64,000 nt of DNA from Microbacterium testaceum StLB037 (GTDB lineage Bacteria; Actinomycetota; Actinomycetes; Actinomycetales; Microbacteriaceae), in NCBI RefSeq assembly GCF_000202635.1, contig NC_015125.1, positions 2,046,001 to 2,110,000 of the forward strand. Direction: 5' to 3'. The notes below the pieces were generated by a model that was given only the letters and a program-made list of their open reading frames with translations, made no database searches and was not told the origin of the DNA. Below, in pieces: positions 1 through 64,000 of this stretch. A program made the translations under genes and the position numbers. How positions within the stretch are numbered: the first letter of the stretch is position 1; each line of letters opens with the position of its first letter.

Positions 1-218
1 TCTGGAGCGCTGTCGGCGAACGCCCGCACCAGCCCGGGCGCGTGCTGACTGCCGGACACGAGGGGAAGACCCGGGTCGATACGCGCCCCGCCGCCAGTGA
101 GATAGACGGTGTCGTAAACGAACGTCGTCGATACCTCGCCGCGGCTTCGTGTGATGTACGCCTGACCGACCTTTCGCGGGGTGCCGCCTTCGTCGACGAA
201 GACGTCGAGACTCGTCAT
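1..218 (-). CDS. HipA-like serine/threonine kinase toxin, N-terminal part (runs off the window)
   Basis: Reading from the ATG at 218 leftwards gives 72 residues with no stop before the window edge. The fragment resembles the N-terminal coupling domain of HipA kinases: FVYDTVYL at residues 33-40 and IDPGLPL at 47-53, the typical beta-rich start before the kinase fold. Family members phosphorylate targets such as glutamyl-tRNA synthetase and are neutralised by HipB. The start overlaps the stop of the upstream helix-turn-helix gene in an ATGA arrangement, as usual for hipBA operons. Kinase motifs lie outside the window, so activity cannot be judged. Confidence 0.75.
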   Translation of the reverse strand, partial: MTSLDVFVDEGGTPRKVGQAYITRSRGEVSTTFVYDTVYLTGGGARIDPGLPLVSGSQHAPGLVRAFADSAP

Positions 219-502
219 CGAGCGCGCTTCTTCGTGAGGTCGCCAGCGCGCAGACGACCGATGTCGCTCGCCAGGGGATCGGCGGCGTCCACGACCTGAT
301 CCAGGATGCCGAGTGCACGGAGGACCTGCGCGACACTGCGGAAGTTCACCCCGGCGTCGCCGGTTTCGATCTTTCGAAGCGTGTCGCGCGTGATGTCGGC
401 ACGCTCTGCCACCTGTTGGGCGGTCAGCCCGAGGATCATGCGCCATCCGCGCACGTGCGCGCCGAATTCGCGTAGTTCGTGATCGATCCGATAGCCGCTC
501 AT
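215..502 (-). CDS. HipB-like XRE-family antitoxin/repressor
   Basis: 95-residue protein with a lambda-repressor type helix-turn-helix at about residues 24-55 (LTAQQVAERADITRDTLRKI). I chose the ATG at 502 because AGGAG lies 6 bases upstream; a longer frame to 562 has no such site. It is followed with an ATGA overlap by a HipA-like gene, which marks it as the antitoxin and autorepressor of a type II module. A perfect palindrome at 528-546 lies just upstream and is the likely operator. The basic tail (TKKRAR) may be flexible. Confidence 0.82.
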   Translation of the reverse strand: MSGYRIDHELREFGAHVRGWRMILGLTAQQVAERADITRDTLRKIETGDAGVNFRSVAQVLRALGILDQVVDAADPLASDIGRLRAGDLTKKRAR

Positions 503-527
503 TGATCTCCTATGACGACGATAATAT

Positions 528-546
528 CCATAAAGCGGCTTTATGG
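528..546. promoter_or_regulatory. Palindromic operator of the hipBA-like operon
   Basis: CCATAAAGC and GCTTTATGG form a perfect 9+9 bp inverted repeat around a single central base, 26 bp upstream of the antitoxin start. A minus-strand TATTAT box (plus positions 521-526) directly abuts it, so a bound HipB dimer would cover the promoter. The AT-rich block stands out strongly in this GC-rich sequence. Assignment as operator is inferred. Confidence 0.6.
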
Positions 547-650
547 CTATAAAAGCTGCCACAGGACACTCCGCGTTCGACGTCGTGCCTCGCTCTCCGC
601 CGCAATGCCGAGGCTCTCCCGCGCCCAGCCGCAGCGCAGGCGCGCCCCGG

Positions 651-656
651 TACCCT
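651..656 (+). promoter_or_regulatory. -10 box TACCCT of rlmN (leaderless type)
   Basis: TACCCT ends 7 bases before the rlmN ATG and no Shine-Dalgarno sequence lies between, so transcription probably begins at or next to the start codon. Confidence 0.5.
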
Positions 657-663
657 GGAAACC

Positions 664-1992
664 ATGACTGATCAGCCCCCCGTGCGCTCCACCACGCCCC
701 GGCAGGCGCGCCCCGCGGGGGCGCCGGCCGACACCGGCATCCGCGAGACCCGTCCGCGGACCGCTCCGGCGCGCCAGGTGCGTCCCGCGACCGAGGGGTG
801 GCAGCAGGCCAAGGACGAGACCGGTCGACCGCTGCTGCAGTTCGCCAGCCCCAAGCGTGGCAAGCCGCCCGTGCACCTCGCGGACATGACCGCCGCCGAG
901 CGCGTTGAAAAGGTGAAGGAACTGGGTCTCCCCGGGTTCCGTGCGAAGCAGCTCGAGAAGCACTACTTCACGCACTACACGTCCGACCCGGCCGAGATGA
1001 CCGACCTTCCGGCATCCGGTCGCGAAGAACTCGTCGCGGGGATGCTGCCGCCGCTGCTCACCGAGGTGCGCCGTCTCGAGACCGACCGCGGTGACACGAT
1101 CAAGTTCCTCTGGAAGCTGCACGACGGCGCGCTCGTGGAGTCGGTGCTCATGCGCTACCCCGGCCGCATCACGCTGTGCGTGTCGAGCCAGGCCGGCTGC
1201 GGCATGAACTGCCCGTTCTGCGCGACCGGCCAGGCCGGGCTCACCCGCAACATGTCGGCCGCCGAGATCATCGAGCAGATCGTGCGGGCGAACGCCCTCA
1301 TCGCGGCCGGCGGCCTCGGGGGCAAGACCCTTCGACAGGCTCAGGGACCCGGGCAGGTGCCCGAGCGCGTGAGCAACATCGTCTTCATGGGCATGGGCGA
1401 GCCGCTCGCCAACTACGCCCGTGTCATGCAGGCCGTGCGCGTGATGGTCGACAAGGACCACGGCCTCGGCATGAGCGCCCGCGGCATCACCGTCTCGACC
1501 GTGGGGCTCGTGCCCGCGATCAAGAAGCTCGCCGACGAGGACATCCCGGTCACCTTCGCCCTCTCGCTGCACGCGCCGGACGACGGCCTGCGCGACGAGC
1601 TGATCCCGGTGAACTCCCGCTGGAAGGTCGACGAGGCCCTGGATGCCGCACGCGCCTACTTCGACAAGACCGGGCGCCGCGTATCCATCGAATACGCCCT
1701 GATCAAGGACATGAACGACCACGCCTGGCGCGCCGACCTGCTGGCCGACAAGCTCAACGCGCGCGGTCGCGGTTGGGTGCACGTGAACCCCATCCCGCTG
1801 AACCCGACCCCGGGCTCGATCTGGACGGCATCCGAGGTCCCGGTGCAGAACGAGTTCGTGCGCCGCCTCAACGACGCCGGCATCCCGACGACCCTGCGCG
1901 ACACCCGCGGCAAAGAGATCGACGGCGCGTGCGGCCAGCTCGTCGCGACCGAAGAGGACGAGGTCGCCGCGGCGGCCACCCCCGTCGCCTGA
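664..1992 (+). CDS. rlmN: 23S rRNA (adenine-2503-C2)-methyltransferase RlmN
   Basis: 442-residue radical-SAM methyltransferase that methylates C2 of A2503 in 23S rRNA and A37 of some tRNAs. The radical-SAM cluster motif is CGMNCPFC at about residues 179-186, and the C-terminal catalytic cysteine lies in DGACGQL. The protein is longer than usual for two reasons. The first 40 or so residues are a low-complexity basic leader, and residues around 222-229 (TLRQAQGP) are encoded by a copy of a dispersed intergenic repeat at 1326-1350 inserted in frame. The ATG at 664 has no ribosome-binding site but a TACCCT box 7 bases upstream. Downstream stops converge with a lipoprotein gene only 9 bases away. 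Confidence 0.96.
1326..1350. repeat. Dispersed TGAGCCTGTCGAAG-type repeat inside rlmN
   Basis: This stretch carries GACCCTTCGACAGGCTCAGG, one palindromic-armed copy of the repeat seen in gaps at 5206, 8822-8966 and 21029-21134. Here it lies within a coding sequence and is read in frame, between the radical-SAM core and the conserved [17 protein letters not shown] segment. Confidence 0.85.
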
Positions 1993-2001
1993 CGACAGCG
2001 G

Positions 2002-2478
2002 TCAGGACGCGGGCGTCGCCGTCACCCTCGGGCCCGCGAGCACCGAGAAGGAGAAGCCCTCCGCGCCCCGGTCGACGAGGGTCAGCTTTACGGGGTGGTT
2101 GTCGACGAGGACCGTCTTCTTCTCACCGGCGGGGTCGGTCTCCGACCCGCCCGCCGTGGCCGGGAAGTCGCCGAACCTCTGCGCCACGGCGTCGCGAACC
2201 AGCTCCGCGTCGCCTCCTCGGCTCGACGTGAACGTCCACAGTCGATCGTTCTGGGTCACGGTGAGCCCGTCGATCTGCTCGAGATCGACCCCGTCGAGCT
2301 GGGGCACTTCGGCGCGGAAGTCGGCGAGCGTGCGCGGCACGCCCCCCGCCTCGGAGCTCTCGGCGCGCGCGACGGAGGACGTCGAGTCGTCCCGAGCCCC
2401 GGACGACGCCGGGGACCCGCACGAGGTGAGGGCCAGGATGCCGAGGGCGAAAACGCTGAGCAGACCGGTGCGACGCAT
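2002..2478 (-). CDS. Small secreted lipoprotein of unknown function
   Basis: 158 residues. The N-terminus is a lipoprotein signal peptide with lipobox LTSC (Cys at about 19), followed by a Ser/Ala-rich linker to about residue 50 and a compact alpha/beta domain with no family I recognise. The mature protein would be tethered to the outer face of the membrane. The ATG at 2478 follows a minus-strand TAGCCT box with 7 bases between, so the message is probably leaderless. It converges on rlmN. Function unknown. Confidence 0.75.
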   Translation of the reverse strand: MRRTGLLSVFALGILALTSCGSPASSGARDDSTSSVARAESSEAGGVPRTLADFRAEVPQLDGVDLEQIDGLTVTQNDRLWTFTSSRGGDAELVRDAVAQRFGDFPATAGGSETDPAGEKKTVLVDNHPVKLTLVDRGAEGFSFSVLAGPRVTATPAS

Positions 2479-2485
2479 GCCAGCG

Positions 2486-2491
2486 AGGCTA
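2486..2491 (-). promoter_or_regulatory. -10 box TAGCCT of the lipoprotein gene
   Basis: Minus-strand TAGCCT with 7 bases between it and the ATG at 2478, matching the leaderless spacing seen at other genes here. Confidence 0.5.
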
Positions 2492-2642
2492 CCCGTCGGT
2501 CCCGAGCGGCGATACGGGTTGCGCGGGGCGGCCGGAGCGCGGCACGTGGCGCGTGAACGCCACCCGTCACGGTTCCGCCGCCTGAGGCCCGGGCCTCCAT
2601 CGGTTCCGCCCGCGGGCTGACGTATCCCGGTACCCCGCGCAC

Positions 2643-4016
2643 TCAGTGGTGGAACCCCGGACCCGTTCCCTCCATCGGCATCGGCGACTCCAGCTTGTCG
2701 AGGTAGGACACCTCGGTGCGGATGTCCTCCAGCAGGTCGTCGGCGAGGTCGAGGCTGAGCCCCGCGCGCACGACGATCCGCTGCACGGTGCGGCCGGACA
2801 TGTCGTCGGGCAGCGGGTACGCCGGCACGAGCCAGCCGTGCATGCGGAGCCGGTCGGACAGGTGGTACAGGTTCCAGTTCTCGGTGTAGCCCGGGCGCAT
2901 GCGCCACGCGAACACCGGCAGGTCGCTGCCGTCGCTCACCAGCTCGAACGGCCCCATCGCGCCGATCCCGTGCGACAGATGCAGCGCCACCTTCTGCAGG
3001 CCGCGCTGCACGGTGGCGTAGCCCTCGAAGCCGAGACGCAGGAAGAGGTAGAACTGCAGCAGCACCTGAGCCCCGGGCCGCGAGAAGTTCAGCGCGAAGG
3101 TGGGCATGTCGCCGCCGAGGTAGCTCACGCGGAAGACCAGGTCCTCGGGCAGCCACTTCTCCTCGCGCCAGACGACCCAGCCGACGCCCGGGTAGACGCC
3201 GCCGTACTTGTGTCCTGACGTCGAGATCGAGTGCACGCGCTCGAGGCGGAAGTCCCAGACCAGGTCCGGCCGCAGGAACGGCGCGACCATGGCGCCGGAT
3301 GCCCCGTCGACGTGGATCGCGATGTCGAGGCCGGTCGCCTGCTCGATGGCATCCAGAGCCTCGGAGAGGGATGCCACGGGCTCGTACGCTCCGGTGTAGG
3401 TCACCCCGAGGATGGCGACGACGCCGATCGTGTTCTCGTCGACGTAGTCGGCGAGGTCGTGGCCGTCGAACACCGGGTGCTCGTCGGTGACGGGGACGTA
3501 GCGCGCTTCGACGTCCCAGTAGTTGCAGAACTTCTCCCAGCACACCTGCACGGCGCTGCTCATGACGAGGTTGGGCTTCTCGGTCGACTTCCCCGCCGCG
3601 CGTCGCGCGTGCTGCCAGCGGCGCTTGAGGGCGAGCCCGCCGAGCATGCACGCCTCGGACGAGCCGATCGTCGAGGTGCCCGCCGCTCCCTTGACCGACG
3701 GCGCGTGCCAGAGGTCGGCGAGCATGCGCCAGCACGTCCGTTCGATCTCGGCGGTCCGCGGGTACTCGTCCTTGTCGATCATGTTCTTGTCGTACGCGTC
3801 GGCGTAGAGGCGGTCGGCGTGCTCGTCCATCCATGTGCCGACGAACGTCGCGAGGTTCATGCGCGCGTTGCCGTCGAGCATCATCTCGTCGTGGACGATC
3901 TGGTACGCCGTCTCGGGCAGCTCGGGCGTCCGTGGGAACCGGTTTCGAGGGCGCCGCGAGGCCTCTCCCGCGCGGTCGAAAACGGGCGTCAGCGCATCGT
4001 CGGGTCGGTGCGTCAT
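2643..4016 (-). CDS. gadB: Glutamate decarboxylase
   Basis: 457 residues, the usual length for bacterial glutamate decarboxylase, which converts glutamate to GABA and CO2 while consuming a proton. It is a PLP enzyme of fold type I: the PLP-binding lysine is K270 in SGHKYG, preceded by HVDGASGA, where the aspartate contacts the cofactor ring. GGAGG lies upstream of the ATG at 4016. No antiporter (gadC) gene is adjacent, so whether it serves acid resistance or a GABA shunt cannot be told from the context. It is divergent from the aldo/keto reductase. Confidence 0.95.
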   Translation of the reverse strand: MTHRPDDALTPVFDRAGEASRRPRNRFPRTPELPETAYQIVHDEMMLDGNARMNLATFVGTWMDEHADRLYADAYDKNMIDKDEYPRTAEIERTCWRMLADLWHAPSVKGAAGTSTIGSSEACMLGGLALKRRWQHARRAAGKSTEKPNLVMSSAVQVCWEKFCNYWDVEARYVPVTDEHPVFDGHDLADYVDENTIGVVAILGVTYTGAYEPVASLSEALDAIEQATGLDIAIHVDGASGAMVAPFLRPDLVWDFRLERVHSISTSGHKYGGVYPGVGWVVWREEKWLPEDLVFRVSYLGGDMPTFALNFSRPGAQVLLQFYLFLRLGFEGYATVQRGLQKVALHLSHGIGAMGPFELVSDGSDLPVFAWRMRPGYTENWNLYHLSDRLRMHGWLVPAYPLPDDMSGRTVQRIVVRAGLSLDLADDLLEDIRTEVSYLDKLESPMPMEGTGPGFHH

Positions 4017-4116
4017 GGGGGTGTCCTCCGTCGGTGCGACGCCGACCGGCGCGCTCGCACCGAGCCTGGCAGAACACCGGTCCGGATGCCACGGCCCCGA
4101 TGTCGGCGGCCGGGTC

Positions 4117-4122
4117 TAGCGT
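4117..4122 (+). promoter_or_regulatory. -10 box TAGCGT of the aldo/keto reductase gene
   Basis: TAGCGT with 6 bases to the ATG at 4129; GGAGG lies within those bases but too close to the ATG to be an ideal ribosome-binding site. Confidence 0.45.
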
Positions 4123-4128
4123 GGAGGC

Positions 4129-5142
4129 ATGGTCGGTTATCGCTACCTCGGAAACAGTGGATTCAAGATCTCGGAGATCACCCTTGGAAACTGGGTGACC
4201 CACGGTTCGCAGGTCGGTGACGACGCGGCGATCAAGACCGTGCACGCCGCCCTCGACGCCGGCATCACGACGTTCGACACCGCCGACGGCTACGCCAACG
4301 GCGCCGCCGAGACGGTGCTCGGTAAGGCCCTCGAGGGGCAGCGACGCGAGTCGCTCGAGATCTTCACGAAGGTGTACTTCCCGACCGGCCCGATGGGGCC
4401 GAACGACACCGGACTGAGCCGCAAGCACATCCTGGACTCGATCAACGGGTCGCTGAAGCGCCTCGGCACCGACTACGTCGACCTCTACCAGGCGCACCGT
4501 TTCGACTACGAGACCCCGCTCGAAGAGACGTTCCAGGCCTTCGCCGACGTCGTGCGCCAGGGCAAGGCCCTCTACATCGGTGTGTCCGAGTGGACGGCCG
4601 AGCAGCTGCGCGAGGGGCACGCGCTCGCGAAGCAGCTCGGCATCCAGCTCATCTCGAACCAGCCCCAGTACTCGATGCTGTGGCGCGTGATCGAGGGCAA
4701 GGTCGTGCCCGCCAGCGAAGAGCTCGGAATCTCGCAGATCGTCTGGTCGCCCATGGCGCAGGGCGTGCTGAGCGGCAAGTACCTGCCGGGGCAGCCCGCG
4801 CCCGAGGGGTCGCGCGCGACCGATGAGAAGAGCGGTGCGAACTTCATCAAGCGGTTCCTGAACGACGACACCCTCGAGGCCGTCCAGCGGCTGAAGCCCA
4901 TCGCCGACGAGGCTGGGCTCGCCATGCCGCAGCTCGCGATCGCGTGGGTGCTCCAGAACCCGAACATCGCCGCGGCGCTCGTGGGCGCCTCGCGTCCCGA
5001 GCAGCTGGCCGACACCGTGAAGGCGTCGGGTGTGACCCTGGATGCCGACACCCTCGCCGCGATCGACGAGGCCCTCGGCGACGCGGTGTTCTCCGACCCC
5101 GAGAACACCTACGACGTGTCCCCGAAGAAGCGCCTGGTCTGA
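4129..5142 (+). CDS. Aldo/keto reductase, voltage-gated K+ channel beta-subunit-like
   Basis: 337-residue TIM-barrel NADPH oxidoreductase. The catalytic tetrad is visible: D50 and Y55 (FDTADGYANG), K81 (FTKVYF) and H123 (QAHRFDY). The C-terminal GASRPEQL segment is the NADP 2'-phosphate site. The sequence is closest to the subfamily containing YghZ and channel beta subunits, which reduce aldehydes such as methylglyoxal. The substrate is not predictable from context. It is flanked by a divergent glutamate decarboxylase and a repeat-bearing gap. Confidence 0.9.
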   Translation: MVGYRYLGNSGFKISEITLGNWVTHGSQVGDDAAIKTVHAALDAGITTFDTADGYANGAAETVLGKALEGQRRESLEIFTKVYFPTGPMGPNDTGLSRKHILDSINGSLKRLGTDYVDLYQAHRFDYETPLEETFQAFADVVRQGKALYIGVSEWTAEQLREGHALAKQLGIQLISNQPQYSMLWRVIEGKVVPASEELGISQIVWSPMAQGVLSGKYLPGQPAPEGSRATDEKSGANFIKRFLNDDTLEAVQRLKPIADEAGLAMPQLAIAWVLQNPNIAAALVGASRPEQLADTVKASGVTLDADTLAAIDEALGDAVFSDPENTYDVSPKKRLV

Positions 5143-5205
5143 GCGGTCGCGCGAGCGGGTCGGGCGTTGCACGTCCGGCCCGCTTTCGCGTCCCCGCGCG
5201 GCGCA

Positions 5206-5227
5206 GGTGGCTGAGCCTGTCGAAGCC
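5206..5227. repeat. Dispersed GGTGGCTGAGCCTGTCGAAG repeat
   Basis: One copy of the short dispersed repeat (see 8822-8966), in the gap after the aldo/keto reductase gene. Confidence 0.8.
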
Positions 5228-5261
5228 CCCGGTACCCCCCCCCGCGTGGCGGCGCCGCACC

Positions 5262-5345
5262 GGCGAAACCGCATCGCGTTGCCCAAACCGCACGCGATTG
5301 CGAACCAACGGGTGCGGTCTCGGCGAAAGACTGCGGTCTCGCCGT
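5262..5345. repeat. Intergenic repeat family C, inverted copy
   Basis: Contains several alternating AACCGCA and TGCGGTCTCGGCG motifs. Read on the minus strand it resembles the duplicated block at 24974-25227 (GCCGAGACCGCACCCGTT then GTGCGGTTT). The 324-base gap 5143-5466 holds only this, the short repeat at 5206 and the DUF4407 promoter. Confidence 0.65.
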
Positions 5346-5454
5346 TCCGAGGTCGGGTCTCGGGGTGCCGCGTGCCGGTGAGCGCTCGCGAGAGGTGATC
5401 GGTGCGCTGGGCTGCGCCTCAGGCAGCGCACAGGAGAGGGCAGGGTCGGCGTCG

Positions 5455-5460
5455 TACCCT
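5455..5460 (+). promoter_or_regulatory. -10 box TACCCT of the DUF4407 gene
   Basis: TACCCT with 6 bases to the ATG at 5467 and no Shine-Dalgarno. This supports 5467 rather than an in-frame start further upstream. Confidence 0.5.
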
Positions 5461-5466
5461 CTGCGA

Positions 5467-7155
5467 ATGTCCTTTTCCGCTCATCGGCCCGGCCGTTTCG
5501 GCTCCGACGGCCACATCGAGTTCACGACGGACGAGGAACGCGAGCATTATCTCGACGACATCCTCGCCGCGCAGAGTTCGGCGAAGCGTCCGGCGGCGCA
5601 CGATCATCCGACCGAGCCGTGGGGTGCACCTCCCGGGGCCGAAGACCCGACGCTGCCGATCGACGCCACGCGCGGCGACACCGCGCCGCACGACACCACT
5701 GTGCTCGAAGACCCGTCGCCCGAAGCCCCAGCGCCCAAAGGTCCGGCACCTGAAGCCCCGGTGCCCGCGTTCCCCGCCGCCGACGAGACCCTCGTGCTCG
5801 AGCCGCACGCGGTCCCGGCTGAGCGAGTCGACCCGACCGACCCCGACGAGGACACGTCCGGGGACCGTGAGCCCGCGGCATCCGGTCCCCGCCACCCGCG
5901 GCTGCGCCGCGACGACCCGCGCCGCCCGCGCCTGTCGCTCGTCCGCCGCATGGCCGTGCTCGGCGGCGCCGACAACGACGTGCTCAACGAGGTGCCCGAA
6001 GAGGTGCCCCGCTTCGTCCAGATGTTCCTCGTGCTCGCGGGCACCGCGCTGGTGTCGTCGCTCTCGATGATGTTCGCGCTGCTCACGGGCGTGCGCGTGA
6101 GCCTGTTCCTCGCGATCCCGCTGGCTCTGGTGTGGGGCCTCATCATCTTCAACCTCGACCGCTTCCTCACCTCGACGATGCGCTCGACCAAGAACTTCTT
6201 CCGGCTCCTCGGTCTCGCCATGCCGCGCGTGATCATGGCCGCGCTCATCGGCATCGTCGTGGCCGAGCCCCTGGTCTTGCAGGTGTTCCAGAACGACATC
6301 GCCCGCGAGGTGAACTCGACGAACGTCACGCAGGCCCTGAGCGATCAGGATGCCGTCACCAACGGCCCCGAGAAGCAGGCCCTCGACGCCGCGTCGGCCC
6401 AGGTCTCGGCGCTCGAGAACCAGGCGGCGACGGGCATCGTCGCGGGAACCTCCTCGACCTCGGCCGAATCGGCCGCCGCCCAGCAGACCGTGGACCAGCT
6501 GACGCAGCAGCTCGCGGCCCAGCAGTCCGTCATCGACCAGGCGCGCGCGGTGTACCAGTGCGAGCTGACCGGGCAGGGCGCGGGAACCGTCCCGGGCTGC
6601 ACCGGAGTCGCCGGCAATGGCGCGAGCTCCGACGCCGCGAAGGCGCAGCTCGCCCAGGCCCAGTCGTCGTACGACGCTCTGTCGACGCAGCTGCAGCAGG
6701 CCCAGACCGCGCTCGCGACCGCGAACGCGGCGGGCACCGAGGCCGCGGCATCCTCCGCCGACCAGAACAAGAAGCAGGCCGAGGATCAGCTCCCCGCCGC
6801 CCGGACCCAGTACGAGACCGCGCTCGCCGCGTACAACCAGCGCGCGGCATCCGTCGCCGACGGCAACGCGGGAGCGGTCGGTCTGCTCAGTCAGATCACG
6901 GCGCTCGAGCGACTGTCGGATCGCGAGCCGGTCCTGCGCTGGGCGCACTACCTGATCGCGGCCCTGTTCTTCATGATCGAGCTCCTCCCGGTCCTCGTGA
7001 AGGTGCTCACCGGGTTCGGCGGCCCGTCGCTGTACGAGAAGGCCGAGAAGATGCGCGGGCAGATCGCCCTCGACCGCGTGACCGCGCGGACGTACCGCAA
7101 GCGCGCCGACGTGATCGTCGACGAAGCCGCGCGCGTTCCCGTGGCGACCGCCTGA
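5467..7155 (+). CDS. DUF4407 domain-containing membrane protein
   Basis: 562 residues. Residues 1-160 are an acidic, Pro/Ala-rich cytoplasmic leader. Transmembrane segments follow at about 184-208, 211-231 and 252-274, with the family signature FNLDRFLTSTMR after the second. A long Gln/Ala-rich coiled-coil domain (about 290-480, with two cysteines in YQCELTGQG...GC) is probably extracytoplasmic. A fourth membrane segment (about 498-520) and a short cytoplasmic tail end the protein. The DUF4407 family has no settled function. The stop overlaps the start of the NUDIX gene (TGATG), so the two are translationally coupled. Confidence 0.85.
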   Translation: MSFSAHRPGRFGSDGHIEFTTDEEREHYLDDILAAQSSAKRPAAHDHPTEPWGAPPGAEDPTLPIDATRGDTAPHDTTVLEDPSPEAPAPKGPAPEAPVPAFPAADETLVLEPHAVPAERVDPTDPDEDTSGDREPAASGPRHPRLRRDDPRRPRLSLVRRMAVLGGADNDVLNEVPEEVPRFVQMFLVLAGTALVSSLSMMFALLTGVRVSLFLAIPLALVWGLIIFNLDRFLTSTMRSTKNFFRLLGLAMPRVIMAALIGIVVAEPLVLQVFQNDIAREVNSTNVTQALSDQDAVTNGPEKQALDAASAQVSALENQAATGIVAGTSSTSAESAAAQQTVDQLTQQLAAQQSVIDQARAVYQCELTGQGAGTVPGCTGVAGNGASSDAAKAQLAQAQSSYDALSTQLQQAQTALATANAAGTEAAASSADQNKKQAEDQLPAARTQYETALAAYNQRAASVADGNAGAVGLLSQITALERLSDREPVLRWAHYLIAALFFMIELLPVLVKVLTGFGGPSLYEKAEKMRGQIALDRVTARTYRKRADVIVDEAARVPVATA

Positions 7156-7631
7156 TGGTCGCCTGGAGCGCGGGGCTGCTGCTCTATCGTCTGACCCCCG
7201 AGCCCGAGGTGCTCATCGCTCACATGGGCGGGCCGTTCTGGGCGAAGAAGGACGCCGGTGCCTGGTCGATCCCGAAGGGCGAGTACGACCCCGAGACGGA
7301 GGGGGCTCTGGATGCCGCCCGCCGCGAGTTCCACGAGGAACTCGGTGTCGAGGCGCCCGATGTCGCCTGGGCCGAGCTCGGCACGTTCCCGTCCTCGAGC
7401 GGCAAGAAGGTGGTCGTGTTCGCGGGCGACGGCGCCGGGTTCTCGGCATCCGGATTCACGTTCGGCGAGTTCGAGATGGAGTGGCCGCCCCGTTCCGGCA
7501 AGCGGGCGTCGTTCCCCGAGGTCGACCGTGCCGAGTGGATGGGCCTGGATGCCGCCCGCGAAGCCCTCGTGAAGGGCCAGCGCCCCGCGCTCGACGCCCT
7601 CGCCTCCGCGCTCGAGGCCCTACCCGGCTGA
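7155..7631 (+). CDS. NUDIX hydrolase
   Basis: 158 residues. The Nudix box begins at G42 (GEYDPETEG) and continues with the metal-binding REFHEEL at residues 57-63 and G64. Such enzymes hydrolyse nucleoside diphosphate-linked compounds. The KGEYDPETE-type box is typical of an actinobacterial group sometimes described as NTP pyrophosphohydrolases including oxidative-damage enzymes. The exact substrate is unknown. Its ATG overlaps the stop of the DUF4407 gene, so the two form an operon. A strong palindromic terminator-like element follows at 7685-7739. Confidence 0.88.
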   Translation: MVAWSAGLLLYRLTPEPEVLIAHMGGPFWAKKDAGAWSIPKGEYDPETEGALDAARREFHEELGVEAPDVAWAELGTFPSSSGKKVVVFAGDGAGFSASGFTFGEFEMEWPPRSGKRASFPEVDRAEWMGLDAAREALVKGQRPALDALASALEALPG

Positions 7632-7684
7632 CGCGGCCGTCCGCGCCCGTTCCCCGCCGCCCGTGCCCCGCGCCCCGATACGCC

Positions 7685-7739
7685 GAGTGTCCAAAACACC
7701 CGGACGTCTCGCGGAATCGTCCGGGTGTCTTGGACACTC
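7685..7739. terminator. Palindrome family B, two-way terminator-like element (copy 1)
   Basis: Two 22-bp arms (7685-7706 and 7718-7739, one mismatch) containing GTGTCCAAAACACCCGGAC enclose an 11-base loop. It lies between convergent NUDIX and oxidoreductase genes. A near-identical element lies in another convergent gap at 37959-38017. Confidence 0.75.
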
Positions 7740-7776
7740 AAGGGGCGGGCGGCGGTCGCGGCGGCCGCGCCTCAGC

Positions 7777-8751
7777 TCACGGGCGCAGCAGCACCTTGCC
7801 GACGCGGGGCGAGTCGCTCGCCGTCACGGCGTCGACGATGTCGTCGAGGCCGAAGGTCGCGGCGACCGGGAGGGTCAGGGTGCCGTCGGCGAGGTAGCGC
7901 GACAGCTCTCCGAACAGGGCGCCGCGGGTGTCGGCATCCATCGTCTTGCTGACGACGCTGCCCCAGAAGCCCTTCACGGTGGCCTGGCGGAAGATGAGGT
8001 CGCCGGCGCCGAGCTCGAGCTTGCCCGCGCCCATCGAGCCGAAGATCACGAGGGTGCCGTTCTCGCTCAGCAGCGACAGCACCTGACCGGCCGCGGGACC
8101 ACCGACGGAGTCGACGCCCGCGACGACGGTGCCGTCACCGATGAGGGCGAGGGCCTTGTCGCGCCAGTCGTCGGCGTCGGTCGACACGACGTTGTCGATG
8201 CCCTGCGCGGCGAGTTCCTCGACGGCGCTCTGGCGACGGACGAGACCGAGGACGTGGATGCCACGGGCCTTGGCGATCTGCGCGACCATACGGCCGACCG
8301 CGCCGTTGGCGGTGTTCTGCACGATCCAGTCGCCGGCCTTCAGGTCGAGCGAGTGCAGCAGGCTGATGGCGCTGAACGGCATGGACACCAGCTGCGCGGC
8401 CATCTCGTCGGGGAGACCGTCGACGACGGGGATGAGGCCGGCGGCCTTCGTGACGACCTGCTCGGCCCACACGCCGAACGTGCCGCCCGTGGCGACGCGC
8501 TGGCCGACCGTCAGGCCCTCGACGCCCTCGCCGAGCTCTTCGATGACGCCGACCGCTTCGGTGCCGGCGCGGGCGGGCAGTTCGGGCTTGAAGCCGTAGG
8601 TGCCGCGGATCGTCCACAGGTCGTGGTTGTGGATGGGCGACATCAGCACGCGCAGGCGCACCTCGCCGGGGCCGGGGGTCGGGTTCTCGACCTCTTCGAC
8701 GCCGAGGACGTCGGCCGGTTCGCCGAACTCGTGGTGGATGACTGCGCGCAT
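7777..8751 (-). CDS. Zinc-independent MDR-family quinone/enoyl oxidoreductase
   Basis: 324-residue medium-chain dehydrogenase/reductase. It has an N-terminal GroES-like domain without the zinc-ligand cysteines and a Rossmann domain with the NADPH motif ANGAVGRMVAQIAK at about residues 148-161. The pattern resembles quinone reductase and mitochondrial enoyl-reductase (MECR/ETR) groups. AGGAGG precedes the ATG. Its promoter (TTGCGT, 16-base spacer, TATATT on the minus strand) overlaps a perfect palindrome, and a TetR gene is divergent, so it is probably a TetR-repressed detoxification enzyme. Confidence 0.87.
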   Translation of the reverse strand: MRAVIHHEFGEPADVLGVEEVENPTPGPGEVRLRVLMSPIHNHDLWTIRGTYGFKPELPARAGTEAVGVIEELGEGVEGLTVGQRVATGGTFGVWAEQVVTKAAGLIPVVDGLPDEMAAQLVSMPFSAISLLHSLDLKAGDWIVQNTANGAVGRMVAQIAKARGIHVLGLVRRQSAVEELAAQGIDNVVSTDADDWRDKALALIGDGTVVAGVDSVGGPAAGQVLSLLSENGTLVIFGSMGAGKLELGAGDLIFRQATVKGFWGSVVSKTMDADTRGALFGELSRYLADGTLTLPVAATFGLDDIVDAVTASDSPRVGKVLLRP

Positions 8752-8782
8752 GGATTCCTCCTGTGGTTATTTTGTAACGACT

Positions 8783-8797
8783 GGTCTAATATAGACC
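8783..8797. promoter_or_regulatory. TetR operator overlapping the oxidoreductase promoter
   Basis: GGTCTA and TAGACC form a perfect 6+6 inverted repeat around ATA. The minus-strand -10 box TATATT (8788-8793) lies inside it and TTGCGT (8810-8815) forms a -35 at 16-base spacing. The likely binder is the divergent TetR protein at 8988-9572. Confidence 0.6.
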
Positions 8798-8821
8798 CTG
8801 GCCCTGCGAACGCAACCGTGA

Positions 8822-8966
8822 GGACCCTGAGCGTGTCGAGGGGTCCGCGGCGGCTTCGACAGGCTCAGCCACCATCGCGGGGCAGCGGCCTCGCGGCGCA
8901 GGAGCCTGAGCTTGTCGAAGGGTCCGGGAGCCGACGGGGCTGGTGGCTTCGACAAGCTCAGCCACC
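8822..8966. repeat. Cluster of four dispersed TGAGCxTGTCGAAG repeats
   Basis: Four copies in alternating forms at 8822-8846, 8852-8873, 8902-8925 and 8942-8966. One form has arms GGACCCTGAGC...GGGTCC, the other GGTGGCTGAGC...GAAGCC. They fill the gap between the oxidoreductase promoter and the TetR gene. Each is nearly palindromic. The role is unknown. Confidence 0.85.
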
Positions 8967-8987
8967 TCGGGGAGAAAAGGGAAACGC

Positions 8988-9572
8988 ATGGGCAGGACGC
9001 CGAGCTTCGAGCGCGCCGCCGTCGTCGACGCCGCGCGCGACGTGTTCTGGCAGCGGGGTTACGCCGAGACGGGCATCGCCGAGCTCGAGGACGCCACGGG
9101 ACTCACCCGCTCGAGCATCTATAACGCCTTCGGCAGCAAGCGCGGACTCTTCGACGCGGTCCTCGCGGCCTACCTCGACGACGTCGTGCGCACGCGCCTG
9201 CGCCCGCTGGGCGGGGGAGACCCCGGCGCACTCGAGGCGTACGTCGCCGAGATGATCGACGGGATCGCCGCCGACACCCCGCGGGCGCGGCTCGGCTGCC
9301 TCCTGCTGAACGCCGGCTCGTCGCCGCTCGCGACCGACGACGCCGAGGTCCGCACCCTGGTCTCGGACTACGCGGCCGAGATGCGCACGGCGATCCGCGC
9401 GGCGGTCTCCGATCGTCGCCCCGACCTGGGTCCGGATGCCGTCGACGCCCTCGCCGCGGTCTGCGCCTCGCTCGTCGTGGCGGGACTCACTCTCGCCCGC
9501 GCCGATCGCGACGCGGCGCTCGCGACCCTGGCATCCATCCCCACGACCCTGGAGTCGTGGGGCCGGGGCTGA
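8988..9572 (+). CDS. TetR-family transcriptional regulator
   Basis: 194 residues. The TetR DNA-binding domain spans about 10-56 with the recognition helix LTRSSIYNAFGSKRGLF. The C-terminal half resembles the YfiR/AcrR type ligand domain (one LGCLLLNAG segment). I chose the ATG at 8988, preceded by GGGGAGAAAAGG; a longer frame upstream would be made of intergenic repeats. It is divergent from the MDR oxidoreductase, whose promoter carries a perfect palindrome, so local repression is likely. The inducer is unknown. Confidence 0.88.
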   Translation: MGRTPSFERAAVVDAARDVFWQRGYAETGIAELEDATGLTRSSIYNAFGSKRGLFDAVLAAYLDDVVRTRLRPLGGGDPGALEAYVAEMIDGIAADTPRARLGCLLLNAGSSPLATDDAEVRTLVSDYAAEMRTAIRAAVSDRRPDLGPDAVDALAAVCASLVVAGLTLARADRDAALATLASIPTTLESWGRG

Positions 9573-9595
9573 CCGCTCTCGCCGGGACCCGCGGC

Positions 9596-9910
9596 TCAGG
9601 CCAGCTTCACCGCGGTGCCGTAGGCCACGACCTCTTGGAAGTTCTGCGCCACCTCGCTCGTGTCGAAGCGCATCGCGATCACCGCGTCGGCGCCGAGGGC
9701 CTGTGCTTGTTCGATGAGGCGCTGCTTGGCCTCGTCGCGGCTCTCCTGGAGCTGCTTCGTGAGGCCCTGCAGTTCACCGCCGAAGATCGACTTGAGGCCG
9801 GCGCCGAACTGCACGCCGAGGTTGCGCGCGCGGACGGTCAGGCCGGTCACCTCCCCGAAGACTTCGGTGATCTGGCGGCCGGGGACATCGTTCATCGTCG
9901 TGACGAGCAT
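9596..9910 (-). CDS. YbjQ/UPF0145 family protein
   Basis: 104 residues matching the heavy-metal-binding (DUF74) family in full length: an alpha/beta fold with the conserved LGADAVIAMRFD strand and a preceding helix rich in E, R and Q. Members assemble into pentamers. The metal role is a family label, not proven. It converges on the TetR gene with 23 bases between stops. The short upstream region shows no clear promoter. Confidence 0.9.
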   Translation of the reverse strand: MLVTTMNDVPGRQITEVFGEVTGLTVRARNLGVQFGAGLKSIFGGELQGLTKQLQESRDEAKQRLIEQAQALGADAVIAMRFDTSEVAQNFQEVVAYGTAVKLA

Positions 9911-10038
9911 GCGCTCAGTGTGGCAGCGGGTGAGCCCGGAGGCGAGAGGAAAAAGCCTCGGGTTTCGTGTGCGCCCGGTGTGTGTCCGGTGTCCTGCGTC
10001 TGTCGTCCTCCGGATGCCGCTGACCAGGCGATTCTGCC

Positions 10039-10044
10039 TACGCT
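10039..10044 (+). promoter_or_regulatory. -10 box TACGCT of prpD
   Basis: TACGCT with 6 bases to the ATG at 10051 and no Shine-Dalgarno sequence, matching the leaderless pattern. Confidence 0.5.
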
Positions 10045-10050
10045 GGGGTC

Positions 10051-11595
10051 ATGACGATCACGCACCATGTTCGTGTCCACCGCAGCGAGGAGAATCTGGC
10101 TCGGGAGGGGCAGCTCGCGTGGTCTCTCGCGCGGGTGGCGGTGGACCCGGTTCCGGTGGATGCGGATGTGGTGGACATGATCATCAACCGGGTGATCGAT
10201 AACGCGGCGGTGGCGGCGGCGTCGCTCAGTAGGGGGCCGGTGAGCGCGGCGCGGCAGCAGGCGTTGGATCACGCGGTGTCGATCGGGGGGTCGGGGGCGA
10301 CCGTGTTCGGGTGCGCGTTGGAGCGACGGTCGAGCCCGGAGTGGGCGGCGTGGGCGAATGGGGTCGCGGTGCGCGAGCTGGACTACCACGACACGTTCCT
10401 CGCCGCGGAGTACTCCCACCCCGGCGATAACATCCCCCCGGTCCTGGCCGTGGCCCAGCACACCGGTCGCGACGGTGCCGCCGTGGTCCGCGCCCTCGCC
10501 ACCGCGTACGAGATCCAGATCGATCTGGTTCGTGCGATCAGTTTGCATAAGCACAAGATCGATCACGTCGCCCACCTCGGCCCCGCCGCCGCCGCCGGCA
10601 TCGGCACCCTCCTCGGTTTGGACCAGGCGACGATCTATCAGGCGATCGGGCAGGCACTTCACACCACCACCGCGACCCGCCAGTCCCGCAAGGGCGAGAT
10701 CTCCACGTGGAAGGCGCATGCTCCGGCGTTCGCGGGGAAGATGGCGATCGAAGCCGTCGACCGGGCCATGCGCGGGGAAACGTCCCCGTCCCCGATCTAT
10801 GAGGGGGAGGACGGGGTGATCGCGTGGCTGCTGGACGGCCCCGACGCGTCCTACGACGTCCCCCTGCCCGGTGACGGGGAACCCAAGCGCGGGATCATCG
10901 ACTCGTACACGAAGGAGCATTCGGCGGAGTACCAGGCGCAGGCGTGGATCGACCTCGCCCGCCGCCTCGGCACCCACCGCCCCGAGCTGCGGGACCCGGC
11001 GAACATCGCCTCGATCGTCCTGCACACCAGCCACCACACGCACTACGTGATCGGCTCCGGCGCGAACGACCCGCAGAAATACGACCCCACCGCCTCCCGG
11101 GAGACGCTGGATCACTCCATCCCGTACATCTTCGCCGTCGCCCTGCAGGACGGCGCCTGGCACCACGTCCACTCCTATGCTCCCGCCCGCGCGAACCGCC
11201 CGGACACGGTGGAGCTCTGGCACAAGATCACCACCGCCGAAGACGCGGAATGGACCCGCCGGTACCACTCCGAGGACCCGAACGAGAAAGCCTTCGGCGG
11301 GCGGGTGGAGATCACCCTCACCGACGGCACCACCGTCACCGACGGCACCACCGTCACCGACGAGATCGCCGTCGCCGACGCCCACCCCCTCGGCGCCCGC
11401 CCCTTCGCCCGCGACGACTACCTCCGCAAGTTCCGCACCCTCGCCGAACCCGTCCTCCTGCCCGAGGAGATCGACCGGTTCCTCAACCTCGCCCAACGCC
11501 TCCCCGAACTCACCCCCGCCGAGGTCACGCAGCTCACCATCGTCGCCAAACCCGGCATCCTGGCATCCGCCCCCGCCCCGAAAGGACTCTTCTGA
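10051..11595 (+). CDS. prpD: MmgE/PrpD-family 2-methylcitrate dehydratase
   Basis: 514 residues, full length for PrpD, which dehydrates 2-methylcitrate in propionate breakdown. Recognisable segments are [19 protein letters not shown] near residue 110, the [18 protein letters not shown] stretch and [18 protein letters not shown]. An 18-bp in-frame tandem duplication gives TDGTTV twice near residue 430. The usual partners prpB and prpC are absent; the next gene is a thiolase overlapping by ATGA. The 5' third uses many GTG/GCG codons with fewer C-ending ones, unlike the rest of the gene. A leaderless TACGCT box lies upstream. Confidence 0.9.
11320..11355 (+). repeat. 18-bp tandem duplication in prpD
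   Basis: ACCGACGGCACCACCGTC occurs twice back to back (11320-11337, 11338-11355) and adds six residues (TDGTTV repeated) without breaking the frame. Confidence 0.9.
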
Positions 11596-12773
11596 TGTCT
11601 GAGCCGCGGATCGTCCTCGTTGCGGGAGCCCGCACGCCGATCGGGTCGTTCGGCGGGTCGCTGTCGAGCGTCGACGCCTACGAACTCGGCGCCGTCGCCG
11701 TCACGGAGGCTCTTCGACGAGCGGGTGTGGAGAAGGATGCCGTCGACGAGGTCGTCATGGGCTGCATCGCGCAGAACGGCCCCGACGCCTACAACGCCCG
11801 GCGGGTGGCCCTCGCCGCGGGGCTCCCCACGCGCGTCCCCGCGTTCACGGTGAATCGCCTCTGCGGCTCGGGTCTGCAGGCGATCTGGTCCGCCGCGCAG
11901 GAGCTCCGCTGGGGAGGCATCGACATCGCCGTGGCCGGCGGCGACGAGAGCATGTCGCGCACGCCGTTCCTGGAGTACGGTGCCCGCGGCAACGCGCGGC
12001 TCGGCGACCGGACGCTCCTCGACGGCACCCTCGCGATCCTCACCGACCCCTTCAGCGGCCGGCACATGGGCACGACGGCCGAGGTCGTGGCATCCCGGTA
12101 CGGAGTCTCGCGCGCGGAGCAGGACGCCTTCGCCGTCGAGAGCCAGCGGCGAGCGGCCCTGGATGCCAGCCGCGCGGCCTTCGCGGAAGAGATCGTGCCC
12201 GTGACCACCGGGGGGAAGCGGCCGGTCGAGGTCTCGGTCGACGAGCATCCGCGGCCGGGAACCACCCTGGAGGCCCTCGCGGGCCTCCGCCCAGCCTTCG
12301 AGAAGGACGGGTCGGTGACGGCGGGCAACTCGTCGGGCATCAACGACGGCGCCGCCGCGACCGTACTCATGCGCGAGAACGACGTGCGCGACCGCGGGCT
12401 TTCGGGCCTCGCGACGCTCGAGGCCGTGACGACGGCCGGCGTCGACCCCGAGATCATGGGATACGCCCCGGTGCTCGCTCTGCAGCGCCTGTGGGACCAG
12501 ACGGGACTGACCCCCGCCGACGTCGATGTGATCGAGCTGAACGAGGCCTTCGCGTCTCAGGCCGTCGCGGTGATCCGCGATGCGGCCCTCGATCCGGCAA
12601 AGGTGAACCCGTACGGGGGCGCGATCGCCCTGGGCCACCCGGTCGGGGCGACGGGCGCGATCCTGACTGTTCGCGCGGCCCTCGACCTGCAGCGCCGCGA
12701 CCTCGAGTACGCGGTCGTCACGATGTGCATCGGCGGCGGCCAGGCGCTGGCGGCGTTGCTGCGGCGGTACTGA
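11595..12773 (+). CDS. Acetyl-CoA C-acetyltransferase (thiolase)
   Basis: 392-residue biosynthetic/degradative thiolase. All three catalytic residues are present: C90 in NRLCGSG, H348 in GHPVG and C378 in CIGGG. It would condense two acetyl-CoA or cleave a 3-ketoacyl-CoA. The ATG overlaps the prpD stop, so it is co-translated with a propionate-pathway gene. A role in 3-ketoacyl-CoA turnover producing propionyl- or acetyl-CoA is a reasonable inference. A second thiolase at 27583 differs in its active site. Confidence 0.93.
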   Translation: MSEPRIVLVAGARTPIGSFGGSLSSVDAYELGAVAVTEALRRAGVEKDAVDEVVMGCIAQNGPDAYNARRVALAAGLPTRVPAFTVNRLCGSGLQAIWSAAQELRWGGIDIAVAGGDESMSRTPFLEYGARGNARLGDRTLLDGTLAILTDPFSGRHMGTTAEVVASRYGVSRAEQDAFAVESQRRAALDASRAAFAEEIVPVTTGGKRPVEVSVDEHPRPGTTLEALAGLRPAFEKDGSVTAGNSSGINDGAAATVLMRENDVRDRGLSGLATLEAVTTAGVDPEIMGYAPVLALQRLWDQTGLTPADVDVIELNEAFASQAVAVIRDAALDPAKVNPYGGAIALGHPVGATGAILTVRAALDLQRRDLEYAVVTMCIGGGQALAALLRRY

Positions 12774-12913
12774 CAGCCCCGTCCGGAGGTGCCGTCCCGC
12801 GGAGTCCGTGGCCGAAACGCCGCGCCGGACCGGGATCCCGCGGCACGTGAGGCGTGATCTCCGCGAGACGGTCGGCCGGTGGCATCCGCTGCTCCGAGCG
12901 GGATACTGGGCGG

Positions 12914-13624
12914 ATGAGTGTTCATCTTCTCGGTGGCGGGCGCGACGTCGCGCGCTGCGGTGGCCTGCTGGAGCCCTTCGTCGCGGAAGCGCGGGAGCGG
13001 GCGGGGGATCGCGACCCGGTGATCGCCGTGCTGCTCGTGCTCGAGGCCGATGACGACAGCTCGGTCGCGCGTTTCCGCAGCGTCCTCGAGGCCGCGGGCG
13101 CGGAGAGCATCCGGGTGGAAGCGATCGTCGAGGGAGAGAGCTTCACGAATGCCGCGATCGAGGCCGACGGCGTCTTCGTCGGCGGCGGCCTGACCCCGGC
13201 GTACCACGATGCGTTCCGCGTGATCCGGGAGGAGCTGCGCGAACGGGTGGGCCAGGGGATGCCGTACGCCGGCTTCTCGGCGGGAGCGGCGATCGCGGCC
13301 GAGCGTGCGCTCGTCGGGGGATGGCTGCGCGGCGGCGTCGAGGTGTGCGGGGAGGACGCGGCCGAGGAGCTCGGCGAGCTCGAGGTGCGACCGGGCCTGG
13401 GACTCCTCGGCTTCGCCGTCGACGTCCACGCCGCCCAGTGGGGCACCCTCTCGCGTCTCGTGGCCGCGGTCGACGCGGGCCTCGTCACCGATGGCGTGGC
13501 GATCGACGAGAACACGGCCCTGGTGGTCTCGGCGCAGGCGGCCCCGGCCGTGCGCGGCAGCGGGCAGGTCTGGCGCGTCGAGTCCGCGGCATCCGGAGTG
13601 CTGGTTCAGTTGCTCCGCGCCTGA
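12914..13624 (+). CDS. Peptidase S51 (cyanophycinase/dipeptidase E-like) family protein
   Basis: 236 residues with the class I glutamine-amidotransferase-like fold. The nucleophile elbow is GFSAGAA with S122. VGGGLTPAY at 89-97 is the glycine-rich loop seen in cyanophycinases and peptidase E. Family members cleave Asp-containing dipeptides or cyanophycin. No cyanophycin synthetase is nearby, so the substrate is open. The ATG at 12914 follows GATACT by 6 bases. A hairpin terminator follows before the convergent nucleotidase gene. Confidence 0.8.
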   Translation: MSVHLLGGGRDVARCGGLLEPFVAEARERAGDRDPVIAVLLVLEADDDSSVARFRSVLEAAGAESIRVEAIVEGESFTNAAIEADGVFVGGGLTPAYHDAFRVIREELRERVGQGMPYAGFSAGAAIAAERALVGGWLRGGVEVCGEDAAEELGELEVRPGLGLLGFAVDVHAAQWGTLSRLVAAVDAGLVTDGVAIDENTALVVSAQAAPAVRGSGQVWRVESAASGVLVQLLRA

Positions 13625-13642
13625 CGGCCCCGACGAAACAGA

Positions 13643-13674
13643 AACGGCCCCCACCCGCGAAGGTGAGGGCCGTT
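13643..13674. terminator. Hairpin terminator between convergent genes
   Basis: AACGGCCC (13643-13650) pairs with GGGCCGTT (13667-13674), and CACC with GGTG, with one internal mismatch and a short loop. It sits between the S51 gene and the nucleotidase gene and can serve both strands. Confidence 0.75.
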
Positions 13675-13687
13675 CCGGTTCGATGGG

Positions 13688-16600
13688 TCAGACCGCGCGA
13701 CGCCGGCGCAGAGCGAAGGCCAGGCCGCCCGCGACCACGAGGAACCCGCCCGCGAGCGCCAAGCCCCACGGCGCCTCGGTGCCGGTGTTCGCGAGGCCCT
13801 GGCCGGGACGCTGGCCCGGCTGCTCGGCATCCGGTCCCGGCGTGCCGGGCTGCTCGCCGGGGTTCTCTCCCGGTGCCTCGCCCGACGCCACCACCGCGCG
13901 ACCGAGCGGAGCCGGGTCGACCACGGGGGTCGCCTCGAAGTACGCGAGCGTGGCGTCGAGGTCGATCTGTCCGGTGTCGGTGCGGTCGGTGCCCGCTGCG
14001 AAGGTCGGGAAGCCGTCGCCGCCGTTCGCGAGGAACGAGTTCGTCACGACCGTGAAGGTGTCGCCGTCGGCGATCGTCTTCCCCTGGTACGCCATCGACA
14101 CGACCGAACCCACGCGGGGGTTGGCGGCGTCCTGCTCGTACTCGTACGAGAAGCCCTCCGACACGCCGAGGTGCAGCTTCGGGCGGTCGCCCTCGGCTTT
14201 CCACTGCTCGTTCAGGATGCCGCGCAGCTGCTCGCCCGTCAGCGTCACCGTCACGAGGGTGTTGGCGAACGGCTGCACGAGCGCGGCCTCCTTGTAGGTG
14301 ACCACCCCGTCGTCGCCCTTGAGCAGGTCGGCGCGGAGTCCGCCCGGGTTCATCAGCGCGATCTGCGCCTTCGTGCCGGCGTAGGCGGGGTTCGCGGACG
14401 TCGCCCAGAGGTACACGTCGGCCACCCCGTTGCCCATCGACGACTCGACGCCGCGGTCGGCGCCCGACGGGGTGCCGCCGCGCAGGATGTCGCCGCTGAT
14501 CCGGCCGACGGGCTTCGCGCCGATGACGTCGGCCTGCGCGACGTACTCCGCGACCTTCGCCTCGATCGCGGCATCCGGAGCGAAGGCCCCCGCGAGCGGG
14601 AACGTCGTCCCGGAGAGGGATGCCAGCGAGTCGGTGCGCGTGTCCCACGTGAGCGAGAGCCGGCCCATGGCCTTGCCGTACTCGTACGCCTGGATGACCG
14701 GGCGGGTGCGGTCGGTGCCCGCCACGGGCAGGTCGCACGCGTACGTCTGGTGCGTGTGCGCCGAGACGATCGCGTCGATCTCGGGCGAGGCGTTGACCGC
14801 GAGCTTGCCGAAGCCGGCCTGGTCGGCGGCGATCGCGGCGCAGTCGTCCGAGACCGCGGCACCCGAGTGGGTGAGCAGCACGATGACGTCGGCGAGGTCG
14901 CCTCTCGTGATCTCGTCGGCGACGCGGTTCGCGGCCTCGAGCTGGTCGCCGAACTCCAGGTCGGCGATGCCGGCCGGGTCGACCATGGTCGCGGTGTCGG
15001 GAGTCACGGTGCCGATGAAGGCCACGCGCACGCCGTCGACGTCCTTGACCGCGTACTCGTCGAGTGCGGGCTCCTTCGTGCCCTTCTTGTAGACGTTCGC
15101 GCCGAGGCCGTACTCGCCGCCGCCGTACTCGGGGAGCACCCGGTCGGTGAGGTCGGCGAAGCCGCGATCGAACTCGTGGTTGCCCACGGCCGAGACGTCG
15201 AGGCCCGAGGCCTTCAGAGTGTCGATGGTCGGCGAGTCTTCCTGGATGAGCGACGTGAAGGTCGACGCGCCGATGTTGTCACCGGCCGAGACGAACAGCG
15301 TGTTCGGGTTCGCGGCCTCGGTGGCCTTGACCGCACCCGCGATGACGGCCGCGCCGGCCTCGCCCTGGGAACCCGCTTCGAGGCGGCCGTGGAAGTCGTT
15401 GACCGTGAGGATGTCGATGTTCTTGAGGTTCGGGTTCGAGACCTCGAACAGGGTCGTCGTGCCCGACACCTCGTTGCCGACGGCGACCAGCGGTCGGCCC
15501 GTGGGCGACGCATCGGCGGCGATGAAGTCCACGCCCTCGGGCCCGAGGTCGCCGGCGCGCGAGAGCAGCTCGCGGTCGACGGTCTCGTCGCCGGTGAGCT
15601 GGTCCTCCACCGAGACCGAGAAGTCGCGGTTGTTCACATACCCGGCGTAGGTCGCCGCGGCCGGGTCGGTGATGTCGTAGGTCATCACGCCGCCGACGCG
15701 CTCGAGACCGACGAACGCGTAGGTGCGTCCGTCGACCTCGCCGATCGCGAGGTTCTCGGGCTCGGGGCCCTTGTCGTCGCTGCGGCCCTCGAGGTTCGAG
15801 GCCGAGTGGTTCGAGTTGAAGAAGTCGGGGTTCGCGTCGTGGGTGATGCGCTCGACGTCCGAGCCCGAGTCGAAGACCTGCTCGCCCGCGGTGTTCCACA
15901 CCGAGAAGCCGCGACCGCCGAACGTGTAGAGCTCGGAGTAGCAGGTGCCGTCGGCGTTCAGGCCCATGTCGGTCGCGACGTTGAGGCGGCCGAGGTCGGC
16001 GTCGTCGAGCGAGCCGGCCAGCGGGCTGTCGGCGCAGACCGGGGCGAGGCCGTCCTCACCGAGGTCCTTCACACGGGCGGTGTCAGTGAAGTCGCCCCAC
16101 TCGCGGCCGTCGCCCTCGTTGGCGGTGACGAGGAAGGTCTCGCCGTTCGCCTCATAGGCCTGGATGCCGTCGGGCATGTACATGCCGAACAGGCCGGGGT
16201 AGCTCTTCTGGGTATAGGTCGGAGCGTCCTCGGGGTCGCGGTCGCTCGCGTCGAGCGTCTCGACGCCGTAGTCCTTGAATCCGAGGGGACGGATGCCGGT
16301 GACCTCCGCCGACGCCAGGTCGACGACCGCGATGGCGTTCGCCTCCTGCAGGGCGACGTACGCGGTACCCCCGGCGATCGCGACGTACTCCGGCTCGAGG
16401 TTGCGGCTCACGCGGTTCGCGGCGAGGGGGGTGTCGCCCTGGTCGGGGGCGGCGACGTCGGGACCGAAGACGCGGACGGCGGGGTCGAGGGTCTGAGACC
16501 CGCCCTGCTCGAAGCCTCCGAAGCCGGCGGTGCGCACGGCATCCTGGGTCGGCGCCGCCTTCTCGGCGGGAAGGGCGACGACGCCGATCGAGCCCTCGGG

Positions 16601-17152
16601 GTCGGTGGAGAAGTCGTCGGCGGGCTCGCCCTCGTTCGCGACCACGGCGACGGTGCCGTCGGCCGAGATCGTGACCATGTCGGGGAGGGCGCCGACGGTG
16701 ACCTCGCCGAGCACGGTCGGCTCGGCGGCATCCGCGTCGAAGAAGACGAGACGGCCCGGTGCGGTCTTGTTGGCGGCTTCGAGGGCGATCACGCCGAGGC
16801 CGTCGGCGCGGACAGCGAGGGAGTTCGCCACGCCGGTGCCCGCGATCGAGTAGAGCTTGGTGGGCGTGGCGGGTGCGCTCATGTCGAGCACGTCCACGGC
16901 CCCGGCCTGCGCGTTCACGACGAACAGGCGGTTCTTGTACGCGTGCACGATCTCGGCGGCCGACTGGTCGAAAACGCCGGTTTCGTACGTGCCGATCGGG
17001 CGCAGGCTCATCGCGCTGTCGGCGGGGGTGTCGCGCACCGGATCGACGACGATCGCGGCGGATGCCGCGGTGACGCTCGAGAGAGCGAGCGCGCAGACGG
17101 CCGCGGTCGTCGCGGCCAGCGCGACGGTACGGCGAAGGAAGGGCGAAGGCAT
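13688..17152 (-). CDS. Cell-wall-anchored 5'-nucleotidase/phosphoesterase with beta-propeller domain
   Basis: 1154 residues. A signal peptide (1-33, ending ASAA) leads into a 'choice-of-anchor I' type propeller (about 40-560). From about residue 576 there is a metallophosphoesterase domain (ILTVNDFHGRLE, AGDNIGAS, VGNHEFDRG, LLTHSGA, SAHTHQTY) and a 5'-nucleotidase C-terminal domain. Near the end, LANTG at 1120-1124, a hydrophobic helix and RRRR form a class E sortase sorting signal. It is likely to release phosphate from extracellular nucleotides. The ATG at 17152 is chosen because the signal peptide begins there. The long upstream frame is spurious. Confidence 0.9.
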   Translation of the reverse strand: MPSPFLRRTVALAATTAAVCALALSSVTAASAAIVVDPVRDTPADSAMSLRPIGTYETGVFDQSAAEIVHAYKNRLFVVNAQAGAVDVLDMSAPATPTKLYSIAGTGVANSLAVRADGLGVIALEAANKTAPGRLVFFDADAAEPTVLGEVTVGALPDMVTISADGTVAVVANEGEPADDFSTDPEGSIGVVALPAEKAAPTQDAVRTAGFGGFEQGGSQTLDPAVRVFGPDVAAPDQGDTPLAANRVSRNLEPEYVAIAGGTAYVALQEANAIAVVDLASAEVTGIRPLGFKDYGVETLDASDRDPEDAPTYTQKSYPGLFGMYMPDGIQAYEANGETFLVTANEGDGREWGDFTDTARVKDLGEDGLAPVCADSPLAGSLDDADLGRLNVATDMGLNADGTCYSELYTFGGRGFSVWNTAGEQVFDSGSDVERITHDANPDFFNSNHSASNLEGRSDDKGPEPENLAIGEVDGRTYAFVGLERVGGVMTYDITDPAAATYAGYVNNRDFSVSVEDQLTGDETVDRELLSRAGDLGPEGVDFIAADASPTGRPLVAVGNEVSGTTTLFEVSNPNLKNIDILTVNDFHGRLEAGSQGEAGAAVIAGAVKATEAANPNTLFVSAGDNIGASTFTSLIQEDSPTIDTLKASGLDVSAVGNHEFDRGFADLTDRVLPEYGGGEYGLGANVYKKGTKEPALDEYAVKDVDGVRVAFIGTVTPDTATMVDPAGIADLEFGDQLEAANRVADEITRGDLADVIVLLTHSGAAVSDDCAAIAADQAGFGKLAVNASPEIDAIVSAHTHQTYACDLPVAGTDRTRPVIQAYEYGKAMGRLSLTWDTRTDSLASLSGTTFPLAGAFAPDAAIEAKVAEYVAQADVIGAKPVGRISGDILRGGTPSGADRGVESSMGNGVADVYLWATSANPAYAGTKAQIALMNPGGLRADLLKGDDGVVTYKEAALVQPFANTLVTVTLTGEQLRGILNEQWKAEGDRPKLHLGVSEGFSYEYEQDAANPRVGSVVSMAYQGKTIADGDTFTVVTNSFLANGGDGFPTFAAGTDRTDTGQIDLDATLAYFEATPVVDPAPLGRAVVASGEAPGENPGEQPGTPGPDAEQPGQRPGQGLANTGTEAPWGLALAGGFLVVAGGLAFALRRRRAV

Positions 17153-17308
17153 GGCTGTGTCCTCGGGGGCAGGGGGCGGCGTGCGGCGGGGGCGGCACGG
17201 GCGCGCCGCGGGGGCGGCGAACGCGCCGAGTCTGCCCGCGGACGGTGACGTGGCGGTGAACGAGGGCAGAACGTCGCTCTCGCCGTCCGGCGGCGCGCGG
17301 CCGCGGTC

Positions 17309-17314
17309 TAGCCT
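17309..17314 (+). promoter_or_regulatory. -10 box TAGCCT of the VIT-family gene
   Basis: TAGCCT with 6 bases to the ATG at 17321; no Shine-Dalgarno sequence of usual spacing. Confidence 0.5.
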
Positions 17315-17320
17315 GAGCGG

Positions 17321-18040
17321 ATGACCACGCTTCCCGGTGCCCACCCCGACGAGCCGCACCGCCAGGGACTCGCCCAACGGCTGAACGGCCTGCGCGCCGG
17401 AGTCCTGGGGGCGAACGACGGCATCGTCTCGACCGCCGCGGTCGTCGTCGGTGTGGCCGGAGCGACGAGCGAGGTCGGGCCGGTTCTCATCGCCGGGCTC
17501 GCCGCTCTCGTCGGCGGAGCCGTGTCGATGGCCCTCGGCGAGTACGTGTCGGTCTCGAGCCAGCGCGACAGCGAGCGGGCGCTCATCCAGAAGGAGCGCC
17601 GGGAGCTCGCGGAGGATCCGGATGCCGAGTTCTCCGAGCTCGTCGGGTTGTACGAGGCCCAGGGGCTCACGCGCGACACGGCGACCCGGGTGGCGACCGA
17701 GCTCACGGCATCCGATGCGCTGAAAGCCCACCTCGCGATCGAGTTGAACATCGACGCCGACGACGTGGTGAGCCCGTGGACGGCGGCTCTGGCCTCGGCG
17801 GTGGCGTTCACGGTCGGGGCGCTGCTGCCGCTGCTGACGATCCTGCTCGCGCCGGTCGGGATCCGCGTGCCGCTGACGTTCGCGGCGGTGCTCGTGGCGC
17901 TGGCCGTCACGGGGTACGTGGCCGCGTGGATCGGCGGGGCGCGCCGTGGTCGATCGATCCTGCGCACGGTGATCGGCGGCGCGCTGGCGCTCGGGGCGAC
18001 GTATCTCGTGGGGTCGCTGTTCGGCGTCGCCGCGGGGTAA
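17321..18040 (+). CDS. VIT1/CCC1-family Fe2+/Mn2+ transporter
   Basis: 239 residues with five predicted membrane helices. The family signature runs from GLRAGVLGANDGIVSTAAVVVGVAGA (TM1) through AGLAALVGGAVSMALGEYVSVSSQRD (TM2). A cytoplasmic helical domain rich in acidic residues (about 85-145) follows, then three C-terminal helices. VIT-family proteins move ferrous iron or manganese, usually by proton antiport. There are no metal genes nearby. It is leaderless and divergent from the nucleotidase gene. Confidence 0.92.
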   Translation: MTTLPGAHPDEPHRQGLAQRLNGLRAGVLGANDGIVSTAAVVVGVAGATSEVGPVLIAGLAALVGGAVSMALGEYVSVSSQRDSERALIQKERRELAEDPDAEFSELVGLYEAQGLTRDTATRVATELTASDALKAHLAIELNIDADDVVSPWTAALASAVAFTVGALLPLLTILLAPVGIRVPLTFAAVLVALAVTGYVAAWIGGARRGRSILRTVIGGALALGATYLVGSLFGVAAG

Positions 18041-18064
18041 CGCCGGGTGCCCGCACCGATCACC

Positions 18065-18247
18065 GCCGTTTGGGGTGTGAAACGGTATGTCGCCCTCGGC
18101 GTGAGCGCCGGGCATCGCCCATAAACGCCGTTTCGGGTGAGAAACGGTGTGTCGCCGGCGGCGTGAGCGCCGGGCATCGCCCATAAACGCCGTTCCGGGT
18201 GAGAAACGCGGTGTCGCCGCGTTTCCCGACAGGAACAGCGTTTATCG
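18065..18247. repeat. Intergenic repeat family A, 62-bp tandem array
   Basis: Units start at 18065, 18127 and 18189 (period 62 bp). Units 1 and 2 share GTGAGCGCCGGGCATCGCCC and end in CATAAACGCCGTT. The third forms an inverted repeat with ATAAACGCCGTTCC at one end and GGAACAGCGTTTAT at the other (18183-18247), the same design as the elements at 54569 and 54777. This fills nearly all of the 18041-18336 gap. Confidence 0.85.
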
Positions 18248-18336
18248 GTAGGGTGCTTGCGGGGCCTAGCGGATAGTAGGACGTCCAGGTAATCTGGCCA
18301 GAGCGACGACGCCGTCGCCCCACGAAGGAGAGCCGC

Positions 18337-19506
18337 ATGGACACCATCCCTGCTCCCGCGCTCGACGCTCCGGTCCTGTCCGCTGACGAACGCGCCGCCA
18401 TCCTCGACGCCGTCCGCGACTTCGCCGCCACCGAGCTCGCCCCGCACGCCCTGGAATGGGATGCCGAGAAGCACTTCCCCCGCGACGTCCTCCGCCGCGC
18501 CGGGGAGCTGGGCCTCGGCGGCGTTTACGTCCGGGACGACGTGGGCGGCGCCGGGCTGTCGCGCCGAGACGCCGTCGCGATCTTCGAGGAGCTCGCCTAC
18601 GGCGACCCCACCGTGACGGCGTACATCACGATCCACAACATGGTCGCGTGGATGATCGACGCCTATGGCACGTCGGTGCAGCGCGAGCGATGGCTCCCCG
18701 GTCTCGTGGCCATGGACGATCTCGGCGCCTACTGCCTCACCGAACCGGGAGCGGGCTCCGACGCGGCGGCGATCACGACCTCGGCGATCCGCCACGGCGA
18801 CACCTACGTGCTCACGGGCGTGAAGCAGTTCATCTCGGGTGCCGGCGAGGCATCCGTCTATGTCGTGATGGCGCGCACGGGCGAGCCGGGCGCGCGCGGG
18901 ATCAGCGCGTTCCTCGTCCCCGCCGACGCTGAGGGACTCTCGTTCGGCCCCCTCGAGAAGAAGATGGGCTGGAACGCGCAGCCCACGCGGCAGGTCATCC
19001 TCGATGAGGTGCGCGTGCCCGCCGAGAACCTGCTCGGCGGCGAGGGCCGCGGCTTCTCGATCGCGATGACGGCGCTGAACGGGGGCCGCCTCAATATCGC
19101 GACCTGCTCGATCGGCGGGGCGCGCTGGGCACTCGACCGCGCGATCGCCTACGTCCACGAGCGCTTCACGTTCGGCGAAGCGCTCGCCGAGAAGCAGTCG
19201 GTCGTGTTCGCGGTGGCCGACATGGCGACCGAGCTCGAGGCCGCACGTCTGCTCGTCCGCGAGGCGGCGACGGCTCTGGATGCCAAGGACCCCGACACCG
19301 CGACCCGCTGCGCGATGGCCAAGCGCTTCGCGACCGACGTCGGGTTCCGCGTCGCGAACGAGGCGCTGCAGCTGCACGGCGGATACGGCTACCTGCAGGA
19401 CTACGGCATCGAGAAGGTCGTCCGCGACCTCCGCGTTCATCAGATTCTCGAGGGCACGAACGAGATCATGCGCCTCATCATCGGTCGGAGCGTCCTGGCG
19501 GCATGA
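18337..19506 (+). CDS. Acyl-CoA dehydrogenase
   Basis: 389-residue FAD flavoenzyme that introduces the alpha-beta double bond in acyl-CoA and passes electrons to ETF. Motifs include [13 protein letters not shown] (FAD and substrate loop), [10 protein letters not shown] and [10 protein letters not shown]. The catalytic glutamate normally lies in the helix before GTNE. The protein most resembles the isobutyryl-/short-branched-chain group, but chain specificity is inferred. AAGGAG precedes the ATG. It is followed by enoyl-CoA hydratase and, further on, by ETF genes, so this stretch can supply a full first half of beta-oxidation. Confidence 0.93.
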
Positions 19507-19585
19507 CGTCGAGCCCCTGGCGGTGTCGGGGGATCGTGGGAACATGCGGGGGCGGGGTCGTCCGCGCCGACAGAACGGGAGCACC

Positions 19586-20374
19586 ATGACGGAACAGGAT
19601 GCCGGGTACGAGACGATCCGCGTCGAACAGCGCGCACGCGTCGGGTGGATCACCCTCGACCGGCCCGAGGCGCTGAACGCGCTGAACACGCGGACCATGC
19701 ACGAGGTCGTCGCCGCGGCGGAGGCGTTCGACGCCGACGAGGGTGTCGGTGCGATCGTGGTGACGGGGAGCGAGAAGGCGTTCGCCGCGGGAGCCGACAT
19801 CAAAGAGATGGAGGGCAAGTCCAGCGTCGAGATGACTCTGACCGATCACTTCGGCGGTTGGTCGCGGTTCGCGGCCGTCCGCACCCCCGTGATCGCGGCG
19901 GTCTCGGGCTACGCCCTCGGCGGCGGGTGCGAGCTCGCGCTCATGTGCGACGTCATCCTCGCCTCGGATCGCGCGAAATTCGGCCAGCCCGAGGTGCAGT
20001 TGGGCGTGATCCCGGGCATGGGCGGGACGCAGCGACTCGTGCGGGCGCTCGGGTACTACAAGGCTGCCGAGCTCGTCCTGACCGGACGCATGATCGACGC
20101 GGCCGAGGCCGAGCGGGTGGGGCTCGTGTCGCGGGTGGTGCCCGGGGCCGACCTGCTCGACGAGGCGCAGGCGGTCGCCGAGACGATCGCCGAGAAGCCG
20201 CTGCCGGCCCTGTACGCGGCGAAGGCTGCTCTCGACGCCGCTCTCGAGACCTCCCTCGCCGAGGGCCTGCGGTTCGAACGTCAGGCGTTCGCGGGCCTGT
20301 TCGACACGGCCGATCAGAAGGAGGGGATGGCGGCGTTCCGCGAGAAGCGGGCTCCGTCGTTCACCCACCGATGA
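19586..20374 (+). CDS. Enoyl-CoA hydratase
   Basis: 262-residue crotonase-fold enzyme. Visible features are the oxyanion-hole segment [11 protein letters not shown], the [15 protein letters not shown] loop with its first catalytic glutamate region, and [17 protein letters not shown], which carries the second. It hydrates trans-2-enoyl-CoA to 3-hydroxyacyl-CoA. The ATG at 19586 follows GGGAG. Located 79 bases after the acyl-CoA dehydrogenase, it very probably belongs to the same transcript and pathway (valine/fatty-acid oxidation). Confidence 0.94.
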
Positions 20375-20393
20375 GCGCGACGACGGGCGGGTC

Positions 20394-20921
20394 TCACAGC
20401 GGGTCGGGCACCGGGGCGGGGTCGGCGAAGTCGCCGGCGCCCTTGCGGAAGCGCGCGATGATCCGCACGAGCTCCGTCGCGTCGTCGTCATCGAGCCCGA
20501 GGTCGGCGAACACCGCGTTCAGCGCCGCCGTGGCCTCGTCGACCCGTCGGCGTCCGGCATCCGTCAGCGCGAGAAGTGCGGCGCGCCCGTCGGTGGGGTG
20601 CGGCTCGCGCGTCACGAGCCCGTCGCGCGTCAGGCGCTCGACCGTGTTCGTCACGCTCGTCGGATGCACCTGCAACCGGGCGATCGCGCTGGCCATCGGC
20701 ATCCGCCCCTCCCGCGTGAACGCGAGCAGTCGCAGCAGTTCGAAGCGCGAGAACGACAGGTCGAAGGGCTTGAGGGCTCGTTCGATGGATGCCATGAGCA
20801 ACTGGTGCGCCCGGATCACCGAGGTCACGACCGTCATGCCGTCGGCCGCGTCGTCCCACCCGTGCGCGAGCCACTGGCGTTTGGCTTCGGCGATCGGGTC
20901 GACCGGCAGTCGTCGGGTCAT
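20394..20921 (-). CDS. MarR-family transcriptional regulator
   Basis: 175 residues with a winged helix-turn-helix. MASAIARLQVHPTSVTNTVERLTRDGLV is the recognition helix region and HPTDGRAALLALTDAG the wing. AGGAGG precedes the ATG at 20921. It converges on the enoyl-CoA hydratase and is divergent from the ETF operon, so regulation of acyl-CoA catabolism is plausible. The ligand is unknown. A run of two acidic residues and DDDD at about 143-146 precedes the C-terminal dimer helix. Confidence 0.87.
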   Translation of the reverse strand: MTRRLPVDPIAEAKRQWLAHGWDDAADGMTVVTSVIRAHQLLMASIERALKPFDLSFSRFELLRLLAFTREGRMPMASAIARLQVHPTSVTNTVERLTRDGLVTREPHPTDGRAALLALTDAGRRRVDEATAALNAVFADLGLDDDDATELVRIIARFRKGAGDFADPAPVPDPL

Positions 20922-21028
20922 GGGTCCTCCTCGCGTTTCACGGTACCGCGCCCCCGTCATGCGCGTGGCGGACTCGCGGCCGACCGGCGCGCGGTCGCTG
21001 AGCGGGGTGCGGGGGCCGAGCGGCGCGC

Positions 21029-21134
21029 GGTGGCTGAGCTCGTCGAAGCCTCCGCGGGCCTCGCGGTCGTGGGCGGTCCCTTCGGCGGGCTCAGGGACCT
21101 GGGTTGCGCGGTGGTGGCTGAGCTCGTCGAAGCC
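21029..21134. repeat. Cluster of dispersed TGAGCTCGTCGAAG repeats
   Basis: GGTGGCTGAGCTCGTCGAAG appears at 21029 and 21113 as direct copies. A palindromic-armed version (GGTCCC...GGGACC) lies between them at 21075-21099. The 261-base gap between marR and etfB holds this cluster and the etfB ribosome-binding site. Confidence 0.85.
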
Positions 21135-21182
21135 TCCGTCCCCCGAGCCTGTCCGTATTCCCCGAACGAAGGAGCCGGGTCG

Positions 21183-21960
21183 ATGAAGATCGTGGTGCTG
21201 ATCAAGGAAGTCCCCGACACGTGGGGCGAGCGGCGGCTCGACCTCGAGACCGGGCTGACCGACCGGGCCGCCTCGACGCCGGTGCTCGACGAGATCGACG
21301 AGCGTGCGGTCGAGGCCGCCCTCGCCCATGCCGACGCGCACCCGGGCACCGAGGTGATCGTGCTGACGATGGCGCCGGCGTCGGCTGCGGCCACCGTTCG
21401 CAAAGCCCTCGCGATGGGGGCGACGTCGGCCGTGCACGTGGTGGACGAGGCTCTGCGCGGGGCCGACCTGCTGCTGACCGCCGAGGTGCTCGCAGCGGCG
21501 ATCCGTCGGACCGGGTTCGACCTCGTGATCGCCGGGAACCTCTCGACCGACGGCGGCGGCGGCGTGCTGCCCGCGATGGTCGCCGAGCTGCTCGAGGTCC
21601 CGCAAGGTGACGGCGCTGTCGAGCCTCGCGGTGAGCGACGACGCCGTGGCCGGCGACCGCGTGAGCGATGCGGGGACGATGCGGGTGACGGCCTCGCTCC
21701 CCGCGGTCATCTCGATCACCGAGGCGCTGCCCGAGGGGCGCTTCACGACCTTCAAAGGCATCATGGCGGCGAAGAAGAAGCCCTACGAGGCGGTGGATGC
21801 CGCTGCCCTCGGCATCGACGCCGAGGATCCCGCCGTGCCGCGCTACATCATGGTGTCGGTCGCCGAGCGTCCGCCGCGGGAGGCCGGCGTCAAGATCATC
21901 GACGAGGGGGATGCGGGCGAGAAGCTCGCCGCCTTCCTCCTCGCCGAGGGGGTGGCGTGA
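21183..21960 (+). pseudogene. etfB: Electron transfer flavoprotein beta subunit, frameshifted
   Basis: The first 140 residues (to LLEVPQ) match EtfB, which holds AMP and, with EtfA, the FAD that accepts electrons from acyl-CoA dehydrogenases. At 21603-21607 one extra base (CAAGGTG where CAGGTG would fit) shifts the frame. The rest of EtfB, from VTALSSLAV to the stop at 21960, continues in the next frame and includes TTFKGIMAAKKKP, the ETF-beta signature region. The shifted frame has no stop and runs straight into etfA in frame. It is either a sequencing error or a recent mutation. AAGGAG precedes the ATG. Confidence 0.85.
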
Positions 21961-22913
21961 TGGCCGTCGCGCTCGTGCTCCTCGAGGTGCTTCCGGGTGG
22001 GGCGCTCGCCGCTTCGTCTGCCGGCCTCCTCGCCGCGGCGCGTCGGGTGGGCGACCCGGTGGCCCTCATCGCGGGTCCGGCCGACGCCGCCGCCGAGGCT
22101 GCCGCCCTGGGGGCGGTGCGGGTGCTCGCCGTCGACGTCGAGTCCGACGCCCTGACCCTCCCCGTGGTCGACGCGCTCGCCGCGGCCGTGGCGCGCGAGA
22201 GCCCCGACCTCGTTCTCGCGTCGAACTCCGTGGAGTCCCGCGATGCCGTCGCCCGGTTGGCTGCGCGCCTGCGGCTGCCTCTCGCGGCCGACGTGGTCGG
22301 CGTGGAGCGCGACGACCTCGGTGTCGTCGCTCACCACGCCGTCTTCGGCGGTGCGTTCACCGTGGATGGCGCCCCGACGTTCGGGACGCTCGTCGCCACC
22401 CTCCGACCCGGGGCCGTGACCGAGCGTCTCGACGCGCAGCCTCTCGCCGTCGAGCGGCTGGAGGTCGTGGCATCCGGGGTTCCGTCCGCCCGCGTCGAGG
22501 GCTTCTCGGAGACCGCGGCGCCCTCGTCGCGTCCGGAGCTGCGCGGGGCGAAGGTCGTCGTGGCCGGGGGCCGCGGGGTGGGCTCGCGCGAGAACTTCGC
22601 CCTCGTCGAGCAGCTCGCCGACGTGCTGGGAGCCGCGGTCGGCGCCTCGCGCGCCGCGGTCGACGCCGGATATGTGCCGGTCTCGGCGCAGGTCGGGCAG
22701 ACCGGCGTGACGGTGTCGCCGCGGCTGTACATCGCCCTCGGAATCTCGGGCGCGATCCAGCACCGCGCCGGGATGCAGACCGCTACCACCATCGTCGCGG
22801 TCGACAAAGACCCCGAGGCACCGATCTTCGCCATCGCCGACTTCGGTATCGTCGGAGACCTGTTCACCGTCGTCCCGCAACTCATCAGCGCGCTCGAGGC
22901 CCAAAAGAAGTAG
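21960..22913 (+). CDS. etfA: Electron transfer flavoprotein alpha subunit
   Basis: 317 residues. The C-terminal FAD-binding domain is complete: [46 protein letters not shown] and NAD-like [20 protein letters not shown]. The N-terminal domain pairs with EtfB. The ATG overlaps the etfB stop (TGATG), and the next gene begins directly after the stop. EtfAB passes electrons from acyl-CoA dehydrogenases to a quinone reductase, a candidate partner for the dehydrogenase at 18337. Confidence 0.95.
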
Positions 22914-24956
22914 ATGGCGTCCACACCCCGCACCCCGCGTCGCGGGCTGCCGCGCGTCCCCGGCGGGGAGCCCTGGCCGCCCGCGGTGTCCGGCGCGTCG
23001 GAGGCGGATGACGACATCTCCGCGGACGGCGCGGCGCCGGGTCAGGATGCGCGGGGCGATGCCGTGGCCGTGCCCGCCTCGCAGAATCGAGCCGATCTCG
23101 CAGATTCCGCGGGGGATTCTGCGAGTTCCGCGCGAATCTCCGAGCCCGGGCCGCCCTCGGATCCGGATGCCGCCGGCTCCACGCCCGCGTCGGCGGTGCG
23201 CCGGGGGCTGCCCCGTGTTCGGGGCGGCGAGCCGTGGCCGCCGGCCACCGCGCTCGCGGATTCGGAGCATGGTGCCGGATTCGGACGCGGGAGCGAGACG
23301 GATCCGGATCCGGCGACGCCTTCCGAATCTGCGACCGCGGCGGCCTCGCAGAATGCGGCTCATCTCGCAGATTCCGCGGGGGATTCTGCGAGTTCCGCGC
23401 GAATCTCCGAGCCCGGGCCGCCCTCGGTTCCGGATGCCGCGGGCTCCTCGCCCGCGTCGGCGGTGCGCCGGGGGCTTCCCCGCGTTCGGGGCGGCGAGCC
23501 GTGGCCGCAGGCTACCGCGCTGACGGATTCGGAGCATGGTGCCGGATTCGGACGCGGGGGCGGGATCGGTCCGCATTCGGTGGCCCTTTCCGAATCTGCG
23601 ACCGCGCCCGGCTCGCAGAATGCGGCTCATCTCGCAGATTCCGCGGCGGATTCTGCGAGTTCCGCGCGAATCTCCGAGCCCGGGCCGCCCTCGGATCCGG
23701 ATGCCGCCGGCTCCACGCCCGCGGGCACGCCCGGGCGCACACCCGCTGGCCCCGCTCGCGCCGGCCACCCCCTCGCGGGTCCCACCTCCGCCGGCTCCAC
23801 CCCCGCAGGCTCTCCCCCCGCGCACCCCGATCCCGCAGGCCCCTCCCCCGCAGGCTCCACCCCCGCAGGCCCTACCCCCGCGGGAGCCGATCCCGCAGGC
23901 CCTGCCCCCGATGGCCCCACCCCCGCGGGCCCCGCCCCCGCCCCCGCCGCCCGCCCGCCCCTCGCCGTGCCGACGACGGTGTGGCCGGGGGCTGCGGCAT
24001 CCGCTCCCCGCCCCGCGAGGTCGGAGCCGAAGCGCATCGGCCCCTACACGCCGCTGCAGTGGCTCGGCTCGGCGGCCGTGCTCGGCGTCTTCGCCCTCGC
24101 GCTGGCCGGGATCGCCGTGCTGTTCGCGCGCTTCGTCCTGGCGATCGAGCCGGGGCGGGATTTCCTCGCCGCCTTCCCGGGCGAGTACGCCCTGCCCGAG
24201 GGGGCGCCGGTGGGACTGCCGGTCTGGCTGAACTGGTCGCACTTCCTCAACAGCTTCTTCCTGCTGTTCATCATCCGCTCGGGCTGGCAGGTGCGGCGAG
24301 AGAAGCGTCCCGCCGCGTTCTGGTCTCCCCGCAAGAACAAGAAGCGGCGCATCAGCCTCGCGCTGTGGTTCCATCAGGCGATCGACATCCTGTGGATCGC
24401 CAACGGCGTGATCTTCGTCGTGCTGCTGTTCGCGACGGGGCAGTGGATGCGGATCGTCCCGACCTCGTGGGAGGTCTTCCCGAACGCGGTGTCAGCAGCG
24501 TTGCAGTACGTCTCGCTGGACTGGCCGACCGAGAACGGCTGGGTGAACTACAACAGCCTGCAGCAGCTGTCGTACTTCGCGATCACCTTCATCGCGGCGC
24601 CTCTCGCGATCCTGAGCGGCGTGCGCCTCTCGGGCGTCTGGCCGAAGGATGCCGAGAAGCTCAACCGCCTCTACCCGGTGGAGTGGGCGCGCAAGATCCA
24701 CTTCCCGGTGATGCTGTTCTTCGTGGCGTTCATCGTCGTGCACGTCGCCCTCGTGCTGGCCACGGGCGCGCTGCGCAACCTCAACCACATGTACGCCGCG
24801 CGCGGCGCGGTCGACCCGGGGGAGTACACGAGCGACCCGACCGGACTGCTGATCTTCGCGGCATCCCTCCTCGCGATGGCCGCGGGGTGGGTGGCCGCGC
24901 GTCCCGCGGTTCTCGTGCCGATCGCCCGCCTGTTCGGCGACGTCAAGCAGCGCTGA
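22914..24956 (+). CDS. Membrane cytochrome b-like protein with repetitive N-terminal extension
   Basis: 680 residues. Residues 9-270 are three copies of an 87-89 residue repeat ([14 protein letters not shown]... to [11 protein letters not shown]), followed by a Pro/Ala/Gly-rich tract to about 355. The C-terminal 300 residues form the conserved part, a cytochrome b561/FdnI-like integral membrane domain. It has helices at about 385-410, 440-456, 485-508, 550-570, 595-615 and 642-662, and potential haem ligands H443, H487, H596 and H610. It starts 1 base after the etfA stop, so it is the third gene of the ETF operon and may link ETF to the membrane (inference). In the N-terminal third the repeats leave other frames open too. 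Confidence 0.78.
22940..23720 (+). repeat. Three tandem ~265-bp repeats within the cytochrome gene
   Basis: Copies begin near 22940, 23201 and 23468. Copies 2 and 3 are highly alike and offset by 267 bp. Each ends with CTCGCAGATTCCGCGG then GGATTCTGCGAGTTCCGCG, an inverted repeat of TCTGCGAG that also occurs in intergenic family D elements at 48649 and 57586. Confidence 0.85.
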
Positions 24957-24973
24957 CGTCCCCACCGGCGGCC

Positions 24974-25227
24974 GGATGCCGAGACCACACCCGTTCGTCG
25001 AGCCCGCATGCCCTGGCGTGTAAACGCCTGCGGTTTCGGCGATGACATGCGGTTTCGGCGCGGCCCGCCCCGCGTGCCCCACGCGGGGGCGAAGGGCAGC
25101 CCGACCGAGGAGGGATGCCGAGACCGCACCCGTTCGTCGAGCCCGCACGCCCTGGCGGGTGAGCGCGTGCGGTTTCGGCGATGACATGCGGTTTCGGCGC
25201 GACGCGCCGCCGCGTGCCCCACGTGGC
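24974..25227. repeat. Intergenic repeat family C, direct duplication
   Basis: Two ~115-bp copies (24974-25087 and 25113-25227) share GGATGCCGAGACC, ACCCGTTCGTCGAGCCCGCA, and TGCGGTTTCGGCGATGACA repeated with CATGCGGTTTCGGCGCG. The 346-base gap between the convergent cytochrome and tetR genes holds little else; a partial third copy lies at about 25230-25260. Confidence 0.8.
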
Positions 25228-25302
25228 GGGGGACCGCGTGCGGTGTCGGCGCGGCGCGGCCCCGCCGGGCCACGCGCGGCGGCCGCGGACCCGCGCCGGC
25301 CG

Positions 25303-25857
25303 TCAGACCCGCCCGCGCGCGCGTAGACCCGCGGCGATGAGGTCGAGGCCGAAGGCGAAGTCGTCCGACTCGAGGCTCGACGCCCCCGCGTCGCGGGCTC
25401 CGGCGCTGTCGTACTGCAGGCGCTGCTGCTCGTGCCAGACGAAGCCGAGCGCGTAGTGGAGCACCGTGGTCGCGCCGCGGCGCGCGGTGTCGGCGTCGAA
25501 CCCGGCGGCGGCGACCGCGCTCGCGAGCCGGTCGTGGGCGAGCGAGGACCCGAGGCCGAGCGCGAGGGTGCTCGAGACGACCTCGGCACCGTCCCGATAC
25601 GTGAGGAGCGCATCGCGCAGGGCGTGCGCTTCGGCGCCCAGGTCGACGGGGATTCCGGATGCCATCCGGCCGACGATGCGGTCCGAGAGCTCCGCGAGCA
25701 GCGTCTGCTTGTTGGGGAAGTGCCAGTACAGCGCGCTGGGCTGAACCTCGAGGGCGGTCGCGAGGCGGCGCATCGTGAGGTCGGGGAGTCCGTGGTCGTC
25801 GAGGATCCGCAGGGCGGTGCGGGCGACGTCGTCGGCGGAGTGTCCTCGAGGAGCCAT
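25303..25857 (-). CDS. bioQ: BioQ-like TetR-family repressor of biotin genes
   Basis: 184 residues: a TetR helix-turn-helix at about 8-55 (LTMRRLATALEVQPSALYWHFPNKQTLLAEL) and a TetR_C-type ligand domain. It is divergent from bioY, and the gap holds two perfect TGAACNNNGTTCA palindromes, the operator described for BioQ in corynebacteria and mycobacteria. That makes BioQ the best assignment. Transcription probably starts at the ATG: TATACT on the minus strand (25867-25872) lies 9 bases upstream. The operators sit next to this box, so it should be autoregulated. Confidence 0.82.
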   Translation of the reverse strand: MAPRGHSADDVARTALRILDDHGLPDLTMRRLATALEVQPSALYWHFPNKQTLLAELSDRIVGRMASGIPVDLGAEAHALRDALLTYRDGAEVVSSTLALGLGSSLAHDRLASAVAAAGFDADTARRGATTVLHYALGFVWHEQQRLQYDSAGARDAGASSLESDDFAFGLDLIAAGLRARGRV

Positions 25858-25866
25858 GCGTCTGAG

Positions 25867-25872
25867 TATAGT
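25867..25872 (-). promoter_or_regulatory. -10 box TATACT of the bioQ-like gene
   Basis: Minus-strand TATACT, near consensus, 9 bases before the ATG at 25857, implying a leaderless or very short leader. It abuts the first BioQ-type operator. Confidence 0.6.
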
Positions 25873-25899
25873 GAACGCTGTTCAGGTGAACAGTGTTCA
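25872..25899. promoter_or_regulatory. Two tandem BioQ-type operators
   Basis: TGAACGCTGTTCA (25872-25884) and TGAACAGTGTTCA (25887-25899) are both perfect TGAAC-N3-GTTCA palindromes with centres 15 bp apart. A degenerate third (TGACACGGTTCA) follows at 25902-25913. They lie between the divergent repressor and bioY. Confidence 0.8.
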
Positions 25900-25926
25900 G
25901 GTGACACGGTTCAGGAAAGGCCCGCC

Positions 25927-26523
25927 ATGACCCGCACTCTCGACGCCACCGACCTCGCCCGCGTGGCCGTCTTCGCCGCGCTCATCGCGGTTCTCGGTCT
26001 GCCCGGCAGCTTCCCCGTCTTCGGGGGCGTGCCCATCACCGCCCAGACGCTCGGGGTGATGCTGGCCGGAGCCGTGCTCGGTCCCTGGCTCGGCGCCCTC
26101 TCGGTGACCGTCGTGCTGGCTCTCACGGCGGCGGGCCTTCCGCTGCTCGCGGGAGGTCGCGGCGGCATCGGCGTCTTCCTCGGCCCCTCCGCCGGATACG
26201 CCCTCGGATGGATCCTCGGGGCGATCGTCATCGGTCTCCTCGTCCACGCGGGAGGCCGGCGCCCCGTCGCCTGGCGCACGGCTCTCGCCATGCTCGTCGG
26301 GGGAGTCGTGGCGATCTACGCGGTCGGCATCCCGGTGCAGAGTGCGGTGACCCGTCTGCCGCTCGGCGAGACCGCCTTGACGAGTCTCGTCTTCGTCCCG
26401 GGCGATCTGCTCAAGGCCGCCCTCGCGACCGCTGTCGTGTCGGCTCTCGTACGGGCATACCCGCGAGGGTTCCGCCGCGCCTGGACGACCCCCGCCGCCC
26501 GCGCCGCGGTCGCGTCGGCGTGA
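25927..26523 (+). CDS. bioY: Biotin ECF transporter S component BioY
   Basis: 198 residues with six membrane helices. The family hallmarks are visible: FGGVPITAQTLGVMLAGAVLGPWLGALS, AGGRGGIGVFLGPSAGYALGW and FVPGDLLKAALA. BioY binds biotin and, with BioM and BioN, imports it. GGAAAGG lies just upstream of the ATG, and two BioQ-type operators lie 28-55 bases upstream. The gene overlaps the next by GTGA. The energising components follow two genes later, with two metabolic genes in between. Confidence 0.95.
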   Translation: MTRTLDATDLARVAVFAALIAVLGLPGSFPVFGGVPITAQTLGVMLAGAVLGPWLGALSVTVVLALTAAGLPLLAGGRGGIGVFLGPSAGYALGWILGAIVIGLLVHAGGRRPVAWRTALAMLVGGVVAIYAVGIPVQSAVTRLPLGETALTSLVFVPGDLLKAALATAVVSALVRAYPRGFRRAWTTPAARAAVASA

Positions 26524-27599
26524 TCGTCACCCTCGACGGCGACGCTCCGCGGCTGTTCGAGCGGATCGCCGCGACCCGCGCCGCCGGAGACGCCGTGCTG
26601 ATCGCCGACCCGCGGTGGAGCGCCGATCAGCGCGCGGGCGTGGAGCGCGTGGCATCCGGGATCGAGGAGACGGATGCCACGGCCTGGGCGACCCTGACCT
26701 CGGGCAGCAGCGGCACCCCGCGCATCGTGCGGCGTACGGCCGCGTCGTGGACGAACTCGTTCGCGGCGGTGGCGGCGCTTCTCGACGCGGGACCCGATGA
26801 CGTCGTGGCCCTCCCTGCCCCGCCCTCGTCGTCGCTGACCCTGTACTCGCTGGCGCACGCCCTCGAGGGCGGTCCGCGTCCGGCGCTCGGTCGCGATCCC
26901 GCGGCGACGTGTCTGCACGCGACTCCGGAGGGGCTTCGCGCCGTCCTCGACGACGGATCCCTGCCGCGGTTGCGTACCGCTCTCGTCGGTGGTTCACCCC
27001 TCGACCGGGCGCTGCGGGCCCGTGCCGAAGCCTCGGGCGTGCGCGTCGTCTCGTACTACGGGGCGGCGGAGCTGTCGTTCGTCGCCGTCGACGCGGGCGA
27101 GGGATTGCGCGCCTTCCCCGGGGTCGACCTCGAGGTGCGGGGCGCCGAGGTGTGGGTGCGGTCGTCGTTCGTGGCATCCGGATATCTGGGGTCGGACGGC
27201 CCCCTGCGACGCGACGGGGAGTGGGCGACCGTCGGAGATCGCGCCGAACTGCGGGACGGACGCCTCCGCCTGCTCGGCCGCGCCGACGACGCGATCCTCA
27301 GCGCCTCGGCGACGGTCGTCCCGCACGAGGTCGAGGAGGTCCTGCGAGGGATCCCGGGCGTGCGCGACGCGGTCGTGTTCGGGATGCCGCGCCCCCGCGT
27401 CGGCGCGCTCGTGGCGGCGCTCGTCGAGCTGACGGATGCCGATCCCGCGGCGGTGCGCGCCGAGGCCGCTACCCGGCTCGGCCCCGCGCATCGTCCGCGG
27501 CGCTGGGCGTTCGGGACGATCCCGCGAACCCCCTCCGGTAAACCGGCGCGCGCCGAGGTCGCCCGTCTCGTGGAGCACGGCCGTGGCGCCGGACACTGA
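26520..27599 (+). CDS. Short AMP-forming acyl-CoA ligase-like protein in the biotin operon
   Basis: 359-residue member of the adenylate-forming superfamily, shorter than the usual 500 or more and similar in size to compact MenE-like ligases. Motifs in order: TSGSSGTPRIVRR (ATP loop, about residue 60), YYGAAE (about 180), GDRAEL, GRADDAIL hinge and TPSGKPARAE with the C-terminal lysine. The substrate is unknown. Its place between bioY and a thiolase suggests an acid linked to biotin metabolism, such as pimelate or biotin itself (inference). The GTG at 26520 overlaps the bioY stop. Confidence 0.8.
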   Translation: MIVTLDGDAPRLFERIAATRAAGDAVLIADPRWSADQRAGVERVASGIEETDATAWATLTSGSSGTPRIVRRTAASWTNSFAAVAALLDAGPDDVVALPAPPSSSLTLYSLAHALEGGPRPALGRDPAATCLHATPEGLRAVLDDGSLPRLRTALVGGSPLDRALRARAEASGVRVVSYYGAAELSFVAVDAGEGLRAFPGVDLEVRGAEVWVRSSFVASGYLGSDGPLRRDGEWATVGDRAELRDGRLRLLGRADDAILSASATVVPHEVEEVLRGIPGVRDAVVFGMPRPRVGALVAALVELTDADPAAVRAEAATRLGPAHRPRRWAFGTIPRTPSGKPARAEVARLVEHGRGAGH

Positions 27600-28689
27600 C
27601 CCGGTCGTCGTCGCGGCCCGACGCAGCCCTCTCGCCGTCCGCGGGCGCGGCCTCACCGACGTCGACGCGGGCTCCCTCGCCGGGACCGTGATCGCGGCGA
27701 CCGTCGCCGACGCCGAATCCCCGCCGATCGCGGATGTCGTCCTCGGCAATTGCACGGGACCGGGCGGCAACCTCGGCCGCATCGCCGCGCTCGCGGCCGG
27801 CCTCGGGACCGGCGTCCCCGGGGGCACCGTCGATCGGCAGTGCGGGAGCGGACTCGCGGCGATCATGGATGCCGCGCACGCGACGCGCGCCGACGGTCGG
27901 GCACGCGTGGCGGGCGGGGTCGAGAGCGCCTCGACCGCTCCCGTTCGCGTCCAGGACGGCGCGCCCTACGCCCGAGCCCCGTTCGCCCCGGCGGGCTTCG
28001 CCGACCCCGACATGCTGCGGGCCGCCGAGGATCTGGCCGCCCACGACGCTCTCACCCGCGAACGCCAGGACGCCTATGCCCGGCGCAGCCACGCCCGCGC
28101 GACGACCGCGCGGGCGTCGGGTCGCTTCGACGCGGAGATCGTGCCCGTGGCGGGCGTGAGCCGCGACGAGGGCATCGGTACGTCCGCGGCGCTGCTGGCG
28201 CGTCTCGCCCCGCTGATGACCGGAGGCACCGTGACGGCGGGCACCTCGACCCGCATCGGCGACGGAGCGGCGGCGGTCGTCGTCGCCCCCGCCGGGTCGG
28301 GGCCGGGGCTCGCCATCCGCGCTACCGCGGTCATCGGGTGCGACCCAGCCCTGCCCGGCATCGGCGCCGCCCCCGCGATCCAGGCCGCGCTCACACAGGC
28401 GGGGCGGAGCCTCACCGACGTCGCCGCGATCGAGCTCGTCGAGGCGTTCGCCGCGCAGAGCATCGCCGTGCTGTCTCGCCTCGGGCTCCGCGACGACGAC
28501 GAGAGGGTCTGCGCCGAGGGCGGAGCGCTGGCGCTGGGACACCCGTGGGGAGCGAGCGGAGCGGTCGCCGTCGTGCGCCTGTTCTCCCGCCTCGTCCGTG
28601 CGGGGGCGCCGGCGGGAACGCTGGGCCTCGCCGCGGCATCCGTGGGTGGCGGTCTCGGTGTCGCCGCCGTGTTCGAGGTCGTGCGGTGA
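27583..28689 (+). CDS. Thiolase-like protein with Ser in place of the second catalytic Cys
   Basis: 368 residues. The nucleophile C87 (DRQCGSG) and H320 (GHPWG) are kept, but the usual C-x-GGG acid/base cysteine is replaced by serine (S353 in AASVGGG). EAFAAQ at about 285 matches the NEAFA motif with N changed to V. Compared with the thiolase at 11595 it is shorter by 24 residues. It lies inside the biotin-uptake operon, starting with GTG within the end of the ligase gene. A role in forming or cleaving a 3-ketoacyl-CoA on a biotin-related acid is possible; otherwise it may be a divergent condensing enzyme. Confidence 0.8.
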   Translation: MAPDTDPVVVAARRSPLAVRGRGLTDVDAGSLAGTVIAATVADAESPPIADVVLGNCTGPGGNLGRIAALAAGLGTGVPGGTVDRQCGSGLAAIMDAAHATRADGRARVAGGVESASTAPVRVQDGAPYARAPFAPAGFADPDMLRAAEDLAAHDALTRERQDAYARRSHARATTARASGRFDAEIVPVAGVSRDEGIGTSAALLARLAPLMTGGTVTAGTSTRIGDGAAAVVVAPAGSGPGLAIRATAVIGCDPALPGIGAAPAIQAALTQAGRSLTDVAAIELVEAFAAQSIAVLSRLGLRDDDERVCAEGGALALGHPWGASGAVAVVRLFSRLVRAGAPAGTLGLAAASVGGGLGVAAVFEVVR

Positions 28690-29372
28690 GTGTCGTGCAC
28701 TGCCGCGGGCTGACCGCTCGGCTGGGCGACCGCGAGGTTCTGCAGGACGTCGCCCTCGACCTCGGGGCCCGGACCATCGCGGTCATCGGCGACAACGGTT
28801 CGGGCAAGTCGACCTTCGCCCGCCTCATCACCGGGCTCGTGCGGCGCGCGTCGGGCGAACTCGCCGTCCTCGGCCTCGATCCGGAACGGGATGCCGCCGA
28901 CCTCCGCCGTCGCGTCGCCCTCGTGCTGAGCAACCCGGACGCGCAGATCATCATGCCCACCGTCGCGGAGGACGTCGCTCTGTCGCTCCGCGCGCTGCGC
29001 CTCTCTCGCGAGGAGCGGGGTCGCCGCGTCACCGCGGTGCTCGAGCGCTTCGGGCTGGACGCGCTCGCCGACCGCGCGGCTCACGACCTGTCCGGAGGGC
29101 AGAAGCAGCTGCTCGCGCTCGCCGGTGCGTTCGTGCGCTCTCCCGACCTCGTCGTCGCCGACGAGCCGACGGCGTTCCTCGATGCACGAAACGCTCGCGC
29201 AGTCGCCGATCACCTGCTCGCCGACTTCGGGCATGCGCTGATCGTGGTCACGCACGACCTCGCTCTTGCGCGCCGGTGCGAGACGGCCGTGCTGTTCGAG
29301 GACGGCGGGGTCGTGGCATCCGGAATCGCCGCCGATGTCGTCGAGCGCTACGAACGGGCCGTGGCGTGCTGA
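28686..29372 (+). CDS. bioM: Biotin ECF transporter ATPase BioM
   Basis: 228-residue ABC ATPase with all motifs: Walker A GDNGSGKST (about 37-45), Q-loop, signature LSGGQKQ, Walker B LVVADEP, D-loop FLDA and H-loop VVTHD. Small size and the neighbour BioN fit an ECF A component. The GTG at 28686 overlaps the thiolase stop (GTGA). With BioN it couples ATP hydrolysis to biotin uptake by BioY. Confidence 0.92.
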   Translation: MSVVHCRGLTARLGDREVLQDVALDLGARTIAVIGDNGSGKSTFARLITGLVRRASGELAVLGLDPERDAADLRRRVALVLSNPDAQIIMPTVAEDVALSLRALRLSREERGRRVTAVLERFGLDALADRAAHDLSGGQKQLLALAGAFVRSPDLVVADEPTAFLDARNARAVADHLLADFGHALIVVTHDLALARRCETAVLFEDGGVVASGIAADVVERYERAVAC

Positions 29373-29974
29373 GCGTGTTCCGCCCCGGGAGGGGATGGCT
29401 GCACCGGATGCCGGCCGGCCCGAAGCTCGCCCTCTTCGCGGTCGTGGCGGTCGTCGTCGCGGCGCTGCCTCCGGTGTGGGCGACGGTTCCGGTGGCGGTG
29501 GTGGTGCCCGTGGCCCTGTATGCCGTGGCGGGAATGGGGTTGGGCGCGGGCCTTCGCGCGCTCGGCGGTCAGGTCTGCGCGCTCCGCTGGATGATCGCGA
29601 TCACGGCGGCGGGGCAGCTGATCTTCCTCGGGCTCGAGCCGGCCGCAGCCAACACCGCGCGCGTTGCCGCAGCGGTTCTCGTCGCGGGGCTGGTGCCGCT
29701 GACCACGCCCGTCTCCGCGATGCTCGATGCGCTCGAGCGGGGGCTCCGGCCGCTGCGCCTCGTCGGTATCGATCCGGCGCGCGTCGCACTGCTCTGGATG
29801 GTGACGCTCACGACGATCCCCGTCCTCGCCCGCCACGCCGCCGAGGTCCGCGATGCCCAGCGGGCGCGGGGGCTGCGCCCCTCGCTCCTGCGCGGGACCC
29901 TGCCGTTCCTCGTCGTCGCCCTGCGTCACGCCGACGATCTGGGCGACGCGCTCGCGGCCCGCGGCATCCGCTGA
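29366..29974 (+). CDS. bioN: Biotin ECF transporter T component BioN
   Basis: 202 residues with four or five membrane helices. The C-terminal cytoplasmic coupling helix carries ARG motifs (AQRARGLR and AARGIR), typical of EcfT proteins that dock on the ATPase. The GTG at 29366 overlaps the BioM gene by 7 bases; a GTG at 29375 is an alternative. It ends the biotin operon; a palindromic repeat follows before the convergent cofE. Confidence 0.9.
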   Translation: MLSVFRPGRGWLHRMPAGPKLALFAVVAVVVAALPPVWATVPVAVVVPVALYAVAGMGLGAGLRALGGQVCALRWMIAITAAGQLIFLGLEPAAANTARVAAAVLVAGLVPLTTPVSAMLDALERGLRPLRLVGIDPARVALLWMVTLTTIPVLARHAAEVRDAQRARGLRPSLLRGTLPFLVVALRHADDLGDALAARGIR

Positions 29975-29980
29975 TCCACC

Positions 29981-30055
29981 CCAGATCACACGATCCGCAC
30001 GAGATCACGCGTCCCGTGGGTGTCGGAATGTGTGCTCTCGGACCGGACGTGTTGT
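29981..30055. repeat. Intergenic repeat family E (copy 1)
   Basis: Begins with CCAGATCACACGATCC and ends with GTGTGCTCTCGG, matching the element at 59942-60022. It lies between convergent bioN and cofE genes and may act as a two-way terminator. Confidence 0.6.
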
Positions 30056-30126
30056 TTCGGAGCCCGGCGCCGGGCGGCCGGGCCGCACACCGACCCCCGG
30101 GGTGGAGAGGGGAGAGGCGGGCGGGG

Positions 30127-30879
30127 TCAGTCGCGCGCGGCGCGGCCCGCCGCGAAGCCCTCGGCGTACGCCTCGTCGGCGCCCTGGCGGAACATGTCGC
30201 GCTCGGGGTCGCGCACGATCGAGCGCGCGCCGGGGAGGTCGAGCTCTCCCACCAGGTCTCCGCGCCCGCGCACGATCGCGACGGGGCGGCGCGACGCCTT
30301 GCCCTTGACGAGGTCGGTGGCCGCGGCGAGCTCATCGGCCACGCACGGCAGGGTCACGACGAGCGGGCGGCCCTCGGCATCCACCGTTCCGCGGAGGTCT
30401 TCGAAGACATGGATGCCGCCGGCCCCGATCGCGTGATCCGTCTGCCCCTCGCGCCACGCGCGGCCGAGGGTGTCGGTGATGATCACGCCGACCCGGGCGA
30501 CGGCGCGCAGCCCCTCGGCGATGCGCCGCGCGGAGGCGTCGGGGTCGACGGGGAGGAGGAGCACCGTGCCCTCGGGGGTGTTGCTGGCGTCGACTCCCGC
30601 GGCGGCCGAGACGATCCCCAGGGGGTTCTCGACGATCCGGGTCACGTGTCCGGTGGGGGAGGTGCGGGATGCCACGAGCCGCACGGTCTCGCGCGTGATG
30701 GCGTCCTCGCGGTCCGAGGCCCGGATGATCCGCCCCTCGGCCTTCGACACGATCTTGCTCGTGACGACGACGATGTCGCCGTCCTGGAGCGGTTCCGTGA
30801 GGGCATCCAGGATCACCCGGACGAGGTCGTCCCCCGGGGTGATCTCACGGATGCCGTCGAGGGCCCAGACCTGCAGCAC
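30127..30879 (-). CDS. cofE: Coenzyme F420-0:L-glutamate ligase
   Basis: 250 residues, the size of the stand-alone archaeal-type CofE rather than the longer FbiB fusion of mycobacteria. Landmarks are [10 protein letters not shown] near the start, [33 protein letters not shown] and the metal-binding [21 protein letters not shown] segment. It adds the first glutamates to F420-0 using GTP. The GTG at 30879 starts 1 base after the GNAT stop, so the two genes are co-transcribed. No other F420 gene is in the window. Confidence 0.9.
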
Positions 30880-30880
30880 G

Positions 30881-31387
30881 TCAGCGGACGAAGCGCACCT
30901 CGGTGAGCTCCTCACCGAGGAAGGGTTCCACGTGCGAGGCGCCGTCGAGCGCGAAGCCGTTGCGGGTGTAGAAGCGGTGCGCGCGCGGGTTGTCGTCGGC
31001 GACCCAGAGGTACGCGCCCTCGTCGGCGTCGATCGCGGCGTCGAAGAGCTGCTGGCCGATGCCGGTGCCGTGGAAGGCATCGAGAAGGTAGATGAAGTAC
31101 AGCTCGCGCTCGCGCGGAGCGTCGTCGTCGCGAGCGGGACCAGAGCCGACGAAGCCGACGATCTCGCCGTCGACGAGCGCGGCGTGCATCCGGTAGTCGT
31201 CGCCCTGGGAGGCCCAGTGGGTCCAGAGCTCGGCCATGCGGCGGGGGGAGACGGCTTTGAGGGCCGCTTCGCTGATCAGGTGATCGTAGGTCTCGTGCCA
31301 ACAGGTGGCGTGCACGCGGCCGAGGGCCTCGGCATCCACGTCGCGCACCGGACGGACGACGATGTCGGTTCGGGGTTCGGCGGTCAT
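30881..31387 (-). CDS. GNAT-family N-acetyltransferase
   Basis: 168 residues with the acetyl-CoA-binding segment [19 protein letters not shown] (R/Q-x-x-G-x-G/A form with a changed first position) followed by the [21 protein letters not shown] strand-helix. The substrate is unknown. A minus-strand TAGAGT box lies 6 bases upstream of the ATG, indicating a leaderless message. It leads into cofE with only one base between. Confidence 0.85.
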
Positions 31388-31393
31388 GGCGTG

Positions 31394-31399
31394 ACTCTA
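31394..31399 (-). promoter_or_regulatory. -10 box TAGAGT of the GNAT-cofE operon
   Basis: Minus-strand TAGAGT with 6 bases to the ATG at 31387; no ribosome-binding site. Confidence 0.5.
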
Positions 31400-31484
31400 C
31401 GCGGGGCTTTCGCCAGGCGGAAATCGGCGGCCGCGCGCGGGATGATGCGGTACGAGCGGCACTTTGTCAGACGTGCATGCCAGC

Positions 31485-32387
31485 ATGATCGCCGTGTCGG
31501 AACGCCCCCGGTTGACCTCCGTCGAGGCGCGTCTCGACGCCCTCGCGAACCGCCTCCTCGCCGCAGCTCCCGCCTCGGGCGCCCGGGCGCGACTGGTCGA
31601 GTTCGCCGTGTTCGTCCTCAAGCAGGCCTGGGCGTGCGTGTTCGGAGCCGCGTTCCTCGCCGTCGTGCTCGCGGCGAAGCTCTGGTACCCGGCCGACGCT
31701 CCGCTCGCCCGCAACGACGCCCTCACGATTGCCGCGATCCTCATCCAGATCGTCATGGTGGTGGGGCGTCTCGAGACCCTGCGCGAACTGCGCGTGATCG
31801 TCACGTTCCACATCGTCGGGACCGTGATGGAACTCTTCAAGACCGACGTCGGCTCGTGGATGTACGCGGCCGACGGCGTGCTGCGCCTCGGCGGGGTTCC
31901 GCTGTACAGCGGCTTCATGTACGCGGCGGTCGGCAGCTACATGGTGCGCGTGTACCGCCTGTTCGACCTCCGGTTCACGCGCTATCCCCGTCAGTGGCTC
32001 ACGGCGGTCGTCGCCGTCCTGATCTACGCCAACTTCTTCACGCACCACTGGATCATCGACCTCCGCTGGGTCCTGATCGCCGCCGTCGTCGTGCTCTGGG
32101 GCCGCACGATGATGCACTTCCGCTTCTTCCGCGGACGATTCCGGATGCCGATCCTCCTGGCCTTCGCGGGGGTGGCGGTGTTCATCTGGCTCGCGGAGAA
32201 CATCGCGACCTACGCCGGCGCGTGGCTGTATCCCTCGCAGGTCGGGGCATGGCATCCGGTCGACGTGTCGAAGCTCTCGTCGTGGTTCCTGCTCATGATC
32301 GTGTCGGTCGTGCTCGTGACGTGGGTGTATCCGCCGCGGGAGCCGGATCCTCCGGCACAAGACGAGGGCCGAGCGCTTGTGGGCTGA
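31485..32387 (+). CDS. DUF817 family membrane protein
   Basis: 300 residues with seven or eight hydrophobic helices and the family features FHIVGTVMELFKTDVGSWMYA, LYSGFMYAAVGSY and YANFFTHHWI with a His pair. DUF817 has no known function. The Glu and His residues within the membrane part suggest a metal or substrate site, but that is a guess. The start is not certain: ATG 31485 is preferred, with TTG 31464 or GTG 31494 possible. It precedes a thioesterase. Confidence 0.85.
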   Translation: MIAVSERPRLTSVEARLDALANRLLAAAPASGARARLVEFAVFVLKQAWACVFGAAFLAVVLAAKLWYPADAPLARNDALTIAAILIQIVMVVGRLETLRELRVIVTFHIVGTVMELFKTDVGSWMYAADGVLRLGGVPLYSGFMYAAVGSYMVRVYRLFDLRFTRYPRQWLTAVVAVLIYANFFTHHWIIDLRWVLIAAVVVLWGRTMMHFRFFRGRFRMPILLAFAGVAVFIWLAENIATYAGAWLYPSQVGAWHPVDVSKLSSWFLLMIVSVVLVTWVYPPREPDPPAQDEGRALVG

Positions 32388-32435
32388 GCACAACGGAATC
32401 GCCGATCCGTCGTGGGATCGTTACGCTCGCCCCTC

Positions 32436-32996
32436 GTGAACGTCCTCTGGCGGACCCTGCTGGTCCTCTTCCGCGCACGCCGTCGCCTCCGCCGCGAGGG
32501 GCCCATCGATCCGAACACGGTGACCCGCGTCCGCATCCGCGTGCTGCCCACCGACATCGATCTGCTGCGCCATCTCAACAACGGCCGGTACCTGTCGCTG
32601 TTCGACCTCGGCCGGTGGGATCTCCTCACGCGCGCCGGCCTGATGGCGGCCATGACGAAGCAGGGGTGGTACGCCGTGGTGGCGGCCGAGACCATCACGT
32701 TCCGCCGCTCGCTCGAGCTGTGGCAGCGCTTCGACCTCGAGACGCGCATGATCGGGCACGACGACCGCGCGGTGTACCTCGAGCACCGCGCGCTGGTCGC
32801 GGGCGAGATCTACGCCCGCGCGATCATCCGCGCGCGCATCCTCCGCCGCACCGGCGGGACCGTTCCGCACGACGAGCTGTTCGCCGCGGTCGGGCGCCCC
32901 GACGGGCTGCCCGACATCGAGCAGTGGGTGCACGACTGGGCCGACGGTTCGGCGCTGCCGTCGACGAAGCGACCGGCTCCCAGCGTCTGGGAGTGA
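32436..32996 (+). CDS. Acyl-CoA thioesterase-like hotdog protein
   Basis: 186 residues with a single hotdog domain: VLPTDIDLLRHLNNGRYLSLFDLGRWDL is the helix and loop with the usual Asp/Asn pair, and VYLEHRALVAGEIYARAIIRARIL the central sheet. It resembles the eukaryotic THEM6 and bacterial 4-hydroxybenzoyl-CoA thioesterase-like group. The substrate is unknown. The GTG at 32436 follows TACGCT by 8 bases; a GTG at 32412 would add 8 residues. Confidence 0.85.
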   Translation: MNVLWRTLLVLFRARRRLRREGPIDPNTVTRVRIRVLPTDIDLLRHLNNGRYLSLFDLGRWDLLTRAGLMAAMTKQGWYAVVAAETITFRRSLELWQRFDLETRMIGHDDRAVYLEHRALVAGEIYARAIIRARILRRTGGTVPHDELFAAVGRPDGLPDIEQWVHDWADGSALPSTKRPAPSVWE

Positions 32997-33015
32997 GCGC
33001 CCGCGGCGGGGCGTC

Positions 33016-33996
33016 TTACGCGAGCCCGAAGCGCGCGTCGAGCCACGCCACCTGGCGCAGCCAGTGCCGGTACCCGCCGCCCTCGTGGCCGTTGTAGGTG
33101 TACTCCTCGAGCGCCGCGTCGGTCGAGGAGAGCGCGTGGAACGCGGCGAACACGCCGGAGGGCAGCACGACGTCGTCCATCAGACCGACGGAGAACAGCG
33201 CGGGGGCGTGGATGCGCCGCGCGAGGATCGCCCCGTCGACGTACGACAGGGTCCGCAGCGCGTCCTCCGCCGCATCGCGGTGCACCGCGAGGAAGCGCGT
33301 GATCTCGGTGAACGGTGCCGACGGCGTGCGCACGATCGCGTTCGGGAAGTCGCACAGGAACGGCACGTCGGGCATGACCGCGGCCACCGCGTCGCCCGAC
33401 AGGGCTGCGGCGGCGATCGCGAGCCCGCCTCCCTGGCTGCCGCCGGTGACCGCGACGCGCGTCGGGTCGACCCCGGGGAGGGTGCGGACCACGTCGACGA
33501 GGCGGGCGGCATCCGTGTACAGGCGGCGGTAGTAGTACTCGCGGGGATCCAGGATGCCGCGGGTCATCACGCCCGGGAAGGCGGCGGCGGAGCCGTGCGG
33601 GTCGGGGGTCTCGCCCACGCTCCACGTCGATCCCTGGCCGCGCGTGTCCATGATGACGTGGACGTAGCCCGCGGACGCCCACTGGTGCTTCTCGCCGGCG
33701 AGACCGCGGCCGCCGCCGTAGCCGATGAACTCCACGACGGCGGGGAGCACCTCGTCGCCGTGCGGTCGCACGACCCAGCCGCGGATGGCGTCGCCGCCGA
33801 AACCCGTGAAGGTGAGGTCCTGCACCGACAGTGCCCGCAGCGGGCCGTCCACCGGGGTGAGGACGGCGGGGCGGGCGGCATCCCGGGCTTCGGCGAGCGT
33901 CTCGTCCCAGAAGGCGTCGAGGTCGTCGGGAGCGGTGAGCGCCGGGCGGTACTCGCGCAGCAGCTCGAGGGGCATGTCGGTGAAGGTCTGTGCCAT
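33016..33996 (-). CDS. Acetyl-xylan esterase/cephalosporin-C deacetylase-family hydrolase
   Basis: 326-residue alpha/beta hydrolase of the AXE1 (CE7) family. The catalytic triad is S187 (GGSQGG), D274 or D275 (GLMDD) and H304 (NGHEGG). The DTRGQG motif at 117-122 is diagnostic for CE7. It removes acetyl groups from short xylo-oligosaccharides or cephalosporin-like esters, acting in the cytoplasm, since no signal peptide is present. It converges with the thioesterase and is divergent from the PutA-like gene. No xylanase is adjacent. Confidence 0.93.
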   Translation of the reverse strand: MAQTFTDMPLELLREYRPALTAPDDLDAFWDETLAEARDAARPAVLTPVDGPLRALSVQDLTFTGFGGDAIRGWVVRPHGDEVLPAVVEFIGYGGGRGLAGEKHQWASAGYVHVIMDTRGQGSTWSVGETPDPHGSAAAFPGVMTRGILDPREYYYRRLYTDAARLVDVVRTLPGVDPTRVAVTGGSQGGGLAIAAAALSGDAVAAVMPDVPFLCDFPNAIVRTPSAPFTEITRFLAVHRDAAEDALRTLSYVDGAILARRIHAPALFSVGLMDDVVLPSGVFAAFHALSSTDAALEEYTYNGHEGGGYRHWLRQVAWLDARFGLA

Positions 33997-34145
33997 GCGG
34001 GAACTCCAACGGTGAGGGGGCTGCACCGACAGTAGCGAATGCGGGGGGATCCGCGGGCGGGCCGGCCCCGCGCCCGGCCCCGACCCACGGCGCCCCGATC
34101 CCCGGGTTGCCCGGCACGCCGCCGGGATGCCACGCGCGCGATCCC

Positions 34146-34151
34146 TAGGCT
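34146..34151 (+). promoter_or_regulatory. -10 box TAGGCT of the PutA-like gene
   Basis: TAGGCT with 7 bases to the ATG at 34159; no Shine-Dalgarno sequence. Confidence 0.5.
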
Positions 34152-34158
34152 GGCCGAC

Positions 34159-37100
34159 ATGAGCAACGAAGACCCGCGGGGCACCGGTTTCACGCTCTCC
34201 TCCGCCGTTCCCGTGCGCGCGGCCGCGCGGGCGGCCTCGTTCGTCACGGTCCCGCGCGAGCCGCGTCGCGGGGAGCTCCCGGCCGACCCCGCGGCCGCTG
34301 CATTCCTCGCCGCCGCGGCGGACGGCGTTCTCCGCCCCGAGGGCACGGCGGCCCCCGCCGCGGCGCTTCACCGTCTCGTCGCCGATCTTCCCGCGAGCCT
34401 TCCCTGGGCGGCGCGCGGTGCCCTGCAGCTCGGTGGCGCGGTCGCGCCGGTGCTGCCCACCCCGGCGGTCCCCCTCGCGCGGCGGGCGCTGCGCGAGCTC
34501 ATCGCGGGCCTCACGGTCGACGCGCGCCCCGAGCGACTCGGTGCCGCGCTCGCGGCGCGGGCCGAGGGCGGCGGCACGCCCGACGTGCGGCTGGTCGGCC
34601 CGGCGGTGCTCGGCGAGTCCGCGGCGCGGCGGCGGGTCGACGGCATCCGGACCCTGGTGGCTCGTGACGACGTCGATCGGGTGACGCTGTCGGTCGCCGA
34701 CGTCGTCGCGCGTTCCTCCGCTTGGGCCTTCGACGCCGACGTCGACCACGTCGCCGAACGACTGCTGCCGCTCTTCCTCGCCGCGGCCGAGAGCGGCACG
34801 CACCTCACGCTCGCCGCCGAGGGGCGTGACGACCTCGACCTCACCGTGGCCGCGCTCACCCGTGTGCTCGAGGAACCTCGCCTGAACGGACTCGCCGCGG
34901 GCATCGCCCTGCCGATCGCCGTCGTCGAGAGCCTCGATGCCGTGCGCGAGTTGGCCGCGTGGGGGCGCCTGCGCGCCGGCGCCGGGGGCGCGCGCCTGAC
35001 GGTGCGCCTCGACGACGCACCGCCGCAGACGCCGGAGGCTCTGACCGCCGCGCGGCACGGATGGAACGCCCCGACGCTCACCCGGCGGGACGACATCGAC
35101 GCTCAGTCCGTGCGGGCCCTGCGCGAAGCGCTCAGCGCGCGCGGGCGCGAGGGGCTCGCGGTGGAGTTCGCCACGGGCGACCCCGAGCGCGGCGCCCTCG
35201 CGCTGGCCGTCGCCGCCGACACCGACGCGACCCTGACCCTGGTGCTCGCGGCTGGCACGTCGTGGATACCGGACGAGCCGTTCGTCACGACGGTCGCGGC
35301 CGTCCACCCCGACGACCTGGATCTCGTCGCCGGTCGGCTCACGTCGGCCTACGCGGGCATCGTCGCCGCCGCCCCGGACCTGCCGGTCGCGGGCCCCGTC
35401 GTCGATGCCCCCGACGGTGCGGCCGGTGAGGACACCGTGCCGCTCGACGACCTCTTCGCCCCCGAGACGGCCGCCGTCGCGGCGCGAGCGCACCGCGCGG
35501 CCGTCGCGGCCGAGGGTCCCGCGCCGTCCGCTCGCGTCCCGCAACGCGGGCTGACGCCCGACCCCGCGATCCTTCGCGAACCCGCCGACGGCGACGCCGC
35601 CGAGCCCGGACTCACGCAGGCGGTGCTGGGCATCGCGCGGGAGGCCGCGGCATCCGGAGACACCTCCGCCCTCGGCCCGGACGTGCAGCAGATGCTCTTC
35701 GGAGGGCAGGCGTTCGTCGACACGGCCGTCTTCTCGGCGCGCGAGAGCGCGGAGCTCGCCGGGGGCGCTCCCGGCTTCCGCAACGTCGCCGACACCGACC
35801 CGACCCTGCCGGACGACCGCGCCTGGGCGCTGGCGGCCATCGGGCGCGCGAGCGGTTCGACGGCCGGGGACGCCACCGCGGCGGCGGGCCGGATCGACGA
35901 CCAGGCCGGCCTCGACGCGGCCCTCGCGCGGGTGCGTGAAGCCGCGGAACCGTGGGGGGCTCTCGCCGCGACGGACCGCGCCGCGGTGCTCCAGTCCGCC
36001 GCGCGCGCCCTCGAGGACCGGCGGGCCGAACTGATCGAGGTGCTCGCCTCCGAGGGCGGGGCCCTGATCGCCGAAGCGGACGCCGAGGTGAGCCAGGCCG
36101 TCGACGCCGCCGCGTACTACGCCGCCACCGCCAAGGAACTCGACCGCGTGTCGGGCGCCGTCTTCGTGCCGGACCGGGTGACCGTCGTCGCTCCCCGGTG
36201 GAACGCGCCCGTCGGACTCTGCGCGGCAGAGACCCTCGCGGCGCTCGCCGCGGGCTCGGGCGTGCTGCTCACCCCGTCGCCGCGCGCGCGTCGCGCCGGG
36301 GCCGTCGTGGCCGAGGCGCTCTGGGCCGCCGGGGTCCCGCGCGATCTGCTGACCTACGCCGATCTCAACGAGGATGCCTCGGGCCGCGCGTTGATCGTGC
36401 ACCCGGGCGTGGACCGCGTCCTCCTCGCCGGTGCCCGCACGACCGCCGAACGGTTCGCCGAGTGGCGGCCGACGCTGCCCCTGCAGGCGTTCACCGCCGG
36501 CCGCAACGCCGTGATCGTCACCCCGTCCGCCGACCTCGACGATGCCGTCGCCGACATCGTCGAGGGAGCCTTCGCACGTGCGGGGCAGGCCGCGACCGCG
36601 GCGTCGCTCGTGATCCTGGTGGGCGCGGCCGCAAGGTCGACGCGCTTCCTCGAGCAGGTGAAGGATGCCGTCACCTCGCTCCGCGTCGGCCCGGCCGACG
36701 ACCCGCTGTCCGACGTCGGTCCGCTCGTCGAGGAGCCGTCGGGAGAGGTGCGCCGCGCGCTCACCGTCCTCGCGGAGGGGGAGCGCTGGCTCGTCCAGCC
36801 GCGCGAGCTCGACCTCGGCCCGGAGATGTCCGGCCGATTCTGGACCCCGGGCGTGCGCACCGGGGTGAGCGTCGGGTCGCACCTGACCCGGGCCGCGGTG
36901 GCCGCGCCGGTGCTCGGCATCCTGCACGCTTCCACCCTGGCTCGAGCGATCGAGCTGCAGAACGCGATCGGCTCGGGATACGTGGCCGGGATGCACACGC
37001 GTGACGCGCGGGACCTCGACCTCTGGATCGACAGCGCGGAGGCCGCCGTCCTGCGCGTGAACCGACCGACCACGGGCGCGGTGGTGCAGCGCGAGCCCGT

Positions 37101-37911
37101 CGGCGGCTGGGGAGACGCGGTCGCCGGGTCGGGCGCGATGTCGGGCGGACCGAACCGCCTCGTGACCCTGGGGTCGTGGCGGCCGTCGTCGGGCGGTGCA
37201 TCGTCGTCGACGCTGCACCTGCGCGGACTCGACAGCCGCATCACCGCGCTCATCGAAGCCGCCCAGCCGACCCTGTCGTACGAGGCCTTCGACTGGCTGC
37301 GGCGCGGAGCGCTCTCGGACGCCGTCGCCTGGGACCGCGAGTTCGGCCGGGTGAAAGACGTCTCGCGCCTCGGCGTCGAGCGGAACCTCTGGCGCTATCG
37401 CCCCGCCGACGTCGCGGTGCGCGCGACGGCCGACGCCGCCTGGCAGGCCGTCCTGCGGGTGCTGGTCGCGGCCGTGCGCTCGGGATCGACGTTCAGCCTG
37501 AGCTCTCCCGTCGGTCTTCCGGGGGCGGTGCGCCACCTGCTGGGCGAGGCGGACGTCGCGGTGTCGGTCGAGAGTGACGCGGAGTGGTTGCAGCGGCTCG
37601 CCGGTGGCATCCCGGATGCCGAGTCCGCCGACGCCGCGGAAGAGGTCGAGGGTCCGGAGGCCCCCGTCGAGCCCGCCTTCGCGGCACCGCGCCCGACGCG
37701 CGTGCGCCTGGTCGGACCGGCCGGGACGACCGCTCCGCTGCGCGCCGCCGTCGCCGAGACGGTCGCGGGCGACGTGTCGCTCACGGTCTACGCCGACGAG
37801 GTGACGACGGCGGGCCGGCTCGAGTTGCTGCCGTTCCTGCGCGAGCAGGCGGTGTCGATCGGGGCGTTCCGCTTCGGCCGCGTCGACGCCTGGAGCGCCG
37901 AGGTCATCTGA
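34159..37911 (+). CDS. PutA-like protein lacking catalytic residues (putative pseudoenzyme)
   Basis: 1250 residues laid out like bifunctional proline utilisation proteins: a PRODH-like half (about 30-450) and an aldehyde-dehydrogenase half (about 590-1050), then a PutA-type tail. Segments such as GVLRPEG, LPWAARGALQLGG, WAFDADVDHVAERLLPL, NAVIVTPSADLDDAV and GSGYVAGMHTRD are recognisable. The ALDH cysteine of AGQKCSA is replaced (AGQAATA, A812), and the base Glu of ETGGKN is F778 in FTAGRN. In the PRODH half, KVRVVKG is replaced by TVRLDD. It should therefore lack both activities. The long intact frame argues for a kept non-enzymatic role. Confidence 0.82.
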   Translation: MSNEDPRGTGFTLSSAVPVRAAARAASFVTVPREPRRGELPADPAAAAFLAAAADGVLRPEGTAAPAAALHRLVADLPASLPWAARGALQLGGAVAPVLPTPAVPLARRALRELIAGLTVDARPERLGAALAARAEGGGTPDVRLVGPAVLGESAARRRVDGIRTLVARDDVDRVTLSVADVVARSSAWAFDADVDHVAERLLPLFLAAAESGTHLTLAAEGRDDLDLTVAALTRVLEEPRLNGLAAGIALPIAVVESLDAVRELAAWGRLRAGAGGARLTVRLDDAPPQTPEALTAARHGWNAPTLTRRDDIDAQSVRALREALSARGREGLAVEFATGDPERGALALAVAADTDATLTLVLAAGTSWIPDEPFVTTVAAVHPDDLDLVAGRLTSAYAGIVAAAPDLPVAGPVVDAPDGAAGEDTVPLDDLFAPETAAVAARAHRAAVAAEGPAPSARVPQRGLTPDPAILREPADGDAAEPGLTQAVLGIAREAAASGDTSALGPDVQQMLFGGQAFVDTAVFSARESAELAGGAPGFRNVADTDPTLPDDRAWALAAIGRASGSTAGDATAAAGRIDDQAGLDAALARVREAAEPWGALAATDRAAVLQSAARALEDRRAELIEVLASEGGALIAEADAEVSQAVDAAAYYAATAKELDRVSGAVFVPDRVTVVAPRWNAPVGLCAAETLAALAAGSGVLLTPSPRARRAGAVVAEALWAAGVPRDLLTYADLNEDASGRALIVHPGVDRVLLAGARTTAERFAEWRPTLPLQAFTAGRNAVIVTPSADLDDAVADIVEGAFARAGQAATAASLVILVGAAARSTRFLEQVKDAVTSLRVGPADDPLSDVGPLVEEPSGEVRRALTVLAEGERWLVQPRELDLGPEMSGRFWTPGVRTGVSVGSHLTRAAVAAPVLGILHASTLARAIELQNAIGSGYVAGMHTRDARDLDLWIDSAEAAVLRVNRPTTGAVVQREPVGGWGDAVAGSGAMSGGPNRLVTLGSWRPSSGGASSSTLHLRGLDSRITALIEAAQPTLSYEAFDWLRRGALSDAVAWDREFGRVKDVSRLGVERNLWRYRPADVAVRATADAAWQAVLRVLVAAVRSGSTFSLSSPVGLPGAVRHLLGEADVAVSVESDAEWLQRLAGGIPDAESADAAEEVEGPEAPVEPAFAAPRPTRVRLVGPAGTTAPLRAAVAETVAGDVSLTVYADEVTTAGRLELLPFLREQAVSIGAFRFGRVDAWSAEVI

Positions 37912-37958
37912 GGTCGCGTCGCGCGGCCGCCCGGCCCGCGCACCCCCCCACTTCTCCC

Positions 37959-38017
37959 TTGAGTGTCCAGAACACCCGGACGATTTCTCGAGGAGTCCGG
38001 GTGTTTTGGACACTCAA
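37959..38017. terminator. Palindrome family B, two-way terminator-like element (copy 2)
   Basis: 23-bp arms (37959-37981 and 37995-38017) with one mismatch that becomes a G-U pair in RNA, and a 13-base loop. The stem sequence GAGTGTCCAGAACACCCGGA is nearly that of 7685-7739. It separates the convergent PutA-like and arabinanase-like genes. Confidence 0.78.
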
Positions 38018-38106
38018 CCCGGTGAGGGGGCGAGGGGCGAGGGGCGAGGGCCGGGCGCGGGATGCCCGCCCGGCGCACGATCGCGCACGCCGGGCGGGCC
38101 CGGGTC

Positions 38107-40203
38107 CTACTGGATGCCCTCGCGCACCAGGCGCCACTGCTGGCACGTGAGACCGTTGGCGGTCCACTGCTGAGCGACGGCACCGTCGGCGGTCGAGCAG
38201 CCGTCGATCTCGAGCAGCTTGCCGCTGTTCGCGTTGGTGAAGGTCCACCACCCGCCGCTGGTCGCGGCGTTCCAGTTCTGCGTCGCGTTGCCCGTGGGGC
38301 CCCACTGCGCGGCGTCGACGCCGTCGCCGGTCGCGGCTCCCGGGATCTCGAGCAGCTTGCCGCTGTTCAGGTTCACGAGCTGTGTCGCAGACCCCGTGGG
38401 ACGTAGGGTCCAGCGCTGCGTCGCGTTCTCGGTCGGACCCCACTGCCCCACGGCGGCACCGTCGGCGAGGGAGGCCGAGGCGACCTCGAGGAGCTTCCCG
38501 CTGTTGCGGTTCACGACCTGGAACTGCGGGTCGAGCGCGCTGGAGCGCCACACGTGCAGCGTGTCGAGCTCAGCGAAGCCCGTGCCCTTGGTGAACCGGA
38601 TGGTGTTGACGCCGGCGTTCAACGTCACGGTCTTCTGCGCCCAGGCGTAGCGGCCCCAGTCGACGGTCGCGGGGTAGGAGATCGTCGAGCTGGTCCCGCC
38701 GTTGACGCTGACGCCGTGCGTGGACGTGCTGCCGCTGCCGTTGTCGTACCGGACGTTCAGCGTGTACGAACCGGCGGCGGGGACGCGGACGGTGAACTGC
38801 ACCGAGCTCCCCGCGTTGTTGATGTTGCCGACCTTGCGACCGTTCGACGCCTGCGCGTGCGTGACGATCGTGGCATCCGTGATCGTCGCCTTCTCGGCCT
38901 CGTACTGCTGGGCGTCCACGGGGATCGAGCCCACGCGGATGTCGTTGAGTCCGGTGGCGGTGTTCTCGACGTTGGTCGCCTGGTAGAGCGTGCGCCCGTC
39001 GGTGCCGACGTCGAGACCCTGCGCGAACCCGCTGAAGTTCCCGCCCTGCGTGTCGCTCGCGTCGTACGTGACGGCCATGGGGAGGCGTTCCCAGGCGCCG
39101 GCGCCGAGGTTGTAGTTGACGTAGAGGTTCTGGCCGCCGTCGATCGCGCCCGAGGGGGTGAGCGACCACTTGGATGCCACGATGACCATGCCCTTCGGAC
39201 CTCCGCCCGGCACCCACTTCACGTACGGCGAGGAGCCGATGCCGCGCCCGTCGGCGAGACGGATGGGGGTGCCGATGCTGGTCGTGTCGCCCCAGTTGAG
39301 TCCGTCGGCGGACGTCTTGAAGTACACCGGTGCGGTGTTCTGCGACTGGCTCGGGCGGTTCACGACCTCGAAGGTGGCGAGGTAGCGCCCGTCGGGGAGC
39401 TTGGTGACCGTGATCATTCCCGGGCGGTCGCTCTGGTTCGGCGGTGCGGAGACGTTGGACAGCGCGCCCCACGTCTGCCCGCCGTCGGTGGAGCGGCGGT
39501 AGGACACGGCCTGGAGGACACCGGATGCCTTCTGCCGCTCGTCCGAGTAGTACGCCACCAGACCGCCGCCGCCGTCGACCGCGAAGGAGGGCTCCCAGAC
39601 GGTGGTCGTCGTCGAGGAGGGGCTGGGGTCGTACACGGCGGGTCCGCCGGAGTCGATGGTGCTGAGGAACGACCAGGTCGCGCCGCGGTCCGCGCTCTTG
39701 TAGACGACGAGTCGGCTGCTCGAGCGGTCCTCGGGCATGATCATGCCGGTCAGCAGGAGCGTGCCCGCGGGGAGCGAGCCGGACGCCTGCGGGAGCTCGT
39801 AGAGGAACGGCTGCGCCGTGCGCGTGTAGCCGGGGAAGGTGCTGCTCGGATCGACGTCGGCGATCTTCGTCCACGAGGACCCGTCGTCGGTGCTGCGGTA
39901 GATCGGGTAGACCTGTCGCCCGTTCTGGAGGACGAGCTTGTCGAAGGTGACGAGCTGCGTGCCGTTGTTCGAGCCGTTGTTCTTGAGGACGACGATCTTC
40001 GCGTACGTCGTGCCGGCGGGAGTGCCGCCCTCGGGGTTGAAGGACGAACCTGCCGGGGGCGAATAGACCAGCGAGCCGTTGCCGGTCGTCACCGCGGAGG
40101 CGGGGGCCGCGGCGGCGAGCCCGCCCACGGTGAGGACCGCGGCGGTCAGGACCGCGGTGAGAAGGCGCGATCGTCGTCGCGCGAGGGACCAAGGGTGTGG
40201 CAT
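38107..40203 (-). CDS. Secreted exo-arabinanase-like beta-propeller (GH93-type) with CBM6/35 and ricin-type domains
   Basis: 698 residues. The signal peptide has the RRRSRLL start and ends near ASA (about 37). A five- or six-bladed propeller follows (about 45-435) with Asp-box repeats such as STDDGSSWTKI, SADRGATWSFL, STDGGQTWGAL and SADGLNWGDT. Next comes a CBM6/35-like domain (about 436-560, YEAEKATITDA... to FAELDTLHVW) and a ricin B/CBM13-type domain (about 565-698) with three N-S-G-K-L-L-E repeats. The propeller resembles GH93 exo-arabinanases and sialidases. Its position beside arabinofuranosidase and LacI genes favours arabinan. It is divergent from lacI with an operator between. Confidence 0.8.
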   Translation of the reverse strand: MPHPWSLARRRSRLLTAVLTAAVLTVGGLAAAAPASAVTTGNGSLVYSPPAGSSFNPEGGTPAGTTYAKIVVLKNNGSNNGTQLVTFDKLVLQNGRQVYPIYRSTDDGSSWTKIADVDPSSTFPGYTRTAQPFLYELPQASGSLPAGTLLLTGMIMPEDRSSSRLVVYKSADRGATWSFLSTIDSGGPAVYDPSPSSTTTTVWEPSFAVDGGGGLVAYYSDERQKASGVLQAVSYRRSTDGGQTWGALSNVSAPPNQSDRPGMITVTKLPDGRYLATFEVVNRPSQSQNTAPVYFKTSADGLNWGDTTSIGTPIRLADGRGIGSSPYVKWVPGGGPKGMVIVASKWSLTPSGAIDGGQNLYVNYNLGAGAWERLPMAVTYDASDTQGGNFSGFAQGLDVGTDGRTLYQATNVENTATGLNDIRVGSIPVDAQQYEAEKATITDATIVTHAQASNGRKVGNINNAGSSVQFTVRVPAAGSYTLNVRYDNGSGSTSTHGVSVNGGTSSTISYPATVDWGRYAWAQKTVTLNAGVNTIRFTKGTGFAELDTLHVWRSSALDPQFQVVNRNSGKLLEVASASLADGAAVGQWGPTENATQRWTLRPTGSATQLVNLNSGKLLEIPGAATGDGVDAAQWGPTGNATQNWNAATSGGWWTFTNANSGKLLEIDGCSTADGAVAQQWTANGLTCQQWRLVREGIQ

Positions 40204-40291
40204 GTTCTGTGCTCCTCTGGATCGAGGCGGCTGCCGGTGCGCGCCCGCGTCGGCGCAGCGACCCGCTCAGGGTGATGTCTCCACCGCACTA

Positions 40292-40305
40292 CTACAACGT
40301 TGTAG
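40292..40305. promoter_or_regulatory. LacI-family operator 1
   Basis: CTACAACGTTGTAG is a perfect 14-bp palindrome with a central CG, the form typical for LacI proteins. It lies upstream of the secreted arabinanase-like gene and shares its core with the sites at 40356 and 41449. Confidence 0.78.
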
Positions 40306-40355
40306 AGACGGGTCGACCGTAAAGGGCCGCGAGGTTCGCCGTCAAGACTCGCGTG

Positions 40356-40367
40356 TGCAACGTTGTA
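40356..40367. promoter_or_regulatory. LacI-family operator 2
   Basis: TGCAACGTTGTA matches operator 1 with one change and lies 28 bases before the lacI ATG, so the regulator should repress itself. Confidence 0.7.
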
Positions 40368-40395
40368 GAGTCTCGACCAGAACGAGGGGGATGCC

Positions 40396-41406
40396 ATGAC
40401 GGCGACGCTGCACGACGTGGCCCGCGTGGCCGGGGTGTCGATCAAGACGGTCTCGAACGTGATCAACAACTACCCGCACGTCCGAGAGGCGACCCGCGAG
40501 CGGGTCGAGGCCGCGATCGACGAGCTTCAGTATCGGCCCAACCAGGCCGCCCGCACGCTGCGATCCGGGCGCACCGACATGATCGGCCTGATCGTGCCGG
40601 ATCTGCGCAACCCGTACTTCGCCGAGCTCGCCGACGACGTCATGCGCGCGGCGCGCGCGCACGGGTTCTCGGTGCTCATCGAGCAGTTCGACGCGGATCG
40701 CGACAGCGAGCTCGCGGCCTTGCGCGGGGCGCGCAGGCGGGGTCTCGACGGCGTGCTGTACTCCGTGCTCTCGCTCGGGGAGGACGACGCGCCCCTCCTC
40801 GACGAGGTCGGCATGCCGATGGTGCTGCTGGGGGAGCGGATCTTCCACTCCGCCCACGATCACGTCACGATGCGCAACACCGAGGCGGCCCACGCGGCCA
40901 CGGCGCACCTTCTCGCCGCGGGGCGACGGCGCGTCCTGGCCTTGGGGTCGCACCCGGGAGAGATCGTCGGGTCCGCGGGGCTCCGCCTGCGCGGCTACGA
41001 AGCCGCTCTCGCCGAAGCGGGTCTCGAGGTCGATCCGGCTCTCGTGGTGCCCGTCGATCGCTGGCATCGCGTCGACGGCGCCGACGCGATGCGCGCGGTG
41101 CTCGATGCGGGACTGTCGTTCGACGGGGTGGTCGCCTTCAACGACTCCCTCGCGCTCGGGGCGATGCGCGTGATGCTGGAGCGCGGCATCCGCATTCCCG
41201 AGGAGGTCGCCCTCGTCGGCTTCGACGACCTCGACGAGACCCGTTACTCCCTGCCGGCGCTGACGACGATCGACCCCGGCCGCTCCGAGATCGCGCGCGT
41301 CGCCGTGGATCTGCTGGTCGAGCGCATCACGGGCGACGCGGCCACCGAACCGCGCGAGGTGCTCGCGGATTTCCGCCTCGTCGAGAGGGAATCGGCGGCG
41401 GTCTGA
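40396..41406 (+). CDS. LacI-family transcriptional regulator of the arabinan locus
   Basis: 336 residues. The helix-turn-helix and hinge span 1-60 (TLHDVARVAGVSIKTVSNVINNYPHV, then QAARTLRSGRT). The effector domain has the periplasmic-binding fold, with VVAFNDSLALGAMRV and LVGFDDLDETRYSLPALTTID near the C-terminus. GAGGGGG precedes the ATG. Palindromes with core ACAACGTTGT lie upstream of this gene, of the secreted hydrolase and of the transporter operon, so all three are probably one regulon induced by an arabinan breakdown product. Confidence 0.92.
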   Translation: MTATLHDVARVAGVSIKTVSNVINNYPHVREATRERVEAAIDELQYRPNQAARTLRSGRTDMIGLIVPDLRNPYFAELADDVMRAARAHGFSVLIEQFDADRDSELAALRGARRRGLDGVLYSVLSLGEDDAPLLDEVGMPMVLLGERIFHSAHDHVTMRNTEAAHAATAHLLAAGRRRVLALGSHPGEIVGSAGLRLRGYEAALAEAGLEVDPALVVPVDRWHRVDGADAMRAVLDAGLSFDGVVAFNDSLALGAMRVMLERGIRIPEEVALVGFDDLDETRYSLPALTTIDPGRSEIARVAVDLLVERITGDAATEPREVLADFRLVERESAAV

Positions 41407-41416
41407 GATCGCGCGC

Positions 41417-41445
41417 TTGACATCCCGCGACGGTCGGGCGATCAT
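41417..41445 (+). promoter_or_regulatory. Promoter of the arabinoside transport operon
   Basis: TTGACA (41417-41422) and a GATCAT box (41440-41445) at 17-base spacing. Two operator-like sequences follow directly, so repressor binding would block initiation. Confidence 0.6.
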
Positions 41446-41448
41446 CCA

Positions 41449-41478
41449 TTTACAACGTTTACCTCCATCGTTGTAAAT
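41449..41478. promoter_or_regulatory. LacI-family operators downstream of the transport promoter
   Basis: TTTACAACGTTTA and ATCGTTGTAAAT are two related near-palindromes that share the ACAACG/CGTTGT half-sites with operators 1 and 2 and together form a larger inverted arrangement TTTACAACG...CGTTGTAAAT. Confidence 0.68.
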
Positions 41479-41542
41479 TGCTTTGCACCAGACTCGGCAC
41501 CCGAGCCGAGAAGACGACGCAGTCACACGAAAGGCATCGAAG

Positions 41543-42802
41543 ATGATGAAGCGCAGCTTGTCCGTCCTCGCGACGGTGGGGGCCGCGGCCCTGCTCCTCG
41601 CGGGTTGTTCCGGCTCGTCGGGTACCGCATCCGACGGCCCCGCCGAGATCACGTTCTGGCACGGCTACACCGAAGCCGACGGCAAGGTCCTCGACCAGAT
41701 CGTCGCCGACTTCAACGCCTCGCAGCAGAAGTACAAGATCACCACCGAGACCAAGACGTGGGCGGTGATCGACGACACCCTGCTCCCCGCGCTGAGCTCC
41801 AAGGAAGGCCCGCAGATCGTGGCGATGCCGGCCGAGCGCATGCCGGTCTACGCCGATCGCGGTGCTTTCGCCGACCTGAGCGACTTCTACGCCTCGTCCG
41901 ACAGCAACACCGCCGACCTCGTGCCCCAGGCCGTCGACATGATCAAGGTCGGCGGCACGCCCTACGGCGTCCCCACCGGCTTCGTGCCGCTGGCGATGTT
42001 CTACAACAAGGCGCTGTTCGCCTCCGCCGGCATCACCGAGGCCCCCACGACCTGGGACGCCTGGGTGGCGGACGCCAAGAAGCTCACCGTGGACGAGAAC
42101 GGCGACGGCACCCCCGAACAGTACGGTGTCGCGATCCCCGACCACGCCACGGTGGCCAACGGCCTGTGGCCGAGCCTGCTCCTCAGCGGCGGGGGGCAGA
42201 TCGTCGACGGCGACAAGGCCGTCATCGACTCGCCCGAGAACGCGAAGACCATCCAGTACTGGACCGACGCGATCACGAAGGACAAGATCTCGCCCACGGG
42301 TCTCGACGGCATCGCCGCCGACCAGCTGTTCAGCTCGGGCAAGGCCGCCATGCACGTCGGCGGACCGTGGATGGCATCCATCGCCAAGGACAACAACATC
42401 GACTACGGCATCGCCGCCATCCCCGCCGGTCCCGCCGAGCAGGCAGCCTCGGCGATCGGCGTCGCGATGGGCGTCACCGAGTCGGCCGACGACGCGCAGC
42501 GCGCGGGCGCCGAGGCCTTCTTCACGTACTTCTTCCAGAAAGATGTCGCGACGCAGTGGTCGCTCGCCTCGGGCTGGCCTCCGCTGCGCACCGACATCCC
42601 GCTGAGCGACGTCTCGTCCAACCCGGTGGTCGCCGCCCTCAGCGAGATCGCGCCGACCGGTCGCGCGCTCCTGCCCGGAGTGGTCAACGGCACCGACGTG
42701 ATCTCCGACATCGACGAGCTCACCCAGAAGTCGGTCGCGGGCGGCGACGTCACCGAGCTGCTCTCGACGGCCCAGAGCAAGATCCAGCAGGCCATCGAGT
42801 GA
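41543..42802 (+). CDS. ABC transporter sugar-binding lipoprotein
   Basis: 419 residues. It has a lipoprotein signal with lipobox LLAGC (Cys about 21) and a family 1 extracellular binding-protein fold: EITFWHGYTEADGKVLDQIVADFN at the start, YGVPTGFVPLAMFYNKALFASAGI in the hinge region and GKAAMHVGGPW. The gene opens the transport operon. A long perfect hairpin follows the stop, typical of binding-protein genes that are expressed above their permeases. The ligand is inferred to be an arabino-oligosaccharide from the glycosidases downstream. No ATPase gene is in the operon; a shared MsiK-type ATPase elsewhere is likely. Confidence 0.92.
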   Translation: MMKRSLSVLATVGAAALLLAGCSGSSGTASDGPAEITFWHGYTEADGKVLDQIVADFNASQQKYKITTETKTWAVIDDTLLPALSSKEGPQIVAMPAERMPVYADRGAFADLSDFYASSDSNTADLVPQAVDMIKVGGTPYGVPTGFVPLAMFYNKALFASAGITEAPTTWDAWVADAKKLTVDENGDGTPEQYGVAIPDHATVANGLWPSLLLSGGGQIVDGDKAVIDSPENAKTIQYWTDAITKDKISPTGLDGIAADQLFSSGKAAMHVGGPWMASIAKDNNIDYGIAAIPAGPAEQAASAIGVAMGVTESADDAQRAGAEAFFTYFFQKDVATQWSLASGWPPLRTDIPLSDVSSNPVVAALSEIAPTGRALLPGVVNGTDVISDIDELTQKSVAGGDVTELLSTAQSKIQQAIE

Positions 42803-42809
42803 CGAACGC

Positions 42810-42840
42810 ACGGGAGGGGCGCCCGCGTCGCCCCTCCCGT
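42810..42840 (+). terminator. Perfect 12-bp hairpin after the binding-protein gene
   Basis: ACGGGAGGGGCG (42810-42821) and CGCCCCTCCCGT (42829-42840) enclose a 7-base loop, with no U-run. It lies 7 bases after the stop, inside the operon, so it more likely protects or attenuates the message than ends it. Confidence 0.75.
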
Positions 42841-42872
42841 GTCCTCACCCCCGCTTCTCGAACAGGACGACC

Positions 42873-43835
42873 ATGACCACTCACGCCCCGAGCGCGCCGC
42901 CCCGCCGGCGCGGGGCCTACCGCCCGCCGGCACCGATCGGCGGTCGCGGGCCTCTACGGCACAGCCCCCGCCACCGCCTGACCGTGGTCGCCTTCCTCAC
43001 CCCGGCCATCGTCATCCTGACGGTCTTCGTGGCCTGGCCGATGGTCTCGGCCCTGCGCCTGTCGTTCACGGATGCCAGCGGCTTCGGCCGCGAGAAGTTC
43101 GTGGGCCTCGAGAACTACGCGCGGGTGTTCACCGACCCCGACATCGTGAGCGCGATGGGGAACACAGCCCTGTACGCGCTGCTGTTCACCCCGATCGCGA
43201 TCGCCCTGGCCCTCGCCTTCGCGCTGCTGCTGAACAACCCGCTGCTGCCGCTGCGCGGCCTGTTCCGCACCGCCCTGTTCACCCCGTTCATCGTGTCTCT
43301 CGCGGTCGCCGCCTTCGCGTGGTCCTACCTCCTCGACCCGCAGATCGGTCTGCTGAACTACTGGCTCCGGGGTCTCGGCATCCAGCTCGGAAACGTGCTG
43401 CAGGACCCCACGCTCGCGATGCCCGCCGTCGTGCTTGTCGCCGTGTGGAAGAGCTTCGGCTTCTACATGGTCATCTTCCTCGCGGGGCTCCAGGACATTC
43501 CGACGAGCCTCTACGAGGCCGCCCGCGTCGACGGCGCGAGCGCGTGGCAGCGCTTCCGCAGCATCACGTTCCCCATGCTCGGCAACACCATGGGCTTCGT
43601 CGTCATCGTCGCGCTCATCGCCGCCCTGCAGGCCTTCGACCAGATCTATGTCATGACCGGCGGGGGCCCTTACGGCACCACGCAGACGATCGTCATGGAG
43701 ATCTACCAGTCCGGCTTCCGCAAGCTCGAGCTCGGCTTCGCCTCGGCCCTGTCCTACGTGCTGCTGCTCATCACCCTCGTGCTGAGCCTGACCCAGTTCC
43801 TCTTCTTCTCACGACGAGAGAAGGATGCCGCATGA
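42873..43835 (+). CDS. ABC sugar transporter permease (MalF type)
   Basis: 320 residues with six membrane helices after a basic cytoplasmic start. The EAA loop that contacts the ATPase is EAARVDGASAWQRFRSITFPM at about 210-230. The gene follows the binding-protein gene after a hairpin, and its stop overlaps the next permease (ATGA). It forms the channel together with that protein. Confidence 0.93.
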   Translation: MTTHAPSAPPRRRGAYRPPAPIGGRGPLRHSPRHRLTVVAFLTPAIVILTVFVAWPMVSALRLSFTDASGFGREKFVGLENYARVFTDPDIVSAMGNTALYALLFTPIAIALALAFALLLNNPLLPLRGLFRTALFTPFIVSLAVAAFAWSYLLDPQIGLLNYWLRGLGIQLGNVLQDPTLAMPAVVLVAVWKSFGFYMVIFLAGLQDIPTSLYEAARVDGASAWQRFRSITFPMLGNTMGFVVIVALIAALQAFDQIYVMTGGGPYGTTQTIVMEIYQSGFRKLELGFASALSYVLLLITLVLSLTQFLFFSRREKDAA

Positions 43836-44725
43836 CCGCCCTCGCTCCCGCGCCCGCCGCCTCGGCATCCGCGATCCCCGTCCGTCGGCGCTCGCCGCAG
43901 GCCCGTCGTCGCCGCCTCGTGTCGGTGACCCTGCTCGTCGTGGTCGCCGCGGCCACCCTCGTGCTGATGCTGCCGATCCTCATCATCGTGTTCACGGCCT
44001 TCAAGCCGGTGGCCGAGGTGAACGCCTACCCGCCGACCCTTCTCCCGGGGCAGTGGACGTTCGACAACTTCGCGCGGATCTTCACCGAGCTGCCCTTCGC
44101 CCGCCTGATCGCCAACAGCTTCGTCTTCGCCGGCGGGGTCACGCTCTTCGCGTTGGTGTTCGACTCCCTCGCCGCGTACGCCCTGGCCCGCCTGGACTTC
44201 CGGGGTAACAAGATCCTGCTGATCGCGATCATCGCGAGCCTCATGATCCCGTTCCAGGCGACCCTGATCCCGATCTACCAGCTCGTGTCCGACCTCGGAT
44301 GGGTCAACTCCTACGCGGGACTCATCGCCCCGCGCGCCGCCGACGCGTTCGGCATCTTCTTCCTGCGGCAGTTCTTCCTGTCCCTGCCCCGCGACCTCGA
44401 CAACGCCGCGCGCATCGACGGGGCGAGCGAGCTGCGCATCTTCCGCAGCATCGTGCTGCCGAACGCGGTGCCGGCGCTGCTGACGCTCGGCATCTTCACC
44501 TTCGTCAACAACTGGAACGACCTGCTCTGGCCGCTCGTCTTCACGACCGACTCCGAGATGGGCACGGTGACCTCCGGCTTGACGCTGCTGACGGGACCCG
44601 GCGGGATCATCCCGCAGGGCGTGATGATGGCGGGCTCGCTGATCGCGGTGCTGCCGCTGGCCATCCTGTTCCTGCTGATCCAGCGGCGGTTCGTCGAGAG
44701 CGTCGGAACGTCGGGACTGAAATGA
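43832..44725 (+). CDS. ABC sugar transporter permease (MalG type)
   Basis: 297 residues with six membrane helices. The EAA loop NAARIDGASELRIFRSIVLPN lies at about 190-210, and the C-terminal VPLAILFLLIQRRFVESVGTSGLK-like ending is typical of MalG proteins (here with L rather than VP at its start). It is coupled to the upstream permease by an ATGA overlap and to the glycosidase downstream in the same way. Confidence 0.93.
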   Translation: MTALAPAPAASASAIPVRRRSPQARRRRLVSVTLLVVVAAATLVLMLPILIIVFTAFKPVAEVNAYPPTLLPGQWTFDNFARIFTELPFARLIANSFVFAGGVTLFALVFDSLAAYALARLDFRGNKILLIAIIASLMIPFQATLIPIYQLVSDLGWVNSYAGLIAPRAADAFGIFFLRQFFLSLPRDLDNAARIDGASELRIFRSIVLPNAVPALLTLGIFTFVNNWNDLLWPLVFTTDSEMGTVTSGLTLLTGPGGIIPQGVMMAGSLIAVLPLAILFLLIQRRFVESVGTSGLK

Positions 44726-45993
44726 GAGAGACCCCCATGTCGACGACCCCCTGGTATCGCGACGGCCGGCTGCACTTCGGCGCCGGCATCGAGAACACCT
44801 TCGTGCCGCAGGAGCGCCCGGGTGAGCGCGCGATCGACGAGTACGCCCTCACCGAGCACTACGACCGCTGGAGCGAGGATCTCGATCTCGCCGTGGCGGT
44901 GGATGCCGAGTTCTTGCGCTGGGGGATCCCGTGGCACGTCGTGTCGCCCGAGCGCGGAAAGTGGGACTGGTCGTGGACCGACCGGGTGCTCGACGGCTTC
45001 GCCGCACGCGGCATCCGTCCGATCGTCGATCTGCTGCACTACGGCACGCCGACGTGGATCGAGGGCGAGTTCGCCCACCCCGACTACGCCTCGTTCGTGG
45101 CCGAGTACGCCGCGCGCGCCGCGGAGAGGTATCGCGACCTCGCCACCGACTACACGCCGGTCAACGAGCCGATGCTGCACTCGCTGTTCAGCGGCGAGTA
45201 CGCGTACTGGCCCCCGTACCGTCGGGGCGAGGCGGGCCTCGTCGAGATCTCGACCGCGATCGCCCGCGGCTTCGTCGAGACACAGCGGGCTGTGGCGGAC
45301 GTCCTGGGCGAGCGCGCCACCTTCGTGCACGTCGACGCGTCGATGCGGTACGCCGGGGACCTCGACGCCCACGAGCACCGCGAGACGGCCGAGCGGTACC
45401 GCCACCAGGCCTTCCTCGTCGAGGACCTCGTGACCGGTGCGGTGGGGGCGGAGCACCCGCTCCTCCCGCTGCTGCGTGCGCACGGCACCTCCGACGAGAC
45501 GCTCGCGTGGTTCGCCGAGAACGCCGTGCAGCCCGACGTGATGGGCGTCAACTACTACCCCCGGCACTCGACGGAACTGTTCGAGAGCGGCATCCATCAC
45601 TCCGGGGGCTTCGCCGATCCGCGCCCCACGCGCGACGACGGCGTCGAGGGGCTCGCCGAGATGCTGCGCACCTACGCCGCCCGCTACGGCGCGCCGGTGA
45701 TGCTCGCCGAGACGTGCGTGACGGACGACGTCTCCACCCGCCTGCGGTGGCTGGACGATTCCGTGGCCACTGTCCAGGGGCTTCGCGCCGACGGCGTCGA
45801 TGTCGTCGGCTACACGTGGTGGCCGCTGTTCGACATGTACGAGTGGACCTACCGGCACAGCGACGAGCCGCGGTCCGCCCACCTTCTGACCATGGGGCTC
45901 CACGACCTCGTGGAGACCGAGACCGGGCTCGCGCGCCGCCGCAACCCCGTCGCCGACCGATTCGCCGAGTACGCATCCCGAGGAGCACGATGA
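44722..45993 (+). CDS. GH1-type glycosidase
   Basis: 423 residues (418 if the ATG at 44737 is used). It shows a TIM-barrel with the GH1-like acid/base motif TPVNEPM (E149, or E144 from the later start), a nucleophile candidate in LAET (E330 or E325), and GYTWWPLFDMYEWTY, the GH1 aglycone motif. It is shorter and more divergent than classic beta-glucosidases. Located between arabinoside permeases and GH51 arabinofuranosidase, it may act on an imported arabinose-containing glycoside. I chose 44722 because ATGA overlaps are used throughout this operon. Confidence 0.8.
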   Translation: MRETPMSTTPWYRDGRLHFGAGIENTFVPQERPGERAIDEYALTEHYDRWSEDLDLAVAVDAEFLRWGIPWHVVSPERGKWDWSWTDRVLDGFAARGIRPIVDLLHYGTPTWIEGEFAHPDYASFVAEYAARAAERYRDLATDYTPVNEPMLHSLFSGEYAYWPPYRRGEAGLVEISTAIARGFVETQRAVADVLGERATFVHVDASMRYAGDLDAHEHRETAERYRHQAFLVEDLVTGAVGAEHPLLPLLRAHGTSDETLAWFAENAVQPDVMGVNYYPRHSTELFESGIHHSGGFADPRPTRDDGVEGLAEMLRTYAARYGAPVMLAETCVTDDVSTRLRWLDDSVATVQGLRADGVDVVGYTWWPLFDMYEWTYRHSDEPRSAHLLTMGLHDLVETETGLARRRNPVADRFAEYASRGAR

Positions 45994-47504
45994 CCACCGC
46001 CCGCCTGACTCTCGACACCCGCTTCCCGATCGGGGCCGTCCGTCGCCGTCTGTTCGGCGGGTTCGTCGAGCACCTCGGCCGCCACGTCTACGACGGTATC
46101 TACGAACCTGGTCACCCCGAGGCCGACGACCAGGGCTTCCGCCGCGATGTGCTGGAGCTCGTGCGCGAGCTCGGCGTCTCGACCATCCGCTACCCCGGCG
46201 GCAACTTCGTCTCGGGCTTCCGGTGGGAGGACAGCGTGGGGCCGCGCGAGCAGCGCCCGCGCCGCCTCGACCTCGCGTGGCACTCGACCGAGACGAATGA
46301 GATCGGCCTCCACGAGTTCTCGGACTGGCTCGACAAGGCCGGCAGCGACCTCATGCTCGCCGTCAACCTCGGCACCCGGGGCGTCCTCGAGGCCCTCGAC
46401 CTGCTCGAGTACAGCAACGTGCCCGGGGGCACGACCCTGTCGCAGCAGCGCATCGACAACGGCCGCGCGGAGCCGTTCGGCGTGCGCGTGTGGTGCCTCG
46501 GCAACGAGATGGACGGGCCCTGGCAGCTCGGCCACCGCTCCGCCGACGACTACGGCAAGATCGCCTCGCAGACGGCGAAGGGCATGCGTCAGCTCGACCC
46601 CTCGATCGAGCTCGTGGTGTGCGGGTCGTCGGGGGCGTCCATGCCGACGTTCGGCGAGTGGGAGCGCGTCGTGCTGGAGCACACGTACGACGACGTCGAC
46701 ATGATCTCGTGCCACGCCTACTACCAGGAGCACGACGGAGACATCGACTCGTTCCTCGCCTCGTCGGTCGACACCGACCGCTTCATCGAGGCGGTCGTCG
46801 CCACCGCCGACCACGTGGGTGCCGTGCGCGGCAGCGCGAAGAAGATCGACATCTCGTTCGATGAGTGGAACATCTGGTACCAGACGCGCTTCCACGACGT
46901 CGACCAGATCACCGGTGTCGAGAACTGGCCCGTCGCCCCGCGCCTGCTCGAGGACGTGTACTCGGCTCTGGATGCCGTGGTCTTCGGCAGCCTCATGATC
47001 TCGCTGCTCAAGCACGCCGACCGGGTGGCATCCGCGTCCCTCGCCCAGCTCGTCAACGTGATCGCCCCGATCATGACCGAGCCCGGCGGACCGTCCTGGC
47101 GGCAGACGACGTTCTTCCCCTTCGCGATCACCTCCCGGCTCGCGCAGGGCGACGCCGTGCGCCTGCAGGTCGAGGCGCCGCTCATCGAGACCGAGAAATT
47201 CGGCGCGGTTCCGTCGGTGGACGCCGTCGCCACCCACGACGCCGAGACCGGTGCCACCGCGATCTTCCTCGTGCACCGCGGCCGTGAAGACGCCGTCGAC
47301 CTCGCGATCGACATCAGCGGACTGGGCGATGTCGAGCTCGTCGAGACGCACCTGCTGCACGACGACGACCCGTACGCCCGCAACACGCTCGACGAGCCCG
47401 AGCGCGTGCAGCCCGGGACCGTCGAGGCGCGCGTGGAGGGCGGCATCCTGCACGTGACCCTGCCGCCCATCTCGTGGGCCGCGCTCTCGCTCGTGACCTC
47501 CTGA
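45990..47504 (+). CDS. GH51 alpha-L-arabinofuranosidase
   Basis: 504 residues, standard for intracellular GH51 enzymes that release terminal L-arabinofuranose from arabino-oligosaccharides. The acid/base is E173 (CLGNEMDGPW) and the nucleophile E292 (SFDEWNIW). GGFVEHLGRHVYDGIY at 23-38 is the family start. AGGAG precedes the ATG, which overlaps the GH1 stop. With the importer and the secreted propeller enzyme it completes an arabinan utilisation route; no araBAD genes are seen in the window. Confidence 0.95.
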   Translation: MTTARLTLDTRFPIGAVRRRLFGGFVEHLGRHVYDGIYEPGHPEADDQGFRRDVLELVRELGVSTIRYPGGNFVSGFRWEDSVGPREQRPRRLDLAWHSTETNEIGLHEFSDWLDKAGSDLMLAVNLGTRGVLEALDLLEYSNVPGGTTLSQQRIDNGRAEPFGVRVWCLGNEMDGPWQLGHRSADDYGKIASQTAKGMRQLDPSIELVVCGSSGASMPTFGEWERVVLEHTYDDVDMISCHAYYQEHDGDIDSFLASSVDTDRFIEAVVATADHVGAVRGSAKKIDISFDEWNIWYQTRFHDVDQITGVENWPVAPRLLEDVYSALDAVVFGSLMISLLKHADRVASASLAQLVNVIAPIMTEPGGPSWRQTTFFPFAITSRLAQGDAVRLQVEAPLIETEKFGAVPSVDAVATHDAETGATAIFLVHRGREDAVDLAIDISGLGDVELVETHLLHDDDPYARNTLDEPERVQPGTVEARVEGGILHVTLPPISWAALSLVTS

Positions 47505-48398
47505 CTACCGCGAGGAGATCGTCGCGACGAGCGCGATCTCCTCGTCGGTCCAGAGGTACTGGTCCCGCAGAAGGCGGACGACGTCGCGCGTCGTGTCGGC
47601 GGCCGCGAGGGCCGCGCCGCCGTGCACGGGCAACGCCGTCGGCTCGACGACGGATGCCGCTTCCCGCAGTTCGTGGACGAGCTCCGGCCGCTGCGCGCTG
47701 ACGTCTCTGTCCGCGATGACGAGCAGTGTGCGGGTCCCCTCGATCTCGCGGTGCGCGTCGCGGTGCACATCGACCCAGAAAAGGACGGTCGCCGCGCCCA
47801 CCACCATCATGATGACGACCCCGACGGGGATCGCCCCGATGTCGGTGAAGAAGACGGGCACCGGCGTGGCATCGGCGTCGACCCGGAGGAGAGCGATCAC
47901 GCGGATGCCGCTGTAGAAGGCGTAGACCGCCACGGCGATCGCGAGCACGCGGATGGACGGTCTCCGCGCCTCGGGCGAGATCGCGGCCGTCACTGCGGCG
48001 CACGCGCACACGAGGGCGAGCGCCCCGACGCGGATCGTCGAGGCCCCCTCCGCGGGCAGGAGGAGGGAGGTCACGGCGACGGCCGCGACCGAGCCGAATG
48101 ACACTACGACGCACGCCCTGGCCACGCCCGAGGGGAGGATTGCGTGGAAAGCGAGCGGGATCATGGCCGGACCCAGGACGAGCAGCGCGTTCGCCGTCGC
48201 GAGTGTCGCTGACCCGCCCACGTTGATCCACAGCAGGTACATCGCCGCCGCGCCGACCTCGACGACGCCCGCCGCGATCCCGTACCGGACCGATGTGCCG
48301 GTGGGGCCGTGCCGTCCCGTGAGCCACAGCCCCGCGCCCAGGAGCGCGCTCGTGACCACCAGGGCGGTCACGGAGAGGATGATCACCGAGAGGATCAC
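47505..48398 (-). CDS. Hypothetical membrane protein
   Basis: 297 residues with seven predicted membrane helices in the first 225 and a soluble C-terminal tail of about 70 residues (HREIEGTRTLLVIADRD onwards). I do not recognise the family. The GTG at 48398 is chosen with GGAG 11 bases upstream. It stops 1 base after the convergent GH51 gene. The layout (seven helices plus short tail) recalls membrane sensor modules, but no output domain is present. Confidence 0.6.
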   Translation of the reverse strand: MILSVIILSVTALVVTSALLGAGLWLTGRHGPTGTSVRYGIAAGVVEVGAAAMYLLWINVGGSATLATANALLVLGPAMIPLAFHAILPSGVARACVVVSFGSVAAVAVTSLLLPAEGASTIRVGALALVCACAAVTAAISPEARRPSIRVLAIAVAVYAFYSGIRVIALLRVDADATPVPVFFTDIGAIPVGVVIMMVVGAATVLFWVDVHRDAHREIEGTRTLLVIADRDVSAQRPELVHELREAASVVEPTALPVHGGAALAAADTTRDVVRLLRDQYLWTDEEIALVATISSR

Positions 48399-48648
48399 GG
48401 GGCGGACTCCAATGCTCGACGCGGGCGTGGCCCTGAGGGCTTGAAGTCAACGACGCCGGGGTTGCGGAGGCAACCGCTCCGTCGGGGGTGCCGCTACCCG
48501 CTACTGTTGCTGACCGCTCGCGCGGGCGTGCGCGGTCATCCCGGCGCTGGGGGATGCGCGCCGGCGTCCGCGGGTCATCCCGGCGCCGCGGCACGCGGGA
48601 GCGTCCGGGCTGGCCGCCTCACGCGGGTCGTTCGGGCGGCGCGGGCAC

Positions 48649-48710
48649 GCAGAAACGCCCGTTCCCCGCAGTTCTCCTCACGGATTCTGCGAGAAACGGG
48701 CGTTTCTGCG
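48649..48710. repeat. Intergenic repeat family D (copy 1)
   Basis: CGCAGAAACGCCCG (48649-48662) and CGGGCGTTTCTGCG (48697-48710) are perfect 14-bp inverted arms; GGATTCTGCGAG lies between them. The 399-base gap 48399-48797 holds this, the GGGGCC array and GC-rich sequence without other features. Confidence 0.75.
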
Positions 48711-48720
48711 AGGTTCGGCC

Positions 48721-48774
48721 GGGGCCGGGGCCGGGGCCGGGGCCGGGGCCGGGGCCGGGGCCGGGGCCGGGGCG
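48721..48774. repeat. GGGGCC hexanucleotide microsatellite
   Basis: Eight perfect GGGGCC units (48721-48768) and a ninth ending in G. Such runs can fold into G-quadruplex DNA. It is 23 bases from the 3' end of mtnD. Confidence 0.9.
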
Positions 48775-48797
48775 TGGCGCTCGACCCGAGCCGGCGC

Positions 48798-49379
48798 TCA
48801 GGCCAGCTGCGCGCGGCGCTCGGCGAGCTGGTCGAAGGTCGCGAACGACTCGGCGATCGGACTGCCGGTGAAGTGGCCCACCCAGCCGTCGTCGTCGTGG
48901 AAGAAGCGCACGCTCACGTAGTGGGGGGCGGTGCCCATGTCGAACCAGTGCGTGGTGTTCGCCGGAACCGAGATGAGGTCGCCCGCCTCGCAGTACACCG
49001 CGTGCACCTTCTCGTTGGCGTGCAGGTAGAACACGCCCGCGCCCTTGGCGAAGTAGCGGTCCTCGTCGTCGTCGTGCTGGTGCTCCGAGAGGAACTTCTG
49101 CCGCGACGGGGTCTTCACCTCGTCGTAGTTCTCCTGGGCCGGGTCGAGGGCCACGACGTCGACGAGGGTGTAGCCCTCGCGGTCCTTCACCTCGCCGATC
49201 TCGTCGGCGTACAGCGCCAGTACCTCGTCCTGCGACGCGCCGGCGGGGACGTCACGGACCTCCCAGCGCGAGAAGCGCGCGCCGAGCTCGGCGAGCGCCG
49301 CACGGATCTCCGCTTCGTCGGTGGTCTCGAGCACGGGCGTGCTCGGGTCGGTCTCTTTCCAGACGGTCAGGAGCGTCAC
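48798..49379 (-). CDS. mtnD: Acireductone dioxygenase
   Basis: 193-residue cupin. The metal ligands appear in SEHQHDDDEDRYF (two His and one Glu of the family motif) and in the later NTTHWFDMG. In methionine salvage it oxidises acireductone with Fe to the ketoacid precursor of methionine and formate, or with Ni to methylthiopropionate and CO. GAGGAGGAG precedes the GTG. It is divergent from the transporter and kinase genes of the same pathway. Confidence 0.95.
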   Translation of the reverse strand: MTLLTVWKETDPSTPVLETTDEAEIRAALAELGARFSRWEVRDVPAGASQDEVLALYADEIGEVKDREGYTLVDVVALDPAQENYDEVKTPSRQKFLSEHQHDDDEDRYFAKGAGVFYLHANEKVHAVYCEAGDLISVPANTTHWFDMGTAPHYVSVRFFHDDDGWVGHFTGSPIAESFATFDQLAERRAQLA

Positions 49380-49595
49380 GGCTCCTCCTCTCGGCGCGAA
49401 ATGGGCGGAATGAACCGATTGTCTCGCCGATTCGCGTCGAGTGCCCACTTCGCGGGCGGGATCACCGGTGCCGGTGTAACAAAGTGCAACCTCGAATAAC
49501 CCGCCCTCGGTCGGTGCTGCTTGACTGCTCGACGGCCGACCGACACAGCACCCGGGCGGACCCTCGCACCCGACTCCTCGACGAAGGGGACCACC

Positions 49596-50690
49596 GTGTC
49601 CGTTCGATCCCACCGCTGGGCGACGCTCCTCGCGACCGCCGGCATCGCCGCCCTCGCCCTCTCCGGCTGCGCGCAGCAGAACACCGCGGCCCCCGCGGCC
49701 TCGGCGGCTCCCGTCCAGAAGGTCGAGAACCTTCCCGCGCCGTTCGACGGTGCGCCCGTGAAGGTGGCTCTGGTGCAGCAGTCCGGTGCCGGCGACTTCT
49801 TCACCGCGTGGACGGCGGGCGCGAAGGCGCAGGCCGCCGCGATCAACATCGACCTCACCGTCTACGACGCCCGCAACGACAACGCCAAGCAGGTGTCCGA
49901 CCTCGAGCAGGCGATCGCGTCGAAGCCCGCCGCGATCATCGTCGACCACGGCCAGACCGACACGATCGAGTCGCACGTGCACGACGCGGTGGCCGCCGGC
50001 ATCCCGGTCATCGTCTACGACCTCGCCCTCAACGACCCGACCGGTGTCATCGTGACCTCGCAGTCCGACGCGTCGATGGCGCAGGGCGTGCTCGACCAGC
50101 TCGTCGCCGACGTGGGCGACGGCGCCAAGGTGGGCCTGGCCAGCACCGACGGCTTCGCGCCGCTCGAGCGCCGCAAGAAGGTCTGGGACGAGGTCGTCGC
50201 CGAGCACAACCTCGACCAGGTGTTCTTCACCGGCAAGGTGACCGAGTCGACAGCGACCGACAACATCCCGCTTATCGACGCCGCTCTGAAGGCGAACCCC
50301 GGGATCCAGGCGATCTTCGCGCCCTACGACGAGATCACGAAGGGCGTCGTGCAGGCCGTTCAGCAGAACAACCTGCAGGACAAGGTCAAGGTGTACGGCA
50401 TCGACATCTCGAACGCCGACATCGAGGTCATGACCGCCGACGGCAGCCCCTGGGTGGCCACGAGCGCGACCGACCCGTCCGCCGTCGGCGCGGGCGTCGT
50501 GCGCGCCCTGGCGCTCTCGCTCGCCGGTCAGCTCGACGAGACGAGCGTGCAGTTCCCCGCGATCACGATCACGCGCGACTTCCTCCTCGAAAAGGGCATC
50601 ACCAACGTCGCTCAGCTGCGCGAGGCGGAGCCGTCGCTCCTGCTGAGCGACACCGTGGTGGCCGACTGGCTTCCCGCGATCTCGGGATGA
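49596..50690 (+). CDS. Ribose-type ABC binding lipoprotein, predicted for 5-methylthioribose
   Basis: 364 residues. The lipobox is LALSGC (Cys about 25), then a type I periplasmic-binding fold: VALVQQSGAGDFFTAWTAGAKAQAAAI and EQAIASKPAAIIVDHG, DISNADIEVM near the end. It resembles RbsB-type pentose binders. It is the first gene of a run ending in mtnK, so the ligand is inferred to be 5-methylthioribose. AAGGGGA precedes the GTG at 49596. The stop overlaps the ATPase start (ATGA). Confidence 0.85.
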   Translation: MSVRSHRWATLLATAGIAALALSGCAQQNTAAPAASAAPVQKVENLPAPFDGAPVKVALVQQSGAGDFFTAWTAGAKAQAAAINIDLTVYDARNDNAKQVSDLEQAIASKPAAIIVDHGQTDTIESHVHDAVAAGIPVIVYDLALNDPTGVIVTSQSDASMAQGVLDQLVADVGDGAKVGLASTDGFAPLERRKKVWDEVVAEHNLDQVFFTGKVTESTATDNIPLIDAALKANPGIQAIFAPYDEITKGVVQAVQQNNLQDKVKVYGIDISNADIEVMTADGSPWVATSATDPSAVGAGVVRALALSLAGQLDETSVQFPAITITRDFLLEKGITNVAQLREAEPSLLLSDTVVADWLPAISG

Positions 50691-52249
50691 CCTCACCCCT
50701 CCACGCCGACGCCGCTCCGGCCGACGACACCCCCGTCGTCCGCCTGAGCGGCGTCGGCGTACGCTTCGGCAGCAATCAGGTGCTGCGCGACGTCTCCCTC
50801 GCGCTCCGCCCCGGCACGATCACCGCGCTGCTCGGGACCAACGGCGCCGGCAAGTCCACCCTCATCGGAGCGATCTCGGGCGCGAACGCGGCCTACACCG
50901 GTGAGATCGCGATCGGCGGCTCGACCCAGCGCCTGACCTCGCCCGCGCGAGCGCGGCGCGCCGGCATCGAGACCGTGCACCAGCGCATCGCGGACGGGAT
51001 CGTCGCCGGTCTCAGCGTCGCCGACAACCTCGGGATCACCGATCTTGCGCGCGGCGGTCACCGTCTCGTTCGGCGGGCCGACTCGGAGCGGGTGGCGCGC
51101 GCGGCCCTGGAGCGTCTGGGGCTGTCATGGTCCGACGAGGTTCTTCGAGCGGATGCCGCGCGCCTGGGCACCTCCGACGCCCAGCTCGTGGTGCTCGCCC
51201 GCGCCCTGCGCTCGACGCCGCGTCTGCTGATCCTCGACGAGCCCACCTCGGCCCTCACCGCGGCCGAGGCCGATCGCCTGTTCGCCGTCCTGCGGGTCCT
51301 GCGCGATGAGGGGCTGGCGATCCTGTTCGTCAGCCACCGGTTCGGTGAGATCGAGCGGCTCGCCGATCGCATCGTGGTGCTTCGCGACGGTCGGATCGAG
51401 CTCGAGGCCGAGCGTCCGTTCGACTGGCACGCGGCGCTCGAGGCGATGCTCGGCGTCCCCACCGAACTCCAGCAGCACGTCGAGGAGCCGCTGCCCGCGG
51501 CCGCCGAGGTCCTCGCGGTCGAGGGGGCGCGTCTGCTCCCCGGGAGTGCGCCGCTCGATCTCCGGGTGCACGGCGGCCAGGTCACCGGCATCCTGGGTCT
51601 GCTGGGGGCGGGCAAGACCGAGCTCGCGGAGCTCGTGACGGGGGTGCGCGCGGACGCCGCGGCGCGCCTGCGACTCGACGGCGCCGAGTACCGCCCCACG
51701 GATCCCGGAGCCGCGCAGGCCGCGGGCGTCGTGCTCGTGCCCGAGGACCGCCAGCGCCAGGGCATCCAACCCGGATGGTCGATCGCCCACACCGTCGGGC
51801 TGCCCGTGCTGCGGACGCTGTCGCGTTTCGGGGTCATGGCTCCGGGTCGCGAACGCGCGGCCGCCGACGCCGTCGTCTCGGACTACGACGTCGTCGCTCC
51901 CTCGATCGAGACGCGCGTCGACGACCTCTCGGGCGGCAACCAGCAGAAGGTCGTCGTCGGTCGCTGGCTCCGCACCGAACCGCGCGTCGCCGTTCTCGAC
52001 GAGCCGTTCCGCGGCGTCGACATCGGCGCGCGTCGGCGCATCGGCGCGGCCGTGCGCGAGCGGGCGACGACCGGCGCTGCCGTTCTCGTGCTCTCGAGCG
52101 ACGTGGACGAGATCCTCGAGGTCGCCGATCGGATCGTCGTGCTCGTGTCGGGCCGCATCGCCCTCGATACCCCCGCCGGGCAGCTCGACCGCGCGCGCAT
52201 CGTCGCGGCGCTGCTCGACGACCCCGGCCATCGGAAGGAAACCGCATGA
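50687..52249 (+). CDS. Ribose-type ABC ATPase (two nucleotide-binding domains)
   Basis: 520 residues with two ABC domains, as in RbsA. Domain 1 has Walker A GTNGAGKST (about 52-60) and Walker B LLILDEPTSAL, but its signature reads LGTSDAQL in place of LSGGQ. Domain 2 has GLLGAGKTE and a full signature LSGGNQQK, with VAVLDEPFRGVD. Partner genes are the upstream binding protein and the downstream permease. All are coupled by ATGA overlaps. Confidence 0.92.
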   Translation: MTSPLHADAAPADDTPVVRLSGVGVRFGSNQVLRDVSLALRPGTITALLGTNGAGKSTLIGAISGANAAYTGEIAIGGSTQRLTSPARARRAGIETVHQRIADGIVAGLSVADNLGITDLARGGHRLVRRADSERVARAALERLGLSWSDEVLRADAARLGTSDAQLVVLARALRSTPRLLILDEPTSALTAAEADRLFAVLRVLRDEGLAILFVSHRFGEIERLADRIVVLRDGRIELEAERPFDWHAALEAMLGVPTELQQHVEEPLPAAAEVLAVEGARLLPGSAPLDLRVHGGQVTGILGLLGAGKTELAELVTGVRADAAARLRLDGAEYRPTDPGAAQAAGVVLVPEDRQRQGIQPGWSIAHTVGLPVLRTLSRFGVMAPGRERAAADAVVSDYDVVAPSIETRVDDLSGGNQQKVVVGRWLRTEPRVAVLDEPFRGVDIGARRRIGAAVRERATTGAAVLVLSSDVDEILEVADRIVVLVSGRIALDTPAGQLDRARIVAALLDDPGHRKETA

Positions 52250-53292
52250 CCACCGCTTTCGCGCCCGCGCGACCGAGCGTCGGATCCCGCATCGTCGACG
52301 GAATCGCGAAGTGGGGCTTCGTGGCCGTGACCGCGCTGCTCATCGTGTTCTTCGCCGTCACCCAGCCGGCGTTCGCCACCCCCGAGAACATCTTCGGGAT
52401 GCTGAAGTTCATCGCCCCGATCGGCATCGCCGGTCTCGGCGTGACGCTCGCGATGACCGTCGGCGGCCTCGACCTCTCGGTCGGCGCGAACGCGGGGTTC
52501 GCGGTGTCGATCGCCGCGTGGACGATGGTCATCGGCAACCAGGTCGGCGGGATCGCCGTGGGCGTCGTGCTGCTCTCGGGAGCGCTCATCGGGGCGATCA
52601 ACGCCGCGCTCATCGTTTTCGCGCGCATCCCCGACCTGCTGGCGACCCTCGCGACGATGTTCACCGTGGTGGGGCTGAAGCTCATCATCGTCGACGGCAA
52701 GTCCATCTCGTCGCAGATGACCCTGGACGACGGCACGACCGCACCCGGACGTTTCACGCCCGACTTCGTGTGGTTCGACCGCGGCGCGATCGGGCCGGTG
52801 TCGGTCCCCGTCGTGCTCTTCCTCGGGCTCACCGTCGTCCTGTGGTTCGTGCTCGATCGCACCCGCTGGGGCCGGGCGCTGTTCGCGGTGGGCTCGAACC
52901 CCGAGGCCGCGCGGCTCGCCGGCATCCGCGTCACGGTCTACCGGGCCGCGGCGTACATCGGCTGCGGCATCCTGGCCTCCATCGCGGGGCTCGTCCTGGG
53001 CGCGCGCATCGGCCAGGGAGACGTCACGGCGGGGAACAGCCTGTTGCTGGATGCCGTCGCCGTCGCTCTCGTGGGAGTCTCGGTGCTCGGCATCGGACGG
53101 CCGAACGCGTGGGGCACGGCGCTCGGAGCGGTGCTCATCGCCGTGATGGTCACGGGCTTCTCGATGATGGGGCTGCCCTACTACATCCAAGACTTCGGCA
53201 AGGGAGTCGTGCTGCTGGTCGCCCTGCTGTTCAGCTTCACGTTCCGCCGCCGCAAGACCACCATCGTCGCCGGGAGCACCACCGCATCATGA
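52246..53292 (+). CDS. Ribose-type ABC permease
   Basis: 348 residues with eight to ten membrane helices and the RbsC-family motifs GLGVTLAMTVGGLDLSVGA near residue 70, ALFAVGSNPEAARLAGI and LLLDAVAVALVGVSVLGIGRP. It forms the channel for the predicted methylthioribose importer. Overlapping starts and stops link it to the ATPase and to mtnK. Confidence 0.93.
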   Translation: MTTAFAPARPSVGSRIVDGIAKWGFVAVTALLIVFFAVTQPAFATPENIFGMLKFIAPIGIAGLGVTLAMTVGGLDLSVGANAGFAVSIAAWTMVIGNQVGGIAVGVVLLSGALIGAINAALIVFARIPDLLATLATMFTVVGLKLIIVDGKSISSQMTLDDGTTAPGRFTPDFVWFDRGAIGPVSVPVVLFLGLTVVLWFVLDRTRWGRALFAVGSNPEAARLAGIRVTVYRAAAYIGCGILASIAGLVLGARIGQGDVTAGNSLLLDAVAVALVGVSVLGIGRPNAWGTALGAVLIAVMVTGFSMMGLPYYIQDFGKGVVLLVALLFSFTFRRRKTTIVAGSTTAS

Positions 53293-54485
53293 CTCTTCTC
53301 ACCGATCAGTTGACCGTCGAGTCGGTCCCGGCCTACCTCACCGCCCGCCCGCACCTGGCGGGGCCGGTGGATCCGGCATCCATCGTCTCGGTCGTCGAGG
53401 TGGGCGACGGAAACCTGAACCTCGTCTTCATCGTGACGGATGCCGCCGGGCACGGCGTCGTGGTGAAGCAGTCGCTCCCGCACGTCCGCGTCGATCCGTC
53501 GTGGCCGCTCACGCGCGAGCGCGCGGCGCGCGAAGCGGTCGTGCTCGCCGCGCACGAGCGGATCGACCCCGCGCACGTGCCGGCGTTCTACGGCTTCGAC
53601 GTCGAGGCCCTCGCGCTGTCGATCGAGGACCTCAGCGACCACGCGGTCTGGCGCGGCGAGCTCATCGCCGGACGCCTGCACCCCTACGCCGCCGCGGAGC
53701 TGGGGCGCTACGTCGGGGCGATCGGGTTCGCGACGAGCGTGTTCGGCACGCCGGGGCCCGAGCGCCGCCGCCGCATCGCCGAGGCGACGAACCCCGAACT
53801 CAGCGAGATCACCGAGGATCTGGTGTTCACCGAGCCGTACGTCGACCACGAGCACAACGGCTGGCTCGCCGAGAACGACGACGACGTGCGCGAGCTGCGG
53901 GCGGATCGCGCGTTCGTGCGCGAGATGGGGCTGGCGAAGCAGCGGTTCCAGGAGAGCACGCAGAGCCTCATGCACGGCGACCTGCACACCGGCTCGGTGT
54001 TCGTCCGCGCTGAGGGCGCGTCGGTGCGCGCGTTCGACTCCGAGTTCGGCACGTACGGCCCCACCGGCTTCGACCTGGGCGCCGTGTGGGCGAACCTCGT
54101 GATCGCGGCGGCGCGGGCACACGTGCTCGGGCGGTCCGCCGACGCCGAGACGCTCCTGCGGCTCCCGGTCGAGCTCGTCGACGCCTTCGAGGCCGAGTTC
54201 CGCCTCCGGTGGCCCGAGCGGGTCGACCCCCGCGTGTACGGGGACGATGTGCTCGAGCACACCCTGGCGGTCGTGCGGTCGGATGCCGCCGCCTACGCCG
54301 CGGCGAAGGCGGTGCGCCGGATCGTCGGGTTCTCGAAGGTCGCCGACATCCAGACGCTCCCCGAGCCCGAGCGGGCTCTCGCGTCGCGTCTGGTGCTGCG
54401 CGTCGCGCGCACCCTCGGTACGGCGCGTCTCGAGGATGCCGACCCGCGCACGCTCACGGCACGGACGGTGGCGCTGCTGGGCTGA
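53289..54485 (+). CDS. mtnK: S-methyl-5-thioribose kinase
   Basis: 398 residues with an aminoglycoside-phosphotransferase-like kinase fold. GDGNLNLVFIV (about 38-48) is the ATP loop, VVVKQSLP the lysine strand, LMHGDLHTGSVFV the catalytic loop and FDSEFGTYGPTGFDLG the metal site. It phosphorylates 5-methylthioribose to the 1-phosphate used by MtnA. It is the last gene of the transporter operon, which is the main reason to assign the importer to methylthioribose. Confidence 0.95.
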   Translation: MTLLTDQLTVESVPAYLTARPHLAGPVDPASIVSVVEVGDGNLNLVFIVTDAAGHGVVVKQSLPHVRVDPSWPLTRERAAREAVVLAAHERIDPAHVPAFYGFDVEALALSIEDLSDHAVWRGELIAGRLHPYAAAELGRYVGAIGFATSVFGTPGPERRRRIAEATNPELSEITEDLVFTEPYVDHEHNGWLAENDDDVRELRADRAFVREMGLAKQRFQESTQSLMHGDLHTGSVFVRAEGASVRAFDSEFGTYGPTGFDLGAVWANLVIAAARAHVLGRSADAETLLRLPVELVDAFEAEFRLRWPERVDPRVYGDDVLEHTLAVVRSDAAAYAAAKAVRRIVGFSKVADIQTLPEPERALASRLVLRVARTLGTARLEDADPRTLTARTVALLG

Positions 54486-54568
54486 GGCGCCGGGCTTTCG
54501 CCGTCGCGCGCGTGCCGTGGTGCGCGTGCGGCCGTGGTGCGGGCTGGGTGATTCGCCTCGTTCTGCGC

Positions 54569-54844
54569 CGACAAACGCTGTTCCTCGCGAGACACGGTGT
54601 CTCTCCGCGTGTTTCGCCAGGAATGGCGTTTATCGGGCTGCGCTGCGCCGGTCGGCGCGCGACGGCGACGGAGACGTGACGGCGGCCGCGGCGGTGCGCG
54701 ACGGCTGGCGGCGCGCGATGGCGACCGCGGCGGCGCGCGGCGAAGGCGGAGCGTGGCATCCGTCCCGGTCCCGCGCCGATAAACGCTGTTCCTCGCGAGA
54801 CACGGCGTCTCTCCGCGTGTTTCGCACGGAACGGCGTTTATCGG
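54569..54844. repeat. Intergenic repeat family A, two 68-bp palindromic copies
   Basis: Copies at 54569-54636 and 54777-54844. Both start CGAYAAACGCTGTTCCTCGC and end GGAATGGCGTTTATCGG or GGAACGGCGTTTATCGG, so the ends are inverted repeats. They match the third unit at 18183-18247. The 444-base gap between convergent mtnK and mtnB contains only these and GC-rich sequence; two GGCCGTGAGGCGGCGCG direct copies lie near 54850-54900. Confidence 0.88.
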
Positions 54845-54929
54845 CCGTGAGGCGGCGCGGGTGAGCCTGGCCCCGGCCATCGGCCGTGAGGCGGCGCGTA
54901 GGCCCCGGCTGTCGGCCGCGGGGCCGGCG

Positions 54930-55562
54930 TCAGCGCGTCGCGACCGCGAAGCGCAGCAGCCACTCGGTGATCTCGAGGTGGCGGCGGGCGGCGGCGATGT
55001 CGGTGCCCCACGCGTAGATCCCGTGGCTCGCGACGATGAGCGCGGGCACCTCGGGGATCTCGGCGGTCGCGGGGCGGTAGACCTCGTCGAACCACGCCGC
55101 TTCGACGGTCATGTCCTGGTGGTTGCGGATGACCGGGATCGTCACGGTCTCGTCGTGCGCGCGGTGGCCGATGCCCTTGAGCATCTCCATGTCGCGGATC
55201 TCGACTCCGCCCGGCCACCGATGCCCGGCGACCACGGCGTCGAAGGCGTGCACGTGGAACACCGCGTTCGCCCCCGTGCGCGCCGCGATGTGCGCGTGCA
55301 ACCCGGCCTCGGCCGAGGGTGGGCGCGTGTCGGAGGGGTCGATCGCCGCGCCCACGCCGTCGATGAGCACGACGTCGCGGTCCGTGAGCTCCGACTTGTC
55401 GAGACCGGACGCCGTGACCGCGAGGACGAGCGGGTCGCGCTCGACGACGACCGAGAGGTTGCCCGAGGTGCCGCGCATCCAGCCGTAGCCCGAGAAGCGC
55501 GAGGCCTCCGCGGCGAGGGCGGCGCCGGCCGCGCGCACCCGCTCGGGGGCCGGCAGGGTCAT
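54930..55562 (-). CDS. mtnB: Methylthioribulose-1-phosphate dehydratase
   Basis: 210-residue class II aldolase-fold protein. Zinc ligands appear in VFHVHAFD and ASHGIYAWG, with an acidic SAEAGLHAHI segment. MtnB dehydrates methylthioribulose-1-phosphate in methionine salvage. The ATG at 55562 overlaps the mtnC stop, and it is the last gene of the mtnA-mtnC-mtnB operon. L-fuculose-phosphate aldolase is the main alternative for this fold, but the neighbours decide the call. Confidence 0.92.
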   Translation of the reverse strand: MTLPAPERVRAAGAALAAEASRFSGYGWMRGTSGNLSVVVERDPLVLAVTASGLDKSELTDRDVVLIDGVGAAIDPSDTRPPSAEAGLHAHIAARTGANAVFHVHAFDAVVAGHRWPGGVEIRDMEMLKGIGHRAHDETVTIPVIRNHQDMTVEAAWFDEVYRPATAEIPEVPALIVASHGIYAWGTDIAAARRHLEITEWLLRFAVATR

Positions 55563-56260
55563 CGGGTGAGCTCGATCTCGTCGAAGGATGCCACGGTCTC
55601 GGTGCCGAACTCCGACCCCGCCCACGGCTCCCCGGCGCGGTCCAACGCGACGACCTGCCAACCGGCGGCCCGCGCCGCGGTGACCTCGTCGGGGTGGTCG
55701 GTGAGGAACAGCGCGCGCTCGGGGGCGACACCGAGGGCGGCCGAGATGCGCTCGTACGAGGCGGCCTCCTTCTTGGGGCCGGCGCTGATGGTGTCGAAGA
55801 AGTCCTCGATCAACGGCGTCAGGTCGCCCTGCGGCGCGTGGCGGAACCACGGCACCTGCGAGGCGATCGACCCCGACGAGTACACGGCGAGACGGATGCC
55901 GCTCTCGTGCCACGCCCGCAGGCGCGGGGGCACGTCCTCGAAGAACTGCGAGTGGATCTCACCCGCCGCGAAGCCCTCGGCCCAGATGATCCCCTGCAGG
56001 CTCTTCAGCGGCGTCGACTTGACGTCCGATGCCATGAGCCCGCGCAGCGCCTCGGCGACCTCGACGTCGGTGGCGTCGGCATCCAGTCCCGTCTCGGCGA
56101 TCGCGGCGGCGCGGGCAGTGCGGACCGTGTCGTCGTCGCGGCCGAGCACCTCGTCGAGGCGCGGACGGGCGTAGTCGTACAGGTCGCCCAGGATGAACCC
56201 GGCCTCACTGGTGGTGCCTTCGATGTCGAGCACGACCACGTCGGCGGAAAGGGAGGTCAT
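55559..56260 (-). CDS. mtnC: Enolase-phosphatase E1
   Basis: 233-residue HAD-superfamily enzyme. The nucleophile motif is VLDIEGTTSEAGF (D12, E14), the second motif YSSGS, and the third GPKKEAASY...FLTDHPDE. The DIEGTT form is diagnostic for MtnC, which enolises and dephosphorylates diketomethylthiopentyl-1-phosphate to acireductone, the MtnD substrate. Overlaps with mtnA upstream and mtnB downstream show one operon. Confidence 0.95.
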   Translation of the reverse strand: MTSLSADVVVLDIEGTTSEAGFILGDLYDYARPRLDEVLGRDDDTVRTARAAAIAETGLDADATDVEVAEALRGLMASDVKSTPLKSLQGIIWAEGFAAGEIHSQFFEDVPPRLRAWHESGIRLAVYSSGSIASQVPWFRHAPQGDLTPLIEDFFDTISAGPKKEAASYERISAALGVAPERALFLTDHPDEVTAARAAGWQVVALDRAGEPWAGSEFGTETVASFDEIELTR

Positions 56261-57441
56261 TCGGGGTCCTCGTCGGTTCGGGCGCTCACGGGGCGGAACG
56301 CGATGGTCTCGGGCTGAGCGGTGGATGCCACGGGCGCGGGGTTCTCGCGCGAGCGACGTCGGCGCAGCGCCGGGGCGGGCGGCTCGGTGGCGCTCGCGTC
56401 GGGATCGGTCGAGAAGTGCTCGCCGACGCGGGCCGGTTCGAAGGTGCCGCGGCTGGTCGCGATGCGGGTCACGAGTCGCGGCGGGGTCACGTCGAACGCG
56501 GGGTACCACGCGTCGGTGACGAGCGGGCTGGCGGTGCGCCGCCCCAGGACCTCGAGCACCTCGGTCGGGTCTCGGTCCTCGATGACCACGTCGTCACCGG
56601 TCGGCGCGGCCGGATCCGGGGCCTCGACCATGGCGTAGTACGGGATGCCGAACGCCGCCGCCGCGGCCGCGTGCGCGAGAGTCCCGACCTTGTTCACGAC
56701 CGAGCCGTCGAGGGCCACGCGGTCGGCCGCCGTGACCACGGCGTCGATCGGGCCCGTGCCGACTCCGCGCGGGGAGGACTGGGCGGCGGCGGCCATGCCG
56801 TCGGTGATGAGGGTGACGCGCTGGCCGAGTTCGCGGAGCGAGTGCGCGGTCAGCCGCGCGCCCTGGAGGTAGGGGCGCGTCTCGGTCGCGACCCACTCGA
56901 TCTCGCGCCCGGCCTCGCGAGACGCGGCGACGAGGCCGAACAGGTAGGCGTCGGCCCAGCAGTGCGTGAGGATGCGCGGAGACTCCGGCAGCAGCGAGAG
57001 CGTCGCCCGGCCCAGGCGCAGGCTCGCCTCGTGGTAGTCGCGATCCACGGCCGTGGCGGTCTCGAGGGTCGCCGCCACGAGGACGTCCGTGTCGTCGGCG
57101 TCGCGACCGGCCGCGAGGATGCGGGCCACGGCGTCGCGCGGGTGCGCGTTCGTGGGGCGGGCGGTGGCCAGGGCGCGGCCGGCGCGGCCGAGGGCCGTGC
57201 GCGCTTCGCCGAGCGGGAGGCCGCGCACTTGGAGCGCCGCGAGCGCCATCCCGGCGGTGGCCGCGTAGAGGGGGCCCGAGCTCTGGGTCACCATGTCGCG
57301 GATGGCCGTGGCGACCTCGTCGGGGGTGGTGGCATCCACCCATTCGATCCGGGCGGGGAACACGCGCCGGTCGAGGATGCGGACGACACCGGCGGTCTCG
57401 TCGAGGACGACGGAATGCTCGAGGGTGGCGGTGGGGGACAT
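56257..57441 (-). CDS. mtnA: Methylthioribose-1-phosphate isomerase (divergent)
   Basis: 394 residues. The eIF2B-like fold is clear: ILTHCWADAY with the catalytic Cys, ETRPYLQGARLTAHSLRE, VTLITDGMAA, DAVVTAADRVALDGSVVNKVGT with the catalytic Asp, and GIPYYAMVEA. The usual RGAPAIG loop near residue 50 is absent (TQSSGPLYA), and GADR is AADR. A C-terminal low-complexity tail of about 45 residues is extra. ATG 57441 has GGGAAG 9 bases upstream; ATG 57450 is possible. Its operon with mtnC and mtnB supports the function. Confidence 0.88.
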   Translation of the reverse strand: MSPTATLEHSVVLDETAGVVRILDRRVFPARIEWVDATTPDEVATAIRDMVTQSSGPLYAATAGMALAALQVRGLPLGEARTALGRAGRALATARPTNAHPRDAVARILAAGRDADDTDVLVAATLETATAVDRDYHEASLRLGRATLSLLPESPRILTHCWADAYLFGLVAASREAGREIEWVATETRPYLQGARLTAHSLRELGQRVTLITDGMAAAAQSSPRGVGTGPIDAVVTAADRVALDGSVVNKVGTLAHAAAAAAFGIPYYAMVEAPDPAAPTGDDVVIEDRDPTEVLEVLGRRTASPLVTDAWYPAFDVTPPRLVTRIATSRGTFEPARVGEHFSTDPDASATEPPAPALRRRRSRENPAPVASTAQPETIAFRPVSARTDEDPE

Positions 57442-57506
57442 CCCGGTCATCTTCCCACGCGGCGCCGGGTGGGGGCGGGCGCGTGACGCCGCGCGACGAT
57501 CGCGCG

Positions 57507-57542
57507 GTGGCCGTGGCGGTGGCGGTGGCGGTGGCGGTGGCC
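57507..57542. repeat. GTGGCG hexanucleotide microsatellite
   Basis: Six units of GTGGCG/GTGGCC, four of them perfect and adjacent (57513-57536). It lies in the divergent gap upstream of mtnA and the dimethylargininase gene. Confidence 0.85.
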
Positions 57543-57585
57543 GGGGGCGGCCGGTCGGGGCCGGCGGGGGCGGCCGCGGTGGAAG

Positions 57586-57657
57586 CTCGCAGTTTCGCGC
57601 CGAACCCGCGGGTTTCCGTCGTGAATCTCCGAGGTTCGTGCGTTTCTGCGAGATTCG
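57586..57657. repeat. Intergenic repeat family D (copy 2)
   Basis: CTCGCAGTTTCGCG at the left and CGTTTCTGCGAG at the right are inverted; GTGAATCTCCGAGGTTCGTG between them matches the repeat inside the cytochrome gene (GCGAATCTCCGAG). The 393-base gap 57442-57834 holds this, the microsatellite and a GAGGAG ribosome-binding site. Confidence 0.7.
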
Positions 57658-57834
57658 AGCGTCGCGCGCGCCCACCCGCGCGCGCCCGCTAGCTCCCGCC
57701 CGCGCGCCCGTGCGAGAATGAGCGCGGCGTGCTCGGACCGACCTTTCCCCGCACGGTGCTCCGGCACCGACGGGTTCGAAGGGCCACCGAGCCCCAGGAC
57801 AGCGTCCGCCGCACCTTTTCTCCGAGGAGCAGAG

Positions 57835-58719
57835 ATGTCCGCTACCCCCATCGCCACCACCGCCGAGGCCACGCCCACCGAGCGGGTGCAGCAGCACCGC
57901 CGGTACCTCATGTGCCGGCCCGAGCACTTCACGGTGAGCTACAGCATCAACCCCTGGATGGAGCCCTCGCGCCCCACCGACACGAACCTCGCCGTGCAGC
58001 AGTGGCAGTCGCTGTACGACACCTACGTGTCGCTCGGCCACGAGATCGAGCTCATCGACCCGCTCGAGGGTCTGCCCGACATGGTCTACACGGCCAACGG
58101 CGGGTTCGTGATCGACGGCGTCGCGTACGGCCCCAAGTTCCGCTTCCGCGAGCGCGCCGCCGAGGCGCCGGCCTTCATCGACTGGTTCGCCGCGAACGGC
58201 TTCGAGGTCGCCGAGCCCGTCGAGGTCAACGAGGGCGAGGGCGACTTCCTGCTCGTCGGCGACACGATCCTCGCCGGAACCGGCTTCCGCTCCACCGGTG
58301 ACAGCCACCGCGAGGTGGGCGAGGTGTTCTCGCGCGAGGTCGTCTCGCTCACCCTCACCGACCCGCGGTTCTACCACCTCGACACCGCCATCGCGGTGCT
58401 CGATCCCGTCGAGGGTCCCGGTGGCGTCGAGAAGGCGAACATCGCCTACCTGCCGAACGCGTTCGATGAGCGCAGCCAGGCGATCCTGCGCGAGCGCTAC
58501 CCCGACGCGATCCGGGTCTCGGATGCCGACGGCGCGGTGTTCGGCCTCAACTCCGCGAGCGACGGCAAGAACGTCATCATCTCGCCGCGCGCGGTCGGCT
58601 TCGAGGCGCAGCTGCGCGAGCGCGGCTACACCCCCGTGAAAGTCGACCTGTCCGAGCTGCTGCTCGGCGGCGGCGGCATCAAGTGCTGCACGCTCGAACT
58701 GCGCGGCGGTGCCCGATGA
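57835..58719 (+). CDS. Dimethylargininase (DDAH)-like hydrolase
   Basis: 294 residues of the arginine-modifying superfamily (five-bladed pentein). Segments are YLMCRPEHF at the start, VYTANGGFVIDG and EGEGDFLLVGDTILAGTGFRS, with the catalytic Cys near the C-terminus (C284 or C285 in GGGIKCCTLEL). DDAH converts methylated arginines to citrulline; arginine dihydrolase-type activity is an alternative. GAGGAG precedes the ATG at 57835. It is coupled by ATGA to ornithine aminotransferase, so it likely feeds arginine-derived carbon towards glutamate. Confidence 0.87.
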   Translation: MSATPIATTAEATPTERVQQHRRYLMCRPEHFTVSYSINPWMEPSRPTDTNLAVQQWQSLYDTYVSLGHEIELIDPLEGLPDMVYTANGGFVIDGVAYGPKFRFRERAAEAPAFIDWFAANGFEVAEPVEVNEGEGDFLLVGDTILAGTGFRSTGDSHREVGEVFSREVVSLTLTDPRFYHLDTAIAVLDPVEGPGGVEKANIAYLPNAFDERSQAILRERYPDAIRVSDADGAVFGLNSASDGKNVIISPRAVGFEAQLRERGYTPVKVDLSELLLGGGGIKCCTLELRGGAR

Positions 58720-59933
58720 GCGCCACCGTCGACAACCTCGGCCTCTCCCTGATCGAGGCCGAGAGCGCGCACGTCGCGCACAACTATCACCCGCTGCCCG
58801 TCGTCGCCGCGCGCGCCGAGGGAGTCTGGATCACCGACGTCGAGGGCAAGCGCTACCTCGACCTGCTCTCGGCGTACTCGGCCCTGAACTTCGGTCACGG
58901 GCACCCCGCGATCCTCGCCGCGGCCCGCGAGCAGCTCGAACGCCTCACGCTCACGAGCCGCGCGTTCCACAACGATCGCCTGGGGCCGTTCGCCACGGCC
59001 CTGTCGCAGCTGTGCGGCAAAGACCTCGTGCTGCCGATGAACACCGGGGCCGAGGCGGTCGAGACCGGCATCAAGGTCGCGCGCGCCTGGGGCTACCGCA
59101 CGAAGGGCATCCCCGCGGATGCCGCGACGATCATCGTCGCGAACGGCAACTTCCACGGGCGCACCACGACGATCGTCGGCTTCAGCGACGACCCCACCGC
59201 GCACGACGACTTCGGCCCCTACGCCCCGGGTTTCGTGCACGTTCCCTACGGCGACGCGGGTGCCATCGCCGCGGCGATCGACGAGAACACCGCCGCGGTG
59301 CTCCTGGAGCCGATCCAGGGCGAGGCGGGGGTGGTCGTCCCACCCGCGGGCTTCCTGCAGCGGGTGCGCGAGATCTGCACGGAGAACAACGTGCTGTTCA
59401 TCGCCGACGAGATCCAGTCGGGCCTCGGCCGCGTGGGCGAGACGTTCGCGTGCGATCGCGAGGGCGTCGTTCCCGACGTGTACCTGCTCGGCAAGGCACT
59501 GGGCGGTGGCATCCTGCCCCTGTCCGCCGTCGTCGCGAACGAGGACGTGCTCGGCGTGATCCGCGCGGGGGAGCACGGCTCGACGTTCGGCGGCAATCCG
59601 CTGGCGGCGGCCGTGGGACTTCGGGTCGTGGAGATGCTGGCATCCGGAGAATTCCAGACCCGCGCGAAGGCCCTCGGCGAGCACCTCGAGGCGTCCCTGC
59701 AGGCGCTCGTGGGGCACGGGGTGACCGCGGTGCGTATCGCGGGACTCTGGGCCGGTGTCGATATCGACCCCGCCTACGGCACGGGCCGCGAGATCGCCGA
59801 GAAGCTGCTGGCGCGCGGCGTGCTCGTCAAGGACACGCACGGCCAGACGATCCGCATTGCGCCGCCGCTGACGATCCGCGCGACCGAGCTCGACTGGGCT
59901 GTCGAACAGCTGCGGCACGTGCTGCCTCACTGA
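58716..59933 (+). CDS. rocD: Ornithine aminotransferase
   Basis: 405-residue class III aminotransferase. The PLP lysine lies in LLGKALGGG at about residue 263, with IADEIQSGLGRVGE before it and GSTFGGNPLAAAV after. It transfers the delta-amino group of ornithine to 2-oxoglutarate, giving glutamate semialdehyde. Start and stop overlap the DDAH-like gene, an association common in actinobacteria. A hairpin of family E follows. The PutA-like gene at 34159 would be a natural downstream enzyme, but it looks inactive. Confidence 0.95.
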   Translation: MSATVDNLGLSLIEAESAHVAHNYHPLPVVAARAEGVWITDVEGKRYLDLLSAYSALNFGHGHPAILAAAREQLERLTLTSRAFHNDRLGPFATALSQLCGKDLVLPMNTGAEAVETGIKVARAWGYRTKGIPADAATIIVANGNFHGRTTTIVGFSDDPTAHDDFGPYAPGFVHVPYGDAGAIAAAIDENTAAVLLEPIQGEAGVVVPPAGFLQRVREICTENNVLFIADEIQSGLGRVGETFACDREGVVPDVYLLGKALGGGILPLSAVVANEDVLGVIRAGEHGSTFGGNPLAAAVGLRVVEMLASGEFQTRAKALGEHLEASLQALVGHGVTAVRIAGLWAGVDIDPAYGTGREIAEKLLARGVLVKDTHGQTIRIAPPLTIRATELDWAVEQLRHVLPH

Positions 59934-59941
59934 GCACCGCT

Positions 59942-60022
59942 CCAGATCACACGATCCTGTCGAGAGCACCCGATCGACGCGGCCAAGTCCGGGTGCTCTC
60001 GCGCGGTTCGTGTGCTCTCGGC
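59942..60022. terminator. Intergenic repeat family E (copy 2), hairpin terminator
   Basis: Begins CCAGATCACACGATCC like 29981. CGAGAGCACCCG (59961-59972) and CGGGTGCTCTCG (59990-60001) are perfect 12-bp arms. It lies between convergent rocD and the molybdopterin enzyme gene. Confidence 0.72.
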
Positions 60023-60036
60023 GGCGGGTGCGGGTC

Positions 60037-61575
60037 TCAAGCCACTGAGACCGTCAGCTCGTCCCAGCCCGTCGCGCCGTCGGGGGCCGGGGGCGCCTGG
60101 TCGGGCGTCTGGGTCTCGCCGGTGGCCGAGATCGCGCGGCAGCGCACGGTGTGCGAACCGCTCGTCGCCGTCCACGGCAGGCTCCACTGCACCCAGGTGT
60201 CGGTCGAGATAGCTGTGGCGAGCTTCGCCGGCTGCCACGGACCGTCGTCGATCTGCACCTCGACCCCCGAGACGCCGACGTGGGTCTGCCAGGCGACACC
60301 CGCGATGACCGCGTCGCCCGCGGCGATCCGGGCGCCCGCCCGGGGGACGTCGATGCGCGACTGGAGCTTCACCGGCCCGCGCTCCGACCACCCGCGCGAG
60401 GTCCAGTACCCCTCGGCGCGGTCATAGCGCGTGACCTCGAGCTCACTGACCCACTTCGTCGCCGAGACGTACCCGTACAGGCCGGGGACGACCATGCGGA
60501 CGGGGAAGCCGTGCTCGAGGGGCAGCGGCTCGCCGTTCATGCCGATCGCCAGCAGAGCGTCGCGGTCGTCGGTGAGCGCCTCGAGGGGGGTGGATGCCGT
60601 GAACCCGTCGACCGAGTGGGAGAGGACCATGTCGGCCTCGGCCGTCGGCTTCGCGCGCGCGAGGAGGTCGCGGATCGGCACGCCGAGCCAGCGGGCGTTT
60701 CCGATGAGCGATCCGCCGACCTCGTTCGACACGCAGACGAGGGTGGCGACCGTCTCCTTCTGCGGGAGGGCGACCAGGTCGTCCCACCGCAGCACGACCT
60801 CCTGCTCGACGAGGCCGTGGACGCGCAGACTCCACGTGGCCGGGTCCACCTGCGGCACCACGAGCGCGGTGTCGATGCGGTAGAAGTCGGCGGCCGGGGT
60901 GATCACGGGGGAGAGGCCGTCGATACCGAGATTCGCGGTCGCAGGCACCGTCGCGGTCGTCGTCGGGGTCGGCAGGCGCAGGGCGGAGCGCACCGCGCTG
61001 ACCGCCCGGGCGCCGCTGCTCAGCGCGACGGACCCGGCGGCAGCGAGAGCTCCGGCGAGGACCGCGACGCCGGAGAGGGCGAGGACCCCGCGACGGGTGG
61101 GACCGGTGGAGGTCTCCGTCGCGACGGTCGCGGGGCGGAGTCGGCCGATGAGCAGGCCCGCCACCAGGGCGGCCGCGGCGCCCGCGACCAGCGACGGCAC
61201 CGGAGACAGCAGCCCCGCGTCGGGACGGACCAGCGAGACGAAGGCGCCGACCACGCCGACCGCCGCCAGAACCACCCGTCCCCACGGGGGCCGGCGCCCC
61301 TCGAGGGCTCCGGCGGCTCCGGCCACGGCCAGCAGCAGCACCGCGATGCCGACGAGCAGGGCGGTCTTGTCGCCGGTGCCGAAGAGGCTGATCGCGAGGT
61401 CTTTCGCCCACGCGGGGGCGATGTCGATCATGCCCCCGCCGATCACCGCGAAGGGGCTCGCCGAGGGGGAGATGACAGCGGCGGCCAGCTCGCCGAGACC
61501 CGCACCGAGAACGGTCGCGCCGATCGCGGCGACGATCGCCGGGAGGTCGCGGGTGCGGGAGGATACGGGGGCCAC
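60037..61575 (-). CDS. Membrane-bound molybdopterin-dependent oxidoreductase (sulfite-oxidase family)
   Basis: 512 residues. Four or five membrane helices (about 10-190, with TRRGVLALSG before the last) anchor an extracytoplasmic sulfite-oxidase-like domain. The molybdenum cysteine lies in TLVCVSNEVGG, followed by RWLGVPIRDLL and LEHGFPVRMVVPGLYGYVSATKWV. A C-terminal Mo-co dimerisation-like domain ends the protein. Substrate is unknown; sulfite or protein methionine sulfoxide are options. The GTG at 61575 follows a minus-strand TAGGCT box by 6 bases. Confidence 0.9.
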   Translation of the reverse strand: MAPVSSRTRDLPAIVAAIGATVLGAGLGELAAAVISPSASPFAVIGGGMIDIAPAWAKDLAISLFGTGDKTALLVGIAVLLLAVAGAAGALEGRRPPWGRVVLAAVGVVGAFVSLVRPDAGLLSPVPSLVAGAAAALVAGLLIGRLRPATVATETSTGPTRRGVLALSGVAVLAGALAAAGSVALSSGARAVSAVRSALRLPTPTTTATVPATANLGIDGLSPVITPAADFYRIDTALVVPQVDPATWSLRVHGLVEQEVVLRWDDLVALPQKETVATLVCVSNEVGGSLIGNARWLGVPIRDLLARAKPTAEADMVLSHSVDGFTASTPLEALTDDRDALLAIGMNGEPLPLEHGFPVRMVVPGLYGYVSATKWVSELEVTRYDRAEGYWTSRGWSERGPVKLQSRIDVPRAGARIAAGDAVIAGVAWQTHVGVSGVEVQIDDGPWQPAKLATAISTDTWVQWSLPWTATSGSHTVRCRAISATGETQTPDQAPPAPDGATGWDELTVSVA

Positions 61576-61581
61576 GAGGGG

Positions 61582-61587
61582 AGCCTA
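61582..61587 (-). promoter_or_regulatory. -10 box TAGGCT of the molybdopterin enzyme gene
   Basis: Minus-strand TAGGCT with 6 bases to the GTG at 61575; supports the leaderless start. Confidence 0.5.
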
Positions 61588-61624
61588 CGGAGCGCTGGGG
61601 GTCGCGGCGCCGGAGGCGCGGAAT

Positions 61625-62566
61625 TCATAGCGAACCGGCATGCACCCCCGCGAGCCGGATCGAGGTGTCCCACACCCGCGCAGCTTCGGCGAGGTCGCGC
61701 AGTGGGCGGTACAGCGCGTGGGTGCCGGGAGCTCCGCCGAGGTGCCCGAAGCCGCTCGGGCCGTAGAGCACGTCGCTACGCGGGTCGTCGGTGGTGGCGG
61801 CCAGCAACGCCGGAAGCCCGGCGGACTCGACCGTGCCGAGCAGCAGGCCGCGCGTCGACAGCCACCGCACCACGCGGACGCCCGTGGTGTCGGCCGCACG
61901 TCCGATCTCGGGACGCGCCGCGAGCAGGTTCGTCGGGGCGACGCCGGGGTGCGCCACGACGCTGCGGATGCCCCACCCTTCTCGCCGCGAGCGCTCGTCG
62001 AGCTCTCGAGCGAACAGGCCGAGGGCGATCTTGGATGCCGCGTAGGCGCGCTGGCCGTTGTAGCCGCGGGCGCTCTCCAGGTCGTCCCAGTCGATGCGAC
62101 CGCGGGCGGCGGCGACGCTCAGCTGCGTGACCACCCGCGCCCCGCCGGTTCTCAGGAGCGGCAGCAGGTGTCCGACGAGAGCGACGTGGCCGAGGTGGTT
62201 CGTCCCGAACTGCAGCTCGTGCCCGTCGACGGTCGTCTGCCGCTCCGGCGGGGTCATGACCCCGGCGTTGTTGACGAGCAGGTGCACCGGCATCCCTCCC
62301 TCCCGCAGGGCGGCACCGAACGCCGCCACGGACTCGAGAGACGCGAGGTCGAGATCATGCACCTCGATCCGCGCGGAGGGGTGACGATCCCGGATGCCAC
62401 GCGCCGCCCGCTCGCCCTTCTCCCGGTTGCGGACGGGGAGCACCAGCTCGGCCCCGGCCGCCGCGAGGCGCTCGGCCATGACGAGTCCCATGCCGTCGCT
62501 GCCGCCGGTCAGGACGACGCGGCGGTCGGCGAGGGAGGGGAGGGGAAAGGTGATGTCGCGGGTCAT
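61625..62566 (-). CDS. Short-chain dehydrogenase/reductase
   Basis: 313 residues: cofactor motif TGGSDGMG near residue 20, NNAG at about 105, and the active-site YAASK. The length and LASLESVAAF region resemble the retinol/protochlorophyllide-type SDRs that use NADPH. The substrate is unknown. The ATG at 62566 follows AGGAG. An XRE-family regulator is divergent 151 bases away, an arrangement often seen for SDR genes controlled by this MmyB-like regulator group. Confidence 0.9.
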   Translation of the reverse strand: MTRDITFPLPSLADRRVVLTGGSDGMGLVMAERLAAAGAELVLPVRNREKGERAARGIRDRHPSARIEVHDLDLASLESVAAFGAALREGGMPVHLLVNNAGVMTPPERQTTVDGHELQFGTNHLGHVALVGHLLPLLRTGGARVVTQLSVAAARGRIDWDDLESARGYNGQRAYAASKIALGLFARELDERSRREGWGIRSVVAHPGVAPTNLLAARPEIGRAADTTGVRVVRWLSTRGLLLGTVESAGLPALLAATTDDPRSDVLYGPSGFGHLGGAPGTHALYRPLRDLAEAARVWDTSIRLAGVHAGSL

Positions 62567-62717
62567 GGGGGCTCCTCGTTCGGTCGTCGCCCCAGCATCA
62601 CGTGATCGTCGGCGCGGAGACAGGGCCTGTCGATCCCCGGCTCGCGAGGCCCGGGTTCGTGAGAGGGGGATCGGCGCGCCCTGGTTCGTGGCGGCCCGGG
62701 ACGGTAGACAGGACCCC

Positions 62718-63557
62718 GTGATCGATCGAGCCGCGCTGGCGGACTTCCTGCGCACGCGCCGCGAGGCGCTGCAGCCCGAGGACGTGGGCCTGCCCCGCGG
62801 CGTGCGGCGGCGCACCCGCGGCCTGCGGCGCGAAGAAGCCGCCGCGCTCAGCCATATGTCGACCGACTATTACGCCCGCCTCGAGCGAGAGCGCGGACCG
62901 CAGCCGTCGGAGCAGATGCTGGCATCCATCGCCCAGGGGCTCCACCTGTCGCGCGCAGAGCGCGATCACCTGTTCCGCTTGGCCGGGCACGTGCCCTCCG
63001 AGCACGGGCTCGACGGGGAGCACATCAGCCCGGGGCTCCTCCGCGTGCTCGATCGCCTCGACGACACCCCGGCGGAGGTCGTCACCGAACTCGGCGAGAC
63101 TCTGCGGCAGTCTCGCCTCGGCGTCGCCCTGATGGGCGACGCGGGTCTCCGCCATGGACCGATGCGGAGCCTCGGCTACCGCTGGTTCGCCGACCCGGCC
63201 TCGCGTGCGGTGTACGCCCCGGACGACCACGCGTTCCTCAGCCGTCTCTTCGCATCGGGGCTGCGCGAGATCGTCGGTCGACGCGGACCCGGGTCTCGCG
63301 CCGCGGGTCTCGCCGACGACCTGCTGCGCCGGAGCGAGGAGTTCCGCGCGCTGTGGGCTCTCCACGAGGTGGGGCTTCGGGCGAAGGACACCAAGCACTT
63401 CCTGCACCCGACCGTGGGAGAGATCGAGGTGCACTGCCAGACGCTGACCGACCCCGGAACGAGCCACTCGCTGCTCGTCTACACCGCGGCACCGGGGACG
63501 GAGAGCGCCGAGAAGCTGCGGCTGCTGGCCGTGGTCGGGCCCGGCGTCCCCGCGTGA
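62718..63557 (+). CDS. XRE-family (MmyB-like) transcriptional regulator
   Basis: 279 residues. The helix-turn-helix spans about 8-75 (LADFLRTRREAL, TRGLRREEAAALSHMSTDYYARLERERG). The C-terminal MmyB-like PAS-type ligand domain follows (GYRWFADPASRAVY, LWALHEVGLRAKDTKHFLHPTVGEIEVHCQTL). Such proteins bind fatty-acid-like ligands in known structures. It is divergent from the SDR gene and probably controls it. The GTG at 62718 lies 8 bases after TAGACA. Confidence 0.9.
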   Translation: MIDRAALADFLRTRREALQPEDVGLPRGVRRRTRGLRREEAAALSHMSTDYYARLERERGPQPSEQMLASIAQGLHLSRAERDHLFRLAGHVPSEHGLDGEHISPGLLRVLDRLDDTPAEVVTELGETLRQSRLGVALMGDAGLRHGPMRSLGYRWFADPASRAVYAPDDHAFLSRLFASGLREIVGRRGPGSRAAGLADDLLRRSEEFRALWALHEVGLRAKDTKHFLHPTVGEIEVHCQTLTDPGTSHSLLVYTAAPGTESAEKLRLLAVVGPGVPA

Positions 63558-63648
63558 GGCCGGGGCGGTGCCCGCGCCCGAGCTCGTACCCGTGCGTCCG
63601 CGCCCGCCCGCGCCCGCCGGCATCCGCCTGCGCCCGCCGCGCGGCGGG

Positions 63649-63654
63649 TAGCGT
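63649..63654 (+). promoter_or_regulatory. -10 box TAGCGT of the hydrolase gene
   Basis: TAGCGT with 6 bases to the ATG at 63661; no ribosome-binding site. Confidence 0.5.
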
Positions 63655-63660
63655 GCTGAC

Positions 63661-64000
63661 ATGCGCGAGAACGTCCGCCGGGTGCGGCGCCCGGCCACCG
63701 GCGGAGCCCCGGCGTTCGACCTGACGTACGTGCGCTCCGGGCCGCGCGGGGCGACGCCCGTGCTCGTGATCCCGGGCGGGCCGGGACTCGCCTCGGTGCT
63801 GCCGTACCGGGGCCTCCGGCGCTGGGCCGCCCGGGGCGGGCTGGACCTGATCATGGTCGAGCACCGCGGTGTCGGTCGCTCCCGCAACGACCTGGCCGGC
63901 GATCCCCTTCCCCCCGAGGCCATGCGCATCACGGAGGTGCTCGACGATCTCGCGGCGGTGCTCGACGCGGAGGGTGTCGACCGCGCGGTGATCGTCGGCT
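63661..64000 (+). CDS. Alpha/beta hydrolase, N-terminal part (runs off the window)
   Basis: The first 113 residues are seen and the frame is open to the window end. VLVIPGGPGLASVLPY holds the oxyanion PGGPG motif, and VEHRGVGRSR is the usual strand-turn of proline-iminopeptidase-like hydrolases. The nucleophile elbow would lie just past the edge (VIVG is the strand leading to it). The substrate cannot be told. It starts after a TAGCGT box by 6 bases. Confidence 0.8.
   Translation, partial: MRENVRRVRRPATGGAPAFDLTYVRSGPRGATPVLVIPGGPGLASVLPYRGLRRWAARGGLDLIMVEHRGVGRSRNDLAGDPLPPEAMRITEVLDDLAAVLDAEGVDRAVIVG

Follow-up and report, generated by a model that had tools for sequence, protein, structure and literature searches.

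An adenylate-forming ligase and a thiolase-like protein are encoded by a gene pair that is tied to biotin-import genes across twelve actinobacterial family groups and the Bacilli, under operators of the BioQ or BirA type, a linkage that is new here. The best reading of the data as a whole, held tentatively and at somewhat less than even confidence, is that the pair works with the importer as a biotin-starvation module that would rebuild shortened biotin side chains. The starting point was the window, i.e. the whole stretch of 64,000 nucleotides from Microbacterium testaceum StLB037 that was analysed; the pair is not confined to this genome.

In the window, a single operon on the plus strand carries bioY, encoding the S component of an ECF biotin importer (25927..26523; BioY PF02632, 5.3e-34), the ligase gene (26520..27599; AMP-binding and AMP-binding_C domains; 359 aa, probable YhfT family with a short N-domain), the thiolase-like gene (27583..28689; Thiolase_N/C; 368 aa, YhfS family, PRK06690 at 1.7e-73, under the cut-off), bioM for the importer ATPase (28686..29372; ABC_tran, with ECF_ATPase_1 at 1.8e-48, under the cut-off) and bioN for the T component (29375..29974; CbiQ family, 3.3e-12). 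Gene calls and Pfam domains agree with the earlier note in placing ligase and thiolase between bioY and bioM/bioN in one operon. The overlapping starts that it described throughout are present at three of the four junctions and missing at bioM/bioN, where the bioM stop lies at 29372 and the first ordinary bioN start is a GTG at 29375, in a reading frame that begins with CTG at 29369. S, A and T components occur together (BioY, ABC_tran, CbiQ), and a PDB search with the window BioY matched 4dve, a BioY, and nothing else (2.6e-25); by these homologies BioYMN is a predicted biotin importer.

Two perfect TGAACNNNGTTCA sites, as previously noted, precede the operon: TGAACGCTGTTCA at 25872..25884 and TGAACAGTGTTCA at 25887..25899. 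Sites with at most one mismatch occur three times in the window, compared to a shuffle mean of 0.33, and none of 100 shuffles reached three. The bio genes of the window thus carry the TGAAC-N3-GTTCA operators of a BioQ regulon. A TetR-type regulator encoded divergently on the minus strand (25303..25857; Pfam TetR_N and TetR_C_1) is a candidate BioQ by position and domains. One further perfect site was found in the 3.98-Mb genome, at 3227492, flanked by one gene with an NAD_binding_2 domain and one with 2-Hacid_dh; it was set aside as being at chance level, because about 0.5 perfect sites are expected genome-wide from the window base composition and its flanks are not obviously linked to biotin.

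The same sites are quoted for BioQ of Corynebacterium glutamicum, whose BioYMN is likewise an actinobacterial biotin ECF importer; unlike in the window, the cited section describes the bioYMN operon without mention of a ligase or thiolase (PMC3398298). Such a pair has nevertheless been published, and the earlier suggestion that it is undescribed does not hold. The B. subtilis yhfUTS operon (BioY-like protein, ligase YhfT and thiolase YhfS) is BirA-regulated, with no function assigned in the text on this operon (PMC4016012). It shares with the window the bioY-ligase-thiolase order (as in B. spizizenii), the thiolase family and probably the ligase family, a biotin-type operator upstream and the loss of the thiolase base Cys378. 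The window differs in its BioQ-type operator, in the bioM and bioN genes that follow, in a ligase that is about 120 residues shorter and in a thiolase that has also lost Asn316. In Staphylococcus aureus, the ligase-thiolase pair yhfS-yhfT is likewise described as repressed by BirA and by biotin, again with no function assigned in the passages concerned; unlike in the window, it forms a unit separate from bioY, with a different regulator and in a different phylum (PMC6391492, PMC7235819). Judged by sequence, the window pair is to be regarded as the actinobacterial form of Bacillus yhfT-yhfS, and hence as already known. A 2002 regulon paper is also said to discuss yhfS-yhfT.

Family profiles place the ligase loosely, the best NCBIfam matches being PRK07824, which models MenE, at 3.1e-30 and PRK07638 at 1.2e-27; neither reaches its cut-off (96.6 vs 518 bits for the latter). 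Its membership in the YhfT family is favoured by the distribution of the motif RxxxSWxxS, which is present in 59/62 actinobacterial and 21/21 Bacilli ligases, in 0/27 other ligases, and absent from the aligned MenE chain. In a tree with long branches and no known MenE row, which covers roughly half of the actinobacterial ligases, the family and Bacillus YhfT lie on one side of a branch, apart from other adenylate-forming enzymes, with an SH-aLRT of only 87. YYGxxELS was rejected as a second motif, being found in 61/62 actinobacterial but just 11/21 Bacilli ligases.

The thiolase-like protein of the window retains the nucleophile Cys87 and His320 of a canonical (Claisen) thiolase, while the base Cys378 of the CxG motif is replaced by Ser353 and Asn316 of NEAF by Val286. 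This bears out the earlier description of the thiolase as atypical and extends it: nucleophile and GHP histidine are invariant in 108/108 family members and Cys378 is replaced by Ser, Ala or Gly in all of them, compared to a Cys in 25/25 canonical thiolases, a set that includes L235 and L237 from Bacilli as well as seven phylum-level thiolases, all placed there by motifs. As far as these residues predict, the thiolase is atypical family-wide through the loss of Cys378, a feature that is new here. Asn316 and the histidine form an enolate-stabilising hole. A residue other than Asn occupies this position in 50/67 actinobacterial members including the window, which argues against C-C bond formation in those members, whereas Cys, His and Asn are all retained in 41/41 Bacilli members. 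The PRK06690 cut-off was missed by the window protein (247.9 vs 498 bits) and reached by B. spizizenii and 10/250 sampled Bacilli genomes. In an unrooted quick-search tree with the five diagnostic columns masked, which agrees with the full tree and likewise omits about half of the actinobacterial rows, the window protein groups with Bacillus YhfS, and one branch (SH-aLRT 98) splits 60 family rows from 25 canonical ones. With the two window proteins as sole input, AlphaFold reached mean pLDDT values of 39.9 and 38.1, too low for a fold search.

The gene order proved to be conserved. The ligase adjoins the thiolase ortholog in all 15 other genomes of the host family that carry it, so the arrangement is more than chance. 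Counted by eye, the two genes adjoin in 61/62 actinobacterial loci and a bioY, bioM or bioN homologue lies nearby in 54/62; the pair is embedded between bioY and bioM/bioN in 39/62. A bioQ homologue diverges from bioY in 9/15 other host-family loci and also in L091-L098. A thiolase gene with bioM and bioN and no ligase match was seen at L119; L050 (thiolase 43% identical, no ligase) was excluded from the ortholog set, L112 and L117 are interrupted by contig ends, and L367 stops before the expected place of bioY. Perfect BioQ sites lie within 250 bp upstream of 18/62 actinobacterial loci and are rare beyond three family groups. A BirA-type palindrome upstream is the best in the locus in 17/21 Bacilli loci and in 16/20 further loci. 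At L040 and L046, the pair stands by itself behind a perfect BioQ site and bioYMN of the same genomes has its own sites (L327, L329). The pair thus appears to share control with the biotin importer, and in actinobacteria it is presumably induced by biotin starvation.

The pair stands first in operons of one Bacilli family that go on to encode a reductase resembling FabG, two dehydratase subunits of HadAB/MaoC type and a second reductase, similar to FabK. Among 20 loci, a chosen subset of 33 carriers in that family, all at least 70% identical to the query, a short-chain dehydrogenase (SDR) gene lies next to the pair in all 20, the two dehydratase genes are present in 19 and the FabK-like gene in 15, with EcfA1A2T in 13 and bioY in 11. 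The profile matches fall under the cut-off (FabG model 5.5e-56, HadA and HadB models, FabK TIGR03151 2.7e-84) and the domains are adh_short, MaoC and NMO; in L251, the EcfT gene matches CbiQ. From this homology, the accessory genes are predicted to make up a complete reductive elongation cycle, which is new here. Two less similar loci of the same family, L249 and L252, carry the SDR alone; a gene start resembling acyl-CoA dehydrogenases was seen there by eye about 4.5 kb past the pair, after other genes, and was not counted in the operon. Behind the pair of Bacillus-type loci, no SDR or FabK-like gene was found in 9/9, with dehydratase-like genes in 2/9. In the 62 actinobacterial loci, neither dehydratase nor FabK-like genes were matched and SDR matches lie scattered in six, and the window operon contains no reductase or dehydratase gene. 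The actinobacterial pair may therefore have a narrower role.

On the preferred reading, BioY would import a short carboxylic acid, most likely bisnorbiotin or tetranorbiotin, and the ligase would activate it. The cysteine of the thiolase-like protein would receive the acyl group, to which the protein would join a two-carbon unit, acting as a decarboxylating ketosynthase by analogy with BioZ/FabH-type enzymes; a malonyl donor used by decarboxylation is probable because the thiolase base is missing. Reduction and dehydration would be carried out by the dedicated FabG-, HadAB- and FabK-like enzymes in the one Bacilli family and by the fatty-acid enzymes of the cell in the window host, and usable biotin would be rebuilt in cells unable to make it. 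All these catalytic steps and the substrate are what we infer. A biotin-linked acyl elongation is slightly favoured, a nor-biotin substrate is doubtful, and a side-chain rebuilding salvage route in both Actinomycetota and Bacilli, including biotin auxotrophs, seems possible but on the unlikely side. The earlier note had proposed that the pair activates and shortens or extends a biotin-related acid: extension is supported by the extended Bacilli operons, and shortening and the supply of pimelate are disfavoured. Degradation of the side chain by thiolysis is unlikely, as the base is missing and the partner enzymes resemble the reductive FabG/HadAB/FabK set, with no acyl-CoA dehydrogenase-like gene adjoining the pair.

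Four other explanations have to be weighed. It is conceivable, but rather unlikely, that the pair scavenges fatty acids once biotin runs low for acetyl-CoA carboxylase, with outside fatty acids activated by the ligase and then lengthened or loaded by its companions for membrane lipids. Such a role would explain biotin control, independence from bioB and accessory enzymes resembling those of fatty-acid synthesis, but the position of the pair between bioY and bioM/bioN suggests a substrate that enters via BioY, and bulk elongation without malonyl-CoA needs the base that all family members lack. Also quite unlikely is acyl transfer alone: biotinyl-CoA or a similar thioester, formed by the ligase, would trap the imported vitamin, and the thiolase would pass the acyl group on or release it by hydrolysis with no C-C bond formed. 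Loss of the base and, in most actinobacterial members, of Asn316 with Cys and His kept would suit this, and a precedent is given by PhlC of PpATase, described as a thiolase-superfamily acyltransferase that retains Cys and His, which, unlike the pair, acts in a three-subunit complex with no ligase partner described in the passage concerned (PMC6392133). The reductase, dehydratase and enoyl-reductase-like genes behind the pair, however, fit a 3-oxoacyl product, at least in those Bacilli.

Supply of a C7 dicarboxyl precursor for biotin synthesis, made from glutarate or a similar acid, is improbable. It would resemble BioZ, a KAS III-type enzyme reported to condense glutaryl-CoA and malonyl-ACP via a Cys-His-Asn triad (PMC8024396), residues that all Bacilli members retain; by analogy, BioZ and the pair as proposed share an acyl-CoA primer, a Cys-based condensing enzyme and subsequent FAS II reduction, whereas BioZ is derived from FabH and feeds de novo biotin synthesis. 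The presence of bioB over the cut-off in 17/21 Bacilli carriers agrees with precursor supply, but it was found in only 1/16 host-family and 11/47 further actinobacterial carriers. Its absence from 51/63 actinobacterial carriers (15/16 and 36/47) makes this role unlikely, as do the 4/21 Bacilli carriers without bioB, among them G577 (L251) and G599 (L247), which have complete elongation sets. No bioF match exceeded the strict cut-off in 120 host-family genomes; matches at E <1e-100 were not counted, and this absence is not firm since one in G078 that adjoins bioB, and may be real, likewise falls under the cut-off. Very improbable is a supply of pantothenate or CoA that is merely co-regulated with biotin. 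B. subtilis YhfU is named as the pantothenate transporter PanU in a genetic report, as far as its statement goes, but the operators belong to two biotin types, the window BioY matches a biotin transporter and a PGDxxK box is present in 54/55 pair-linked actinobacterial BioY proteins. This box occurs in 13/20 other BioY and GGRGG in 43/55 vs 5/20, and no position separates the two sets at the thresholds used; as the motifs differ in frequency and the comparison set is mixed, with paralogues and three proteins from pair-bearing genomes, pair-linked BioY may have a substrate different from that of other BioY. Counted against the rebuilding of side chains are the many Bacilli carriers that make biotin, as judged by bioB, the lack of accessory genes in the window, the loss of Asn316, the rarity of perfect BioQ sites and the YhfU-pantothenate report.

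Three results narrow the function of yhfT-yhfS, namely its independence from biotin synthase, the absence of the thiolase base throughout the family and the predicted elongation cycle in one family, and they reduce the question of its function to a few enzyme assays. For enzymology, this family of thiolases without a base is of interest regardless of its substrate. If the nor-biotin reading is true, bacteria would recycle breakdown products of biotin, which would bear on microbial vitamin exchange and on the tolerance of biotin auxotrophy.

In the window, the genes for the S component of an ECF biotin importer (bioY, 25927-26523), an adenylate-forming ligase (26520-27599), a thiolase (27583-28689) and the importer ATPase and T components (bioM, 28686-29372; bioN, first ordinary start GTG at 29375, end at 29974) are tightly packed on the forward strand, as identified by Pfam scan. 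This layout and two perfect TGAACNNNGTTCA sites had been described in an earlier note, and both are seen: the sites lie between bioY and a divergent TetR gene (25857-25303, reverse strand) and correspond to the consensus quoted for BioQ in PMC3398298. The claim that all genes are joined by overlapping starts holds at three of the four junctions, the exception being bioM/bioN, where the GTG immediately follows the bioM stop (29372). The whole genome contains one further perfect TGAACNNNGTTCA, which is near the chance level (about 0.5 expected at the base composition of the window); it is located at G000:C1:3227492 (around 4993 in fetched locus L004), where two dehydrogenase-type genes, NAD_binding_2 and 2-Hacid_dh, diverge from each other and an IclR gene is close by.

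Among the other genes of the window, one encoding an F420-0:gamma-glutamyl ligase domain protein (PF01996; 30127-31080, reverse strand) is convergent with bioN. A 680-residue ORF (22914-24956, forward strand) combines long N-terminal Pro/Ala/Gly-rich repeats with a weak cytochrome b561-type match. By our own reading, an etfB-like gene (ETF domain; 21183 to about 21960, forward strand) changes frame near 21610, with its first half in the start frame and the EtfB-like C-terminal part in the next, followed by an EtfA-like gene; this change could be real or a sequencing error.

The earlier note had placed the ligase-thiolase pair in a possible undescribed route, but the two genes themselves appear to be the actinobacterial form of the yhfT-yhfS pair: yhfUTS is reported as a BirA target (PMC4016012) and the S. 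aureus pair as BirA-regulated (PMC6391492, PMC7235819). In Bacillus and Staphylococcus, both the pair and its control by biotin are already known; the accessible portions of these three papers assign it no function. NCBIfam places the window thiolase near PRK06690, and the window ligase matches the MenE model PRK07824 first (3.1e-30) and PRK07638 second (1.2e-27), all under cut-off. Full PRK06690 matches were found in Bacillus spizizenii, where the gene order is bioY-like, ligase, thiolase (yhfU-yhfT-yhfS), and in 1 of 14 control genomes; a further profile search matched only B. subtilis and one other, one of the two over cut-off. In a thiolase tree built on masked columns, a single branch (SH-aLRT 98) separates 60 family members from 25 canonical thiolases. 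The ligase tree points the same way but is less well supported (87); its branches are long and it includes no known MenE row. Behind the ATP loop, 59 of 62 actinobacterial pair ligases and all 21 from Bacilli carry the motif RxxxSWxxS, against none of 27 other adenylate-forming enzymes; one aligned MenE chain does not carry it. Among the matches listed in a literature search, mostly of papers available without subscription, none concerned the actinobacterial BioQ version, the missing thiolase base or elongation operons.

In Microbacteriaceae, thiolase orthologs, set apart from paralogues by a clear score gap, occur in 16 of 120 genomes (own genome counted); at a threshold of at least 314 bits, they occur in 50 of 297 genomes of the order. 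None of the 12 other same-genus genomes shown in the order listing reaches this score, so the distribution of the pair is patchy. In a phylum sample, 15 of 346 genomes exceeded the threshold, four of them carriers already known; among the 11 newly fetched loci, residues, linkage and the masked tree marked four as members, the other seven being canonical thiolases. The pair is not confined to this genome, an outcome that would have spoken against the reading in the earlier note: ligase and thiolase genes are direct neighbours in 61 of 62 actinobacterial loci (15 + 47). The complete five-gene order, whose conservation the note had proposed to survey, is kept in 39 of the 62 (by eye; in one, bioN lies 2 kb apart), and at least one of bioY, bioM and bioN is present in 54 (by eye). 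The pair is convergent with bioYMN in eight loci of one family group and stands without importer genes in eight of the 62. Uninterrupted bioQ-sites-bioY-bioM-bioN arrangements exist in eight pair-free genomes (20 regions fetched), including the same-genus locus L311, and in two genomes (loci L040 and L327; L046 and L329) the pair is found by itself downstream of a perfect BioQ site, with bioYMN at another place behind sites of its own. From this linkage, the pair-free importer operons and the separately sited pairs, the pair appears to be an import accessory that is controlled in the same manner.

In L125-L135, loci of a single family group, genes resembling a suf iron-sulphur cluster operon (ORF reading) adjoin the pair and bioYMN. 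In the distant actinobacterial carrier L301 the order is bioY-thiolase-bioM-bioN, followed by a longer ligase match. GGRGG occurs in 43 of 55 pair-linked BioY proteins versus 5 of 20 other fetched BioY (paralogues counted).

In 18 of the 62 actinobacterial loci, perfect BioQ sites, as sequence matches, stand no more than 250 bp ahead of the operon. In Bacilli, the best BirA-type palindrome of the locus precedes the operon in 17 of 21 cases, a few being weak (12/16 positions), and does so in 16 of another 20 loci from one Bacilli family (14 or 15 of 16 positions). These matches suggest that the pair stands behind two kinds of candidate biotin operator, BioQ-type and BirA-type.

Among carriers of the pair, a biotin synthase gene (bioB) exceeds the cut-off in 1 of 16 from the family, 11 of the 47 additional actinobacteria and 17 of 21 from Bacilli. 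Accordingly, 15 of the 16 family carriers are without bioB over cut-off, a point the earlier note had proposed to check, and by these counts its pimelate option is disfavoured: the pair is unlikely to supply pimelate in most carriers. The screen covered bioB, plus bioF in the family sample only, with a bioF cut-off so strict that even the match beside bioB in genome G078 falls under it. The single family carrier with biotin synthase is G070, in which two BioQ-type sites, both perfect and separated by 1 bp, lie about 0.3 kb upstream of bioB (L330, 5247-5273).

Ordinary thiolases use Cys89 as nucleophile and Cys378 as base, with the enolate held by Asn316 and His348 (PMC3406046; see also PMC4595758). 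The nucleophile Cys and the His are invariant in 108 of 108 family members, all of which have Ala, Ser or Gly at the Cys378 position (Cys in 25/25 canonical thiolases) and an aromatic residue after GHP (aliphatic in 25/25). As Cys378 is missing family-wide, ordinary acetyl-CoA condensation appears unlikely. A base-free Cys-His-Asn site is used by decarboxylating condensing enzymes such as BioZ, described as having this triad and a malonyl donor (PMC8024396). The other option for such a site, by analogy with PhlC (PMC6392133), would be plain acyl transfer. All 41 Bacilli members retain Asn316, whereas 50 of 67 actinobacterial members have lost it; its absence from the window thiolase makes condensation there less certain, and acyl transfer therefore stays a live rival.

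Companion genes are often found with the pair in Bacilli. L247 and L251 carry ligase-thiolase-HadA-like-MaoC-SDR-EcfA1-EcfA2-EcfT-FabK-like, L251 also with bioY in front; "FabK-like" and similar names are meant literally, since the FabK, FabG and Had matches fall under NCBIfam cut-offs. Two dehydratase-like genes follow the thiolase in L241 and L245 (ORF reading; MaoC match), an SDR is present in L249, L252 and L253, a FabK-like gene precedes the thiolase in L248 and L257, and short, mutually similar genes to which Pfam gives no clear name follow it in L254-L256. Behind the pair, SDR and FabK-like genes are absent from the nine Bacillus-type loci (L208, L238-L245), and L246 and L250 lack all of the companions. 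In the family sample around genome G577, the thiolase occurs in 33 of 245 genomes. Of these, 20 were fetched, all with thiolases at least 70% identical to the query: an SDR gene adjoins in every one, 19 loci have both adjoining dehydratase subunits, 15 a FabK-like gene, 13 EcfA1A2T and 11 bioY. Seven thiolases are 64-66% identical, and the two of these examined (L249, L252) have the SDR only. L368-L372 each carry an unbroken series of genes for ligase, thiolase, both dehydratase subunits, SDR and FabK-like protein behind the best BirA-type palindrome of the locus, with no bioY or Ecf genes; L367 has the same set, its upstream side cut by the contig end. G577 and G599, which have complete sets, contain no bioB over cut-off. 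Judged by these gene contents, companions and pair are predicted to form a complete elongation cycle in these Bacilli.

Taken with the biotin S component and the biotin-type operators, the enzyme steps describe a two-carbon elongation of a short imported acid: the ligase would activate the acid, the thiolase would add two carbons by condensation, and companion enzymes would perform keto-reduction, dehydration and enoyl reduction. Because the product cannot be a ring precursor in bioB-free genomes, a ring-bearing acid fits best, namely biotin with a clipped side chain. Soil microbes produce nor-biotins. In humans, biotin may be broken down to bisnorbiotin to a limited extent (PMC11203980). In M. 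testaceum StLB037, the later steps of such an elongation would fall to the ordinary fatty-acid enzymes of the cell.
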